From Hexactinellida sp. DTS-2022 (Eukaryota; Porifera; Hexactinellida), in the NCBI GenBank assembly GCA_028753945.1, contig JAPNXP010000001.1:4516501-4580500 (forward strand): a stretch of DNA of 64,000 bases. The letters run 5' to 3'. The notes beneath the pieces were generated by a model. It ran no database searches, had not been told where the DNA came from, and saw only the letters and a list, made by a program, of their open reading frames with translations. The translations under genes were made by a program, and so were the position numbers. Below are positions 1-64,000 of the stretch, piece by piece (the stretch's first letter is position 1; each line of letters begins with the position of its first letter).

Positions 1-226
1 TAATTTAATATAAGGAATTTGTTGACTCAACTCAACCAACCGTGGATAACATTGCTAAAATAAATAACTAATAATATAACTTATTATCAATACATAATGA
101 ATGAATGGCATTAAACTCAAGATAGTTTATGATAGAAACAAACTTTAAATTTATCTACCGTTCCTTGTGACTCGGACCAATTAACAAATGGTTCTTCACA
201 CCTTGGGCGTTGATGACTTGGCGAAA

Positions 227-350
227 AAAATCCAAAATTGCAGCCTGCGCCGACAGCATGTTCCTTTGGAGGGACTATCAATAAACCACCAACAAAATAT
301 AGTGCCACCAAAGGAACATGCGTCGGCACAGCTGCAATTTTCGATTTTTA
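227..350. repeat. Palindromic repeat core, copy 1
   Basis: Two arms of about 50 bases (containing GCCGACAGCATGTTCCTTTGG on the left and its near complement on the right) flank a loop of about 25 bases. Outer flanking sequence (1-75 and 105-225) is also shared with the copies near 2.8 and 4.1 kb, so the palindrome is the core of a longer repeat. No coding potential is seen. Confidence 0.8.
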
Positions 351-785
351 TTTTCCCTCCGTATCCTCTCCACAGAACTGAGTATTATTAATTAAGAGCC
401 CAAATTTTCAGGATAAGTGTCTCATGGGTTACAGATGTGCACCTGGGGTCACGATTTTGTATTACAAATTTTTGGCTACAGCCGAGGGTTAATATTAGAA
501 AAAGAACAATAAATAGTGCGCGTATATTTAATTTATATGCATTCGATAGAGAATTAAATTCTACACCTTTTCACAGTGCACGAATTTTTAAATTGGGTTT
601 CGTTTGTGCCATAATTGAGTTGCAAGTTTCCTTTGTTTACTAACACTTCAGTTCTATTGAAAGTGTTAAATCTAATTCTATTGTTTCAACTCGTTATTAT
701 TATATTGATTCAACTTGTGAGATCGAGTAGGCTTCTATTTTCCAATTGAAAACTTAGATTTTACATTCCATAACAACGACAAATT

Positions 786-1488
786 GGGAATGCTGCATTT
801 ACCAACAAAATTCATTCAAATTACCAACAAATTTGTGACTGTCATTATACCAACACATGTTGTCAATTTACCAACAATAGAACATCTATTGTGCTCTATT
901 GTTGGTAAATGACAGTTGTCAATTTACCAACAACTCTTGTCATTATACCAACAACTGTTGTCATTATACCAACAAGTGTATTCAATTTACTAACAAGTTT
1001 TCCCCATTTAGTTTTATGTTTTCCGCCTACCCGTCAAATGAATAACATGTGCAATTTTTATATAAATTACAATCGCATAAATGGGAGACTGTTCAGACGA
1101 CTGGGGTTTTAACTTATACTCAATAATAGTCAATTTAAAAGGTTTGGTTTTCCACGAGACATTGTCCGGACGACTGGGGTTTTCACCAATATGCAATAAA
1201 ATCAATTAAAAGTTCGCGTTTTTAGTTCGTTACTGGGGGCATTTGTAAGACGATTAAGGGGCCTGGGAGTAGATAGAATAAATTTTCTACAATAGATTTT
1301 CTATTGTTGGTAAATTGACAACAGTTGTTGGTAAATTGACAACATGGTTGGTAAATTGAAATCGGTAGTTAACTAACAATAGAACACAATATATTTTCTA
1401 TTGTTGGTAAATTGACAACAGTTGTTGGTAAAATGACAACAGTTGTTGGTAATTTGAATGAATTTTGTTGGTAGAATGCATGCTTCCC
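786..1488. mobile_element. 703-bp inverted-repeat DNA transposon with 8-bp TSD
   Basis: The element is bounded by an exact 8-base direct repeat GACAAATT at 778-785 and 1489-1496. Its ends are inverted repeats starting GGGAA, and the outer 45 bases match their complement apart from small differences. The arms are built from tandem variants of TTGTTGGTAAATTGACAACA, with AATAGA blocks as inner boundaries, so the whole unit can fold back on itself. There is no transposase ORF, so it is non-autonomous. An 8-bp TSD fits hAT, P or Merlin-type elements; the GGGAA end is not a classic hAT end, and the superfamily is not assigned. Confidence 0.88.
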
Positions 1489-2130
1489 GACAAATTATGT
1501 GATTATATTTATTTCTGCTTAGAATATTCTTGCACAATGGATACATGACATATTTAATTATAATTAATTCGCTCTGTGTTTAACTTATAGAGACGGTTCC
1601 AATTAGATTATTGGAGTTATCGAGTGCGCTGAATTCAAATATGATGGTGAAATTATATTTAAATTAATAATTATTGCAAATAATTGAACTTAATTTATTT
1701 TGCTGTATATAATAATGGTGTTAAATAATAAATAAATAAATTAAATATTTATACTAATTAGATAAATTTCATTAATCTCAGAGATGATACAAGATAGAAA
1801 CAAACTTTCAATTTATCAATTGGTCCTTATGCCAGGTACCACCTATACAAGTGGGTCTTGACACCTTGAGGTGATTATGACATCGTCAAAAAAATGTACT
1901 TTTACAATTTTTTTAATTCGATATTTAAAATGGGTTAGTTGATGTTGGGTGATGACCCAACACACACATAAAAAATGCTGAGTCATCAGCTATTATATTC
2001 TACTCAAACTTGAATATCTCTAAAATTATATGAACTAAATGGAAACTTCCACCACTCTAAGGGTCGATGCCTTCTGTAACACCTTTTTGAAATAATTTAA
2101 CACCTTCATAGTGATGATGACATGGCGAAA

Positions 2131-2255
2131 AAAAATCCAAAATTGCAGCCTGCGCCGACAGAATGTTCTTTTGGAGGCACTATAAATAAACAACCAACAA
2201 AATGTAGTGCCACCAAAGGAACATGCGTCGGCACAGGCTGCAATTTTGGATTTTA
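2131..2255. repeat. Palindromic repeat core, copy 2
   Basis: Same arms as the copy at 227-350, with a short AT-rich loop. The arms read through TGCGCCGACAGAATGTTCTT on the left and the complementary AACATGCGTCGGCACAGGCT on the right. An apparent minus-strand reading frame at 2035-2361 is generated by the hairpin arms and is not a gene. Confidence 0.8.
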
Positions 2256-2758
2256 TTTTTTTATTATTATTATTTCTCCGTAGACGGTGCCCTGCCCACA
2301 CTTCTATAGATAAAGAGCTGATACTTGGCATGTAGGTGCGTATGGACCGTCTAATTTGCACCTGGGGTTACGATTTTTGATTAACACATTTTGGACACAT
2401 TTTTAACACCTTTCAAAATTTGTCAGGCCCATAACTCAAAAAATGTTTTACTAACCCCCCAAATTTGATTTCACATTTGGATCCACCATAAAATTCTGCG
2501 TCTGATGGGAGAAGAAAACTTTAAACAAAGGATTTAATTTCTGGCATAAATGGGGGTTGAAATTTCTTTGTTTACTCACACTTCAATTTCAGTAAAACTG
2601 TGAAATCTAATTCCATTGTTTCAACTTGTAATAATTATATTGATTTACTGTTAATTCTTCACTATTGTTTCAACTTTCGATAATTATATTGATTTAACTT
2701 ATAAATTCCAGCTGGCTTCTATTTAATTGTAGTATTACTATACAATGGATTAAATTAA

Positions 2759-3113
2759 ATAATTTAATATAAGGAATTTGTTGACTCAACTCAACCAACC
2801 GTGGATAACATTGCTAAAATAAATTACTAATAATATATTTTATTATCAATACATAATGAATGAATGGCATTAAACTCAAGATGGTTTATGATGGAAACAA
2901 ACTTCAAATCTACATTTCCTTGTGACTCGGACCAATTAACAAATGGTTCTTGACACCTTGTGGCGTTGATGACTGGGCGAAAAAAATCCAAATTTGCAGC
3001 CTGTGCCGACAGCATTTTCCTTTGGAGGCACTACCCATTAACCAACTAGTAGCCTCCGAAAGATAGCACCTACGAAGGGAAATGCGTCGGCACAGGCTGC
3101 AATTTTGGATTTT
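2759..3113. repeat. Repeat copy 3 (flank plus palindrome core)
   Basis: Bases 2759-2829 repeat bases 1-70 almost exactly (the GGAATTTGTTGACTCAACTC block). The palindrome core lies at 2981-3113. Its central part has diverged (TAGCCTCCGAAAGATAGCACC), unlike the other copies. Confidence 0.75.
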
Positions 3114-3399
3114 CGTTCTCAGTAGACGGTACCCTGGGCTACGGACTACTATATTACCTGACTCGACAAAGCCAAACCACAGTCAAAAATTCATAGGCTG
3201 AACATTGTATGACTGAAAATATGGTCAATTCTGTATTTTTAGTCACTAAATTTGGTATCTAACACAATCTTTTGGCGCTGAATTCAAAAATGACAATTTC
3301 AAGGTTCAAAAACTCACTCCCCATCCTAATTTTGGAAAAAAGGCGTGGTCACACCCAAATATGGTCAATTCCATATTTTTGTTCTATTACTTCATGAGT

Positions 3400-3955
3400 T
3401 AATTAACGCTTAATTCATTATTAGGTAATGACTCACTATCTCAAAGATTATTGAAGTTAGGCATAGAAAATGTATTATCGATGAATAGGAAGTTACCAAT
3501 TCCGGGTAGATCAGTACCAGCCTAGTTTACATAACATTCATAGTTTTTGAGTTATGGCACATTTTAGGAAATATACATTTTCCATGGCAACCGAGGAATG
3601 TGTCAACGTTCCATTTATTTTTTCGATATATTTTATTCAACTACTGGGTATAACCATGTTCCAATTTTGAACATTTATAACGTGTTTAACTATGTTAAAA
3701 GTATGCTAGAAAAACAAGATAATTCGCAACCAAAATTACCATAACGTCATCAGATGATGACATAACACAATTCTGGAGGGTGCTATGTATACCTGGATAC
3801 CATATTCCTATATAGTTATAATACACTTTTCAGCTCTATCTTTGCTAATTATTGGAATAAAGATCAATTCTCTATTTTTCAATGCACTTTAAGTAATCCA
3901 TGGTACACAAATTTTCGCTTAGCAAGTCAGGCCTTGTATATCGAAGGTCACGTAG
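3400..3955. repeat. Single-arm relative of the 9.9-11.0 kb palindrome
   Basis: This stretch matches, at moderate divergence, the right arm of the palindromic element at 9929-10994. Shared blocks include CAACCGAGGAATGTGTCAAC, ATTTTATTCAACTA and GTTCCAATTTTGAACATTTA. No opposite arm is seen next to it, so it is a half element or the unit from which the palindrome formed. Confidence 0.75.
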
Positions 3956-3969
3956 AAATATATATTTAT

Positions 3970-4430
3970 TATTTAGCTGAACTTACAACTTGCGATAATT
4001 ATATTGATTTAAGTTGTTAATTCGAGCTGGCTTCTATTCAATTGTAGTATATTACTAAACAATGGATTTAAGCAAATTAAATTAATTTAATTAAATAAGG
4101 AATTTGTTGACCTAACTCAACTCACCGTGGATAACATTGCCAATATAATTAACTATTTCTAAGATATTATCCATACATAATCAATGAATGGCATTAAATT
4201 CAAGATCATTTTGTTTGAAACAAACTTCATATTTATCAATCGTTCCTTTGTACCTCAACAACTCGATAAATGGGTCTAAAATGACTCTAAATACCTTGAG
4301 GCGTTCAAAAAAATCTAAAATTGCAGCTGTTCCGACAGCATGTATCTTTGGAGGTACTATCAATTAACAAACCACAAAAATATAGTGCCCTCAAAGGAAC
4401 ATGTGTCGGCACATCTGCAATTTTGTATTT
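3970..4430. repeat. Repeat copy 4 (flank plus palindrome core)
   Basis: Bases 3975-4150 match the flanks at 2600-2830 (GCTGGCTTCTATT, then AAGGAATTTGTTGAC, then CCGTGGATAACATTGC). The palindrome core is at 4307-4430 with CCGACAGCATGTATCTTTGG on one arm. The copy is more diverged than copies 1-3. Confidence 0.7.
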
Positions 4431-4820
4431 TCTGTCCATTTTTTTCAGAAAAAAATAGTAAGAAAACCGATGAATAATGCTAGCAAAATTGGATTTCTTA
4501 CAAAAGATTGTACATATCACTAATAGTTAGAATGAACCGAAAAGTTAAAATACCCCGAGTTAGAATAAACCGATTCGACTGTATGCAAACAATACGGAAC
4601 TAGTCAATAATGTGAGTACTTATTCAACAATCATTTTTGGAAAACGTTCAAACACCCTGCAATTAACACACATCTTTTCCATTGTACGGGAAATTTCATG
4701 AATATTCTAAGATTCCCCAAATAAAAATGAGAACACAAACATAAATTTTAATTATATTTTACACATCAAATATTGTATCAAATTTACATGCAACATTAAA
4801 ACATATTGATATCGAGAAAA

Positions 4821-5949
4821 TTAATTGTTGTTTAATATCTCTTCCAAGTCCTTATTTGCAGTAGTATATTGTATTTTCTTTGTGACATAAATACACTTGT
4901 GAATATGTTTACACCAAATACAGATGGTGATAAACACGAATGGCGACAGGATTATTGAGAGTGATAGAAAGCCAATAACTTTGACAATAAATTCCGGATA
5001 TGGCATTACTTTGAAAAATGTTTCAACAGCTTCATCAGTCTGGATAACATAGTTTAACGAACTGAACAAATTAAACGGGAAATAACAGTCTCCATAGAAT
5101 AGTGCACTAATCAATAATATTGGAAGATCGATTAAGACCTCTGATATCATTATGAACAGATATCCCCATGTTATAATATTAATAGTGTGCTTGCAGTATC
5201 TGTACTGTTTCATCTCTTCCTTGTTGTAACCGTGTTGTGTGAGACGCTCCAAAGCTCTCTGGAGCAAGGCACATTTGAATCGTTTGGAAGTGCGAACGAA
5301 TATACAGAAATACGTGAGTACAATAACGAAGAACATCACGGTACTAATAACTGTGGTATATTTTGAAAACCCAGTTAGGATAATGACTGTACTTAACAAT
5401 GTGGTTATAATTAAGAACAGCCGAGGATTCAATGTGTTGTACGGGTGTTTGATTTTCTTCATACGAATAATTAGATAATTCATCAAACACGCACTGAGGG
5501 CAACCACAAATAACTCAGCAGATCTCGCTATGGAACTAAGTCCATTTAAGAAAGGAATTTCCGTATATACAATATTAACTTGATTCAGTGCAGGTTTGTG
5601 TTAATTAATAACTTGTACAATCAGTGAATGGCAACTCAAGTGTGTTATTACTTACTTTATGATAGGTAATGTAATGCTGTATGGTATCTGATGTGAAAAG
5701 TACTATACCAGCAATAATCTCCGAGATATTAATCAAGAGTAGTAGAGTATTTTTCCATATTTCAGTTTCATAATGATAATAGAATTGTTTATTTAAATAA
5801 CCTGAATCACCTGAGAGACATCTCGCTACTCCTCTCTTGTATTTTCTACAGCAATGGATTCTCCTGGCGAAAACCAACCCCCAGTAGCCACTGAATATTA
5901 GGAAAATAGATAAAAACACTGAAATTAGGACGATTACTATAAATATCAT
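4821..5949 (-). CDS. Predicted seven-transmembrane protein, two exons
   Basis: Two minus-strand reading frames read as exons of one gene. Exon 1 (5949 down to 5656) starts with ATG and encodes two hydrophobic segments (FIVIVLISVFLSIFLIFSGY, and NTLLLLINISEIIAGIVLF) separated by a basic, cysteine-rich loop. It ends at GTAAGT, a good 5' splice site at 5655. The second open stretch (about 5590 down to 4821) encodes five more: a segment before LIIRMKK, then LFLIITTLLSTVIILTGF, VISTVMFFVIVLTYFCIF, ITWGYLFIMISEVLIDLPIL and FLSLSIILSPFVFITICIW. Seven spans total suggest a receptor-like fold. The intron is under 150 bases and its acceptor is not certain. I see no rhodopsin-family DRY or NPxxY motif and do not recognise the family; an insect-type or orphan 7-TM protein is possible. 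Confidence 0.6.
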
Positions 5950-6226
5950 TTCGAATTATTTATATATAATATGTATCAAGTCTTTTATACTAAAATATGA
6001 ATCCTTACTCGAATACAACTAGCAGTAATTACATATTGCATATAATACAGATTATTAATATACTAGTATAGTATGAATGATTTGGGATAACTTAACATTA
6101 GTATCAAAATCCAATTGAACTTTACACTGTGGAGGAAATGTAAAACTCCCTTATTATAAACTTTAATTTTAATTCCCCTGGAATTTATAATATCCATGAA
6201 TAGAATATTATCGTATATAGTTTGAG

Positions 6227-6512
6227 CAGGGGCGGATTAAGGTCTTCGTAGGCCCTAGGCACTTTGAGGATACTAGGCAGCATTTAGGCCCCAAATTTTT
6301 CGTTCGTAGGCCTACTTAATATACGGCTAAATATGTCACCGAGAAGGCCATGAAACGAGAAGGCCAGTTTCTAACTTTCATTCTAAGCTAAACTATGCCT
6401 CCTATTGTTATTATTTGCATTGTATGTGGGGTAATCAACCATTGCGAGTCCAATGGAACCACTTTTGAGAATCTGAGATTTGTGGTTAAGTTTTTTAGGC
6501 GCCATTTATCTG
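6227..6512. mobile_element. Transposon remnants (hAT-like end and 53.4-54.6 kb family)
   Basis: A hAT-like end begins at CAGGGGCGGATTAAGG (6227). From 6309 the sequence (GGCCTACTTAATATACGGC, then a run ending AGGCGCCATTTA) matches both arms of the inverted-repeat element at 53411-54561. No partner end or TSD was found, so these are truncated copies. No gene is seen in 5950-6990. Confidence 0.6.
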
Positions 6513-7009
6513 ACCTATTTGACAAAGTATTTTTCAGATTCGGTCATCCAAATTCCGTAGTTACATTTCAAAATCTCGAAATTCTTATTATGCACATCAA
6601 ATAAACTGAATTCAATTGGGTTTTATATTTGAGAAGAAATTTTTCTAGGTGCGCCAAATTCGAGATGCTCTTAAACCATATTAATTAAGCAATTTCTTTG
6701 CGTGCCTTGATTTTAGCCTTTACTTGAGTTTCATTATAAATTAATGCGCCTGGATGCCGTACTACAAATTGAGTACGTAATTCAATAATATTAGGCACTT
6801 CTGAGCGAGTACAAACTATATATATGCGCCCAAAAATGTTCTGGTAACAAGAGTATACTGAAGTTAAATAATTTTATAACCCTTGTTAATAAAGGAACGC
6901 TTAACTTGATTGCCTTTATAAGAACTCGATATCAGAAACACTTTAGTTTATACTCTCAACAGACATACACAAATTATTTGATCCACTGGAGTACAATATA
7001 CAATTAATA

Positions 7010-7393
7010 ATGTCCTTCAATTGCCAGACATCGCACAACTACTTATACAGTAAAAATTCTTCGTCTGATCATTATTTTATGAACAGGTCCTATGGTCCCA
7101 ATGTAACGACGAGCTCCGAGAGCCGATTCGGTCCCACCACGATCTCTGGAAGGATAACGCCAAGTACGCGCGTAGGGCAACAGGTTCTAAGGGGCTCTAT
7201 AGCTCTGTTGCTGCTGGTATATTGTGAGGGAGCTAAGGGTAATGGCTACAATAGGTCCCGTGTGTCCGATAACAAGAAGGGGAATGTGTCCGATAATTAC
7301 ATAGGGAATGGCGGCATTAGCACCTGGAATATATGCACCTTAAATCCTTCTACCATCTGGGATATTCTTCGGAATTTCGGCCCAGCAAGCTAG
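7010..7393 (+). CDS. Small ORF, function unknown
   Basis: A 127-codon frame from ATG, less AT-rich than its surroundings, rich in Ser, Asn and Gly, with one hydrophobic stretch (IALLLLVY) near the middle. No family is recognised. It starts about 50 bases after a stretch with no other gene and ends with a clean stop. It could be a small secreted or membrane protein, part of a transposon, or chance; nothing in the neighbourhood decides. Confidence 0.25.
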   Translation: MSFNCQTSHNYLYSKNSSSDHYFMNRSYGPNVTTSSESRFGPTTISGRITPSTRVGQQVLRGSIALLLLVYCEGAKGNGYNRSRVSDNKKGNVSDNYIGNGGISTWNICTLNPSTIWDILRNFGPAS

Positions 7394-8129
7394 TCAGCAC
7401 ACCGCTAATCACTTGGTAGTTCATAACTAGATACAGTCGAAACTGTTTTTTATTATTATATTACTGTACCGACTACTAGAGTGGTACCCGATTGAACCAC
7501 TGCCTCACGTTATTAGTTTAGAGTCTTGATTTATATCAAGATTTAGGAAGGACCGCTCCACTTCGACAAATGTACCTGATTTGTTATTTGTCATGTCACC
7601 TAGGTTAATCCAATTAACAAAATGATATCAATACAACGATCAATCACATAAACAATTCAAGAAGAATTAATCCAGCACAGTATACAAAAACAAAATAAAG
7701 TAAATATATTAAAACCAATATACTTATGCAATACTATGGGGGAATTGATTGAATTTCACAAATCCGCATTTCAAAAGTTATTTTCAAAAGTTACACAGGT
7801 ATCTTCAATTTGAGAGAGTATAGTGGATAGATTAAAAAAATGCAGCCTAGAAAGATAGAAAGAATAGGTACCAAGTTAACACATACCAATAAAATACAAT
7901 AACTAATTACAATACAGTCGAAATCGGGTTTTTTTTGCCACGGGTGAGTAAAGTAAGGGTGCTAGCCCATCTTGCCGAAAGCCATCATGCCAAACTTACT
8001 GATATTGTGTTAGTGAAAAACATAATTTAGTAATGGTTAACTAAATATTACTTAATAGCTGAAGAGAGATGAGTGAATCTTTAATAAATAAAGTAACAAA
8101 ATAGAAAATAACAAAAAATAGTTAGTACG

Positions 8130-9555
8130 ATGAATAGTGTGATGCCACGTAGAAACTCGAGATGGGAAAAAACAAATATTCATCAGCAAGATTATTTATT
8201 CTTCTGTTTTGCTGAATATATTTTTCCTTTGATTTGGCCAGTTCGTTACAGTTCGAAATTTTTCCAACGTTATCACTGTTCAGCTACAATTTTACGGATG
8301 AGTTTGGAAATTGAAGGATGTGTTATATTTATCCTGATATCAAAGGCTCTATGCCAACCCTCAACAGAATTGTTGGTTATTGTCAGTGCACACTCAACCC
8401 TATCTCTAAATAAAGGGCGGAGGCGTCTACCATGCATGATGCTCCAAACCAATCCAGGTTCTTTCGAAGTAATCAAGGAATTCGCTTAAATCATTCACTA
8501 GTTCATCACTGAGTGAGGATAAAATTCATCATAGAAAGGAATAACTTCAAGTGTTGGTACGATATAGCCTGAAACTGCTTTATTACAACAGCAATTTCTT
8601 CGTATTTTGATCGTTGTTGCAGTCCAAGATTTGAATATGTCTCCATATAGCTTGGCCAAAGTGAAAGAAACAGCCTTTAATCTCCGCATTAGGAAAAACC
8701 TGTGTAAATGCATTTATTGCAGCTCTTTTATAATCAAACATTATTGTTGCTGGATTGAGCATTGGATAGTTCTCCTTAAGAGTTGATAATATTTCCTTAT
8801 AAACTACCTCAGTTTTAGATTTGGAAATACAAAATACCAATGGAATAGTTACGGTTTCATTACTCAAAGCATGGATGGTATGCAATTGATTTCCCACGGG
8901 TGCCGAATCGAAGGTACCACCACAAAACCAGTTGGGGTACCTGGTTAGCATTTGGATATTTTGTCCTCTTGTATTATGCACCGACTCGAAAAAATCATAA
9001 TCTGGAGCTCTCCTCTTACGCCGCACGATTTTAGAAAAACTGTTTTTATAGGGAAGTTTGACTGCTGCAGGAATCGAAATATATTTCGTAGAATTCTGAA
9101 TTACAGAAGAAGTAGGTTCCTCAGTAAGAGTAGATCGCAATTTTATGTCTCCAATAGTTTTGACAGCTTCAATTGCGGAAGAATCAGGAGAATGAGTGTG
9201 GGTAGAAGGTGGCTTTTTTAAGCATCCGCTAACTCTCTGTGTTATATGTCCATTGCATAAATCTCGTTTCTCACAGCGCCAGTAAGTAGAATCAATTGAG
9301 TCTTTATCTTTAATATACAGTAGTGTTCGCCTAATAGCAATTGCTCTAATAGCAATATTGCTCTATTAGCAAGTTATTTTTTGTCTCCAAGCGAGCATTT
9401 AATGTTAATTTTGTTCCTCTAATAGCAAGTTCGCCTATTAGCAAGGAAATTTCGGGCAAAATGCGACTTGCTATTAGGCGAACACCACTGTAGATGTATC
9501 CTTTATAGAGTAACATACTTCCACTGAATATTATTGATGAAAATTCCTTTTCCAT
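8130..9555 (-). pseudogene. MULE transposase with FLYWCH zinc finger, disrupted
   Basis: Reading the minus strand from ATG at 9555: an N-terminal FLYWCH half (FSGSMLLYKGYIY), a 173-bp MITE, then the FLYWCH second half (YWRCEKRDLCNGHIT, ending in an HTHS motif), then the MULE catalytic region with GGTFDSAPVGNQLHTIHAL, IMFDYKRAAINAFTQVFP and GCFFHFGQAIWR. These match the family's DDE core, including the conserved Asp of the FDYKRAA block. A frameshift lies at about 8590. The C-terminal EGWHRAFDIRIN region resumes at 8476-8273 in another frame. The transposase would bind and cut the element's terminal repeats, but this copy cannot make it. Plus-strand frames here are shadows. Confidence 0.8.
9318..9490. 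mobile_element. 173-bp TA-flanked MITE inside MULE transposase
   Basis: Starts CAGTAGTGTTCGCCTAATAG and ends with the complementary CTATTAGGCGAACACCACTG, flanked by TA at 9316-9317 and 9491-9492, as in Tc1/mariner/pogo relatives. Removing the unit plus one TA joins the two FLYWCH halves of the host MULE in frame. Confidence 0.88.
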
Positions 9556-9758
9556 TTAATTGTGAAATGAAAAAAATAGTATTTATAAGAGGTATCTATA
9601 TTGAATCGTTTACAAGTTACACTATAATCCTGATGTTTATATCACTACACTCCATTCAGAATTATATATTATCGTATCAACACCATTGAATTATAAATAA
9701 TATCGTCAGTATGGCTTTCGGCAAGATGGGTGGACACGGGAACGTGCAATGAAAATAT

Positions 9759-11215
9759 CTATATTATTAAAACTCGATTGACGTTCGTTTGTTTGTTTAT
9801 TTGTTTGGTTGTACGGATTGTATTAAAGAGCTAAGGGGAATAGAAACCGAGTTTATATTTGAGATAAAATCGCTATAATAATTGAGATTTAAACTTATTT
9901 CTCTAGTTGTTCACAAAATAAGGTAAACCGTGACCTACGTTATATAAGGCCTATGCACCAACTTTGTGAAACTGGACCATGGATTAAAGGAAGGCTGTGA
10001 TAAATTGGTTATTTTTATCGTTATCTAAATAACTAGTAGTGATAGACCTCATAAATGTTCTATAACTATATAGGAACATGATATCAAGGTATACATAGCA
10101 CCCTTCAGAATTGAGCTATGTCATCATTTGATTACGTAATCGCTATTTTTGGTGGGTATTATCGTGTTTTTATTACCTGCTTTTAACATAGTTAGACGCG
10201 TTATAAATGTTCAAAATTGGAACATGATGATGCCCATAACTAGTTAGATGAAATATATATAATTTATAAATGGTATGTTGACACATTCCTCGGTTGCCAA
10301 GGAAATGAATATTTCCTAAAATGAGCCATTCTCAAAAACTATCTATTTTATGTAAACTATGCTAGTGCTGATCTATCCGCAATAGGTAACTTCCTATTCA
10401 TTGATAATGCATTTTCTAGGCCTAATTACGATATTTTTTGAGATAATGAGTGTATTACCTCATAAGGAATTAAGTGCTAATTATTTTATTATCTCAAAAA
10501 TTATTGTAGTTAGGCATATATAATGTATTATCAATGAATAGGAAGTTAAGATCAGTACTAGCCTAGTTTACATAAAATAGATAGTTTTTAAGTTATGGCT
10601 CATTTGAAGAAATATGCATTTCCCTGGCAACCGAGGAATGTGTCAACATACCATTTATAATTTCGATATATTTTATTCAACTAGTCATGGGCATCATCAT
10701 GTTCCAATTTTGAACATTTATAACGCGTCTAACTATGTTAAAAGCAGGCAATAAAAACACGATAATACCCACCAAAAATAGCGATTACGTAATCAAATGA
10801 TGACATAGCTCAATTCTAAAGGGTGCTATGTATACCTTGATATCATGTTCCTATATAGTTGTAGAACATTTATGAGGTCTATCACTACTAGTTATTTAGA
10901 TAACGATAAATAACCTATTTATCAATAGCCTTCCTTTAATCCATGGTCCAGTTTCACAAAGTTGGTGCATAGGCCTTATATAACGTAGGTCACGGGTAAA
11001 CAAATATATTAAAATTCAAAATGAACCTAGAGAATAACTTCTAAATGTTAGATAAGGTAAACAAATATGCTGATTACGACATAAAATTTTCAAATTATTA
11101 ATGTAATTATTTAGTGTCTATTGAAAAAAGCGAGACTGCGTAGCGTTTGAGTTATCCATCGAGAACGACCGAGACTGAAGGACTCGTTGATGGATAATAG
11201 TTTAATTTATTTATT
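9759..11215 (+). mobile_element. Helitron-like repeat (family 2), split by a palindromic element
   Basis: Begins TCTATATTATTAAAACTCG after an A, followed by GTTTGTTTGTTTATTTG and GTATTAAAGAGCTA. This head recurs near 14.85 and 32.7 kb and, inverted, near 45.4 kb. The TCTATATTA head and A insertion site are typical of Helitron 5' ends. The unit is interrupted at 9929-10994. The tail (about 11130-11215) has inverted segments around GCGTAGCGTTTGAG, like the tail at 33160-33220. The 3' limit is uncertain. Confidence 0.5.
9929..10994. mobile_element. 1066-bp near-complete palindromic transposon, 7-bp TSD
   Basis: The target duplication GGTAAAC is at 9922-9928 and 10995-11001. The ends are CGTGACCTACG and its complement, and the two arms of roughly 510 bases are complementary at high identity throughout, meeting near 10460 with almost no spacer. 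No ORF is present. A diverged single arm occurs at 3400-3955. Foldback/Galileo-type elements of the P superfamily also have very long inverted repeats and 7-8 bp TSDs; the assignment is inference. Confidence 0.88.
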
Positions 11216-11246
11216 AATAAATTTTACCTGATGAAAAGCAAACCAA

Positions 11247-14200
11247 TCAATCGAATTGTCCTTGAATGTTAAATTCTTCAGCTGTTTTATTTAGCACGGT
11301 TACTGGTAGAGGATCTGGCTTCGAAAGAAGATTGATTATCATAATTTCTAGGTATAAGACAGTAGGAATTAGCTTTATTAATGCTTCACACGAGTTAGAA
11401 GTCTGTTCACTGCTGTATACACATAAGTACTTAATGGTAGGATGTTTTGCCAATCCTTTAATTACTGAAAACACTCCTTCATCGAATAATTTAACAAAAT
11501 AGAATTCCAATCTAACTAAATTCTTAAGTTCTCGAATAGCAGTACACCATTCAGTTACGTCATCTAGTTGTTTGCTTATTTTTCTTAGTTCTATCAGCAC
11601 TAAGTTAACACAAGATCGTAAAGCAATGAGAAACCCATTCCAACTTTCTAAACCGGTATATTCCAAACCTTCTAAATTCAATACTCTCAAAGCGTTTTGG
11701 TTTTTATGAATCACTTGTATTAGATAGTCTGATACATTTCTGTTTTTTTCGCTATTACTTGAAATTTCTAGATATGAAATGCAAGTCATGTTAACAATGT
11801 GAGATAGGAGTGAGTAAGTATTCAAACTAATTTCTTGCAACTCGTCTAGTTTTGATATCGCATTCATTACCTGTTGGTAGTATTTATTAGGAATGTTATA
11901 TAAGTATAATCCTCTTAATAATGTGGCATTAAGAAGAGCGGGTAGAAGGATCTCGTATTCAGTTTCAAATTCAGAATATTCCTTTTCTAGATGCAAGTAT
12001 TGTAGAGCTGAAAGTTGATTACTAGCTAGTTGTTCAATAAATATATTTGAGTATTTGTTGAAGCTTAACTGCATACCACTCATATTAATATTATCAGTTG
12101 TAGAGAATAAATCAACAGCCGAAACATTTGTTAAATCACAACTGTATAGCTCAATACTGACCCTTGTTTCAATTCTTAACTTAATTTCTTCAAATAGATG
12201 TGTGTAAGCCAAAATTTCAGAGGAACTTTTGTAAAAAAACTCAATAGCCAAGTAACTGAGGTGAGAATTAGCAATACATTCCAGCAATGACATAAACTGA
12301 GTTAGATTGAAGGATAGAGTGTCAACATAAATAACTTGAATGTGATCAACAAGTTGTAGAGACTGTAGAAAACATATCCACTCATTAGGAGAAATAGTTC
12401 CTACTTCATTATTCAGATATATCGAGATAGAATTCTGTATAAATCGATTAAAACAGTTGGTAATCGATTTAGAATTTGTTTCAAAAATTATTGGAATTAA
12501 TTGGATATATTTATTAGTGAATTCATACGAACTTGTGTATTTGATTAATGAGTGTGGCGAAGTGGAAACTCTTGAATATTCGAGTTGGTAACAGAGAGGT
12601 AGATCTGAAACAGTATGAGGTGTCAACTTACGAACCAAAACTGTAAGAACAGCTGCAGATCTCTCAGTTAGCAAGCCACATAAGAACCTAACTACCATTC
12701 TAAATAAAAAGAAATGTTGATCCGAATGTGCTATATATCGTACACTCATACATTGATTTGTCCAACTAGTTGATTTCAGAAAGATAGCACTTGTGAATTC
12801 TTGCATGGTTAAGTGTGCAAATGCCCACACCTTTTTTACAACGCCTACAGACACCTTCATGTAATACTCGTGAGCTAGGCCCAAGCAGTGGCTCTCTATA
12901 TCTACATTGTTTATAATTAGAGGTATATTCTCTGTTGAGGTGAGTTCTCGCAGGTATACACCTAATAATGCTATTAAGCCGATAGAGTGGAGACAATTTT
13001 TCACACAAGGATGGAATAAATCAATTTTTGAGACAGCTGCCAACTTTTTAAATCCCATTCTAAACAGTTGTCGTCTAATTAGATAGCAAGTGAGCTCATC
13101 GTACAACTGTGTAAGTGTCTCGATGTTGACAGATTCATCTCTAAAGAGAGCTGCAAATAGTGATGCGTTGACGGGTATCAACGACAGCAGGCTCATCTCA
13201 TCATACCTCTGGAGTAGTCTCTTGCATTCAATCAGTCTGTGCTCATTTACAATTTGCTTCATGAAGTATAAGTCTCTATTTTCTGGCGAGAAGCCAAGTA
13301 CATGATAATAGCGATTTACTTTCAATTCGTATACTGAAGAAATGTCAGTCCATGCTCCTGGACGTGTTGTTAGTATAATGTTGGATCTGTGGAGAGCTTG
13401 TCTTGATAACAGCAAATATAGGAACGTTTTCCCGAATGGAACCTTTTTAGTAAACTCATCCAATCCATCGATAATCAATAGTAATCCCTCTCCATACGAT
13501 TTGGCCAGATGTGTAGCCATTTCTTTCGACCATTGCATAGCTGGCAATCCTAAACACAGCCATTCCTGAATTAATTCTGATGTGATTGGCCTCTCTTCTT
13601 CAATACGTGTATACTCTAATAAATGCCAATCGATGGTCCGACAAGGGATTGCTATGGTATATGAAATATTCGTCATTTCGTAGTTGCTGAATCTTAATGC
13701 AATCCGTTTTGACAAGAATGTTTTTCCACTACCGGGATTGCCAATAAGACACCAAATTTCTGGCTTATCTGAGCCGTAAAATTTGATTTCTTCTGTAAAA
13801 TCTACTGGTTGAATTTCAATTTCTCTATTTGCAATTTTTCTCAGGTACGCTATATCGTTGTATGTTGTTTCGTCATCCAAGTTAACTTCTCTAGGTTCTT
13901 CTTTCACTATTGTTAATTCAACATAGACTTGTTCTAAGCTGACTGATTCATCTTTACCTAACATTTGCTGAACTTGTTTGAATTGATTTTCAAGGTACGT
14001 TTTCAAACTTGTTTCCCATTGCGCTATTTCTATTGTTTGTGCAGCTAGTTCCCTCTTGATCTTAGCAACGAACTCATCCTCGGACATTCGAAGAAATATC
14101 CCAGTATATTCTTGCATTTTATACGCTAAATCAATTCTGTTTAGTACTCGTAATAAATTTTGGAGATTTTTCAAGTCTTTAGTAATTATATTCTTTTCAA

Positions 14201-14612
14201 GACAGAGGGTAATAATACTGTCAAAGTCTTCTCTAGCTTCCAAATTTCCCATTGACCCGAAAACAATTAACCACCATTCTTTCTTTGAAATTTCAGTCCT
14301 TAACATTGTTAGAAAAGTTTTCATTGATAATTCTTCTGTTTCTTTATTTTGTTCTGTAGGTACAGATACGCATAACCATGGCACCTTAATACCAATTGAT
14401 ATTAAATCATGCCGATTCAGAGTAATTAATGCTTGATAAAACGAGTATGGATTGAAGTTCGACCAATTTCGCATAGCAAACAAGAAGTCTACCCCATCTA
14501 TATCATTTTGACATATTCCTAGAGGTATTTGCATTAGAACTCTCAACTTACTTATGTCATATTTAGTTAATTCTCCGGCGAACTGTACAAGGCCAATTAA
14601 ACTTTGATCCAT
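11247..14612 (-). CDS. NLR-type receptor: tandem DED-like, NACHT, leucine-rich
   Basis: A single 1121-residue exon. Residues about 5-80 and 95-170 look like two death-effector-type six-helix domains (VDFLFAMRNWSNFNPYSFYQ with NRHDLI; MKTFLTMLRTEISKKEWW with NRIDLA). Residues 185-270 are a charged linker. The NACHT ATPase follows: Walker A GNPGSGKT at 291-298, Walker B LLLIIDGLDEF at 377-387, and the sensor LTTRPGAW at 414-421. The C-terminal third, after about 780, is leucine-rich with irregular repeats (for example LQYLHLEKEY, LRVLNLEGLEYTGLE, LVRLEFYFVKL). NLRs of this layout are cytosolic sensors that oligomerise after ligand release and recruit partners through the death-fold domain; a caspase or adaptor with DED is the expected partner. 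The DED assignment is by pattern and could be CARD or DEATH instead. All ATPase motifs are intact and no stop interrupts the frame, so it looks functional. No introns, unlike vertebrate NLRs. Confidence 0.85.
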   Translation of the reverse strand: MDQSLIGLVQFAGELTKYDISKLRVLMQIPLGICQNDIDGVDFLFAMRNWSNFNPYSFYQALITLNRHDLISIGIKVPWLCVSVPTEQNKETEELSMKTFLTMLRTEISKKEWWLIVFGSMGNLEAREDFDSIITLCLEKNIITKDLKNLQNLLRVLNRIDLAYKMQEYTGIFLRMSEDEFVAKIKRELAAQTIEIAQWETSLKTYLENQFKQVQQMLGKDESVSLEQVYVELTIVKEEPREVNLDDETTYNDIAYLRKIANREIEIQPVDFTEEIKFYGSDKPEIWCLIGNPGSGKTFLSKRIALRFSNYEMTNISYTIAIPCRTIDWHLLEYTRIEEERPITSELIQEWLCLGLPAMQWSKEMATHLAKSYGEGLLLIIDGLDEFTKKVPFGKTFLYLLLSRQALHRSNIILTTRPGAWTDISSVYELKVNRYYHVLGFSPENRDLYFMKQIVNEHRLIECKRLLQRYDEMSLLSLIPVNASLFAALFRDESVNIETLTQLYDELTCYLIRRQLFRMGFKKLAAVSKIDLFHPCVKNCLHSIGLIALLGVYLRELTSTENIPLIINNVDIESHCLGLAHEYYMKVSVGVVKKVWAFAHLTMQEFTSAIFLKSTSWTNQCMSVRYIAHSDQHFFLFRMVVRFLCGLLTERSAAVLTVLVRKLTPHTVSDLPLCYQLEYSRVSTSPHSLIKYTSSYEFTNKYIQLIPIIFETNSKSITNCFNRFIQNSISIYLNNEVGTISPNEWICFLQSLQLVDHIQVIYVDTLSFNLTQFMSLLECIANSHLSYLAIEFFYKSSSEILAYTHLFEEIKLRIETRVSIELYSCDLTNVSAVDLFSTTDNINMSGMQLSFNKYSNIFIEQLASNQLSALQYLHLEKEYSEFETEYEILLPALLNATLLRGLYLYNIPNKYYQQVMNAISKLDELQEISLNTYSLLSHIVNMTCISYLEISSNSEKNRNVSDYLIQVIHKNQNALRVLNLEGLEYTGLESWNGFLIALRSCVNLVLIELRKISKQLDDVTEWCTAIRELKNLVRLEFYFVKLFDEGVFSVIKGLAKHPTIKYLCVYSSEQTSNSCEALIKLIPTVLYLEIMIINLLSKPDPLPVTVLNKTAEEFNIQGQFD

Positions 14613-17600
14613 ATATGTGATATGTCCAAATCTATATGTGGAATAATTACTTAAGAAATGAAAATATTTTGAAAATTCTCATTATATATTTAAAAAATAA
14701 AGTTTATCTTCCTGATTTGTAGAAATACGGAAGGCCATGGGAATGGATTTTATTTTTTTATAATTTACTTCAAGCATTACTGTAAGTCAAACAATAAATA
14801 ATGCTATTAAATGGAATAAGACAAAAATTTATATTGTTAAAAGTAAAACTTAAAACTCGATTGTTGTACTTGTGTGTTTATTTGTCCGCATTGTATTAAA
14901 GAGCTACTGGGATATAAACTGGATATATATATTTGAGATAAAGACTAACGTCCAAATGTTAAACAAGTATGTTGATTTCGAATTTGGCATTTATAAATTT
15001 TTATATGAATATGTATTGTGTGGTTTACAAAAATGTGTAGGTAAGGCCAGGTAAATAAATTAATTGTTTATCATCCGGATTTTTTCAGAAAATACGGACG
15101 GCGGTAAGAATTTTAATTTTGGCATGAACCTATGGCATGTACATGGCCCCCCACTTCTTTTTTTGGGAAAACACCACTGCTATACAAGGTATTAAACAAC
15201 TGGTGTTGCAATATACTAAATTATATCGTTACTATGCTAACCTCTTAGGGACATTTCTAGGTGTATAAAATTGCTTTTGGCTACAATTTGAGTATTCATT
15301 AATTCAGTTTTGGTAACTTAGCATGATTATATTAAATGTTTATAATAGTGGGACATCATAACGGCCTTATTGCCGTGAATTGTTCAATTTTGATACAAGC
15401 ATGAAAATTGACACAAACATAGATAAATATATTATATAAATATATCGAAATGGAGGCATCACAAAATTTTAATATTTTCAAGATAGCGGCCAAAAATTGT
15501 CGGAAAAAGTGTAACAAAAGCCCGCTTTCGCGAATACTTGTTAAATGACCTCGTAGAGTGTTTATATGTGTCATTCGAATTGAAGATTCTTTGAAGGGTC
15601 CAAAAATTGTGTTCATAGTAACCGGAAATTCGCATTATCCGTGTTCGTACTAATGAGGTTCTTATCCAATCCCATACCCGAAAGATATAATGGGACGTAT
15701 GTATGGAGACACACACTACTCATTCTTAGACGGAGCTTCCGCCAATGTATCGGTGGAAATTGACGAGGCGGACAAGTACAATACTGTTTTTGCAACCACA
15801 AGAGGATTATATAAATTTAATCGCTTGTATTTTGGTATTATTAATAATGGATCAATGATCAACGGTTGATGCAAAATGGTTACAAGAGACACAGCAATTT
15901 GGTGAAATGGTTAATGAATAAGTGAATTAAAATTTAGAGCAAGCTCGAAATAAAGTGAAAATGTTCTATGATGTGGGTAGAGGATTCGAGAGTCGGAGCA
16001 GGAGAATGGATTCTGTTGTACAATCAATTAATCCCAGGCTGTTTACTGGGGAAATGTAAAATGTCGTAACCGGCCAAAAGTATTTGAACATAATATTATG
16101 AATTAATAGATTCAAGCTTCTAGCAGCATAATAATTAGTAGACACAGTCAACTCCGCTTAATAGAGCCACCGGTTAATCGGATTTCTCCGCTTAATCGGG
16201 TCAAAATTTCACAGGATTTATTGGACAGAATTACAGTTTGGCTTTCAATATTTTCGGTTAATCGGTTTCTCCGCTTAATCGGGTCAAAACAACCTGGTCA
16301 CGAGGTGGCTATAAAATTATATGTTAAGTATAATAAAATCGCAAAATATTTGAACTTAAATTTTTATGGAAGTGTTAAACTTATTAACTATATACGTAAT
16401 TAGCTAATTAAATATATAATTTCTGATTACAATTAGAATATACGAATTCTATTTCGTATTTGAATACTACTACATAGTCTAATTACTCTAGGTGCACAAT
16501 TTCTAATCATTACGATCATTTCCCACTGAGATACAGCCATATTCCCATTTGTGCCACAACAGGCACATGGCAGGAACACTTATGCCACTTCATGGATATA
16601 GTATAAAATTGACTTAAAATAACAACGTTATGAAGTTAGAACTATAGAAATATATTTAAAGTCATTTAGAGAAGTTTAAACAGCCGTCAACAAACTATTA
16701 AAAGCATATTGTGTCTGGAATATAATTCCTGTTGGGCAAATACTTATGGCCGGTAAGTGATGCTATCTAGGTGCATACTATTATACTATATCGGCCAAAT
16801 GATGCAATTTTAATGGGATTGGCAAGGCAATCTTTTTAACATTAAGAATTCAACTTTACAAAGTCGGGTTTTAAATTTAAAAGGTGTTGGTCGATATATA
16901 AACAAGCTCTATAGTAAATTAATGCAAATTGGTTAAACTCACAATAATTTAAGCTTCGAAGATTCAGATGATGAAGAAAAAAGTAATAGATCGATTTAGA
17001 TTAAATTAAGAAAATCTTAGCTAAATTATTTACATTGTATTCTTATACTGTAATGCATATCAACAGTGTTTGAGCATATTAAAATTTGTTAATCCAATAT
17101 CAAGTTGCATATAACTAAATCAACTGGCGTCCAATAATTTCCCGACTCGACCCTTTCACATTATCGATGTGGTGTCTCAAAAACTGGGACACGGACAATT
17201 GCTACGCGGAGACAAAATCGAATCAACCACAAGTCCATTGAAATACGAGTTAAACCAATTTTTAATTTGTTAAGTGTACTTTGTACATTTAATTAATAAA
17301 TATTGTATTCTCATATCATGCCGATGCTTAATATTTTAAAAGTTAAAATATATTATTCTGCCCGGTAGGGTAGTGATTTCATGTTATTCCTAGAAATATT
17401 ACTCTTACAAGCTATATTAATTAAATTCTATCAGTACTAAAGTTGTAGAGTAAGCTGTTTTAGAGACTAGTTTTAAGATAATTAAATTCCAATTGGACTA
17501 GTGTCTCTTCCAGCGAGTTAAGGTACCAGTCCCAGAGGGAGGTATCCGGGGAAATTTCCCCCTGATTTAGAGGTGTTACCCCGTCCGTCCTATGGGCCAT

Positions 17601-18128
17601 TACCTATTTATTGCCTCAGGGCCTGTCCAGCTGAGTTAATTGCATTCTTTAGTATGTAGAAAGTGTTTTCCATCCAATTGGAGGTTTGCTGTAGAAGTCC
17701 AGTTTATAGATTGAAAGTAAAGACCCCGGGCCCCGAGCTGGCCAGGTCCTGTGAACGCCTCTGCTTCCAACTTGTACAAAATGTAAAATAACAACGGTTA
17801 ACCTTGTTAAAAATTAAATTCAGTATACAGGAGTATTCTTGATAACAAAGAGATTCTCAGAAAGCAAACTCGGTTTACAAGTATTAAGACTCGATATACA
17901 CCATACTAATTCCTAAAAATTATCCCATTATGAATTACATACTATTCGAAAACAATTTGTAATATTCCTCTGTGAATAATTACAACTATACAGTATATAA
18001 ATGTTTCTTTGGGATAATTAGAAGCTGAAACAGTATTACAGTCAATTAAATTTCGGATATTAGGAATTGCATTAACAGTACATTTTTACAGCACTTAGCA
18101 ATTATCTGATGTCATCAAAATAATAAAG
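14613..18128. other. Intergenic stretch with repeat remnants, no gene seen
   Basis: Bases 14846-15060 are a family-2 Helitron-like fragment (AAAACTCGATTGTTG head). A stretch around 15600-15660 resembles TA-MITE ends (ATTATCCGTGTTCGTACTAATG). At 16147-16290 there are two copies of TCCGCTTAATCGGGTCAAAA with an ACAGTCAACTCCGC end, which is a pogo-like remnant. Short reading frames at 15356-15801 and 16221-16403 show no family signature or conserved composition. Confidence 0.5.
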
Positions 18129-19417
18129 ATGGACAATTCGTTGGATGAGAAAGGAATAGAGATACAGTTGGACAAGAAGAAAGGAAGATCACTAATCTCG
18201 TTGACTCGAAGGGTTCCGGGAGAAGTGATTATTCAAGAAAGAGCGATAGCTATGTGTGTTATTCCAGAATTTCAACATTCCACTTGTCACTCTTGTCTGC
18301 TTTCACCTCCCAACTTGTTAAGATGCTCTGCCTGTAAGAGAGCTAGGTACTGCAATAGAGAATGCCAGAAGAAAGATTGGAATGTCCATGTAGCTGAGTG
18401 CGAGGTCAGTTGCAACCTCGCTGGTGAAAAGCCTCTGCCTACACTACTCATGTTGCTGATGAGAATGTTAAAGATGAATGAAATAGTGCTAAAGAGTAGA
18501 GGACAATCAATGGCAGATGGATTCTGTACTGAGATACAGGTGGTGGGATCCCAAGAGAAATCAGCAGAAAACATTAAAGAGATGCTATCTCAATATGTAC
18601 AGCTAATTAGGGAGAAATCCAATGGAAAATTACAGGTTGAGCCTAAACTGGCTTATATGGCTTCACAGAAACTCTGCACAAACACCTACTCTGTCCTGAC
18701 AGAGGAGCTTGTACCAGTGGCAGCAGGAGTCTACTCACTAGCTTCTCTGCTTAACCACTCGTGCAGACCTAACTGTATCCAGCATTTCTCTGGGAACCAA
18801 ATAAACATACGAGCTTTAGAGAGTGTGGGGGTGGGAGAAGAGCTAACAGTTAGCTACATAGACATTGTACAAGGGTTGGGAGGGAGGAGGGAGGAGCTGA
18901 TGAAAGGGTATCTATTCAAATGCGAGTGCACGCAGTGTGTGGAGGAATACGACAGACCAGTAGAACTAGATAAATACAGCGAAATAATGCAGGGGATTAG
19001 AGAGTGTAGGAAACAGAATGAGTGGAGGAGAATTCTTGAGATAACTCAGCACATGTTTGACTCTAAGGCTAACACCCATGGATATGATAGTATTAGGATA
19101 ATGGAACAGAGAATGGACTCGCATATAGAGCTGAGAAACTGGGAAGAAGCAGTGACTGACAGCAAGACACTCTCCCAGATTTATGCAGAGATAGGCCTGC
19201 CAGCACACCACCCTCTTATAGTACTGAATATAGCGAAGCTAGCTAAGCTTCTCCTACAGCTGGGTTCCCTAGAGGAGGGAATGGAGTGCATAGAGAGAGA
19301 GGAATGAGGTCTGTTAGGATATGCTACGGAGAGGCTGGAGTCTTGTATCACAGACTCAGTGAGATGTACTCGGCTACAAGAATGGAATTGATACACAAAA
19401 CTAGTGCTATTAATTAA
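18129..19417 (+). CDS. SMYD-family SET/MYND lysine methyltransferase, 3' frameshift
   Basis: The frame from ATG gives 392 residues before a stop at 19305-19307. The SET-N segment is at 19-42 (GRSLISLTRRVPGEVI). A MYND zinc finger is at 53-91, with the full Cys/His set from CHSC through HVAEC. The SET core has SLLNHSCRPNC at 206-216 and LTVSYID at 239-245, and the post-SET cysteines are CECTQC at 265-270. SMYD enzymes transfer methyl from SAM to lysines of histones or cytosolic proteins. The C-terminal helical (TPR-like) region begins after about 285. The ORF ends early, right after an AGAGAGAG run at about 19290-19300; shifting by one AG unit opens a further 38 or so codons (with RICYGEAGVLYHRLSEMYSA) to TAA at 19415-19417. 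SMYD proteins normally run 430-490 residues, so the shift fits a slippage mutation or assembly error. Which SMYD paralogue is not settled. Confidence 0.88.
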
Positions 19418-19454
19418 ATGGTATATAATTACGAATTACTGCTTTAATTAAGTA

Positions 19455-19460
19455 AATAAA
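19455..19460 (+). terminator. Candidate poly(A) signal for SMYD gene
   Basis: AATAAA lies 38 bases after the downstream TAA of the SMYD gene, a usual distance for a short 3' UTR. Such hexamers are common in AT-rich DNA. Confidence 0.4.
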
Positions 19461-19645
19461 TGTATCTACTTGATTCAGACAATTAACCTATTCTAAATAT
19501 ATATAATTAAACACAGTAATAGTGACGAGTGTGAAGTTAGCAAAATATTCAAACGAGCAAACTTCAAATGCCAATTTGACCCACTTACAGATTCTTTATA
19601 TTAATACTTCCATTTCATTTCATTTGTCTTTATCAAACAATATAA

Positions 19646-20215
19646 CAGTGACAGTAGTCCCAATTAACGATTCTAACTTGTGATAATAGTCTCAATAAAC
19701 GATTCTAACTAGTGACAGTAGTCCCAATTAACGATTCTAACTAGTGACAGTAGTCTCAATAAACGATTCTAACTTGTGACAGTAGTCTCAATAAACGATT
19801 CTAACTAGTGACAGTAGTCTCAATAAACGATTCTAACTAGTGACAGTAGTCTCAACAAACGATTCTAACTTGTGACAATAGTCTCAACAAACGATTCTAA
19901 CTTGTGACAATAGTCTCAATAAACGATTCTAACTAGTGACAGTAGTCTCAATAAACGATTCTAACTTGTGACAGTAGTCTCAATAAACGATTCTAACTAG
20001 TGACAGTAGTCTCAATAAACGATTCTAACTTGTGACAGTAGTCTCAATAAACGATTCTAACTTGTGACAGTAGTCCCAATTAACGATTCTAACTTGTGAC
20101 AGTAGTCTCAATAAACGATTCTAACTTGTGACAGTAGTCCCAATTAACGATTCTAACTTGTGACAGTAGTCCCAATAAACGATTCTAACTAGTGACAGTT
20201 GATAAAATTCTAACT
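19646..20215 (+). repeat. Minisatellite, 32-bp unit, about 18 copies
   Basis: Tandem unit GTGACAGTAGTCTCAATAAA followed by CGATTCTAACT(T/A). Variants alternate between TAACTTGTG and TAACTAGTG at the junction, and between CTCAATAAACG, CCCAATTAACG and CTCAACAAACG. It sits between the SMYD gene and a Helitron-like 3' end. Confidence 0.93.
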
Positions 20216-20244
20216 TGTGACAACTTCAAAATTCTAACTAATGC

Positions 20245-20367
20245 AGGCACCTCTATTTTAGGCCTATTTACGTTTAGAATCATTGTTAGAAGTGTAGAAA
20301 CCACACGCCAAACGCGAAGCGGTTGGTGTGTGGTTGTGTTCTGTCGCGAAGCGACCTAGCAAGCGAA
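20245..20367 (+). mobile_element. Helitron 3' end (hairpin and CTAG)
   Basis: The sequence AGGCCTATTTACG leads into a hairpin (CCAAACGCGAAGCGGTTGG) and a tail GCAAGCGAAGCGCACTAG followed by T. The same tail ends the elements at 35482-35988 and 38482-38962. The minisatellite just upstream may be inside this element; a possible head (TCTAAATATATATAATTAAA) is at 19492. That upstream limit is a guess. Confidence 0.6.
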
Positions 20368-20439
20368 GCGCACTAGTAAATATTATATCTGAATGCAAAA
20401 TTCAAATGTTCAAATTTCACCAAATAATGGCTAATTAGT

Positions 20440-20695
20440 AATTACCTGTAGATACTGCCAGCACTTGTGGCGGGCTCACAAGATCGAAATCAAAAGTGAG
20501 CAAGGAATACATTACAAATTTATGGCAAAAAAAAATGTAATTACTATTTGTACGCCATTGGCAACCAATAGTGAAAGACAAGAGCCAATCTGTGTTGACA
20601 AGAGCAAGATACCAGATCAACCTGAAATTAACGATGACATTCATCAGTCGATACTTAGCGAAAAGAGCGTAGATTTAATGGAGGCAGAAACTTGA
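20440..20695 (+). other. Short open stretch, possible exon or remnant
   Basis: An open frame of about 80 codons (CRYCQHLWRAHKIEIKSEQG and onward) preceded by TTACCTGTAG, which could serve as an acceptor site. It is rich in Lys, Glu and Ile, with no family recognised. There is no ATG near the start of the open stretch. Downstream to 21350 the DNA is AT-rich with nothing recognisable. Confidence 0.2.
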
Positions 20696-21357
20696 AAGAT
20701 AATGGCATGGGTATTGGCCAGTCCCCATCTGTCGAAAAGGAAGAACATATAAGAAGCGAACAACAACAAGAATTGAGGTGTTAAGTGAGGACGAAAATGA
20801 AACTTATATTAAAGAAGAATTTGGGAAGTGGTTGAGAACTTGAGACAAACGAAGAACGTTAAAAAAAATACAAGCAAAAGCTACCTGTAAACTTTGAGAA
20901 AATTAGAATATGAAAATGTATTTATAAATCCAAATTAATATTTGAGAGATGTTTTCAAAATCCAAGGACAAACGACGTTCACAAAAAAATATTGGGTCAT
21001 GAAAATAGAAAAAGACGACTTAAAAAATTTCAATTAATATTATGGCGATAGTACATATGGAAAACAAAACATTCAACAGATTCATAATTTTCTACATTAG
21101 AATTTTACACATTAAACGCATTATAAACTATTACCAATTACAGACAGTCACATTATACTTTATCTTACTTCGTAATACTGTACATCTAATTTATGTGTTG
21201 GAAAAGTTTCAATTAATTAATTAGTAAGTTAAAAAAACATTTGAATTCATTTGACCTCTACATATTGATTTAATCAATCAGTGTCGCAGTAATTGATACA
21301 TGTACCTCGAACAGATTTGTTTCCCTCCAAAAGGATTTATAGCTTGCAAATATTATT

Positions 21358-22103
21358 TAATTAAGTTAACCATAGACTCCTTAAGTAAAGGACTGGAACG
21401 TCGCGATCTCGGGGGTTTAACTTGAGTCTGAGAGGCTCCAATTATAAAAATTGATAAAGCATTAAGTTTCCGGTCTCCAAATGTGATTTTTGGCATATAG
21501 GGGTAACTTTTGGCACCCGTCAACAATTTGAGGTTTTCACTCAAAATTTATCACACCTCGACAAGTTATGACGTCATTGTCACATTTCGAGAACCTGAAA
21601 AGTGGCAGAACCCAACCACACACCAACCGCTTCGAGGTTGGTGTGTGGTTTATACACTTCTACCATTGATTATAAAGCGTAAATAGGTCTAAATAGTCGA
21701 ATTTAAAAATGTGAAATTTTAGTGATTACGTCATCATGTGATAATGAGTAAGCATATTGGCAATCTGGTGTGACCAAAGTGTCCGCTTCATTAATGTGCA
21801 TGTTCTATTAAATTTTCAGATTTTTATCTCTTAGAGTGCGCGAATTATGTGCGATTAAGTGACTTTTCAGGGTTCTCGAAATGTGACAATGACGTCATAA
21901 CTTGTCGAGGTGTGAGAAATTTTGTGTGGAAACCTCAACTTGTTGGCGGGTGCCAAAAGTTACCCCTATATGCCAAAAATCACATTTGGAGACCGGAAAC
22001 TTAATGCTTTATCAATTTTTATAATTGGAGCCTCTCAGACTCAAGTTAAAACCCCCGAGATCGCGACGTTCCAGTCCTTTACTTAAGGAGTCTATGAAGT
22101 TAA
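21358..22103. mobile_element. Two Helitron copies as a 750-bp inverted repeat
   Basis: Bases about 21358-21594 are repeated as their complement at 21869-22103, nearly perfectly (for example GGCATATAGGGGTAACTTTT and its complement; ACTCCTTAAGTAAAGGACTG and its complement). The 270-base centre carries the family 3' hairpin ACCAACCGCTTCGAGGTTGG. The arms are the internal sequence of the Helitron family seen whole at 35482-35988. Apparent reading frames in the arms are identical shadows of each other. Confidence 0.85.
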
Positions 22104-22339
22104 CCCATCCGTGCACCGTATAAATTAAACCTAATCGCTCTAATTCTAAATACCTGTTCGTGTCCTTGTAATAGAGTGTTAATTGTGGATTAACCATTAG
22201 TCAATACTCAATGGAAAGGTCAATATAGGAGGTTTCGTCCCATTCCAGGGAGTCATCAGGAGGTTGAACCTCGACCTACAAGTCACAAAATGAGGTGCTC
22301 ATCGAAATGTGAAATCTCTTTGACCACTTGGTGACATTT

Positions 22340-22745
22340 TAACCGTTTCTTTAACAACTTCATCTCCCTTGAACATAATAAATCGCTAATACCAGTCGTC
22401 TCCATCTAAGCACTTCGTGTCCCATTAACCGTCTCGTGTCCCTTTAACCGGTTCGTGTCCATTTACACATTTCATTTACATTTACCCGATCGTATCCCTT
22501 TAACTCTTCATGTCCTGTTAACCATATCCTGCACCATTGGCAGCCTCGTGTCCCTTTAACCGTAGCGTGTCTTTAACAGTTTCGTCTCCCTTGAACATAG
22601 TCAAATCACTAATACCAGTCGTCTCCATTAAAGCACTTCGTGTCCCTTTAACCATATCGTGTACATTTAACCGCATCGTGTCCCTTTAAAGTATACATTT
22701 CCCTTCATCCTTTCATGTCCCTTTAACCGATTCGTGTCCCTTTAA
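22340..22745 (+). repeat. Degenerate tandem repeat, TCGTGTCCCTTTAACCG unit
   Basis: Roughly 17-base variants of TCGTGTCCCTTTAACCG run in tandem. A longer unit containing AATACCAGTCGTCTCCAT occurs at about 22391 and 22610, showing a higher-order period near 220 bases. Nothing coding is seen. Confidence 0.75.
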
Positions 22746-23071
22746 TTAACCTATTTCTTCTTCATTCATTTATTCTCGCATTTATTTGCTTACTTAATTG
22801 CATCTTTTTGGTTGAACTTAATTGAACTACTTTTTTCTTTTATCTCCTGTTCATTTTTCATTTATTTTTGCTTGTACTATTTTAAATTGATCATTTCACT
22901 ACGTATTTCTAAATCTCGTGTCCGTTTACCCGCAGTTGTCGTGGTTTGCGAATATAAGCAAATACGTGTTCTAGTTCATAGAAGGATTGTGTAGTTTTCT
23001 CATTTTCAATTTTCAATTCGTTGAATATTTCTTATAATTAATCTGAAATAAGTCTTGCTCTCTTCCAACTA

Positions 23072-23160
23072 CAGTCCGGTTCTTTTATTATGAACATTCA
23101 AGGGACCAAAAACTTCATAATAAGCAGACGAAATTTGTTCACAATAAGCAGAGCTGACTG
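23072..23160. mobile_element. 89-bp TA-flanked MITE
   Basis: Begins CAGTCCGGTTCTTTTATTAT and ends AATAAGCAGAGCTGACTG, an imperfect inverted repeat, with TA on both sides (23070-23071, 23161-23162). Resembles pogo-type short elements elsewhere in the window. Confidence 0.6.
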
Positions 23161-23631
23161 TATTAATTAATCCACCAAACAGAGTTCTAATTTCGGGCTG
23201 TATTCGAATTATTTGGTTTCAAATTATAATCTCGGTCTATAGAATAGGCTGTTGCCAGCCAAGCTAGCTAAGTTAGAATATATTATATTATATTCTAAAA
23301 TTATTATTAATTGGATCTTACTAACTCGTCTCATGTTAGCTACTGTAGTATATTTACAAAATTAGTTTAAAAGTAAAAGGGAAAATAGCAATTGAATAAT
23401 CATTCATGCCCAATAATTGAAATTGCATTATACAAAATAACTTGATAGTTCGAGTTGTAGTCTTAAAATGCTTTATGAAAATGATGTGTGATCAAAATTT
23501 ACCAAAAATACATTCGTTTTGTACAAATCAGACTGAAAAGCCTCAAAATACCGTCGGTTCTCAGTTAATTAATAAAATAAAGGAAATGGCTAGAAGCTTT
23601 GAGCGGGTATAAAGAATTACAATCACAAATA

Positions 23632-26514
23632 TCACAATATCAAAGGAACCTGTGCTTTCTCGAGTGCAGTTTTACAAACAGCACTTACCTCAGAAGGCTG
23701 CAGCATATCCCTACCTCCTTCTGAGTAGAAGAGCCTCTCGATCTGTTTGATTGCCTCTATCCTATTCTTAGAGAGTCTCTCGTTGGAGAGAGTAATGAAC
23801 TGAAAAAATTCTTTCTGGAACAATCTGTGCACTGGGTATATCTCGAGGATGTCCTGACTCGGGTCGGATTCCTTGATTTTGTTGATATCCTTATTCAGCT
23901 CCTGTAGGAGGAACAGCTTGCACTTGTTAACTTCCTGCAGTCCAGTGCATACGAGGTAGCGCTCGGAGCTGAGCGGCTCTGAGAGCGCCGGCTTGACAAT
24001 ACAAATCTCCGAGAACACGGTGTGCAGGAAGTATATGAGCCCAGCAGTAGCTCTCGTCATAATATCATAGATTCTGCAGATGAACACGCCGCCCTTCTCC
24101 AGACAGTGCAGTGCGATTATAATCTGTACGAGGAAGTACTGCCTTGCTCTCTTCTCCTCGTGTCCGCGGAGATACACCATGAGGCTGCCCGGCTCGCAGG
24201 CACAGTCTCCCAGCACCAGCTCCACCCGCGAGCGGGAAATACACTCCTTGTACGTCTGCTCCAGGTCCTCGTCCAGTAGCAGGTCTACGGGCTGCTCCAG
24301 CAGGAGACTCACGGCCGTGCCCGTCTCCCGCCCGCTGTATACAGCACCCGACATCTCTGTGCGTCGGACCCCGTAGCCCTGAGCGGCCGGAAGCTTCCAG
24401 CGAAGGTAGTGAGAGAACCCACTGGGGTCGTGACTGAGGTCAAGGAATCGGATCGGCTTATCTCTGCTAGCTGAGAACTTAGAAGAGAAGCTCATAAGAC
24501 TGTCAATTTCCGCGAGAGCTATCCCCTCCACTGGGATGGGGTGGGGCGGAGATAGGAGATGGAACGCATAGAACGGGTACTCTCTGGCGGCCCTCTGTAT
24601 CATGGGCTCCCTGTTCGTGAATAGAAGGACCTTCGCAGAGGCCCTAGCCTCAGTCAGCTCCTGCAGAGTGTCGCAATAGCAGAATCTAGAGTTCAGCACT
24701 GACTGCAGAGAGTCTCCGAACAGAGAGCGCATCTCCGACTTGGAATCTCCCAGAAGCAGCCAGCGGACATCCTCCTCCGTGTCCTCAGCTCGAACGGCGT
24801 CTCGCTCGTAGCCGAGTCCCATGCCCCACTGCTGGGACTGGGGGAGCACCGGCTCCGCGCGGCCCTCCCCGCTCGGGCCCAGCCCCTCCCCCTCCTGGTG
24901 TCCCATGGACCTGAGGAGGTTCTTGGACACCTGCGAGTAGTCCCCGGGTTCCTCCAGGCGCGGCCTCTTGCTGGCGGAAGCCGGGTCGTCACTGGAAGTG
25001 GGAATCTCGTGTAGCTCGTGCCAGCTCATCAGCTTAAGCTTGCGTCTGTCATTGAGACTGTCCTGGTTCTTCTGTCGGGAGCCCCTGGAGTCGGGGCGGA
25101 GGAGGGCCATCACACTCAACTTGATTCCGTCTAGAAACAGCTCGGGAAGTATTCTGAGATTGTCCGGTATGAACTTCATGCTGCACCGTCTGTCGTAGTA
25201 CTCGACAGCAAACTGTTGCACATCCGATAGGAACTGCTGCTGGGGTTTGGTGAACACTGTGAAAAGCCGCAGATTGGACTCTATCTGCTCCCGCTGATAC
25301 CCGCTGAACAACTCCGCTGCTTGTCTGGCAGTTGTCATGAACGCAGGGTTTATAGCAGAGAGAGGGAACAGAGATCTCTCGTGGTCTGCTAGGGTGTAGG
25401 CTGACTCCAACTTTTGCTGGTGCCACTCTGAAAAGCTGTCAGCGCCGTGGAACTTGAGACATACCAAGTACACCTCTGAGTTGCCGGCCTTAGAGGTGGC
25501 AGGCTTGAACACGTGCAGTTGAGAGAATGAGCAGGCCAGTAGGTACAGCAGACAGAGGGTTTGGCTCTCAAACAGTGTGAACAGTTTCAGTACGAAGCTC
25601 CCGCCTGGAGAGAGCAGTCGCATCGCTGCCATGCTCTCGCAGTAGTGCAACTGTGACACCCGCAGCTCCTGCTGGTTGGGGTTGTCTTGGCAGTCTCTGC
25701 TGCCGTCTGCAGTGACCAGATCTACGCGTGGGGTCTCCTCCCGAACCTGTCTCTCCAGACTCAGAATGTTCTTCCATCGCATTACATTCCCGGTGTTGTC
25801 AAGCCCAAAGCTCCATTTGTCAATCGTCTCCAGAATGAACCTGTCATCGTCCACCATTTCTCCCAGGTCGTTAGACTCGTTGTACGGATTCAGAGTCATG
25901 CCACGCCACTTCCAGGGCTTGCTGGCGCTGCGGGCTCGGATATAATGGTTGAAACTGCCAATGAAGCCGCCTGGGGCCTCACACAGGTGCACAGAGTAGA
26001 ACAGATCGTCCGTTTCTGTTTCGCAGATGCTGGGGTACTGACAGAGAATCTCGTGGAACTTGGCCCAGGCCTGCGTGCACATTTCAACTCGATGCTGTCT
26101 GCGAATATTCTTCACAATAAGACCAGCTTTGTTGGTGCGCCGTGTATGTTCGTGCCAGAGCTCGGGATCCTTGTCGTTGAGTTGGTCTTTGACCGAGTTC
26201 AGCTCGGACTTGAGGGACTGTAGCTTGTCTATTGTGAAGTGTGGGCCGGAGAAGAGGAGGTCTGCCAAGGGCAACTGGTAGCGAGGGGCCTCCACTGGGT
26301 TGGTGTCGAAAGAGTACTTTTTGCTGAAAAGTCGTTCCACTTCAAGTTGAACTTCCTCGCTGAAAACTCGCTTTTCAAACTCTCTCTCTCGCTTAGGGTT
26401 CCTAGGGGCCCCGTGCCCTCGATAGCCGGACCCGATCCCCGGCCTCCGGGGGTACCGCCCCCTGCCTCTGTGGAACCCACCCTCTCCCCTCCCGCGATGA
26501 GCCATGGAATACAT
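23632..26514 (-). CDS. Cap 2'-O-methyltransferase: CMTR2-like half fused to CMTR1-like half
   Basis: One 960-residue exon (ATG at 26514; a second Met at residue 4 could be used). Residues 5-40 are Arg/Gly-rich. Residues 130-420 are a CMTR2-type FtsJ/RrmJ domain: NKAG at 128-131, SAM motif HLCEAPGGF at 176-184, LNPYNESN, FGLDNTGN, TADGS with Asp270, SFVLK with Lys310, and FKPATSKAGNSEVYLVCL. The K-D-K catalytic pattern appears intact. KRPRLEE near 517 is a likely NLS. Residues 531-568 form a G-patch (LLRSMGHQEGEGLG, then WGMGLGYE). Residues 690-930 resemble the CMTR1 methyltransferase domain (FICRIYDIMTRATAGLIYFL; SSERYLVCTGLQ; ITLSNE), but the SAM motif reads DLSHDPSGF and the catalytic Lys is Arg814; Asp770 remains. 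Cap methyltransferases modify the 2'-O of the first (CMTR1) or second (CMTR2) transcribed nucleotide of mRNA. No CMTR1 guanylyltransferase-like or WW domain follows. Coding is GC-richer than its surroundings. Confidence 0.9.
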   Translation of the reverse strand: MYSMAHRGRGEGGFHRGRGRYPRRPGIGSGYRGHGAPRNPKREREFEKRVFSEEVQLEVERLFSKKYSFDTNPVEAPRYQLPLADLLFSGPHFTIDKLQSLKSELNSVKDQLNDKDPELWHEHTRRTNKAGLIVKNIRRQHRVEMCTQAWAKFHEILCQYPSICETETDDLFYSVHLCEAPGGFIGSFNHYIRARSASKPWKWRGMTLNPYNESNDLGEMVDDDRFILETIDKWSFGLDNTGNVMRWKNILSLERQVREETPRVDLVTADGSRDCQDNPNQQELRVSQLHYCESMAAMRLLSPGGSFVLKLFTLFESQTLCLLYLLACSFSQLHVFKPATSKAGNSEVYLVCLKFHGADSFSEWHQQKLESAYTLADHERSLFPLSAINPAFMTTARQAAELFSGYQREQIESNLRLFTVFTKPQQQFLSDVQQFAVEYYDRRCSMKFIPDNLRILPELFLDGIKLSVMALLRPDSRGSRQKNQDSLNDRRKLKLMSWHELHEIPTSSDDPASASKRPRLEEPGDYSQVSKNLLRSMGHQEGEGLGPSGEGRAEPVLPQSQQWGMGLGYERDAVRAEDTEEDVRWLLLGDSKSEMRSLFGDSLQSVLNSRFCYCDTLQELTEARASAKVLLFTNREPMIQRAAREYPFYAFHLLSPPHPIPVEGIALAEIDSLMSFSSKFSASRDKPIRFLDLSHDPSGFSHYLRWKLPAAQGYGVRRTEMSGAVYSGRETGTAVSLLLEQPVDLLLDEDLEQTYKECISRSRVELVLGDCACEPGSLMVYLRGHEEKRARQYFLVQIIIALHCLEKGGVFICRIYDIMTRATAGLIYFLHTVFSEICIVKPALSEPLSSERYLVCTGLQEVNKCKLFLLQELNKDINKIKESDPSQDILEIYPVHRLFQKEFFQFITLSNERLSKNRIEAIKQIERLFYSEGGRDMLQPSEVSAVCKTALEKAQVPLIL

Positions 26515-26686
26515 AGGGTGCTCCTGGTCAGCAATAATTGCAGTATATGAACGTACTTTCTAGGTAGCGCTTGTCTAAACCAACTAGAATTGAGGATTTT
26601 ATAACAAACAATGGTACTGGATGCATGTTATGAAAGTCGAGTGAGCATGCTCATATGGGATAACTTACATGTTCATTGTAGTAAAC

Positions 26687-27178
26687 CAGGGCTCTTCAAT
26701 TAGTGGCCCGCGGGCCAAAGTGGCCCGCTGCCTATACATTGGTGGCCCGCCCAATCTTTTCAGTTTATATATTTATTCGATATTCTTTCGCTCATAGCTA
26801 CATGCTTTGCAACTGAAACTGTAATTTATCCTTCTAGGCCCTAGGATATAGTAGTTACTTGATCATTCCAATATTCAAATTTATGTTTTAATAGCTAATA
26901 TACAACCATTGGCATACTGTTTTTTACAGCACGTTACTTTCCCGATATTCTTTATTAATTGTCACATGCATTAAAATCCCCAATTGCCTGCTTGTAGTCT
27001 TGTATGCATATGATGTATCCATATCATATATATCACATAATCACATAATGTGTTTTATTCTTACCTATCTGTTATTAGCGTATAAGTAATCATTATGGGT
27101 ACTCCAGTTACGAAGAGCACGGGGGAGTGCCTGATTATTCTAAAGTGGCCCGGGGATAAAACTAATTGAAGAGCCCTG
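26687..27178. mobile_element. 492-bp hAT-type MITE
   Basis: An exact 8-bp TSD TAGTAAAC lies at 26679-26686 and 27179-27186. Terminal inverted repeats are CAGGGCTCTTCAATTAG and its complement, with GTGGCCCG blocks inside each end. There is no ORF. CAGGG ends with 8-bp TSDs are diagnostic of hAT elements. Confidence 0.93.
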
Positions 27179-27311
27179 TAGTAAACCATCATAATCTAGG
27201 TACGTAACAGTATTTACCAGTTATTCTAATGGTTTTCCGACTTTTCTATCCTCGTTTTGTAGTATAACAACTGTATGTCGTTTGATAATTAAAATTTTCT
27301 ATTGAGATGAC

Positions 27312-27786
27312 CAGAGCATTAAAGGAGCGCACTTCAAAGAGCGGCGCACCAGGTGCGCGCTCCATTTTTCAGGAGCGCAAGGTGGAGTGCGCTCCAAATT
27401 TTTAGGAGCGCGCTCCTACTAAATCGTTACCTTAGTAACCTTAGTAACCTTACACGTACAATTACATCATATAAACTAGGGCACGTATAATTTGTTACGT
27501 AAATATTCATAGATAGTGTAATAATATAAGTTTCATGAGGTTTCCGCAGTTTTTAAACGAAAATAAGAGTTAGTTAACTAGAGAAATATCTTTGTTTATT
27601 TAACACATTTTGGTCATAAGAAATGAAGGAGCGCAAAGTAAGCGCGCTCCAATTTTCCAGGAGCGGGAGCGAGAGTGCGCTCCTTTTTTTCGGAGGAGCG
27701 AAAACAGGAGCGACGGCGCTCCTTTTTATGATTGGGAGCGCGGAGCGGGAGCGCGTTCCGAAAAATGAGGAGCGCTTAATGCTCTG
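27312..27786. mobile_element. 475-bp hAT-type MITE with GGAGCGC arrays
   Basis: An exact 8-bp TSD GAGATGAC lies at 27304-27311 and 27787-27794. Ends are CAGAGCATTAA and TTAATGCTCTG. Both subterminal regions carry many GGAGCGC/GCGCTCC motifs, likely transposase binding sites. The apparent reading frame at 27574-27927 crosses the element boundary and is spurious. Confidence 0.92.
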
Positions 27787-28118
27787 GAGATGACTCATAA
27801 ACCATATATGAGCATGCTCAATAAGACAATAACCCATATGAGGATGATCACTCGACCTACTGAGCATGCTCACTCGATTTTTAATTAAATACCTCACTGG
27901 ATGCGATATATGCGTACATGTAATCATAGCCTATGATGTAGTATAGAGGAAGAAACACCTACCTTATAAATTATGACCTACCTTATAAATTGAAAATATA
28001 ATTATTATATATATAATCGCACTCGCATAAAATATCAAACCCGACAATGTTCTTATATCCGTCATCCACTGTATACATAATTCACAAAGTATAAATTCAG
28101 CTTGTAAGAAACGGATAG

Positions 28119-30098
28119 TTATAGTTTAGAGTTGAGCAGCTGCTTAGTGTATTTGCTATAGACTGGATGGACTCCTGATGGATGCTTATTCCTGGGATTC
28201 AGTTGTACCCATTCCCACATGGCTCTATACACATCTCCGTCCCTCCTGCCCAGAACAGACCGCAGCACCATATCAGGAATATCGAACGCATCCACCAGCG
28301 CTACAGCCTCAGGTCTCACTTCCTTTAACAGAGACAGAATCACGCTTCTCAACTCAACCAAATCTGTGCTATACAATACCCCGCACTCTATGAAGGCACC
28401 TGACGTATTCAGGATGTAGTGCAGGGAGAATAAGTCTGAAAGACATTTCAGGATTCTCCGGTTCTCATAGCTTAGATTCTTAACAACTTCCTTTTCCAGA
28501 CTCTCAATGAAAGATTTCACAATTACATAGTATGTGTGAGCCTCTGCACATTGTAGTAACTCAATGGCTGCTGCGTTTCTAGCATCGAACTCATGGCACC
28601 CTCTCGTCTCAGCCTCTCTCAGCTTAGCCACGGCTCTGTCCACACTAGCTAGTGCCATGCCTTCGTATAGGAACAGCTGATCCCGTGTAGATACAAAGTT
28701 GAGGGAGGCGGGACGGGAGCACCTCACTCCGGAGAGATACGACACGTTATCCGGGAGAGAGGTGTTAGGGTCCCCCGACACTCTCTGTCTCAGCTTGACG
28801 AGATAGCGTGCAGTCTGCAGCAGCAGAATATTATTGTCCCCCTCGTAAGTCAGGGAGGGAGAAGCTTCTTGGTACAAGTAAGGGAAGCCGCTGGACAGAG
28901 AGTAGCCATGACCTCCACAGGACACACGACAGCTTTCTATACCCTTAACTGCTATCTTGGTAGCGATAGACTTAACGCCTGAAGAAGTGGCATGTAGTTC
29001 TGGCAACGATTCTAAGTTATCTTTATCGAGCTGTGACTGAGTTTTGGCATACAACTCCACCATATACTGAGATATGAAGAAGAGCGCATACGCTGAAGAG
29101 AGGAGTGGGATTAGTGTGTACTCTTGGTTGACATAGTCAAGCAGCTGAGTTTCTAACTCCCCAGGTTTGTTCTGTGTCTGTCTACGGACAATACTGTAGC
29201 GAATAGCGATTGTCAGAGCTTTCGATAGGAATTGAAAAGAATAATAAGCTAGTAAAGCACGCATTGTTACCAAAGTACCATAGGTGAGTCTGTCAAACTT
29301 AGGACGAATATAGGTACCATCTGGTAACAGCTGGGAATAACGCATTAACATGTTTTCCCTTGGAATCCTCACGTGGTCAAATCTGAGAAAACCATTGTCC
29401 ACTTCTTCCCAGCCAAACTTAGGTCCTATATCTCCTATTGTTATACCCTCCATTGGATGGTGGTTGCTTAAACTTCTCAATTGTATGATGAAAATGTGAA
29501 TTCCTTTGTCCTTTCCTTCCGTAATTAATCTTGCAGGAACAATTCCGTGTGTAGCGTTCACACCCATCAAACCAGACCACCATTTGGTAGAAGTGAGGGT
29601 TGGGCTATGTATTACAAACTCTTGTTTGTCAGCTTCGTAAGTCGCAGTTGTTTCCAAGCCACGCACATAAGTACCATGTCCCATTTCAGTCTGCGCATAG
29701 CAACCGATGATGCTATAGTTATTAGCTAGCGGTAGCCACTTGTCCTTTTGCTCTTGAGTGCCTTGACCGATTATAGTTGGTATAAACATGATGTGGTGTA
29801 CTCCAAAGGGATTAAACGCCTCAACAGTACGTTGAAATATTTGATACTCGAACTCTCCAGTTATTTTCAATTCTGGAATTTTCTTCAGAATACTGTATGT
29901 ATGTTTTCTAGTAATTTCCTCCAATTTTTCCTCCACACTAAGATAGTAATAATTAGTTACATCAAAGTTTGGATCACTTGCTACTGCATTCTCAATTTCC
30001 CTCTTTCTTTTCACAATTTCTCTTCCCCCATAGATTAAATTAGTTATTTGTTCTGTGTCTAGTCTTGTTGCTTTACGCTCTGAAGCAAGTATTTCCAT
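28119..30098 (-). CDS. Peroxisomal acyl-CoA oxidase
   Basis: A 659-residue single-exon protein of normal length for animal ACOX enzymes. It catalyses the first step of peroxisomal fatty-acid beta-oxidation: FAD-dependent desaturation of acyl-CoA to trans-2-enoyl-CoA, passing electrons to oxygen to give hydrogen peroxide. The FAD/substrate region reads GCYAQTEMGHGTYVRGLETT at 132-151. The catalytic Glu is in LTYEGDNNILLLQTAR (Glu419). The C-terminal SKL is a canonical type-1 peroxisomal targeting signal, so import by PEX5 is expected. The flavin-binding GGHGYS is at 395-400. No interruption is seen. Similarity pattern favours the ACOX1/ACOX2 branch, but the paralogue is not decided. Confidence 0.95.
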   Translation of the reverse strand: MEILASERKATRLDTEQITNLIYGGREIVKRKREIENAVASDPNFDVTNYYYLSVEEKLEEITRKHTYSILKKIPELKITGEFEYQIFQRTVEAFNPFGVHHIMFIPTIIGQGTQEQKDKWLPLANNYSIIGCYAQTEMGHGTYVRGLETTATYEADKQEFVIHSPTLTSTKWWSGLMGVNATHGIVPARLITEGKDKGIHIFIIQLRSLSNHHPMEGITIGDIGPKFGWEEVDNGFLRFDHVRIPRENMLMRYSQLLPDGTYIRPKFDRLTYGTLVTMRALLAYYSFQFLSKALTIAIRYSIVRRQTQNKPGELETQLLDYVNQEYTLIPLLSSAYALFFISQYMVELYAKTQSQLDKDNLESLPELHATSSGVKSIATKIAVKGIESCRVSCGGHGYSLSSGFPYLYQEASPSLTYEGDNNILLLQTARYLVKLRQRVSGDPNTSLPDNVSYLSGVRCSRPASLNFVSTRDQLFLYEGMALASVDRAVAKLREAETRGCHEFDARNAAAIELLQCAEAHTYYVIVKSFIESLEKEVVKNLSYENRRILKCLSDLFSLHYILNTSGAFIECGVLYSTDLVELRSVILSLLKEVRPEAVALVDAFDIPDMVLRSVLGRRDGDVYRAMWEWVQLNPRNKHPSGVHPVYSKYTKQLLNSKL

Positions 30099-30414
30099 TA
30101 AGCTGTTAACTTCTAAATTTCCTTCTTGAAAATTCAGTTTGCATTATTCTATATTTATATTTTAGCAGTTACTAGCTAGTAACAGCACATCTTTATTCTT
30201 AAGTCAGTCAACAACCGTTAACTGATCTAATTTGGTGTTAACAGCAAGTTACTAGCTAAAAAACGACATTTTGACTGTTTTATATAAGTAATCTCCCTCC
30301 CATCCAAGATATAGGGCAACCCTTTTGTGAAAGTGAATTCAAAATTCATTTTATTGATATGCATTGAACAAGAATGATCAAATTTTCCAATCCCGGGATT
30401 CGGGATTGACCCGA

Positions 30415-31440
30415 TACTCAATCCCGGTGTAAGCGCGTTTTAGGTATCCAGCGATTTAGGGACCCCATGGATCCCAAAAACGCTAGCGATTTAGGGATCA
30501 ATTCAGAGATATAGGGACCCCACCCATATATAACCTATAAGCTCAAAAACGCTAGCGATATAGGGATCAATTCGGAGACATAGGGACCCAAGTGCCAGGG
30601 TTGCCGTGGGAGTGGAATTTCCATTCCCATCCCATTCCCATATGAATCATTTGCAACTTTCCACACATACAAATAGGCTGCTATAACAATTCAGAAAAAT
30701 GTCGTAACTGGTGTAACGGCTTTGTATCACTTGTATTGATATCCATAAGGGTTTCCTATGAATCTCCATATGGGTATCCCCTCAGGAGAAATCTGATTCC
30801 CATACCCACGGCAACCCTGGGTCACCCCACCCAAGGCCACCCATATATAACCTATAGGCTCAAGGCATAGTCTTCTATATATTGCCCAAATCCTTCACTA
30901 TCTTTAGTTTGTGAGTGAAAATAGAAAAATAGAAAGTTAAAAATCTAATTCAAAAATAGAAAGAGGATCGATATATTTGTAAATACCGTACTCTGGAAGG
31001 AAGCAAAACGATACAATGTGCAGATTGTCAAGAATGGTTTCACGAAGAATGTATGCGGATCCCGATACTGGCGTGGACAGACCCAAACTATATGTTGGCG
31101 AGTGAAATTTGCAAAGAAATGTAGTGTTAGTTAGGCCTACCGTAGGAAGTATAATTACATATCTATATATCATCAAGTAATCATAGGTACTTTAGATAAT
31201 TAGGGCACAGAAACGAGGATACCCAAACACTGGCGTACCTGTTTCACTAGCGATTTAGGGACGCCACGACCACAAAACGCTAGCGATATAGGGACCCTAC
31301 GATCACAAAACGCTAGCGATTTAGGGATCCCCGTCCCTATATCGCTAGCGTTTTAGGGACCCAGAGGGCCGAAAACGCTAGCGTTTTAGGGACGGGGATC
31401 CCTAAATCGCTGGATACCCAAAACGCGTTTACACCCGGGA
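30415..31440. mobile_element. Foldback repeat with CGCTAGCG subrepeats
   Basis: The left end (AATCCCGGTGTAAGCGCG, then GGTATCCAGCGATTTAGGG) is complementary to the right end (CCCTAAATCGCTGGATACCC, then CGCGTTTACACCCGGGATT). Inside, AACGCTAGCGATTTAGGGA variants recur in both orientations at 30430-30590 and 31240-31400. No TSD was recognised. Carries a nested hAT-like element at 30596-30819. Confidence 0.7.
30596..30819. mobile_element. 224-bp hAT-like element nested in foldback repeat
   Basis: Ends are CAGGGTTGCCGTGGGAGTGG and the imperfect complement CCATACCCACGGCAACCCTG. The flanking 8-mers do not match, so the TSD is lost or the limits are slightly off. The same CAGG(G/C)TTGCCGTGG head occurs at about 36816 and, diverged, at about 38027. 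Confidence 0.6.
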
Positions 31441-31478
31441 TTAAACATTTCACGTAATATAGTATGGAAAAGCTAGTA

Positions 31479-31652
31479 CAGTATATGTCGGATATAAGCA
31501 CACCGGTTATAAGAACATATCAGATATAAGCACACTATGTTGGGAAACGGTTGCCATATACCCTGTATAATTAATGTCGGTTATAAGAACATGTCGGTTA
31601 TAAGAACATTAAGTGCAGTTCCCGACGATGTGCTTATAACCGACATCCACTG
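31479..31652. mobile_element. 174-bp TA-flanked MITE
   Basis: CAGTATATGTCGGATATAAG at the left end pairs with CTTATAACCGACATCCACTG at the right end; TA flanks both sides. Internal GGTTATAAGAACAT repeats are present. The reading frame at 31537-31749 overlaps the element boundary and is rejected. Confidence 0.75.
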
Positions 31653-32022
31653 TATAATGAAATCAACTTTTAAGTACCATAACTTAATAGATCTAAATGT
31701 TACTTTAATGCTGTATAATGAGTGTAATAGTGTTATCATAAATGTGTAAATAATGAAAGAGAATAATTAGTAGTAAACACCTGGAATCATATATGATAAT
31801 TCTTGTTGAGCATCGTGTTTAAGTTCACATATCTAATTATTAAATGAAAGGATTTGCATTAATGGAACGTGGTTAGCACTTAACAACAACAAATTGATCA
31901 GGATTCCTAGTACTTTATTGAATCCCGGGATTGGTCTCGAATCCCGGGAGAAAATGTATAGGGATCCCGAGATTGCAAACCCTGATTGCAAACCCTAATT
32001 GCAACACATATTGCAATTTAGC

Positions 32023-32513
32023 ATCAGACCTTAGGAGCATATTTACAAATGGCTGTGTAATACACTGGTATAGGACCCCAAGTTCTGTATTTAACCCAGC
32101 CCTAGGCAGATAGATACAGTTTAATAGCTATTCTGAGATTAACAATATAAGTCAACATCTCTGATACAAATGCATAAATATATTAATTATTCTTTCTTAT
32201 ATGTTGTTGTTGTTGTTGTTGTTGTTGTTTTACTCCTATTCTCTGTTTATACTTATTAGTTAGCCAGCCTATGTAAGCAGAGCGGGCTGCCTCCTCTTTG
32301 CCTACTCTATCCCGCTCTATCTCAGCAGTCAGCTTGAATCTCTCCCGACTCTCTTCCCTCAACAGACGGAGGCTATCCTTAGCTTCCTTATCCTTAATCC
32401 TAAATATAAGTGTACTTCAGTTGAATTGAAAAAGTTAGTGTATACATAAATAGTGGATTTCGAGCAGTGTATTATACAGCCATTTGTAAATACGCTCCTA
32501 ATCCTGGTCTGAT
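32023..32513. mobile_element. Inverted-repeat unit enclosing a coding exon
   Basis: About 46 bases at 32023-32067 (ATCAGACCTTAGGAGCATAT and onward to TACACTG) are complementary to 32465-32513 (CAGTGTATTATACAGCC through GGTCTGAT). Between them lie a coiled-coil coding exon and a GTT microsatellite. No clear TSD is seen (CAATTT occurs near both outer edges but not at equal spacing). It is either a Pack-type element that captured an exon, or a real exon flanked by two inverted repeat copies. Confidence 0.5.
32183..32399 (-). CDS. Terminal exon of an unknown coiled-coil protein
   Basis: The minus strand reads from a 3' splice site (TATTTAG at 32400) through 71 codons to TAA at 32183-32185. The protein is highly charged and helical (IKDKEAKDSLRLLREESRER, KLTAEIERDRVGKEEAARSA, YIGWLTNKYKQR), followed by nine Gln encoded by a CAA run (the GTT microsatellite at about 32200-32230 on the plus strand) and HIRKNN. 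There is no ATG, so upstream exons are needed; none is recognised to 32.7 kb. Family not identified. Confidence 0.5.
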
Positions 32514-32704
32514 CCAATTTTCATAAGCCTAAATCAAATGAATGTTGCGATATAGGAGAGGATTCCAAAAATTGTCGCTCCTAAATTCAAATTTTCAGAA
32601 AGTCATGCTCCAAAAGGCGTCTAGCGCTCCTGGATAATTCCTTGATTTCGAGTTATTCGAGAACAATAAAGTATTCCCTTCAATCATATAATTTACCTAT
32701 ATAT

Positions 32705-33240
32705 GACTAAAATTCGATTGTTGTTTGTTTGTTTGTTTGTTTGTTTGATTGTCTGAATTGTATTAAACTCAAGATGGTTTAAGATAGAAAGAAGCATGAA
32801 ATTTATCAAATGTTCCTTTGTCCCGTAACAAATTGATAAATGGGTGTAAACACCATGTGACGTTCATGACATGGCGAAAAAAATCCAAAATTGCAGCCTG
32901 TGTCGACAGCATGTTCCATTGGAGGCACTATCAATAGACCACCACCAAAATATAGTGCCACCAAAGGAACATGCGTCGGCACAGCTGCAATTTTGGATTT
33001 TTTTAAATACTTTAGTGAGATTATCACAATGAATTAAAGTGATAGGATAGAACGCATTTATATTGAGTTAGAGACAACTTCCAAATGTTCTAATACCATT
33101 TTGATGTTTACAAGTTTATAATATGAATATATATTGAGTTGTTTACATTTAATTGTTAACATCAAAACCGCGTAGTGGTTGAGTGAAGCGACCGAGACTC
33201 AAGGGTTAATTAAATGTGTACATTCGTTAATGATTTAAAA
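32705..33240 (+). mobile_element. Helitron-like repeat (family 2) containing palindrome core
   Basis: The head AAAATTCGATTGTTGTTTG and GTTTG run match family 2. It then continues as the repeats of 1-4.5 kb (ATTAAACTCAAGATGGTTTA) with the palindrome core at 32878-33003. The tail has AAAACCGCGTAGTGGTTGAG. This copy links the palindromic repeats of the first 4.5 kb to the Helitron-like family. Confidence 0.55.
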
Positions 33241-33347
33241 AAAAATAGCTTCGTACATAGCACTATGATTCGTATTATATTATAGTATGGTATAAAATAT
33301 ATAAATTTGTTCACATATAAAGTTGTATTATATGTATGTACTTATTA

Positions 33348-33485
33348 CAGTGCAGCCTTAAATATCCGAACTCGTTTGGGCCCGTAGAACAAGTTCAGAT
33401 AATCTACAGTCAAGATAATTTAAGAACTTTATATGCAACAACATTGAAACCAGCATGGGATGTTCGGATAATCCAAGTTGCACTG
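33348..33485. mobile_element. 138-bp TA-flanked MITE
   Basis: Ends are CAGTGCAGCCTTAAATATCC and GGATAATCCAAGTTGCACTG, complementary with mismatches, flanked by TA (33346-33347 and 33486-33487). No ORF. No gene is seen in 33490-33930. Confidence 0.7.
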
Positions 33486-33933
33486 TATATGACAACTAGA
33501 AAATAAGGTAGTCAAATTCTGAAAGACTTAAATGCATATCAGTGAATAACATCAGTTACATCACTAAACAATAAATAAGTTAGATGTCCAAATAAATTTA
33601 TGATACAGTATACTACTACTAAGAATTATGACCAGAAAATAGCTAATTATACGATATATTTAATTTAAAATGTAATACGCGTATTATACAACTAAGAATA
33701 GGTAAAATGTAACGGAACAAATAGGTGTTATATATACTAAATTATATATTTACTTGTATTTTGGCTGCTATGTACTAAATTATTGTCTAAATACAGCTAT
33801 TCTTAATTAAATAATATTTAAATACCATTATATTTTGAGACCATAGTAAAGAGACTTATTCAAATCCAATTTAATTATTTAGTCTCGATTATATGCATTA
33901 ATTATAATATAATTATAAAATTGAAAACTTGTA

Positions 33934-34980
33934 TTAAATAAAAGATATCTGGAACATTAAATAGAGGGTTTTATCCTTGAGCAGGACTCTGTTATACATA
34001 TCATCGTAAGTGGTCAGAGGTGCCCAGCCACAAGCCTGTTCTGCTCCCTTCTCTCTGCACTGCTGGGGGATCTGAGAACAGGACAGGTAGTAGGTAGCGT
34101 TCTGGTTGTCGCAGAGGAAACTGAATACAGTCGCAGAGTAATTAACTAGCATTGGCCAGGGAAGTACGTCATCTGAATGGCCTTCTTTGACAGTGACAGC
34201 TGCTGATAGGCTCTTGTCTAAATCGAGAGTGAGCACAACCTGAATGTTATACCCGTGTGTTGCTTCAACATTAGGGGGCGTGTTTGTTTGGAATATAGGA
34301 CTGCATATAATTTTGCCTATCCGCTCATCAATGTCTGTCAATTGAATTATAATATTACCGTTCCTATACGTTTGCTTGAGGTATCTGTTCTCTAGCATAA
34401 GCATTCTATTCTCCTGTACTTTCTCCACGAGATCAACTCTAAGAGTGTCTACCTCGTCAAACAGTCTTTGTATCGCCGCGTGTGTGCTTGTATAGTGCTG
34501 TGAGAGCTCGCGTCTCATCAGGAGCTCGTCTTTTAAGCACAATCCCATATCAACATAGGCACACTTTTGGTACACAAAGTCGCATTCTAATTGAAAATGG
34601 TTTGCGATAGAGTTTATAGTTCCTGTCCAGCTGCAGCCCCGCTTATAGAGAGGGCAGTACGCAGTGAATGTAAGTATTGTGTTGCTAAGAGACACATCAA
34701 TTGGCGTAGTTACGGTAAAGCAGCTTTGGCATGCCTTTATATTCTGGTATGTGACAGGTTGATTGAGGATTCCTTTGCACTTGCTGCAGCTCATGGAAGA
34801 GAGGAAATTATCCGAGAGTTCTCCCTGAATCAGATTCGGCTTGTAGCCAGATCCGGAGCCGTTAACATACAGTACATTATTAATATCGTCTGGGTTTTTG
34901 GGTCTCTTTCTCGGTGGGTAGAAAGTAAATCCAGAAATTCGCGAGAAAGGAGCTGGAAACGCGATAGAATTCATTGCCAT
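33934..34980 (-). CDS. TRAF-family protein (RING-like, TRAF zinc finger, coiled coil, MATH)
   Basis: A single-exon 348-residue protein. Residues 64-88 are a degenerate RING-like Cys cluster (SCSKCKG, then CQSCF) lacking a full RING ligand set. Residues 108-168 are TRAF-type zinc-finger sequence (CPLYKRGCSWTG, HFQLECDFVYQKC, then HYTSTH). Residues 168-207 are a short coiled coil (AAIQRLFDEVDTLRVDLVEK). The C-terminal MATH/TRAF-C domain has GYNIQVVLTLDLDKSLSAAV and DDVLPWPM, the family's LPWPF signature. TRAFs trimerise and link receptors to ubiquitin and NF-kB/JNK signalling. Animal TRAFs usually have 400-560 residues; this one is compact, and loss of RING zinc ligands suggests it may act as an adaptor rather than an E3 ligase. 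Confidence 0.82.
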   Translation of the reverse strand: MAMNSIAFPAPFSRISGFTFYPPRKRPKNPDDINNVLYVNGSGSGYKPNLIQGELSDNFLSSMSCSKCKGILNQPVTYQNIKACQSCFTVTTPIDVSLSNTILTFTAYCPLYKRGCSWTGTINSIANHFQLECDFVYQKCAYVDMGLCLKDELLMRRELSQHYTSTHAAIQRLFDEVDTLRVDLVEKVQENRMLMLENRYLKQTYRNGNIIIQLTDIDERIGKIICSPIFQTNTPPNVEATHGYNIQVVLTLDLDKSLSAAVTVKEGHSDDVLPWPMLVNYSATVFSFLCDNQNATYYLSCSQIPQQCREKGAEQACGWAPLTTYDDMYNRVLLKDKTLYLMFQISFI

Positions 34981-35481
34981 TGCTAAAGTCAGTGTATAAA
35001 GAGTATTAGTAAGGGAAATAATATGTAAAATGAGTGCAAGACCACCTATAATATTAATTGATCCAAAAATAGCTAATTATCACTAAATGTAATATTATAC
35101 TTTTGAGATTAGAAAAGTACCAGTTATCTCATATTCCATATGTCTAGAGTGGTCATTAAAGCTTTATTTATACCAGGTGTGTGCAACCTCTTTTAAACCT
35201 GGGCCGCATTGTGCTTCTCAGATCTGTTCACAGGCCGCGATTCGGATAGTTTTCGAATCTTCAGATTTAGATTAGAAAAAAATTGTTAAAAAATAAGTTT
35301 TGAATAATCAGAATGATTAAGTGTTTTGACTACGAGACAAAATTTCACAAAAATTCACAAATTATAATAATGTCACAAGGTCACATATGTGTTCGTTAGT
35401 GTGAGATCTGTAATTGTTCAGGATGCTTCGCGGGCCGCAGCAAAGAGCGTTTCGGGCCGCAGGTTGCACACCCCTGATCTA

Positions 35482-35988
35482 TCTCGTATACTATTAAAAC
35501 ACAAGGGTGGGGGTGTATATATATATATTTGTTTGTATGTTCCGAGTTGATTGAAGAAACTGACGGTTTCCAAATGTGATTTTTGGCATATAGGGGTAAC
35601 TTTTGGCACCCGTCAACAAGTTGAGGATTTCCACTCAAAATTTCTCACACCTCGACAAGTTATGACGTCATTGTCACATTTCGAGAACCCTGAAAATTCA
35701 CTTAATCGCACATTAATTCGCGCCCTCTAAGAGATTAAAACCTGAAAATTTAATAGAACATGTACATTAATGATGCGGACACGTTGGTCAAACCAGATTG
35801 CCAATATGCTTACTCATTGTCGCATGATGACGTAATCACTAAATTTCACATTGTTAAATTTGACTATTTAGGCCTATTTACGCTGTATGATCAATGTTAG
35901 AACTTAGAAGTATATAAACAACACATCAACCGCGAAGCGGTTGGTGTATGTGGTTGTGTTCTGCAGCGTAGCAAGCGAAGCGCGCTAG
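35482..35988 (+). mobile_element. Complete 507-bp non-autonomous Helitron
   Basis: Starts TCTCGTATACTATTAAAACA directly after A (35481) and ends GCGAAGCGCGCTAG directly before T (35989), the A/T insertion rule with no TSD. A 3' hairpin (CAACCGCGAAGCGGTTG) lies about 50 bases before the end. No Rep/Helicase is encoded. Relatives are at 20.3, 21.4-22.1, 38.5 and 45.5 kb. Short minus-strand frames inside it recur in the other copies and are repeat sequence. Confidence 0.85.
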
Positions 35989-36240
35989 TGAATAAATATG
36001 TATCTAGTTTGCCCCAGAAATAAACTGCCCAGATAATTTAAATTTAACATTCTAATTGCTGTGCTATATGCAACATTTTCCCGAGAATATAATCGCATTG
36101 CCAGGGTGCCCAAAGGCATAGGGATTTATTGTTTTTAATTAAACAATAATTAAATGAGTTCTTCGTTCATCTAAGAACAACGAAAATACATTAATATGGC
36201 TCGAATTGAACTTAGTTTGCGTATTGTACACTACTAAAAC

Positions 36241-36657
36241 TCACTTGAGCCAATGCTTGATGCGAGGATTCTCCGTGGCAGACATCCAGTGATCAGTTTG
36301 CCTGGGAGCAGAGCGAGGTCTTATCCCTCTTGCAGTGTCATCGCATCCTAACCTGTTTACTGGGGAGTCAGATAGCATGATAGTGTTGGATGTTTTATCA
36401 TTTCCTAGATCCTCAATATTACCATGATTTAACGTTTGTTGTTGGTTAGTAGGGTAGAATTTAGTATTGGGATCATGAAGTGGTTCTTGTTCTACGCGAG
36501 TGATAAGTTCGTTGAGATATTCGAGAGATCTAACGAGGGAATAAGGCCTGTTCTCAAGAGAAGTGCCTTGGATTGTCACCCGACGGTCTCTCTTTGGGAA
36601 AGTATCAGTCCCACTTCTAGACATGATAGATTTTAGCGGGATTACATCAGAATCCAT
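36241..36657 (-). CDS. Hypothetical protein, 138 residues
   Basis: A complete frame from ATG with normal codon use. It is polar and probably disordered: Arg/Thr-rich start (DTFPKRDRRVTIQGTS), a possible short helix (SLVRSLEYLNELITRVEQEP), and a conserved-looking C terminus WMSATENPRIKHWLK. No domain is recognised. It could be a complete small protein or the last exon of a larger gene; the start at 36657 is followed upstream by AT-rich DNA. Antisense frames over the same bases are shadows. Confidence 0.5.
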   Translation of the reverse strand: MDSDVIPLKSIMSRSGTDTFPKRDRRVTIQGTSLENRPYSLVRSLEYLNELITRVEQEPLHDPNTKFYPTNQQQTLNHGNIEDLGNDKTSNTIMLSDSPVNRLGCDDTARGIRPRSAPRQTDHWMSATENPRIKHWLK

Positions 36658-36659
36658 TA

Positions 36660-38475
36660 CAACTACTGCTATGCAAAAATGTGGTTAAGCAAGTGAAGGC
36701 CTTAGATGGGCTGTGGAGAGGAATTCCTATATTTACTACGAGCCCTTTGGTTTGAAACGGATCGGTACTACGCATCCCAAGTTAACGGCCGCTGTGAGCA
36801 TGTGCGGCCTTACTCCTCCAGGCTTGCCGTGGATATGGATATCCATGGAGATCTCCATGGATGGATATCGAGTTTTTGTCATATCCATGGATATTGTGGA
36901 TATCCATTTCAAATTTAACTTCAAAAAATATTTCAAACCAGGGTTCTAAAAAATGAGTGTGAAAATTAAGTAGCCTTAGTTTTTTTTTGTCCTACCCCCA
37001 ATTGGTTTACACACCTAATTTATTTCATCTAATAAAATTATTTACTAGCCTTATTATTCTAAAAGAACGTGATTTTGACCTTTAGTGACGTCAAAAAGGT
37101 CAAAATAGTAACCGAATCGAATTTTTCTTTCAAAGTATATTTGGGAATGCTAATTCAAGAAATGGGACTTTGTTATATTCCTGAGATTGACCTGTCTATC
37201 TCCTTAAGGGGAACACTTGGTGAATTTCAGGGTATCTCGCGGTGAAGAGGTAGAAATATTTCAATTTCCAATATACAATAGATCAAGTCCGAAAATATGT
37301 CAAGAAATCGAATCCGAAATTTTTTTTGAGAAATTTCATCTTTGAGGTCACTTTTGGGAAAAAATTAAAAAAAATTATGCCACAATTGTTGTTGATTTTG
37401 ATCATTCTGATTGTTTTGTAAAAATATATAAAAAATTTCAATATTGATAAAAGACACTTTTGCATTAATAACGGTGCAAGAAAACTAAAATTTTTTGAAA
37501 CGGACATGCATTGTAAAAAAGGCATATAAGAACGAGTACTAAATGATGTAGGAATTAGAATTTTAATTATATCAGAGTTTCATTGAGAAATAATTTTTTT
37601 AGTGCAAAAAGATGATAAATTTTCACTAAAATTAATAAAAATATTATTTAGAAATATTTACTAATAAAATCAAAATTGTATTTCCTACATCATCCGCTAA
37701 ATAGAGTAAGAAACATTTCATAATTGATGAAACTATTCGAAAAAATAATTCTAGATAGTGATTTCACTTTTCCTGGCTAGTATGGATCAGTATAGTATAG
37801 AAATTTGATTAAGCTATAACCGAGGATATATGAATTCGCAACTTCTAATATTATGGATATTTACTAGATAGGTATAGACCAAATTAATGGCTATTTCAAC
37901 TTTCTCAAATTCGAATGTTGAAAATTCACCAAGTGTCCCCCATACTTAAAACTGGAAATCTTATAAAGGGATGTATATAACGTCCCTTTCTACCATTTTC
38001 CATGTTATAAAGTGTGAGGAGTACAGGCTTGCTGTGGAGATGAAAAATCGCATCCATATCCATATCCATATCCAGACCATTTTTTGTGGATATCCATGGA
38101 TATCCATTGAATATTGATAGATTTATAACACCTAATATCAACAAAATATCCAGAAGATTTAGGTCCTTTAATTTATGTATATTTATTATTTATCAACTAA
38201 ATGTTGTATTACTAATTAGTCAAAGTTCATCAATATCGCTATCAGCCTCAAAACATCTCTTTCTGGGTCATTATTGATGGCTTCTGCTAGATTATTGGGT
38301 TCGATAGCAAATCCTAGCTTTTTGAAATTCCATCGCGACTAATTTTTTGGAATATAATTGTCTCCCCTATGGTTAATTAATGAGCTAAAAGTATAGCAAG
38401 TAGGATAAACGAAAAAAACAAAATAAAAATCATGGCAAGTAAAATATTCAGGAGTGACGTAAAAAAGATTAAGGC
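36660..38475. other. Intergenic stretch with GGATATCCATGG-rich repeats, no gene
   Basis: Two direct copies of a repeat starting ACAGGCTTGC(C/T)GTGGA (about 36816 and 38027) carry runs of ATGGATATCC. The first also has inverted ATCCATGGAGATCTCCATGG. The AT-rich middle (37000-37800) holds only chance reading frames. Confidence 0.5.
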
Positions 38476-38481
38476 TTAAGT

Positions 38482-38962
38482 ATATGTGTGTGTATATATA
38501 TATTTGTTTGTATGTTATGAGTTGATTGAAGAAAGTTGACGGTTTCCAAATGTGATTTTTGGCATATAGGGGTAACTTTTGGCACCCGCCAACAAGTTGG
38601 GGTTTCCACTCAAAATTTCTCACACCTCGACAAGTTATGACGTCATTGTCACATTTCGAGAACCCTGAAAATTCGCTTAATCGCACATAATTCGCGCCCT
38701 CTAAGAGATAAAAATCTGAAAATATAATAGAACATGTACATTAATGATGCGGACATGGTGGTCACACCAGATTGCCAATATGCTTACTCATTATAACATG
38801 ATGACGTAATCATTAAAATTTCACATTGTTAAATTTGACTATTTAGGCCTATTTACGCTGTATAATCAATATTAGGAGTATATTAACCACACACCAACCG
38901 CGAAGCGGTTGGTGTGTGGTTGTGTTCTGCCGCGAAGCGACCTAGCAAGCGAAGCGCGCTAG
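38482..38962 (+). mobile_element. Helitron copy, 5' truncated
   Basis: Matches the 35482-35988 element from its TATATATATATTTGTTTGTATG segment to the 3' hairpin (CCAACCGCGAAGCGGTTGG) and CTAG end before T. The TCT head is missing. Confidence 0.8.
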
Positions 38963-38989
38963 TTCATGATAAATTCAAAGAAATAGCAT

Positions 38990-39073
38990 ATGTTTTGAGT
39001 CTCCCGCTTTTTTGTAAAACCCGCCAAAAAGTGGCAAACCTCCCGCTTTTTGGTTTTCAGAGGTTGGCATCCC
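38990..39073 (+). mobile_element. hAT-like end, right half
   Basis: CTCCCGCTTTTT-rich sequence ending GGTTGGCATCCCTG, followed by TCAATAGC. A matching but oppositely paired end is at 40005-40091 (see findings). No gene is seen in 39080-40600. Bases 39115-39370 include GGGGGCATTGCCCC duplications and a family-2 Helitron-like fragment. Confidence 0.5.
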
Positions 39074-40004
39074 TGTCAATAGCATCAATGAATCAGAGGA
39101 ATAAAATAGTTCAATATATTTTACCAGGGGGGGCATTGCCCCGGGGCGAGGATTTCTACCAGGGGGGCATTGCCCCCCCGTGGCGACGTCCCTAAATATG
39201 AATATTTATTGTTGTTGTTTACAAAAATATGTAAACGAATTAATGAAATTGAAATCAACCTAGAAGTTAGCTTTCAACGGGTATTATAGGTCAACAAGTA
39301 TGCTGAACACAAATTTCGCATTTGTAAATTTAGAATAGGAAAAACATGTTAATTAAGATAGAACGATACAATCTGATTAATTTCTACGTTTGAATATCTA
39401 CAATTGAAAACGCTTATTTTTCAAGTTCTATCTATCAAATTTCTTTTCGCGTATCTCGTATTCATCCAATGTATGCAATAACACAACAAAACGTGATAGT
39501 AGATTATTGAATTATATTTTTTTACAAAGTAGTTTTTTAGTAGATATACGTAGATGTAGCAGATATAAATATCTTCAAATGTTCATGTCATTTATAGACA
39601 TTTTTCTAGAGATTTCGAGAAATTTCATGACGATTAGGCCATCAAATTTGTAAATGTGTTGTAAAGCTTATTCCACCCTTGGTTGCATTGATTGAAATTT
39701 AAACTAAACGAGAAAAAATGCAGCATCATATCTGGTATAACAACTTTCTGGAGGATGTAAGCCACGCGGGATATTTTTAAGAATTTCTTCCAAATTCGAA
39801 TTAAAACATAATATTAGTACAGTGTAATAATAAGGGGGCTATAGAATCTTAACTAACATACAAGTATATGAGTAGAACAAAACTTGGAACTCGTATATTA
39901 TATTATTACGATATAGGTATAGACTAATCTTAGCAAAAAATTCAGTTATTTTACTTATACGTACATATCATAAAATCCTAATACGTATAGGACAAATTTC
40001 CAAG

Positions 40005-40091
40005 AAAGCGGGAGTTTGAAAAGTTTGGCGGGAGGTCGGGAGGATGGGAGAAATAAATGCTAAAAAGCGGGAGGGTTGGCAACCCTGCTAT
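40005..40091 (-). mobile_element. hAT-like end, flipped left half
   Basis: Read on the minus strand it begins CAGGGTTGCCAACCCTCCCG preceded by TTCAATAG. It shares the CTCCCGC-rich composition of 38990-39073. Confidence 0.45.
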
Positions 40092-41145
40092 TGAATTCAA
40101 TTTAATGAGTTCACACTTTCCAATCCATTTGATTCATATCCCTGTAAGTTTACGAGGCTCCGATTTTCCCCTGTAGATTGGTCAAGATCCCTAGACACCT
40201 CAAATTTTTTTCTTGCTCGCTCGTCTAAAATGTAAATCTACACTTATACTCAAACGAATTACACTATCCAAAACATTTTATTATGTATGTCAAGATATAC
40301 ATACGATTATGTTATTTATTCTTATTAAGTTTGACATAAATCAATTTAATCACTTATGAACGCAGATAATATAGAAATATATATTTTGTACAGAGAATCC
40401 ATGTACGCTTGAATAGGGTATTAATTTACACAAAACATAATGCTACATTTAGGGTTAGGCATTTTTAGGTATTATTCGACAAACAATCTATAATTTATCC
40501 AAACTAGTAATCCATATACCAATTTATTACATCCCTGTACGCCTGGACAGAACATTCAAAATGGTTGAAATCCCTGTACGGTTGACAGGAATGGACTGTT
40601 GGCAATCTAGATGCGTCTTATAGGATATTCCATAGCAATCTATATACTAAGGCAATGGCACTCTAGTGAATTACTGGACCATGGATGGCAATTACCATGG
40701 GATTATTCTATACAATAACTTGAAATTTAAAGATGATTTGAGTACTTATGGTGAATTCACCGACTTTATGCCCCTTAGAACTTATTTTTGGAATAACTGC
40801 GATAATATAAACTTGATTTTCAGGGATATTCACTATATTAATTAATCTAGCGGTAACAATTGTTTGAATTCATCCCTACAGAACGATTAAAATTCGTTTT
40901 GATCATATTCACGTTCAAGAAATACAAGTACTGAATGATTATAGAAGTTATAAACACTTGAGTAGCTGACAAATTTCTACATTCTGCCCAATAAACGTCA
41001 GAGTAGTGAGAGTACGAATTTCACTAACCACATAATAACCACCCATAATTTTTACACTCAAAATTTTTACGATATTCAATAATGATTTTAATTGCATTGT
41101 TACTTGCTAAACTTCATAATTTTCACTGCGTATTCGAATTTCAAC

Positions 41146-44100
41146 ATGACATGCCTCGTACCTGGTTGTAAGTCAAACTATTCTGACAAAGATGAATATG
41201 TATGTTGCAGTGTATACCCGCACATGGTGTGTGCGGGCACACACTGGTGTATATCCGCACACACTATATGACGTTGGTTTTATTAATATAAGTTTATTAG
41301 CGAGATTAGTTATTTATTATTATTGCAAATTATTACGTTGGAAGGTTTGGTGTTTATTGTTGCTTTTCTTTTCTGCACATTTTAATCCATTATAGTCCCT
41401 TTCACAAGTGTAGGAGTTTTATTTTCATCATCTAACAACATATTTTAGCCAGACTAATTCATTGATTGTGTGCGGATATACACCAGTGTGTGCCCGCACA
41501 CACCATGTGCGGATATACACTGCAACATATACCTGTTTTCTCTTTCCCCACTGATGTTGAAACTCGTGAGAAGTGGTTCCGAGCAATACCTAGGCAGAGA
41601 GAAGACTACGAGATGAATAAACGATTGAAGGTACGTACTTTGTTATAATATGTTTACTTTTATATTGTATTCTATGTCTTTTGTTTTGAAGGTCTGCATA
41701 CACCATTTCCATGAAGAAGACATAGAGAGGACCATTCAATACTTCAATGGAATGGAGATGATTGAGACGATCAGGAAGAAAGTGGCTCTGAAGAAGTGTG
41801 CAGTCCCTAGCATCTTTCCAAACTGTCCTAGCTATCTGACAGATGCTGCTGATAGATGTCAAAGACTATCTTTAGATGTTAAGGAGGAGAAGAGGGTACA
41901 GGAAGCCTACCAGAAGAGCCGCGCAGATTTCAAAGAAACTGAATCTAAGTTTATTCTTTCTACTCTTAATTGTATTATTTCTAAGTTACATCTAATTGAA
42001 CTACCTAACGGTTGGCTTCTTCATCGACCCAATTCTACAATCATTCTATTTCTTAAGATTCACTATCATAATGAAATTTCTACGATCGAACGTTCAATAA
42101 TTGTTGATGAAAAATTAGATTGTAAGGCTTTTTATAAAGAAAATAATAGAATCAAACTATCTTGTAATTCGTTCAACGATATCAGATTGTTAGAAAATAT
42201 TATTCATGAAGTTGAAATATTTGAAATGAGTCCAAAAGATTGCTCAATTTCCACAGCGACCCCTTTGAAAAAACATGTCGAGAATGCCATTCATAATCTT
42301 TCTAGTGCTTTTGATACACTAGATCCTACCCATTCCACATTTGATTTCGAAGCCGAGAATGATTCTATGCTAATTCGTCTTAATTTTTTGCTCGATCAGC
42401 TGAAATACTTAATTGTTGATAAACATGCTCGTCGTTATAATATTCTCACTCAGGTCTTTTGTCTAAAAGTTCACGGAATTTCACCAGCTTGTTATCGGCT
42501 TATCCAAAGCTCTAACTGTATAATACTTCCACACGAACGTAATTTGTTGAAGATCAAAAATAGTATTGGCCTAGAGAGTGAGTATACTAAAATTCTTCAA
42601 GAAATTGCTACCACGTTTAATGATTTAGAGCGCCATGTGATTCTTCAAATGGATGAAGTTCACATTCGTAGTGATGCATCCTATAAGGGAGGAAGGGTAA
42701 TTGGGTCGATTCGTAATCCGGATGATCCACATACTACAGTTTTTTCTATGATGGTTTCTAGTTTATCGGCCAAGTTTTCCACCATTGTGCGATTAATACC
42801 TTTGGGTTCTTCATCTACAGAATCATTATATCCAATTGTTAAATCTACTATTTGTGACATCGAAGCTTGTGGTCTGTTTGTTGAAGCTGTGTGTACTGAT
42901 AATTATCCACTCAATGTTCGTTTATACAAATTCTTTTCAATTAATTCGAGACTGGAACCAAAGGTACAGCACCCATGCAATCCACAAAGAAGTTTAATTT
43001 TGTTTTTTGATTTTGTTCATATCATTAAGTCCATTAGGAATAATTGGTTAAATCTAAAAAATTTAGACAATACATTTATTTTTCCGAAATTTGCTGAATG
43101 TAAATTATGTGTACAACAAAATATCAGTAACGTAAACAAAAGTTTTTACGTCTCCATTTCTATAACCAACATTTCGACCACTCATTTTAGCTCTAAATCT
43201 CTTTATCCTGAACTATGTTATGCACCCTTTCAGGATATCCGTAATTTATTCAATTCTGATAAATGTAATGTCTTGAAGCGAGCACCAAGATTAACAGCGA
43301 AAGCGTGTTGGCCCTCAAGGTTAGAACGACAAAATGTTAGTTTTGCTTTGAAAATTTTCCATGAGACAACATATGCCGGCTTATTATCGTGGAAAATGGA
43401 AAAAGACATCATACACACGAATCAAACAGTAGAATTCCTTGAATTAATCAATCAGGTGTGGAAACTATTCAATGTCAACTGGGTCGGAAAAGATATACGT
43501 TTTAACGATGAATTTCAGCTCCAATTTACCCAGGAGATTTTCGTTTACAATTTTTAAACAACGTCGTCTCTTGGTTGGATATTTTGGAACAATCTGCCAT
43601 CTTTATATGGAAAGTTAACACCACAAACCTTTACCAGTTTCAGACACACATGCGAGGCGTTACCACTGCTGGTCAAACAACTTACCGAGAACTGCGGATA
43701 CCAGTACCTTCTAACTGCAAGAATTCAAAATGATGCGCTGGAGCACCACTTTGGTTTATATAGACAGATGTCAGGGTCTCACTACCAGATTTCATTTAAC
43801 CAAATTTTGGAAAGCGAACGCAGACTCCAACTTTCAAACATTCTAAAAGTGTTCGCTCTAAAATACGGTGCTATCTCTTGTGAAGACAGTATTTCTCTTA
43901 AAGAATACCTTCATAAATTTGCTGACGATTTTGATAGTTGTAATGAGGAGCAACACGATATAGAACTTTATCTAATCACATTGAATGAAATTTCAGTCCC
44001 TGAAATAGAGGTTTCTCAAATGGAATGTCTCGTTTATATGCAGGATACGCAGTCTTCTCTTACTTTAAGAAGTCTAATGGCTGTCTATCTTGCCATCATC

Positions 44101-44504
44101 TTTTAACATCAGATAAACTCGTGGAAGTTAACAATGACGTTGGCTCCCAATATACTTTGATTGATTTAGTGGATAGGGGCTCTCTTAAATATCCTTCTCG
44201 TTATGTGGTAAAATGTGTTTGCATATTATATGAAACCTTCCTCAAAATTGACAACTGTGAATCTTTAAGTAAGGAATTCTATTCTGGACCATCCCGTAGC
44301 CTGTTGATGAGTATCTCTATGAACTTTATTGCAGAGAGATACAGTGATGTCTGGAAAGATTGGTGTTTCTGTGGTGTTTGGAATTGGGATATATTAAAGA
44401 AAATGTGTTTAACTTGGTCAAACATTATCTTATCAAAGAGGGTTCGCAATTATAATGCCATGGTTTTAAATAAAGATAACACTAAACTAAAAAAATACAA
44501 CTAA
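41146..44504 (+). pseudogene. P-element/THAP9-type transposase, decayed
   Basis: An N-terminal THAP zinc finger starts at ATG 41146 (CLVPGCKSNY), is cut by a MITE at 41203-41527, and resumes with VFSFPTDVETREKWFRAIPR. A 61-bp intron (41631-41691, GTACGT to TTTTGAAG) leads to VCIHHF, completing the C2CH finger. The long central frame (to 43557) carries the RNase H-like catalytic region: LILQMDEVHIRS, CTDNYPLN and DFVHIIKSIRNNW. After 43530 the frame changes at least three times (about 43530, 43595 and 44040). Recognisable C-terminal blocks follow (DALEHHFGLYRQMSG; YAGYAVFSYFKKSNGCLSC). Removing the MITE and one TA does not by itself restore the THAP frame, so other indels or splicing are involved. 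Not functional as it stands. Confidence 0.85.
41203..41527. mobile_element. 325-bp MITE inside the THAP coding region
   Basis: TIRs of about 64 bases: TGTTGCAGTGTATACCCGCA at the left pairs with the complement at the right, with one or two mismatches, through the GGTGTGTGCGGGCACACACT block. TA lies on both sides (41201-41202 and 41528-41529). It contains no transposase. Confidence 0.88.
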
Positions 44505-45224
44505 TTTTCTTGCTTGTTTTGTTATAGGTTATTCTACTACTTATTGAGTGTGTCTACGAGCCTTAGAGAGAGCGATGTGTCTACGAGCGTTAGAGAGAGC
44601 GATGCGTGTCTACAGTCAGTCGAACAGTTAAAGGATTCACATGTTGCTTATGTACCATTTCTTGATTCTATGTATTTGTTCATATAGTATAATGCTGTAT
44701 TGTTTGTGTTGCATTTAATTCATTAAAAATAACGTATTTATTTCTAAATTAATATCCAAATATTATGAGAATTGGGGCTGGGTAGTCTTAGAATTTAAAA
44801 TATAACATTTGTTACACATTAAAATACCACTGAAAGGCTTTATGACAATTAATAGAAATTTGGAAAACCCATGGTAATTGCCATCCATGGTCCAGTAATT
44901 CACTAGAGTGCCATTGCCTTAGTATATAGATTGCTATGGATATTCCTAGTTATTTTGGCAACTTTGGTTCTAACTTCTAATCAACTGTTTTGCAAACCCA
45001 ATACACTTTTTACTTTAGACCTGTTACCAGTCAAAATTGACTTTTACTGTCATTATAGCTAGTAGTTAAGCTGTAGTTTTTGCTGGAGTGCAAAATTCTT
45101 GTTAATGTGTTGATTTTTGTAGGCTACTTTTCATACTTTGCAGGACATTAAACTAGAAAGCTTCATCTTTATCGCCTAGTTTTTGGTAACGTCAACTGCT
45201 AGATCTAACACCAATATAATATTT

Positions 45225-45476
45225 GCCCCCCCCTAGGTGAAATATCTTGGCAACGTCCCTGGAATCATATTATAAATTTATAAATGCAAATTTCGAAATC
45301 AGCATACTTGTTTACCTATTATAACAATTGTTTACCTTTTATAACATTTGAAAGTTAGTTTCTATCTCAATATTAATTGCGGTTCCTAATAACTTCCTAT
45401 CCCCCATCACTTTAATACAATCCGGACAAACAAACACACACACAAACACACAACAATCGAGATTTAATAATATAGA
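45225..45476 (-). mobile_element. Family-2 Helitron-like copy, abutting another Helitron
   Basis: On the minus strand the head TCTATATTATTAAATCTCG begins at 45476, followed by a TGTTTGTGTG run and the GTATTAAAG block. It lies directly against the CTAG end of the next element. The 3' side near 45225 is truncated or unresolved. No gene is seen between 44.94 and 46.1 kb. Confidence 0.6.
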
Positions 45477-45757
45477 CTAGCGCGCTTCGCTTGTTAGGTC
45501 GCTTCGCGGTAGAACACAATCACACACCAACCGGTTGGTGTGTGGTTTATATACTTCTAACATTGATTATGAAGCGTAATAGGCTTATAATAATCAAATT
45601 TAATAAGTTAAATTTTAGTTATTACGTCATCATGCAATATTGAGTAAGCACATCGGCAATCTGTTGTGACCAACGTGTCCGCATCATTAATGTGCATGTT
45701 CTATTAAGTTTTCAGATTTTTATCTCTTAGTGGCGCGCGAATTATGTGCGATTAAGT
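45477..45757 (-). mobile_element. Helitron copy (507-bp family), truncated
   Basis: On the minus strand it ends GCGAAGCGCGCTAG at 45477-45480, with hairpin region CACACCAACCGGTTGGTGTG. Matches the family body to about 45757, then the sequence changes. Confidence 0.75.
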
Positions 45758-46162
45758 AACGGATATTTATTTTAATCACATCTATTTAGGTAAGACACGT
45801 GATTATTGGGGCAAACCCAAATATCTACTTTTCTGGTGGCCAGCAGCAATTAAATTTCGAGGATTGAAATCCAAATATAAAATAGACTTATTTACCATCA
45901 TTCAATCCTACTAAAGACTACACTCATCCAGAAAGTGATACGATTAAATCCGATCCGGACAGAGACAGGTCCCCATTAACATCGCGAAGGTATATAGAAA
46001 CTCTAAGTCGGAAACCTCTCTTGACAATGTTTTCAAACCAGCAAATGTTCAAGGAAAACACACTAGTAACCTAACTTTCAATCAAACTTCCGATAGCATC
46101 TCCACCCAAAATACTCACTGAACAGTTAAGGGAAAAGTTAACTCAGAATACCTTTAGGTCCT

Positions 46163-46740
46163 TTAATTAAGAGCAAGAATGTCATTATCCATATAGACTA
46201 TGATCCCAGTACGTTGTAATGTTGAGTCTTTGAATGCATAACCATTATTACAATCCTTGGCTTCCGGATATAAATCGACTGGTAGAGTGAATCCGTTGGA
46301 AAGTTGTTCAGAGTACACTGAAGCCAGATTTTGATCCAATATATTTGGAATGGGTAGAGTAGAAATTGTCGAATATTTTTCAGTTGTTGTAATATCTATT
46401 GGATTGGTTTCTGCTTCCAAATTCAGAAGAATCTTTTTTTAATGTAGATACTTGTTTGCATTTATTATTGAACTCTCACATGTCCATTTATTTTCGGTGA
46501 AAACGAAACAATGAAAAGTCGAATTATCCGTTAAGAAAATAGTTTTATGATCTATGGAGTAGAAAGTTAGATTGTCCTTCTGGTCTGAATCTGAATCCCG
46601 TCTGATAGGGTATTTTCTCGAATTACTACTGAACAATATTCAAAAGTTTGGTAGTGATAGCAATAATTGGTAAGGCATTTCAAACATTCATTCTCCTGTC
46701 TATCGATTATAATTTTCTTCTTCTTAATTTGTAGTTTACC
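46163..46740 (-). pseudogene. Disrupted coding stretch, family unknown
   Basis: Minus-strand frames at 46636-46442 and 46438-46163 are in the same phase and separated by a single TAA within a run of seven A's. An upstream stretch in another frame (46740-46625) encodes a Cys-rich segment (ECLKCLTNYCYHYQTFEYC). Together they resemble pieces of one protein or several exons. No family is recognised. The rest of 46.7-47.8 kb is AT-rich with repeated GGATCTACGATCC words at about 47260 and 47597. Confidence 0.3.
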
Positions 46741-47791
46741 TATATAATAATTCCATTATATTTAAACATTATAAATAAACATGATGGAAGTAATTCTGTT
46801 ATCTTACCTGCTATTACATGATAATCTGTAATTAAACCAAAATTGGATCGATCGAACTTCCATACTTGAGTTTTTTCCATTATAAGGTGAATATATTGAT
46901 CAATTAATCACTAAGTTTGAACTTAAAGACAAGTTCTAACTAACTTCTTAGCGAATACGGACACAGATCACGGTCTTACTTTATCCATTAACATCTCTGT
47001 AACCTTAGTTTGTCTTAACAAAGCAATTTTATTCATTCTGACATGTTGTCATGCTATCGAATATTGTAAAGAACAAGAAATTATGTTTATATTAAAATTA
47101 TTAATCAATATATTGTTTAACAATTCTACCCTTTGAAAGTTATTACCTATTTTAATTCTAATTCTCACCAAAAATTAAAAATGTTAGAAACAATTAATAT
47201 AAAAGGAAAAATTAATCAATAAGGTTCCTAAAAAAATATCCCGATACTAGTTTCTAAGGATCTACGATCCGATCACGATTCTTTTATGATTAAGGTAATG
47301 AATCAAGGCAGAGGTTGACAGTATCTAGTAAGTTTGTTCCAGTATTTGAGTCAAGAGCTCGTTCCATGCCTAAATAAGATCTAATCATTGAGAAAAATAT
47401 GTCTAGCGAAAATTATACGTGTATATAATAGTAATTAGACTGAATTAATTGGTAATAATTATCTCAAAAAGAATATGTGAGCTATTATTAATAAAACTGC
47501 CTAGCTATTAATTTCTGTATTCTAAACCAGAAACAGGATCGGTATCAATTACTAATAATACTTGGATCATAGCTCGATCTGGAGCCTAATTTCCAAAGGA
47601 TCTACGATCCAAACACGATCCTGGAAAATAAATCGCGATCCAGATCATAGATCTTAAGGTCCTTCAATCAATCACATGAACAAATAATTAATTATCGAAT
47701 TTATCAAACTACTAAAACTTTTTGAAATATTGATACATGGTTTGAAAACACCTAAACAAATTTACAGAATAACTAAGAATTCTAAGATAGA

Positions 47792-48643
47792 TCAGTTGCT
47801 ATCTTGGAGCGCAGAGACAGCTGTTCTAAGAATTGCTTCGTATAAGACGAATACACCGACAGCTGTGGACACATGCATTAACATATGACTGCTGAATATT
47901 AAGTCGAAGTAGCCAGGAAATAAAATTTCTGGTATCTTTGTAGCATAGAAAATTCCTCCGATTGCACAAAAAAATAAACTTGAAAAAATTAACCAGTTAG
48001 TTATCATGTCAACTTGTATATGACTGTTAGAGCATACACTGAGTAGAGGCGGGAGTGCTATACATAATGTTGAGATCCCGTAGATCAGAACGCGAAAACC
48101 TTTGGCACTTGGATCATTTAGAACGCGAACAATGAGAATAGTAATGGTCCCAATGATAACCAGTGAGGCAATTGCTAAAATAATGACAACGTTGCTATTG
48201 TATAGTTTAAAATAACTGAAACTGATAGATAGAGACGTGTTCATATAAATTATACCCATTAAGTCAAACTGGTTCAACATACTATTCCAATTAATATGAC
48301 ACGAAAACACATGATAGAACGAAGAGACACCAAAACAAATACAGATACCCTGTAAACCAAAAGAAAGAAAGATCTTATCCTGAAATGTAAGTAAATCACA
48401 GTCAAAATCTTGTTTTAAGAATGAGAGTGGGTAGTACAAAATGTTAGATAAGATAAACAAAAACGCGAATATTGAGGGTACAAAATGAGTCCAGAAATTC
48501 GCAGTTTCGGCATGCAACTTGGCCATACTCTGAATACAAGATGATGATGATACTGTAGGGGCTCGGTGATAGTTAATAATATATGGATTATCTCTCAATA
48601 GTGTATTGTGAGGGATTTGATCATAAGATGTGAGATCATTCAT
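47792..48643 (-). CDS. PAQR (progestin/adipoQ receptor) family membrane protein
   Basis: A single-exon 283-residue multi-pass protein. The family signatures are present: ETANFWTHFVPS at the first helix, FGVSSFYHVFSCH with the zinc-site His, LNQFDLMGIIYMN, and KIPEILFPGYFDLIFSSHML with MHV, which supplies the two other zinc-site His residues. The N terminus resembles the region preceding TM1 in PAQR proteins (LLRDNPYIINYHRAP). Members are 7-TM plasma-membrane, Golgi or mitochondrial proteins with putative ceramidase activity or steroid/adiponectin binding. The zinc ligands look intact. The subgroup is not decided. The gene upstream on the same strand (RPP38-like) ends 170 bases before this start. 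Confidence 0.87.
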   Translation of the reverse strand: MNDLTSYDQIPHNTLLRDNPYIINYHRAPTVSSSSCIQSMAKLHAETANFWTHFVPSIFAFLFILSNILYYPLSFLKQDFDCDLLTFQDKIFLSFGLQGICICFGVSSFYHVFSCHINWNSMLNQFDLMGIIYMNTSLSISFSYFKLYNSNVVIILAIASLVIIGTITILIVRVLNDPSAKGFRVLIYGISTLCIALPPLLSVCSNSHIQVDMITNWLIFSSLFFCAIGGIFYATKIPEILFPGYFDLIFSSHMLMHVSTAVGVFVLYEAILRTAVSALQDSN

Positions 48644-48812
48644 TTCGGCTAATGTACAGGGAAATGTGCATATATTATGATTAGTAAATGTGGATTAGAG
48701 TATCTTAATTAAATAAATAAACAATATAACCATATTTAGGCACAGATTTCTATAAAATTATGCAAACTAATGCTGTTTGTAATAATATTATAATTGTGGA
48801 GAGTTAACATAA

Positions 48813-49373
48813 TTATTTAAATTTAATTTTAGAATGTTTATAAATAGTAAATTCTTGTGTTTTCCTTTTCTTCCCTTTACTAATTGGGCTATTTGACCTT
48901 TCAAATAATTCTTGTATTTCTTTTAACGTCTCTGTTCCGATACCAAAATCCAATTGATTCCTTTTAATCCCGATACAACTGAGTCTTTTTACGTGGAACA
49001 AACTGACCAAAGATTCCAAACTATCAAAAACAACAAAATTTACGTCATATTTTGTTAAAAAATTGTTCAGATGAAATTGTATAACTTCTGGAATTGCATT
49101 TGTTATAATCACAAATTGTAAGAGGTTTTTTTCCAAGCACCGAATCAGTTCGCTAAGCCCAATAATGTAAGGTTTTGTTCCTTTCAAGATCTTTTCAGAA
49201 TCAGACATGACTTGGACACGAGCATGAATTTCGATCAAGTAGCGAGTGAATAGATCTTCAAATTGTGTGATATAACTTGTAGGGACTATATTCCACTTAG
49301 TATCAAAGTTTGTTAGAACAGTTGGATAGATAGGGTGCTTACTTTTCTTAGTTTTAGCAGTTTTAGTTGCCAT
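48813..49373 (-). CDS. RPP38: Probable ribonuclease P/MRP subunit p38 (RPP38), L7Ae fold
   Basis: 186 residues from the ATG at 49373. The open frame extends 60 codons further upstream, but that part (MGYQCVPISSNTD onward) looks unrelated; MATKTAKTKKSKHP is the better start for a basic RNA-binding protein. The L7Ae/L30e-like core spans about residues 70-150: YIIGLSELIRCLEKNLLQFV, then IPEVIQFHLNNFL, then LESLVSLFHVKRLSCIGIKR, matching the pattern of RPP38. The C terminus is Lys-rich (SKGKKRKTQEF). In other animals the protein binds the P3/kink-turn region of RNase P and MRP RNA in the nucleolus. It is shorter than human RPP38. Another L7Ae-type protein is the main alternative. Confidence 0.6.
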   Translation of the reverse strand: MATKTAKTKKSKHPIYPTVLTNFDTKWNIVPTSYITQFEDLFTRYLIEIHARVQVMSDSEKILKGTKPYIIGLSELIRCLEKNLLQFVIITNAIPEVIQFHLNNFLTKYDVNFVVFDSLESLVSLFHVKRLSCIGIKRNQLDFGIGTETLKEIQELFERSNSPISKGKKRKTQEFTIYKHSKIKFK

Positions 49374-50344
49374 TTCGTAAAATCTAGTAATAGTTGCCAA
49401 AAACTGACACGATTGATAATAACAAAATCTTGGACAATTGCTATATTCAACTGGCCGTTTACTAAAATATCCTGACAATCGAACAGTATACAGTGTTTTA
49501 GCAACATTTGTTGAATCTGTATTTGAACTAATTGGGACACATTGGTATCCCAATTAAGCTGTGTCAACTGTATTTAAAGATTAAACCAAGATTATATCGC
49601 ATGAAATTCCTACTAGGCTATAAAATTAAGAAGTTAGGAGTTCAAATAAGGCTGAGCAGGATTCATTATCAGCATTTTGCTTATCCGAATATCGATGATT
49701 TTTATGACATACTGTGTCAGTTACCAGACAAATGAAATTGCAGAGAAATAGGACCTATTCCGTTATTAATCAGAACACAGACCGATTTCCTTTTTGAAAA
49801 TAAATAAATAATATTGCGAGTGAACAATAAATAATATCAACAAGCAACCAATATATCAAGTCATCATAATTTTTTGAATTCCAATAGTTAAGTCAAATAT
49901 AATTACTGGGGAATTGTCAAATAGTTTATTTTTGGTTAGCTGCCGAAGATCAGTATTTGGTATTTGATTGGGAACAAAAAATATTTGGTTGACAAAATAT
50001 ATTTAGTTATATTCATTCATATTACGTGGTTATGAGTTGTTCTATTACGCAAAATTTATCCAAAACTATGTCAACATGTTCTGACCACTACATGTATAAT
50101 ATCTCTGATTGCATCTAGATTCTAGAATGCTTATTTGTTTAATAAATTATGAACTCCTGGTCAACCGAATATCATTAATCGGTTGAACAACTCTTCGGTA
50201 ATCGGCATAGGTTACAACCTTAAAGGATAGCAATCTACGTAATATAAATTTAACTTATTTGACATCAAGAAGTTATATTTGTGTAATATTAGCATTTGTG
50301 ATAGTTTATGTACAGCAAACTCTCGTAACGAAGTGCTTGGGACC

Positions 50345-50535
50345 TGTGAGGAGGAAGTAATGCAAATTGCTTACAGTAGCAGCAGAAGTAATTCATTTAG
50401 GTATACTCAGTAGCTAGTTTGCAGTTAGGAATATAGGTTGATATTTCGTAGTATATTATACAACTAAATACTTCTTGTATGCTAACTCTTTGAAATTAAT
50501 TAATTTTTCGTTGTCAGTGATGAAGATTTCGTGAT
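50345..50535 (+). repeat. Gypsy left LTR
   Basis: Shares GAAGTAATTCATTTAGGTAT, AACTAAATACTTCTT and CGTTGTCAG.GAT with the right LTR at 56674-56863, with many substitutions. The 3' boundary is approximate because the last 20 bases diverge. Confidence 0.8.
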
Positions 50536-51991
50536 AAAGATCGGATTAAGATTTGAAGCCGAACTTGGTTAGCGTGGGTGGCTAGCAATTCCGCCACTAC
50601 ATCAAGATGAGCTAATCAAAGATTGGCAACCATTGTTTTTGGCAGCGGTTGTCCCTTTGCTGGGTAGGAAGGAGGAATAAAAGATAATCCATATGCTCCC
50701 GGCTTGTATCTGCAGGCGCCCGGCAGAGAGGCATTTGTAAGGGAGGTCGTTGAAGAAGTTAAGTCTGTTGAAGAGGAATTATATATGCTAATAGAGGATC
50801 TAAATCCACCAACGGATCCGCAACAGGAAATGTTGAAGCTGTGTCGGTCTGACTGGCATCCAGGCCAGCCAATAGATGACTTCTTTTATCAGTTGAAGTC
50901 GGCAGCCTCAAGCGTCAAGGCACCGCTCTATATGGCGTGTTTGGTAATGGAGAATCAACTCCCACGCACGATATAGGATCAATCCAATCCTGGCTAGGAA
51001 ATCCAGAACGCCAGGAGGTTAGTAACTTACAGGCACGTGATTTCTTAATTTTGTGCGGAAAGAGTTGAATGCCAAAGGTATACCGCAGGATTGGGAAATA
51101 GAAATTTTGGTTGAGTTAAGCTAATTCATGACGCTGTTGACAAACCAATCGAGTCGGACGCAGATAATAGAGATACATTCAAATATGTACTTGGAGAATC
51201 GGATCAAGGGACGATAACAAGAGGTTAACCACGGAGATGTCTTAAGTGCCTATAGTAGGCAAGGGAGAGGTACTTTTTCAGCAACCGAGGCATAACGATT
51301 AAGTAGCGAAACTCCTGGAAAACAAACAGAAACCCCCGATGGAAGAGTAATCAAGGGTGTTGGATATGTGGCAAGGGATGACACATGTCGTTCAATTGTT
51401 CAAAATGTTTCTGTCATAAATGTGGGAAACGCTGGCATATAACTCAAGATTGCAATGCGAGGAAAGTGTTAGTATCCGAGTGAGCAGAGTATCGGACATC
51501 TGACAGTGTATTTATTCGCGTCAAACTAGATTCGGTAGATACATTAGCCATGCAAGACTCCTATGCTCAACCGTCTGTTTGGATCTCAACTTTGTCAAGG
51601 AACATAATATCCCATTATGAGGGAGTACAGTTTCGTTCGAGGGCTAGCAGCCAATCCTGACAGGTGTGCGGAACGGCAGAAATTCAGGTAGACATTGGTG
51701 AAGGACAGATTATCAACCAGAGGTTTTGTATAATTGCTAGTCCAGAACCAACTGTTATCCTTGGATGGGAATTTCTGGAGATGTTTGAGGTTACAACTTT
51801 TGGTTGGCATCAACTCTATCTAATGCAAGTATCATACATGCACTGATGTCAGATTGGGAAAGTTGGTTTCCCGAGAATTTGGACTGGAATATTGACCCGC
51901 AACTTTCGAATGATGAGCAACGAGCGCTATGCGAATTACTCGAGTTATAGTGACGTTTTCGCATTAAACCCAAAGGCTCCATCGGTTACAC

Positions 51992-52158
51992 CAGTGTTTC
52001 TCAACGTGGGCGATACGAGACTCTAGGGGGGCGATAAAATGGCGGTTTGACTTAGAAATGGAACCCGCCCTCCGGTCAGGGAAATAGAATACAGTCTGCG
52101 ATAGGAACTGCCGCGATTCGTTAGAGGGCGACAGACTGAAAAAGGTTGAGAAACGCTG
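51992..52158. mobile_element. 167-bp hAT MITE nested in gypsy
   Basis: An exact 8-bp TSD GGTTACAC lies at 51984-51991 and 52159-52166. Ends are CAGTGTTTCTCAACGTGG and the complement ending GTTGAGAAACGCTG. Confidence 0.92.
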
Positions 52159-53439
52159 GGTTACACCAACAGCTAAACATGCAATTGAAACTGGATCGGA
52201 ACGGTCAGTGAGAACTAGAGGCGTACGTATGTCCCCCAAAGCGGAAAGGGAGGTGTTTAATCAACTGGATCAAATGTTGGAAAAGGTATCGTGAGACCTT
52301 CTTGCTCCCCATGGGCGGCTAGAGTGGTACTAGTGGAGAAGAAAGATAAATCATTGCGTTTTGCTGTCGACTATAGGGGACTAAATGACATTACTCGTAA
52401 GGATGCCTATCCCATCCCAGACGTTAGGGATATGCTAGATAAATTACATGAAAGTGTGTTTTACTCGTGATTGGATGGCGCTTCAGTGTACTGGTTGAAC
52501 CTATTAGAGAAGAGGATATCCCAAGACAGCATATATAATCCAGCGAGGCCAATCCGAATACTGTGCCATGCCCTTTGGGCTAACGAACGCTCCCGCGACG
52601 TACCAGCGAGTTATCGATATGGTGCTTCGTAAGGCATCTACGATCTTAGCAGATGACACGCTGATATATTCACAGAGCTTTCGGAAACACATTAATCACA
52701 TTCAGAATACAATGGAATTATATCGCCAAGCTAAGATGCAACTCCGAAAAGAAAAATGCATCTTGGTCTTTTCGGAAATGGCTTCTCCTATGATTTCAAG
52801 CAAGGAAATGCCCTATGAAGATGGGGGGATGTTAAAGAAAAGAGCTTTCAACATTTAAGGAGAGGGTTAAGTTCAGATTCGGTATGCCTTGTGTTCCCTC
52901 AGACTCAATGGAACAAGACATTTTACATGGAGTGTGGTGCATCAAGAGAGGGAATAGGGGCTGTGCTATCTCAAGAATACGAGGGAAAGCTGAGGTCAGT
53001 TTCCTTCTTTTCAAGTATGCTAAATAAGGCGCAGATAAACTACAGTGCGTCAGAGTTGGTGGCATGGGCAATCGTTGCTGCGGCGAGAAAATGGCGGAAA
53101 TATCTACAAGCTGCTTCATTGAAGGAGATAAGGACGGACCATAACCCATTGCAATGGTTAAGACGTCACGGGGCCCGAGAGGGAAGTTATCCCGTTAGCT
53201 TATCGAACTAGAGTCAATAAACTACAATATTCAGTACATCCGAGGAAAGGACGAAGAGGTTAACAACGAGCCAGAATATTTTGAACAATTTGTTTACCCT
53301 GTCGATAGAGTCTTCCCGAGCTAGGAAATGGGCGCAAGACAATTAGAAGACCCTGCGATAAGAGGTGCGAAGGATCAAATGGAAACTCGTAATATGGTAA
53401 CGGCGTAAAGCATGGCCTACTTACTTAATATACGGCTAT

Positions 53440-53606
53440 CAGGGTTCTACCTAGGATGTTAAATTTTTTGGGGGAAGCTTCCCCCCCACACCCCCCAGTA
53501 GATAGAACCCTGGGCATTAATAGTACATTTTATGATATTTTGGGGGAGAAGCTGAAGTGTTTGGGGGGAAGCTTCCCCCCCCCACCCCCCAGTAAATAGA
53601 ACCCTG
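53440..53606. mobile_element. hAT-like MITE inside the left arm of the 53.4-54.6 kb element
   Basis: Begins CAGGGTTCTACC and ends TAAATAGAACCCTG. An internal tandem duplication repeats the end (CCCCCCAGTAGATAGAACCC at about 53490-53510) and the GGGGGAAGCTTCCCCCC palindrome. Comparison with the intact right arm shows it as an insertion between ATACGGCTAT and ATATATGTCGCC. Confidence 0.75.
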
Positions 53607-53902
53607 GATATATATGTCGCCGAGAAGGCCAAAAAACAAAGAGGCCAGTTTCTAATTTTAATTCTAGGATAAACTTTGCCTCCTATAGTTGTTATTTGGG
53701 TTGTATATGGGGTAATCAACCAATGCGAGTCCATTATAACCACTTTTGAGAATCTCAGATTTGTGGTTATGCTAATTAGGCGCCATTTAATGATAACACC
53801 ACAAATATACAAAAATATATAATTCGAGTCTAAAGAACTACAAGAAAATGAAAATAATTTGCTAAGTATACATTTTCCGAATATATAATGAGAATTAATA
53901 TA

Positions 53903-54091
53903 CAGGTAAACCTCCCAAAGCGGCACCTCCGAGTAGCGGCAACCTCCGAGAAGCGGCACAAAATCAATCTCCCGATGGGTGCCGCTTTGGGAGTTTTACC
54001 TTACGAGCAACCTCCCAAAGCGGCAACCTCCGAGAAGCGGCACAAAATCATTCTCCCGATGGGTGCCGCTTTGGGAGGTTTTCCCGTACTG
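53903..54091. mobile_element. 189-bp TA-flanked MITE with internal duplication
   Basis: Ends are CAGGTAAACCTCCCAAAGCG and the complement ending GTTTTCCCGTACTG, with TA on both sides. CTCCCAAAGCGGCA and GGGTGCCGCTTTGGGAG each occur twice, giving two hairpins in tandem. Confidence 0.82.
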
Positions 54092-55310
54092 TATAAACCA
54101 GCAATTAAAACCGTTTTATGGACGAAAATAGCAAGTTGTAATTCGGATAATACTTGTATTTTAGCATGTGGTTGCTCATAATTAAAAAAAAATTAGAATG
54201 TCGCCATTTTGTGATTTAGTAGCCTTTGGGGTATGAAATATATTCCAATTTTAGTATTCCTATTATAAAATAATTAAAAGTCGCAAGAAAAGAAATTTAT
54301 GATATTTGAAATTTTTTCATTTTACCAAAAATAGTTACTGTCATCATTAAATGGCGCCTAAATAGCTTAACCACAAATCTGAGATTCTCAAAAGTGGTTA
54401 TAATGGACTCGCGATGGGTGATTACCCCATATACAACCCTAATAACAACAATAGGAGGCATAATTTATCCTAGAATGAAAATTAGAAACTGGCTTCTTTG
54501 TTTTATGGCCTTTTCGGCGACATATATAGCCGTATATTAAGTAGGGCCTTAGTAGGCCATGGGTTCGGAAGGTCCATTGAGGAATCAAGTAAATTTGAGA
54601 GTGGTAAAGGGCATATTGTATCGAGGAAATCAACTTGTAGCTCCAGAATCTATGAGAGAAGTGATTTTATCTTCGGCTCATAAGAGAATTAATTCAGGAG
54701 TTTTTCGTACTTTTCATCATGTTGGTAGGAGATTTAATTGGCCGTCAAAGTGGAAAGACGTGATAAATCACTGCGGTTCATATCTTACATGTTTGAGGAA
54801 GAAACGCATTTATAGGAGGAAAGAACCTCTAGTGCCGGTGAAACTCGAAATTAGTCGTTTACGAGCAGTAGTGGCTCTAATTTAGCGGTCCTGCCCTGGT
54901 CCAGTCAAAGATATCGTTATGTTTTGGTTGCTGTGGATCTTTTTCGAAACAGCTGGGAGCCATAGCCATTGAAGGAGAAAGATTCCCCCTCAGTGATTGA
55001 GGCTCTGGAGAATGCATGGTTTAATCGTCACGGTCTTACTCAGATTTTGTTATCTGATCAGGAAAATGCAGTGGATGTCACATGGTACGCGATATGTGTA
55101 GACGATTAGGGATTCAGAAGATTCATTCGTCAGCCTATCATCCACAAGGAGACGGTCAGTACGAAAGGTCAATTCAATCCTTTAAAACCGCGTTACAGTG
55201 CATGCTAGAGGAACGGCATATAACCCAGGCACATTGGCCCAGCCCCAGCCTGCTGCAAGAAATATCTTTCGTATTAAACTCTTTACCAAACGCGAGTACA
55301 GGGTTAAGCC

Positions 55311-55981
55311 GAGTTGACTGAATTAGGCCGAAAATCTAGGCAAAAAATCTGATTTTCTAGGACTGAAATAAGACCGAATGGAATAAGACCGAAAGAAAAT
55401 CAGTTCTGGAATAAGACCGAAAAATATAAGGGCTACTATATGCAGAGGCGGCGCGGCTTTTGGGGGCCCCCGGGTGATCGACCTACTAGTCCCCTTTGTC
55501 CAGGGCCCGGTGGGGCCTGAACAAGGGGCCCCCCTTTGTAATCGATTGAGGGGCCCGCGGGTGAATCACCCGTGCGGGGTGCGGCCGCGCCGCCCATGAC
55601 TATATGCTTAGAAATAGTATGTGTTTGTAAGAATAAAAGTGAAACCTCGACTTTCTAAGCGTGAATTAGGGTTCATTGAGAAAACACTCGACTATCTAAA
55701 GGTGTAATGATTCATGGAGAAAAAACTCGCCTTTCTAAGTGTCTAATATTGATCAGGGTGAAAAGCAGCCCTTATATTTTGCGGTCTTATTCCAGTCCGT
55801 ATTTTTTCGGTCTTATTCCATTCGGTCTTATTCCCGCCCGTTTTTTATTTCGGCCTGATTCCATTCGGTCTTATTCAGGTTTTCCATTCCAGCCCTTATA
55901 TTTTTCGGTCTTATTCAATCGGTCTTATTCCAGATCGTATTTTTTTCGGCCTTAATCCATTCGGTCTTATTCAGGTTTCCC
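55311..55981. mobile_element. 671-bp inverted-repeat element, 8-bp TSD, nested in gypsy integrase
   Basis: An exact 8-bp TSD GTTAAGCC lies at 55303-55310 and 55982-55989. Skipping the insert restores the integrase-region frame across the junction. Ends read GAGTTGACTGAATTAGGCCG and, on the other strand, GGGAAACCTGAATAAGACCG. Internally built of GGTCTTATTCC repeats in both orientations. Carries a nested hAT MITE at 55443-55598. Confidence 0.85.
55443..55598. mobile_element. 156-bp GC-rich hAT MITE, third nesting level
   Basis: An exact 8-bp TSD ACTATATG lies at 55435-55442 and 55599-55606. Ends are CAGAGGCGGCGCGGC and GCCGCGCCGCCCATG. Far GC-richer than its host DNA (GGGGCCCCCCGGG blocks). 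Confidence 0.88.
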
Positions 55982-56673
55982 GTTAAGCCCACATGAAATA
56001 ATGTTTGGATCACAATTACGTCTCCGTTGGATAAATGATTACTTTTGGGAAAAACAATGATGAATATGTAGAGCCACAAGAGTATAAAAAATCAACTGCA
56101 CTTCGCAATGATAAGCTATGGGAACAAGTGCGGGAAAAGACAGCTGTTACTCAGGTCAAAATGAAACGATACTATAATCGAGGAGCGGTTCGAAGTGATA
56201 TCAAAGGAGATGGGTGCTTTAAAAAAACAACCACGCAGCAAACACTGTATCTCCACTCTTTGATGGCCCATGGATAGTCGCGAAACGAAGAGGAACGAAT
56301 GCCCACCTAAGGAATCATGAAAGCGGGAAGATAAGAGTAGTGCACGTGAATAAATGCAAGAAGATACCACACTTCGGTGAGGAGTATGCAAGCGATGGCA
56401 CATACGGTTGGTAGGAGGAAAACGCAAGTAGAAACTATCAAAAGAGAACGAAGAGTAGAAGCTGTCAGAACGTGAAGAAAAGTTTTATGAAAGGGAGGAA
56501 AATCCAGTGGTATGGATAGAATCAAATCTAGAGAGCAATAAACCTATTGTTCCTACAAGAAAGTCCAATAGTGTAAGAAACGACACTTTTGGTCTACGGA
56601 TGACTACGTGTACAATATTCTATCTAATACATGTGTAGCATTAATTAAGCATATCGCTGAAAAGGGAAGGTGA

Positions 56674-56863
56674 TGTGAGGAAGTAGGAAAAATTGCTTAA
56701 CAGCAGCAGCAGCAGAAGTAATTCATTTAGGTATACTCATGTACTAGTTTGCAATTAGGATATAGGTTGAGATTCTTAGTAAATTACATAACTAAATACT
56801 TCTTTGTATGGTAACTCTGTGAAATTAACTATTAATCTTCGTTGTCAGCGATTGTTCATCACA
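56674..56863 (+). repeat. Gypsy right LTR
   Basis: 190 bases from TGTGAGG to CATCACA, followed by the GACC target duplication. A CAGCAGCAGCAGCAG run near its start is longer than in the left LTR. Confidence 0.85.
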
Positions 56864-57190
56864 GACCTGTAAATTCCTTCATTATATCCGGACATTCATT
56901 ATAAGTGGATGATAATTAAGATATTTAGTGCTCTGGGGAAAAATTATCATTTCGTTATATCAGACTTGGTTATAACGGGAGTTCGCTGTACAATATAGAT
57001 TTAACCGGAGGTTCCATTTACGTTCCCGTGATGGTTAAGGCTAGTGCATACAGCCGTAAATTTAACCAGTGCCGAAATATAGCACAATAATGTATTAGGA
57101 ACAGATTGAGCTCGCACTAAATTAAACACGAGAAGATTTAATTGGCTGATTCCTAATAAATAACCAAAGATAACAAAGTATGCTGTATTA

Positions 57191-57441
57191 CAGAGACGGA
57201 ACCGGTCGGGTCTGACCGGTACAGGTCGGATCGGGTCGGGTCGGGTACCGGTCGGAACCCTGACCGGCCGGTCGAGATCTCTATATGATCTATTCGGTAT
57301 CATAATATCATAGTTTGTTTTCTATTATTTATAAATTATTGCTAGCTATGATTGACCGGTCGACCGGCCGGTCGGGTCGGGTCAAATTTCCAACTGCACC
57401 GGTCGGGTCGGGTATGAAAATCCCGACCGGTTCCATCTCTG
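57191..57441. mobile_element. 251-bp hAT MITE, GGTCGGGTCGGG-rich
   Basis: An exact 8-bp TSD CTGTATTA lies at 57183-57190 and 57442-57449. Ends are CAGAGACGGAACCGGTCGGG and CCCGACCGGTTCCATCTCTG. Subterminal ACCGGTCGGG arrays are on both sides. Confidence 0.93.
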
Positions 57442-57572
57442 CTGTATTACCAGAGACTACTTTCCGGTAATATGATACAGTACACTCAAACTGAATAAAT
57501 ACTCAATTAGTTCTAACATATAATTAACTTATTCATGAAAACGTATATTGTACTTTATATCAGAAAAACTTA

Positions 57573-58409
57573 ATGGTTTTCGTTAATCGTTCGAGTGAAA
57601 TAGAATGTATCGAATTGGGGAAGTATCAATTAAGCTTCTTGAACCTAAGAGATAATGTGAAAAATTTCCGCGGAGTTAGAGGTGCGTGTATGGATGAAGT
57701 TACACAGAATATATTTCTTACAGTCTCAGTGAGTGGCATGGTTTATGTTTATAACATAAAAGGAAGTTTTCTCTATCAATTTGGGAGTAAGTCCCCTCTT
57801 ACACATCTTCGTAATCCTTGGTACAACTTCGTGTTCCGCAGTTTGCTATACGTCAGTGACTACAGTGTCGGTAAAATTTCTATCTACTCACTAGAAGGTG
57901 ACATCATTACTAGTTTTGACGGGTTTGGGCAATCTAAATATAAATTTAACCAACCGAATGGAATGGTTATAGAACCATCAACAGGGGACTTTTACATTTG
58001 TGATACTGTTCAGGAAAAAGTTATGTGGATTCATGATCATGGGCTGGGCGTAAACACATTTGGTGAACATATCCTTTCTTCTCCACACGAAATAAAGTTG
58101 TCGCAAGAGACACTATTTATTCTCAGTAATGGAGGAATACATAATTTTTCGCTAAATGGAATGTATCTCTCAAAGACTGAACTAGAAGCTGATTCCAAAT
58201 ATGGCTATTATTTTTTGGTTGGAGAAAACAATGAAATTATTATTAGCGATGGCGGAAAACATATTTATGTATCAGATAAAACTGGAAAACTACTGGCAAC
58301 TTATAACAGGAATTTGGAAAACAAACATGGACATATGCCTTGTATCATCAAGTACAAGACTATGATAGTAGCGATTCAAAATGGCGAATCTTCGAAATTT
58401 AATAGTTGA
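57573..58409 (+). CDS. NHL-repeat beta-propeller protein
   Basis: A 278-residue frame from ATG with at least four NHL-type blades: GSFLYQFGSKSPLTHLRNPW, NFVFRSLLYVSDYSVGKISI, GQSKYKFNQPNGMVIEPSTG with DFYICDTVQEKVMWI, then SSPHEIKLSQETLFILSNGG and NEIIISDGGKHIYVSDKTGK. NHL propellers bind RNA or protein and often form the C terminus of TRIM proteins. Here no RING, B-box or coiled coil precedes the repeats; transposons lie immediately upstream, so either a free-standing NHL protein or the 3' exon of a larger gene. A decayed NHL relative lies 2-3 kb downstream on the other strand. Confidence 0.75.
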   Translation: MVFVNRSSEIECIELGKYQLSFLNLRDNVKNFRGVRGACMDEVTQNIFLTVSVSGMVYVYNIKGSFLYQFGSKSPLTHLRNPWYNFVFRSLLYVSDYSVGKISIYSLEGDIITSFDGFGQSKYKFNQPNGMVIEPSTGDFYICDTVQEKVMWIHDHGLGVNTFGEHILSSPHEIKLSQETLFILSNGGIHNFSLNGMYLSKTELEADSKYGYYFLVGENNEIIISDGGKHIYVSDKTGKLLATYNRNLENKHGHMPCIIKYKTMIVAIQNGESSKFNS

Positions 58410-58410
58410 A

Positions 58411-58605
58411 TCTAATTTCTTTTCAATTTGATAACATATTGTTTGATTAGCTTGTTATATTTGTTTATGGGAAATTCAAGAATGCGAGTATGTGCTGTTA
58501 TATATTAAATACTTTAATTTAATTTCTTTTCAATTCAATAACATATTGTTTGATTAACTTTTTATATTTGTTTATGGGAAATTCAAGAAAACGAGTATTA
58601 TGTGC
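58411..58605 (+). repeat. Tandem duplication of about 100 bases after the NHL gene
   Basis: Two copies of a unit containing AATTTCTTTTCAATT, AACATATTGTTTGATTA and GTTTATGGGAAATTCAAGAA, with minor differences. It duplicates the presumed 3' UTR. Confidence 0.85.
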
Positions 58606-58609
58606 AATA

Positions 58610-60470
58610 GTGACAGATTTGGAATTAATGCATGCCTCTATCTGTGGCACAATATCCTGTGGAGGTTTAAGCGGTATAGTGAGAATTATAATACAGTCAA
58701 CTTAAGAACCCAATTAATTGGTGGCTCTTAGCTCTTTTTCAGAGTCCACTGTACATATATGTATATGCTAAGTGGACTACAATAGAACCTGTTAATGACG
58801 GCTATCAAGGAAATGGCCAAAATTGTCGTCATGTACAGGTGACTGCTATACGTACACACTGCACAGATAGATTATAATATGGGAAGTCATGTGGGGACCT
58901 ATAGTGGCCGTTATAGAGACAGGTTCTAGTTCTACTGTATATGATAGTATATTTAAAATGGGTGAAATCTCATCGATGTTGTATCATTAGAATTAATTGT
59001 AGACAAAAACGGTTAATACTTAATTCTGGTTCCCTACAAAGCTTTTTAATGCTAGTGGCACCTGTTAATACGAATACTCGGAAGAGAGGAATAAATTTAG
59101 ATGGTTCCATTGGGTTATTATAGTGTTTATAGTATTTGACTTACCAATAGTAGTGAGTACAGGCATTTCAATAGGAACTGGTTAGTTCGCTACAGAAATA
59201 GTAGAGTTCGTAGTAAACATATTATTTCAAGACAGAAAGAGGATTCATAAAGTTAGAACATCAGCATCATTACGATAGTCAATATATTTTTATTTTTCGT
59301 ATTAATGCAAATAGAGAAAACTCAGCGTTGAATGTATCTATAGTAAATTTCATTCATGAATTCAAAAGAATTTAGGAATTATGGCACCCAGGTATCCGTT
59401 TAAGTTTTATATTTTCGATGCATGGCCTACATCGACCATTCTGACAAAATTGCTAACATTGAAGTATTGCGTTCGAGTTCTATGGCCTAGTTCGTATCAT
59501 TAATTGTAAATTTCATTCAAGAAAAATATCTTAGGAATTATGGCACCTTGAATATCATTCAATCAATTGTAGACTGCTTAATTTTTGAACGTTTTAATTG
59601 TGAAAAGTTCCAACATGCGCTCCCAATTCCATAATTTAGTATTTGGTGATTTCAGTGCATATACGTACTTATTAACATAAATTTCAGAAATAGTTTCCAT
59701 AAAATTTTCGATAATTATAGGTAACAAATTTAAAGCGTAAATATTTGGCACAAAATTTAACAAATTATGTTGTTTTAATTTATATGCTTACAGTAGTTAC
59801 ATTCGTCCTCGTTAGTACCGTCAAAATGTTGTTCGCCTTATCCGGAATTCGTATAAACCGATTACATTTACAGGTTCTACTGTAGTTTATATAACTTGGC
59901 AGTTGCCACTGCCTGAAATTACATTAATTCAAAAGTGTTTGCCGATATACGTGTATAATTAATTCCTGAAACATTTGTTACAATAGTAATTACCGTATGG
60001 AGCTTATTGTTTTCGTGGGCCAAATTTATCCAGAAATTTTTTGAAAAATACAAAGATATTATTTCGGTTGGTTCTGTTTCTCAGCGACAGTATACATACC
60101 GTAGTTGCCAAAATCAATGTACAGTAGAACTTCGTTAGTACGAATACGGTTAATTCGAACAAACAGTTCCGTAAAACAGGTCCCTATAAATGGCTATAAT
60201 GGCTATGCAATGGGTATTACTCCGGTTAATACGAACTCCTGATAAATTTGACTAGACCAATGCTAGTTTATTGACCCGGGGCTTATTCGAATCAATACAG
60301 TAAGTACAACAATGAGATAGTATGAGAGTTAATGTTGTGTTCAAAGGTCTAAAAATGATAATAAATAAAATAAATACTATTATAAGATGAGAATATATAT
60401 TTGAAGACCATAGTTTTCATTTCTAGCTACGACAACTAAACTTAAAGTATTAGAGTTACTCCAGTAGGGT
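58610..60470. other. Intergenic stretch with MITE remnants and diverged duplications
   Basis: Pogo-like fragments: 58692 (CAGTCAACTTAAGAACC), 58785-58935 (GAACCTGTTAATGACGGC paired with GCCGTTATAGAGACAGGTTC), 59790-59883 and 60123-60300 (CAGTAGAACTTCGTTAGTAC). A diverged repeat with TTAGGAATTATGGCACC and ATGGCCTA occurs at about 59350-59450 and 59480-59560. No gene signature. Confidence 0.5.
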
Positions 60471-60479
60471 AGTTAAACC

Positions 60480-61615
60480 CTCCTATTCCATCTCTTCTCC
60501 CTCCGATGGTGCAATGAGATTTCCTTCTTTCGAGAATGCTTTTATGTTGTCAGCACTTTGGTCGCTAATAATTTGATTTTCCTGTGAGTCCAAACAGAAG
60601 TACCAAGCATCATAACCTGTGGCTGGTTCCCTCGTGTGATGATAGATCGTAGCGTATCTCCTGTGTGGGAGAATACATGGTTACAGGGAGAGACGTCACT
60701 TCGCATAACACATACACTGAATCAGTTGTTAGTTTTATATCCCAAGGCAGTTGAATTAACTGTTCAGTTAGAGTCCATATATAGTGTACTATTAAGGATT
60801 TGCACTATGTTGTTGTAATTATCTGCCACATAAACATCTCCGTTAGTAGAAACAGCGAGGTTAGTAGGAATATCGAACTCCTCATTCCCAGATCCCTCTC
60901 TTCCTAACTTTGCTACAAATCGTATGTCAGATTATAGTTTAAACTGAAACACCGCGTGTACTCCTATATCCGTAACGTACATGTTGTCTGTGTGTATAGC
61001 TATACATCGTGGATTCTTTATATGCTTGTAAGTATAACGGTTTAGGAACTCACCTCCATCTGATAATATGGAGATACGCGAGAAATTATGGAATATATTA
61101 CCCACTGTAACATAATATGGTTTGTATTTCTGTCAATCGCTACAGCATTAGGAACACATAGCTCTCCGGGAGCTCTGCCTGTCTTCCCAACAGCTAGGAT
61201 CGGTATAATGGCTTCGTATCTGGGTACAGCTGGCACTTCCTCCTCCCGTATCTCTCCGAGAGCAGCTATCAGCTGTTCCAGGTGTCCGTACTCTCCTCGG
61301 TACACCACGCGTGTCTCCGGCAGAGGCGTGCTCACCTCTTCCAGCTTACACTCCACTTCCCTCAGAAGCAACTGTGTGTGTCTCCTGGAGAATATTCTCC
61401 TTCATGACTCTCTCTCAATCTCTCCTTTCGTCGCTTCTAATTGCTGGCGTCCCTCTATCTCTGCGTTCCTTCTCTCCTGAACTGTTTTTAGGAGAGTCAT
61501 TTTCATTGCATTCACACACACGATAATTCGGTCGCAGAATGTATTTATTTGTCTCGATTGTGTCTAAGGGAAGTGCAAGGTCAGGAAATCTAGCGGCCAT
61601 TTGAATATCCAATAA
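60480..61615 (-). pseudogene. Coiled-coil/NHL (TRIM-NHL-like) gene, disrupted
   Basis: Minus-strand reading shows an N-terminal segment (MDIQMAARFPDLALPLDT) and a coiled-coil-like charged segment (KERRNAEIEGRQQLEATKGE). An EV-rich linker ends in GKTGRAPGELCVPNAVAIDR, the start of NHL blade 1. NHL blades follow: NPRCIAIHTDNMYVTDIGVH, then NEEFDIPTNLAVSTNGDVYV with ADNYNNIV. Pieces fall in different frames: a shift in the coiled-coil region near 61440, another near 61110, and an in-frame TAA at about 60930 between blades. Downstream frames to 60480 are broken. TRIM-NHL proteins have the same coil-then-NHL order; no RING or B-box is visible. Unrecognised introns could account for some breaks. 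Confidence 0.6.
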
Positions 61616-62177
61616 AACTCTACCAATGCATGCAAACTACCAAAAAGCAGGAAATTGTGTCTATTTGATGATATGTTCATTTCAAGCATCTAAAAAATAA
61701 ATACAAATACTAAGCATAAATTAAACCCTAGAATGTGTCAACTTGAAATATAAAAGCATTCCTTTGCAATTTTATACAGTTGCTAGAGCCTGCATATTTT
61801 CACATAAAAAGTGACAATTTGAACTCCAGTGTTTGTAAGAGAGCGTTAGGATTTAAGAGCTACCAGTATTTCAACACACAGCTACTCCTATCTCGCTAGA
61901 TACCAAGTAGATTACGCAGACAATACAACCACGTTTTCACCACAATAAGTTATCAGGTGTGTTATAGAAAGATAATTTGTGCCAGTGCGCAGCGAAGGGG
62001 TGGCGGGGGTGGCGCAGTGCACTTATAACTGGTCAATTTTATTGTTCTCAATTTTAAACAGATTCTAAATACACGAAATAAGAGGAGTGCTATATTATAA
62101 GTAAATATTTATTAGAATAGATCAAACCTTACAATTATTGGGTTATATTTATAACATGTAATCCGATTATCCGAATG

Positions 62178-62852
62178 TCAGTGATCGGTTGCCTCTGTTA
62201 GAAAAGTGAGACTTTCAGAAGGTTTACAAGAAGCTTGGCTCGAGGAGCGACTGGACCCTTTCCTTTTGCGACTCAACTCCTTCTGAAGCTGGAGTTTGTC
62301 CATAAAGAACACTCTCTGCCAACCCACTTCCGGCTGAGATGCGAAATCTCTCACCTCAGCAGACGCCTTCCCCAGATGCACGAGGTAGATCTGCTCCCAC
62401 ATCGCCTCAGAAAGACATAATTTCCGCAGGTCTCGGCACACCTGAGAGAGGGAGAACACCTCTCTCAGGTTTAGAAAAGAGATTATTCTAATAAGCGCGC
62501 GAGGAGGTAGCTTCAGGAGCCAGCTCCCACCTATAGAGCAGAAGATACGACGCGCTATAAGGGTGCCAAAAACAGCAATTACGTTAGACTGTATGGTAGA
62601 ATTCTCCAAATATTCATCAATGAAGAGTGCAGTCTCGGACGGAGCAGCAGATTGTGGCTGAGTCAGATTGCGAGGATTTATTGCCCATTTTCTCCAGATG
62701 ATGCCCTCCGAGGTTGCTTTCAGATAGCAGAAGTCTTTCTGAGGTGGCCTCTCTTGTGCGCTCAGTTCTAACACCAATTCTCCGGCTTCTATTAACCTAC
62801 GCTTCTTTATACTGTCAGCAGCACAGCTATTTAGCTGGATGCTATCTGCCAT
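62178..62852 (-). CDS. FBXO36: F-box only protein 36
   Basis: A single-exon 224-residue protein. The N-terminal RPPQKDFCYLKATSEGIIWR, the segment EYLENSTIQSNVIAVFGTLI, the F-box (LPPRALIRIISFLNLREVFS, continuing to LCLSEAMWEQIY) and the tail GWQRVFFMDKLQLQKELSRK follow the layout of FBXO36 along nearly its whole length. The F-box binds SKP1, making it a substrate receptor of an SCF (CUL1) ubiquitin ligase. It is about 35 residues longer than the human protein, with an extra N-terminal stretch and a Ser-rich tail. The substrate is unknown in general. Confidence 0.9.
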   Translation of the reverse strand: MADSIQLNSCAADSIKKRRLIEAGELVLELSAQERPPQKDFCYLKATSEGIIWRKWAINPRNLTQPQSAAPSETALFIDEYLENSTIQSNVIAVFGTLIARRIFCSIGGSWLLKLPPRALIRIISFLNLREVFSLSQVCRDLRKLCLSEAMWEQIYLVHLGKASAEVRDFASQPEVGWQRVFFMDKLQLQKELSRKRKGSSRSSSQASCKPSESLTFLTEATDH

Positions 62853-63480
62853 AATCTTGATACAAACTAACTACATTGTATAGTGTGGTAAGTATAATTA
62901 TTTGAGTGCATTCAGTTTAGACAAACTGGAACAAAACTGTCAAGTGCTAGTTTCATTTATTTCAAGATAAGCGGATATTAGATTTCGATAAAAGCGGAGT
63001 TTTGATTTAGCCAATTCGGTATAATCGGAATAATTACACCTAGATTAAATTAGCAGGCTTTGGAATTCGTCAGACTTTGTTATAAGCGTGTATTTCGTTA
63101 TATCAGAGTTCGTTATAACAGAAGTTCACTGTATGGTACACCCAAATTAACCCACATAAAAAACATTAATTCAGAAAGTAAAGTGACTTGATTGATAACA
63201 TTAGAAAGGCAATTATATTTGAGGTTAGACAGGGGCAGAGGACTTAGGCTATTGTTAAAATTAAAATTAATATACTGTATATATAAATCCCTTATTCAGT
63301 TGAAAATAAACACAACCTAAAACTATATATAACGTGGATATATGTATATTGCAGGCGTGCACACTGTATTTCTTCTCACCTAACATTCAATTATTAAATA
63401 ATACCGCTAAACTCTAAACATTCGAAGCAGTAATTAACAAGCACGCTGGTATATTGATATATTAAACGAGTGTGAGAGCA

Positions 63481-64000
63481 TTATATCTTCGGATCAGAAC
63501 TGAATAGACTCTCCCTGGGGGAATTTGCTCCCGGACCCACTTGATCATATCCGATAGCATCCAACACCTGTGAGAACGTATCTTCGTCTCCTGTCTCCAG
63601 ATGCAACACTTCCTTATCATCATGCACGTGGCTGGGACTGAGTGGGCGGAGAGCAGAGGCGCTGAGGTTTCCTCGGATCTGAGACATGCGCTCATAGAGA
63701 TTTAAGTCAACACCGGCTGCAGTGGCTTCCACGAGTCGGTCATTCTTGACCTCATCCATGGTCTCTCGGATGAGACGCTCCACGTTCGAGTCGAAGTTAG
63801 GGTCGACTAGATCTGGGGATTTATACAGGTGAGCAGTGCCTACCCTGAATCCCGGCTTGGAGCGTACGGCCCCAGCCGGCTCGTCCAGCTGCATGTCCTC
63901 CATACAGTCCATCATCTCCAGCTCGTCCAGAAGCGACGGGTTCTGGGAGAAGAGAGTCTTGCGCTCCTCGAACTCCTGGTCAGGCTTGGAGTAGGTGTCC
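63481..64000 (-). CDS. C-terminal part of an unrecognised acidic protein (runs off window)
   Basis: The minus-strand frame is open from the window edge to the stop at 63481 (173 codons). The protein is acidic and mostly polar: DTYSKPDQEFEERKTLFSQN, FDSNVERLIRETMDEVKNDR, YERMSQIRGNLSASALRPLS and a final EDTFSQVLDAIGYDQVGPGA. No domain is recognised. Its even codon use and GC-richness relative to surroundings argue it is a real gene. The downstream region to FBXO36 (62.9-63.4 kb) holds a pogo-like remnant (TTATAACAGAAGTTCACTGT) and no gene. Confidence 0.7.
   Translation of the reverse strand, partial: DTYSKPDQEFEERKTLFSQNPSLLDELEMMDCMEDMQLDEPAGAVRSKPGFRVGTAHLYKSPDLVDPNFDSNVERLIRETMDEVKNDRLVEATAAGVDLNLYERMSQIRGNLSASALRPLSPSHVHDDKEVLHLETGDEDTFSQVLDAIGYDQVGPGANSPRESLFSSDPKI

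What the first reader, a model, noticed from the sequence alone, without database searches (positions are those of the whole stretch)
23632..26514. One protein carries a CMTR2-like active half and a degenerate CMTR1-like half joined by a G-patch
In well-known animals CMTR1 (G-patch, methyltransferase, GTase-like, WW) and CMTR2 are separate proteins acting on cap1 and cap2. Here residues 130-420 match CMTR2 with an apparent K-D-K catalytic set (Lys129, Asp270, Lys310). Residues 531-930 carry a G-patch followed by a CMTR1-like domain whose SAM motif is DLSHDPSGF and whose catalytic Lys is Arg814. Human CMTR2 is described as having a second non-catalytic methyltransferase-like domain, but no G-patch that I know of. 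Either a CMTR2-CMTR1 fusion turned a cap1 enzyme into a regulatory module (the G-patch in CMTR1 recruits DHX15), or this is an ancestral CMTR2 architecture.
Basis: partly seen in the sequence, partly recalled or inferred. Interest (0 to 1): 0.78.

Follow-up and report, generated by a model that had tools for sequence, protein, structure and literature searches.

The report
Cap methyltransferase CMTR2 with a G-patch
This is a normal-looking CMTR2 gene, for an enzyme that methylates the start of messenger RNAs, except that it carries a helicase-recruiting G-patch that the human version appears to lack, which hints that the dead second half of CMTR2 descends from its sister enzyme CMTR1.

Summary
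The open frame is real: window 26514 to 23632, minus strand, 960 codons without a stop. A G-patch (527-570) follows, then a degenerate CMTR1-like Rossmann domain (triad A666-D770-R814).

The two-domain layout is not new: human CMTR2 is published as a catalytic N domain plus a non-catalytic C domain needed for activity. Human CMTR2 letters that I recalled match both halves. So this is a CMTR2, not a novel CMTR2-CMTR1 fusion; a separate CMTR1 is in the genome.

The unusual part is the G-patch. It keeps the three leucines that match DHX15-contact leucines of human CMTR1 and is the reciprocal best match of that G-patch in a small comparison. With profile evidence this favours descent of CMTR2's C domain from a G-patch-bearing CMTR1-like protein, the G-patch being lost in the human line. 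The tree did not resolve this, and no other G-patch CMTR2 could be looked for. New variant of a known kind; moderate interest.

The parts
23632..26514 (-). CMTR2-type gene, 960 codons, single open frame (ATG at 26514, stop ends at 23632)
   Evidence: six-frame protein searches of the 112 Mb genome found no second CMTR2
25450..26073 (-). N-terminal catalytic Rossmann methyltransferase domain (residues 148-355, Pfam FtsJ); SAM motif HLCEAPGGF
   Evidence: groups with the recalled human CMTR2 N domain, support 100/99
26059..26061 (-). K152, first catalytic lysine (equivalent to human CMTR2 K117)
   Evidence: human residue numbers from PMC12592727
25705..25707 (-). D270, catalytic Asp (human D235)
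25585..25587 (-). K310, second catalytic lysine (human K275)
24805..24936 (-). G-patch, residues 527-570; L533, L545 and L567 correspond to human CMTR1 L94, L106 and L128
   Evidence: Pfam; leucines; human leucine numbers from PMC6071836
23941..24459 (-). C-terminal degenerate Rossmann methyltransferase-like domain, residues 686-858
   Evidence: FtsJ 1.5e-15; triad A666-D770-R814 by alignment with own CMTR1 K264-D388-K428
23725..23934 (-). block after the C-terminal Rossmann domain (residues 861-930), similar to the same block of CMTR1 and of the recalled human CMTR2 C-terminus; the N half has no similar block
23683..23688 (-). splice-donor-like GTAAGT (after GAG) at codon 943; the last 18 codons may be intron

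Best explanation
The gene is a CMTR2, a cap-adjacent (cap2) mRNA 2'-O-ribose methyltransferase, and the only one found in this genome. The N domain binds SAM through HLCEAPGGF and transfers the methyl group with K152-D270-K310. The C domain is the ordinary non-catalytic Rossmann domain of CMTR2: two of its three catalytic residues and glycines of its SAM motif are lost, and it most likely supports folding or RNA placement. Between them lies a G-patch that most likely binds the OB-fold of DHX15, so that the helicase is brought to capped 5' ends: opening structured ends for methylation, or restraining the enzyme, both of which are reported for human CMTR1. The C module most likely descends from a CMTR1-like protein that already had its G-patch, joined behind the CMTR2 catalytic domain before this lineage and vertebrates separated; the human line then lost the G-patch. 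Shown here: the frame, the domains, the residues, the separate CMTR1 and DHX15 genes, the similarity pattern. Inferred: cap2 activity, DHX15 binding, the order of gain and loss, and that the organism is an animal.
For: Recalled human CMTR2 (letters from memory; five of five residues named in the passages seen, K117, D235, K275, L291, S508, fall right) matches the N half at 41% over 449 residues, 340 bits, and the C half at 31% over 137, 68.6 bits. Profile comparison, two rows a side: C domain against CMTR1, score 152 over 226 columns; against the CMTR2 N domain, 61 over 97 columns; yardstick CMTR1 against CMTR2 N, 156 over 176. The block after the Rossmann domain: C half against own CMTR1 z 6.0 (1 of 1000 shuffles reach it), recalled human C-terminus against own CMTR1 z 4.6 (3 of 1000), N half z -0.1 (510 of 1000). 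G-patch: reciprocal best match with human CMTR1 among 15 comparators (12 other G-patches of this genome and 3 human ones); three of three DHX15-contact leucines kept (mutation of L94 and L106 abolishes DHX15 binding in human CMTR1, PMC6071836, passages). A DHX15 gene is present: a 329-residue piece of L031 has 611.9 bits to DHX15 chain 8ejm_A, its best hit. Separate CMTR1 with G-patch and FtsJ. A G-patch model made from 11 G-patches of this genome finds the window protein (26.8 bits) and gives no match in the recalled human CMTR2 up to E 100.
Against: The tree of eight Rossmann domains leaves the C half open: the best tree does not unite it with the recalled human C domain (together: not rejected, p-AU 0.425), nor with CMTR1 (p-AU 0.366; both C domains with CMTR1, 0.439), and an internal duplication inside CMTR2 is not rejected (p-AU 0.199); the recalled human C row is a very long branch. 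The stretch between G-patch and Rossmann domain shows no significant likeness to CMTR1 (z 1.4, 107 of 1000) but a weak one to the N half (z 3.1, 13 of 1000). This genome's own CMTR1 G-patch is only tied seventh of 15 for the window's, and human CMTR1 wins by little (94 against 89); 3 human G-patches are a small sample. The aromatic residue that G-patches carry after Met-Gly is His539 here. Both structure models are of low confidence (mean pLDDT 31 and 44). One G-patch CMTR2 was seen, and the human CMTR2 letters are recalled.
Confidence: 0.52

Rival explanations
1. CMTR2 with a lineage-specific G-patch: an ordinary CMTR2 whose linker acquired a G-patch from another protein in this lineage alone.
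For: No G-patch in the recalled human CMTR2 (z -0.3 and 1.0 for residues 457-560; no match to a G-patch model over the whole length). CMTR2 is not named in the main text of a 2026 review of G-patch proteins (0 occurrences; of its table of human proteins I saw only the start). The best other G-patch of this genome (L015) scores nearly as high as human CMTR1 (89 against 94). Spacer not similar to CMTR1.
Against: The G-patch sits before a CMTR1-like Rossmann domain, in the same order as in CMTR1, and is the reciprocal best match of the human CMTR1 G-patch.
Confidence: 0.27
2. The C domain arose by internal duplication of the CMTR2 catalytic domain, not from CMTR1; the G-patch came separately.
For: Not rejected by the tree (p-AU 0.199); N and C halves are similar over 98 residues, 50.8 bits; weak spacer similarity of N and C halves (z 3.1, 13 of 1000).
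Against: Profile score to CMTR1 is 152 against 61 to the N domain; the block after the Rossmann domain resembles CMTR1's and not the N half's (z -0.7 for N against C).
Confidence: 0.15
3. Recent CMTR2-CMTR1 gene fusion particular to this lineage.
For: Both modules lie in one frame, and the C module resembles CMTR1.
Against: Ordinary CMTR2 already has the second domain (PMC12592727, PMC6414751, passages); the recalled human C-terminus matches the C half better (68 bits) than own CMTR1 (44 bits); the C half is only 26% identical to own CMTR1 over 442 residues, and no WW domain or CMTR1 tail was found in it or nearby.
Confidence: 0.03
4. Artefact: two transcripts, mis-join or decaying copy.
For: No RNA data; donor-like sites at codons 735 and 943, so the last 18 codons may be intron; third-position GC falls to 0.47 in codons 901-960.
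Against: One stop-free frame through both halves, like codon composition in the two halves (third-position GC 0.68 and 0.70), no second copy found in the genome.
Confidence: 0.03

Closest known systems
Human CMTR2 (FTSJD1), cap2 2'-O-ribose methyltransferase
   Same: N-terminal catalytic Rossmann domain with K-D-K triad and a non-catalytic C-terminal methyltransferase-like domain; N half 41% identical over 449 residues, C half 31% over 137 (recalled letters)
   Different: No G-patch found in the recalled human letters; in the alignment they have nothing opposite the SAM motif of the C domain that is still recognisable here; 770 residues as recalled, against 960
CMTR1, cap1 2'-O-ribose methyltransferase (human, and this genome's own copy in L002)
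   Same: G-patch followed by a Rossmann methyltransferase domain and the block after it resemble the C half
   Different: CMTR1 keeps the triad (own K264-D388-K428) and has a WW domain (own copy 26.8 bits against a cut-off of 26.9) and in humans a guanylyltransferase-like domain (PMC6071836); neither was seen in the window protein
DHX15-binding G-patch proteins (NKRF, RBM5)
   Same: G-patch likeness and leucines conserved among DHX15 binders (PMC6071836, passages)
   Different: Other proteins altogether outside the G-patch; His instead of the aromatic residue here

Membership tests
CMTR2 (cap2 2'-O-methyltransferase) | N-terminal FtsJ/Rossmann domain groups with CMTR2 and not with CMTR1 | tested here: met
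   100/99 support with the recalled human CMTR2 N domain (eight rows, human letters recalled)
CMTR2 (cap2 2'-O-methyltransferase) | K-D-K catalytic triad | tested here: met
   K152, D270, K310
CMTR2 (cap2 2'-O-methyltransferase) | C-terminal non-catalytic methyltransferase-like domain | tested here: met
   FtsJ in the C half with triad A666-D770-R814; 68 bits to the recalled human C-terminus
CMTR2 (cap2 2'-O-methyltransferase) | C domain groups with other CMTR2 C domains in a tree | tested here: inconclusive
   not united in the best tree; holding them together not rejected, p-AU 0.425
CMTR2 (cap2 2'-O-methyltransferase) | methylates the second transcribed nucleotide | not testable with these tools
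   needs enzyme assay
CMTR1 (cap1 2'-O-methyltransferase) | G-patch before the methyltransferase domain | tested here: met
   C half: G-patch 527-570, Rossmann domain 686-858
CMTR1 (cap1 2'-O-methyltransferase) | catalytic triad in the domain that follows the G-patch | tested here: not met
   two of three residues replaced
CMTR1 (cap1 2'-O-methyltransferase) | GTase-like domain and WW domain at the C-terminus | tested here: not met
   no WW match; best match of the own CMTR1 tail in window 19301-28100 has E 0.28
DHX15-binding G-patch | G-patch above Pfam cut-off with the contact leucines | tested here: met
   36.1 bits against 22; L533, L545, L567
DHX15-binding G-patch | aromatic residue after the conserved Met-Gly | tested here: not met
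   His539; consensus from PMC6071836 and PMC13111387
DHX15-binding G-patch | binds DHX15 | not testable with these tools
   a DHX15 gene is present

The most novel reading that the evidence does not exclude
CMTR2 was born by joining a catalytic cap methyltransferase to a G-patch-bearing CMTR1-like protein, whose catalytic domain died and became a regulatory module. This gene preserves that ancestral, helicase-recruiting CMTR2, and cap2 methylation was originally coupled to DHX15, as cap1 methylation still is in humans.
Probability: 0.4. Interest if true: 0.62.

Novelty: new variant of a known kind. Interest (0 to 1): 0.45.

Why it matters
CMTR2's dead second domain is required for activity (PMC12592727, PMC6414751, passages), but the passages that I saw do not say where it came from or what it does. 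A CMTR2 that still carries a CMTR1-like G-patch and a recognisable SAM motif is a less decayed version in which that origin can be traced, and it makes a helicase link for cap2 methylation directly testable.

Tried and rejected
Lys129 as catalytic residue: rejected, the equivalent of human K117 is K152.

More family members: viral contigs was scanned three times (P0001, A2, A4), with no relative confirmed among 3, 11 and 138 pattern matches; genome contigs twice (A2: 0 of 47; A4: 1 of 63, L028). The phage, plasmid and E. coli collections were not searched. L028 is a CMTR1-like gene on a contig labelled Verrucomicrobiaceae, most likely eukaryote contamination; its fragment went into A6 only.

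Tree: eight rows. Of the FtsJ relatives of this genome (12 matches) two, L003 and L004, served as outgroup; L028 and the other matches were left out.

Structure: full length with own CMTR1 (pLDDT 31) and C half with three further rows (pLDDT 44, pTM 0.45). Foldseek on the second put six CMTR1 chains first, but with TM-scores to the query of 0.38-0.43 and rmsd 5.9-11.5, and own CMTR1 was in the alignment, so I give this little weight.

Downstream exon with the CMTR1 tail: no match better than E 0.28. Organism: 112.4 Mb, 18 contigs, one match to an exact 18S pattern; no Wnt match, with a control that did not ring; not named. A sponge was my guess; a paper search on it gave nothing usable.

Papers not held: Smietanski 2014 and Werner 2011, which may discuss the origin of the C domain.

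Mended on re-check: the motif start (692, not 691); my notebook's A667, which is A666; the notebook's remark that CMTR2 is not in a table of human G-patch proteins, of which I saw only the start; the length of 770, which is recalled and not confirmed by a call; the tree's failure to unite the two C domains, now told. For the last reason I lowered the best explanation from 0.60 to 0.52 and the novel case from 0.45 to 0.40.

Full report
The observation. The finding's coordinates hold one open frame on the minus strand, ATG at 26514 and stop ending at 23632, 960 codons with no intron needed. Scanned apart, the N half has FtsJ (3.2e-26) and the C half has G-patch (6.2e-9) and FtsJ (1.5e-15), all above Pfam's cut-offs. 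The triad of the N half is K152-D270-K310. In the C half the aligned residues are A666, D770 and R814, against K264, D388 and K428 in this genome's own CMTR1, and CAGPGGF has become SHDPSGF. The C domain is therefore unlikely to be an active methyltransferase. Two splice-donor-like hexamers lie in the frame, at codons 735 and 943; the second leaves the last 18 codons in doubt.

What it is. Passages of papers state that human CMTR2 has a catalytic N-terminal and a non-catalytic C-terminal Rossmann domain, the triad being K117-D235-K275, and that the C domain is needed for activity (PMC12592727; PMC6414751). A figure legend describes C. elegans CMTR2 in the same way (PMC9479742, passages). The collections that I searched gave no CMTR2 sequence, so I used human CMTR2 recalled from memory. 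Five of five residues named in the passages fall right in it, which makes the recall credible but not verified. It matches the N half with 340 bits and the C half with 68.6 bits. No second CMTR2 was found in the 112 Mb genome, and a separate CMTR1 has G-patch, FtsJ and a WW match just under its Pfam cut-off (26.8 against 26.9 bits). The two-halves layout is thus ordinary.

The unusual part is the G-patch. The recalled human linker (residues 457-560) shows no similarity to it (z -0.3), a G-patch model from 11 G-patches of this genome, the window's left out, finds the window protein and nothing in the recalled human protein, and a review of G-patch proteins has no mention of CMTR2 in its main text. 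Five papers hold both words CMTR2 and G-patch; in the passages that I saw of three of them (PMC6232587, PMC6071836, PMC6414751) the cap methyltransferase with the G-patch is CMTR1; the other two I saw only in the listing. A further search (13 papers, 12 listed) shows no title on a CMTR2 G-patch. These searches cover openly licensed papers only, so I cannot say that it is not in print.

Where the C module came from. Profile comparison puts the C domain nearer to CMTR1 (152, 226 columns) than to the CMTR2 N domain (61, 97 columns). The block behind the Rossmann domain links the C half and the recalled human C-terminus with CMTR1, and not the N halves. The window's G-patch and that of human CMTR1 are each other's best match among 15 comparators. 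Against this, the tree is unresolved: it unites neither the two C domains with each other nor the C half with CMTR1, and rejects none of the four groupings tested, internal duplication included (p-AU 0.425, 0.366, 0.439 and 0.199). The spacer between G-patch and Rossmann domain is not similar to CMTR1, own CMTR1's G-patch is only tied seventh for the window's, and the margin is small. I take descent from a G-patch-bearing CMTR1-like protein as likely, not shown.

How it likely works. Human CMTR1 binds the OB-fold of DHX15 through its G-patch; mutation of L94 and L106 abolishes binding (PMC6071836, passages). L533, L545 and L567 hold two of these places and that of L128, while own CMTR1 has M, L and I. 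One deviation is His539 in place of the aromatic residue. DHX15 is encoded in the genome. In humans the contact has been reported both to help methylation of structured 5' ends (PMC6232587, passages) and to reduce activity by about half (PMC6071836); which holds here is open. That human CMTR2 methylates the first nucleotide too, but is better on the second and third, is from PMC9479742 (passages).

Verdict. A CMTR2 with a retained or gained G-patch: a new variant of a known kind.

Noticed in passing
window 23683-23688, minus strand: GAG followed by GTAAGT at codon 943, a strong splice-donor-like site; the last 18 codons may be intron read-through.
   Followed up: partly
window 23632-26514: Third-position GC is 0.70 here against 0.30-0.50 in five other frames of the window; reason unknown.
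   Followed up: no
window 11247-14678, minus strand: Large NACHT protein with weak, below-cut-off NLRC4-HD2 and FISNA matches, an NLR-like gene in one frame.
   Followed up: no
window 41629-43557, plus strand: Transposase-like frame (TNP-like RNase H domain).
   Followed up: no
window 52508-53211, plus strand: Piece of a retroelement: reverse transcriptase and RNase H domains in two overlapping frames.
   Followed up: no
L028:3001-3645: CMTR1-like gene, apparently split by introns, on a pond MAG contig labelled Verrucomicrobiaceae, most likely a eukaryote contaminant.
   Followed up: partly
window 25450-26073, minus strand: The closest solved structure by sequence for the N half is African swine fever virus EP424R (74 bits). 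Werner 2011, recalled by title and not read, calls this family horizontally mobile.
   Followed up: no
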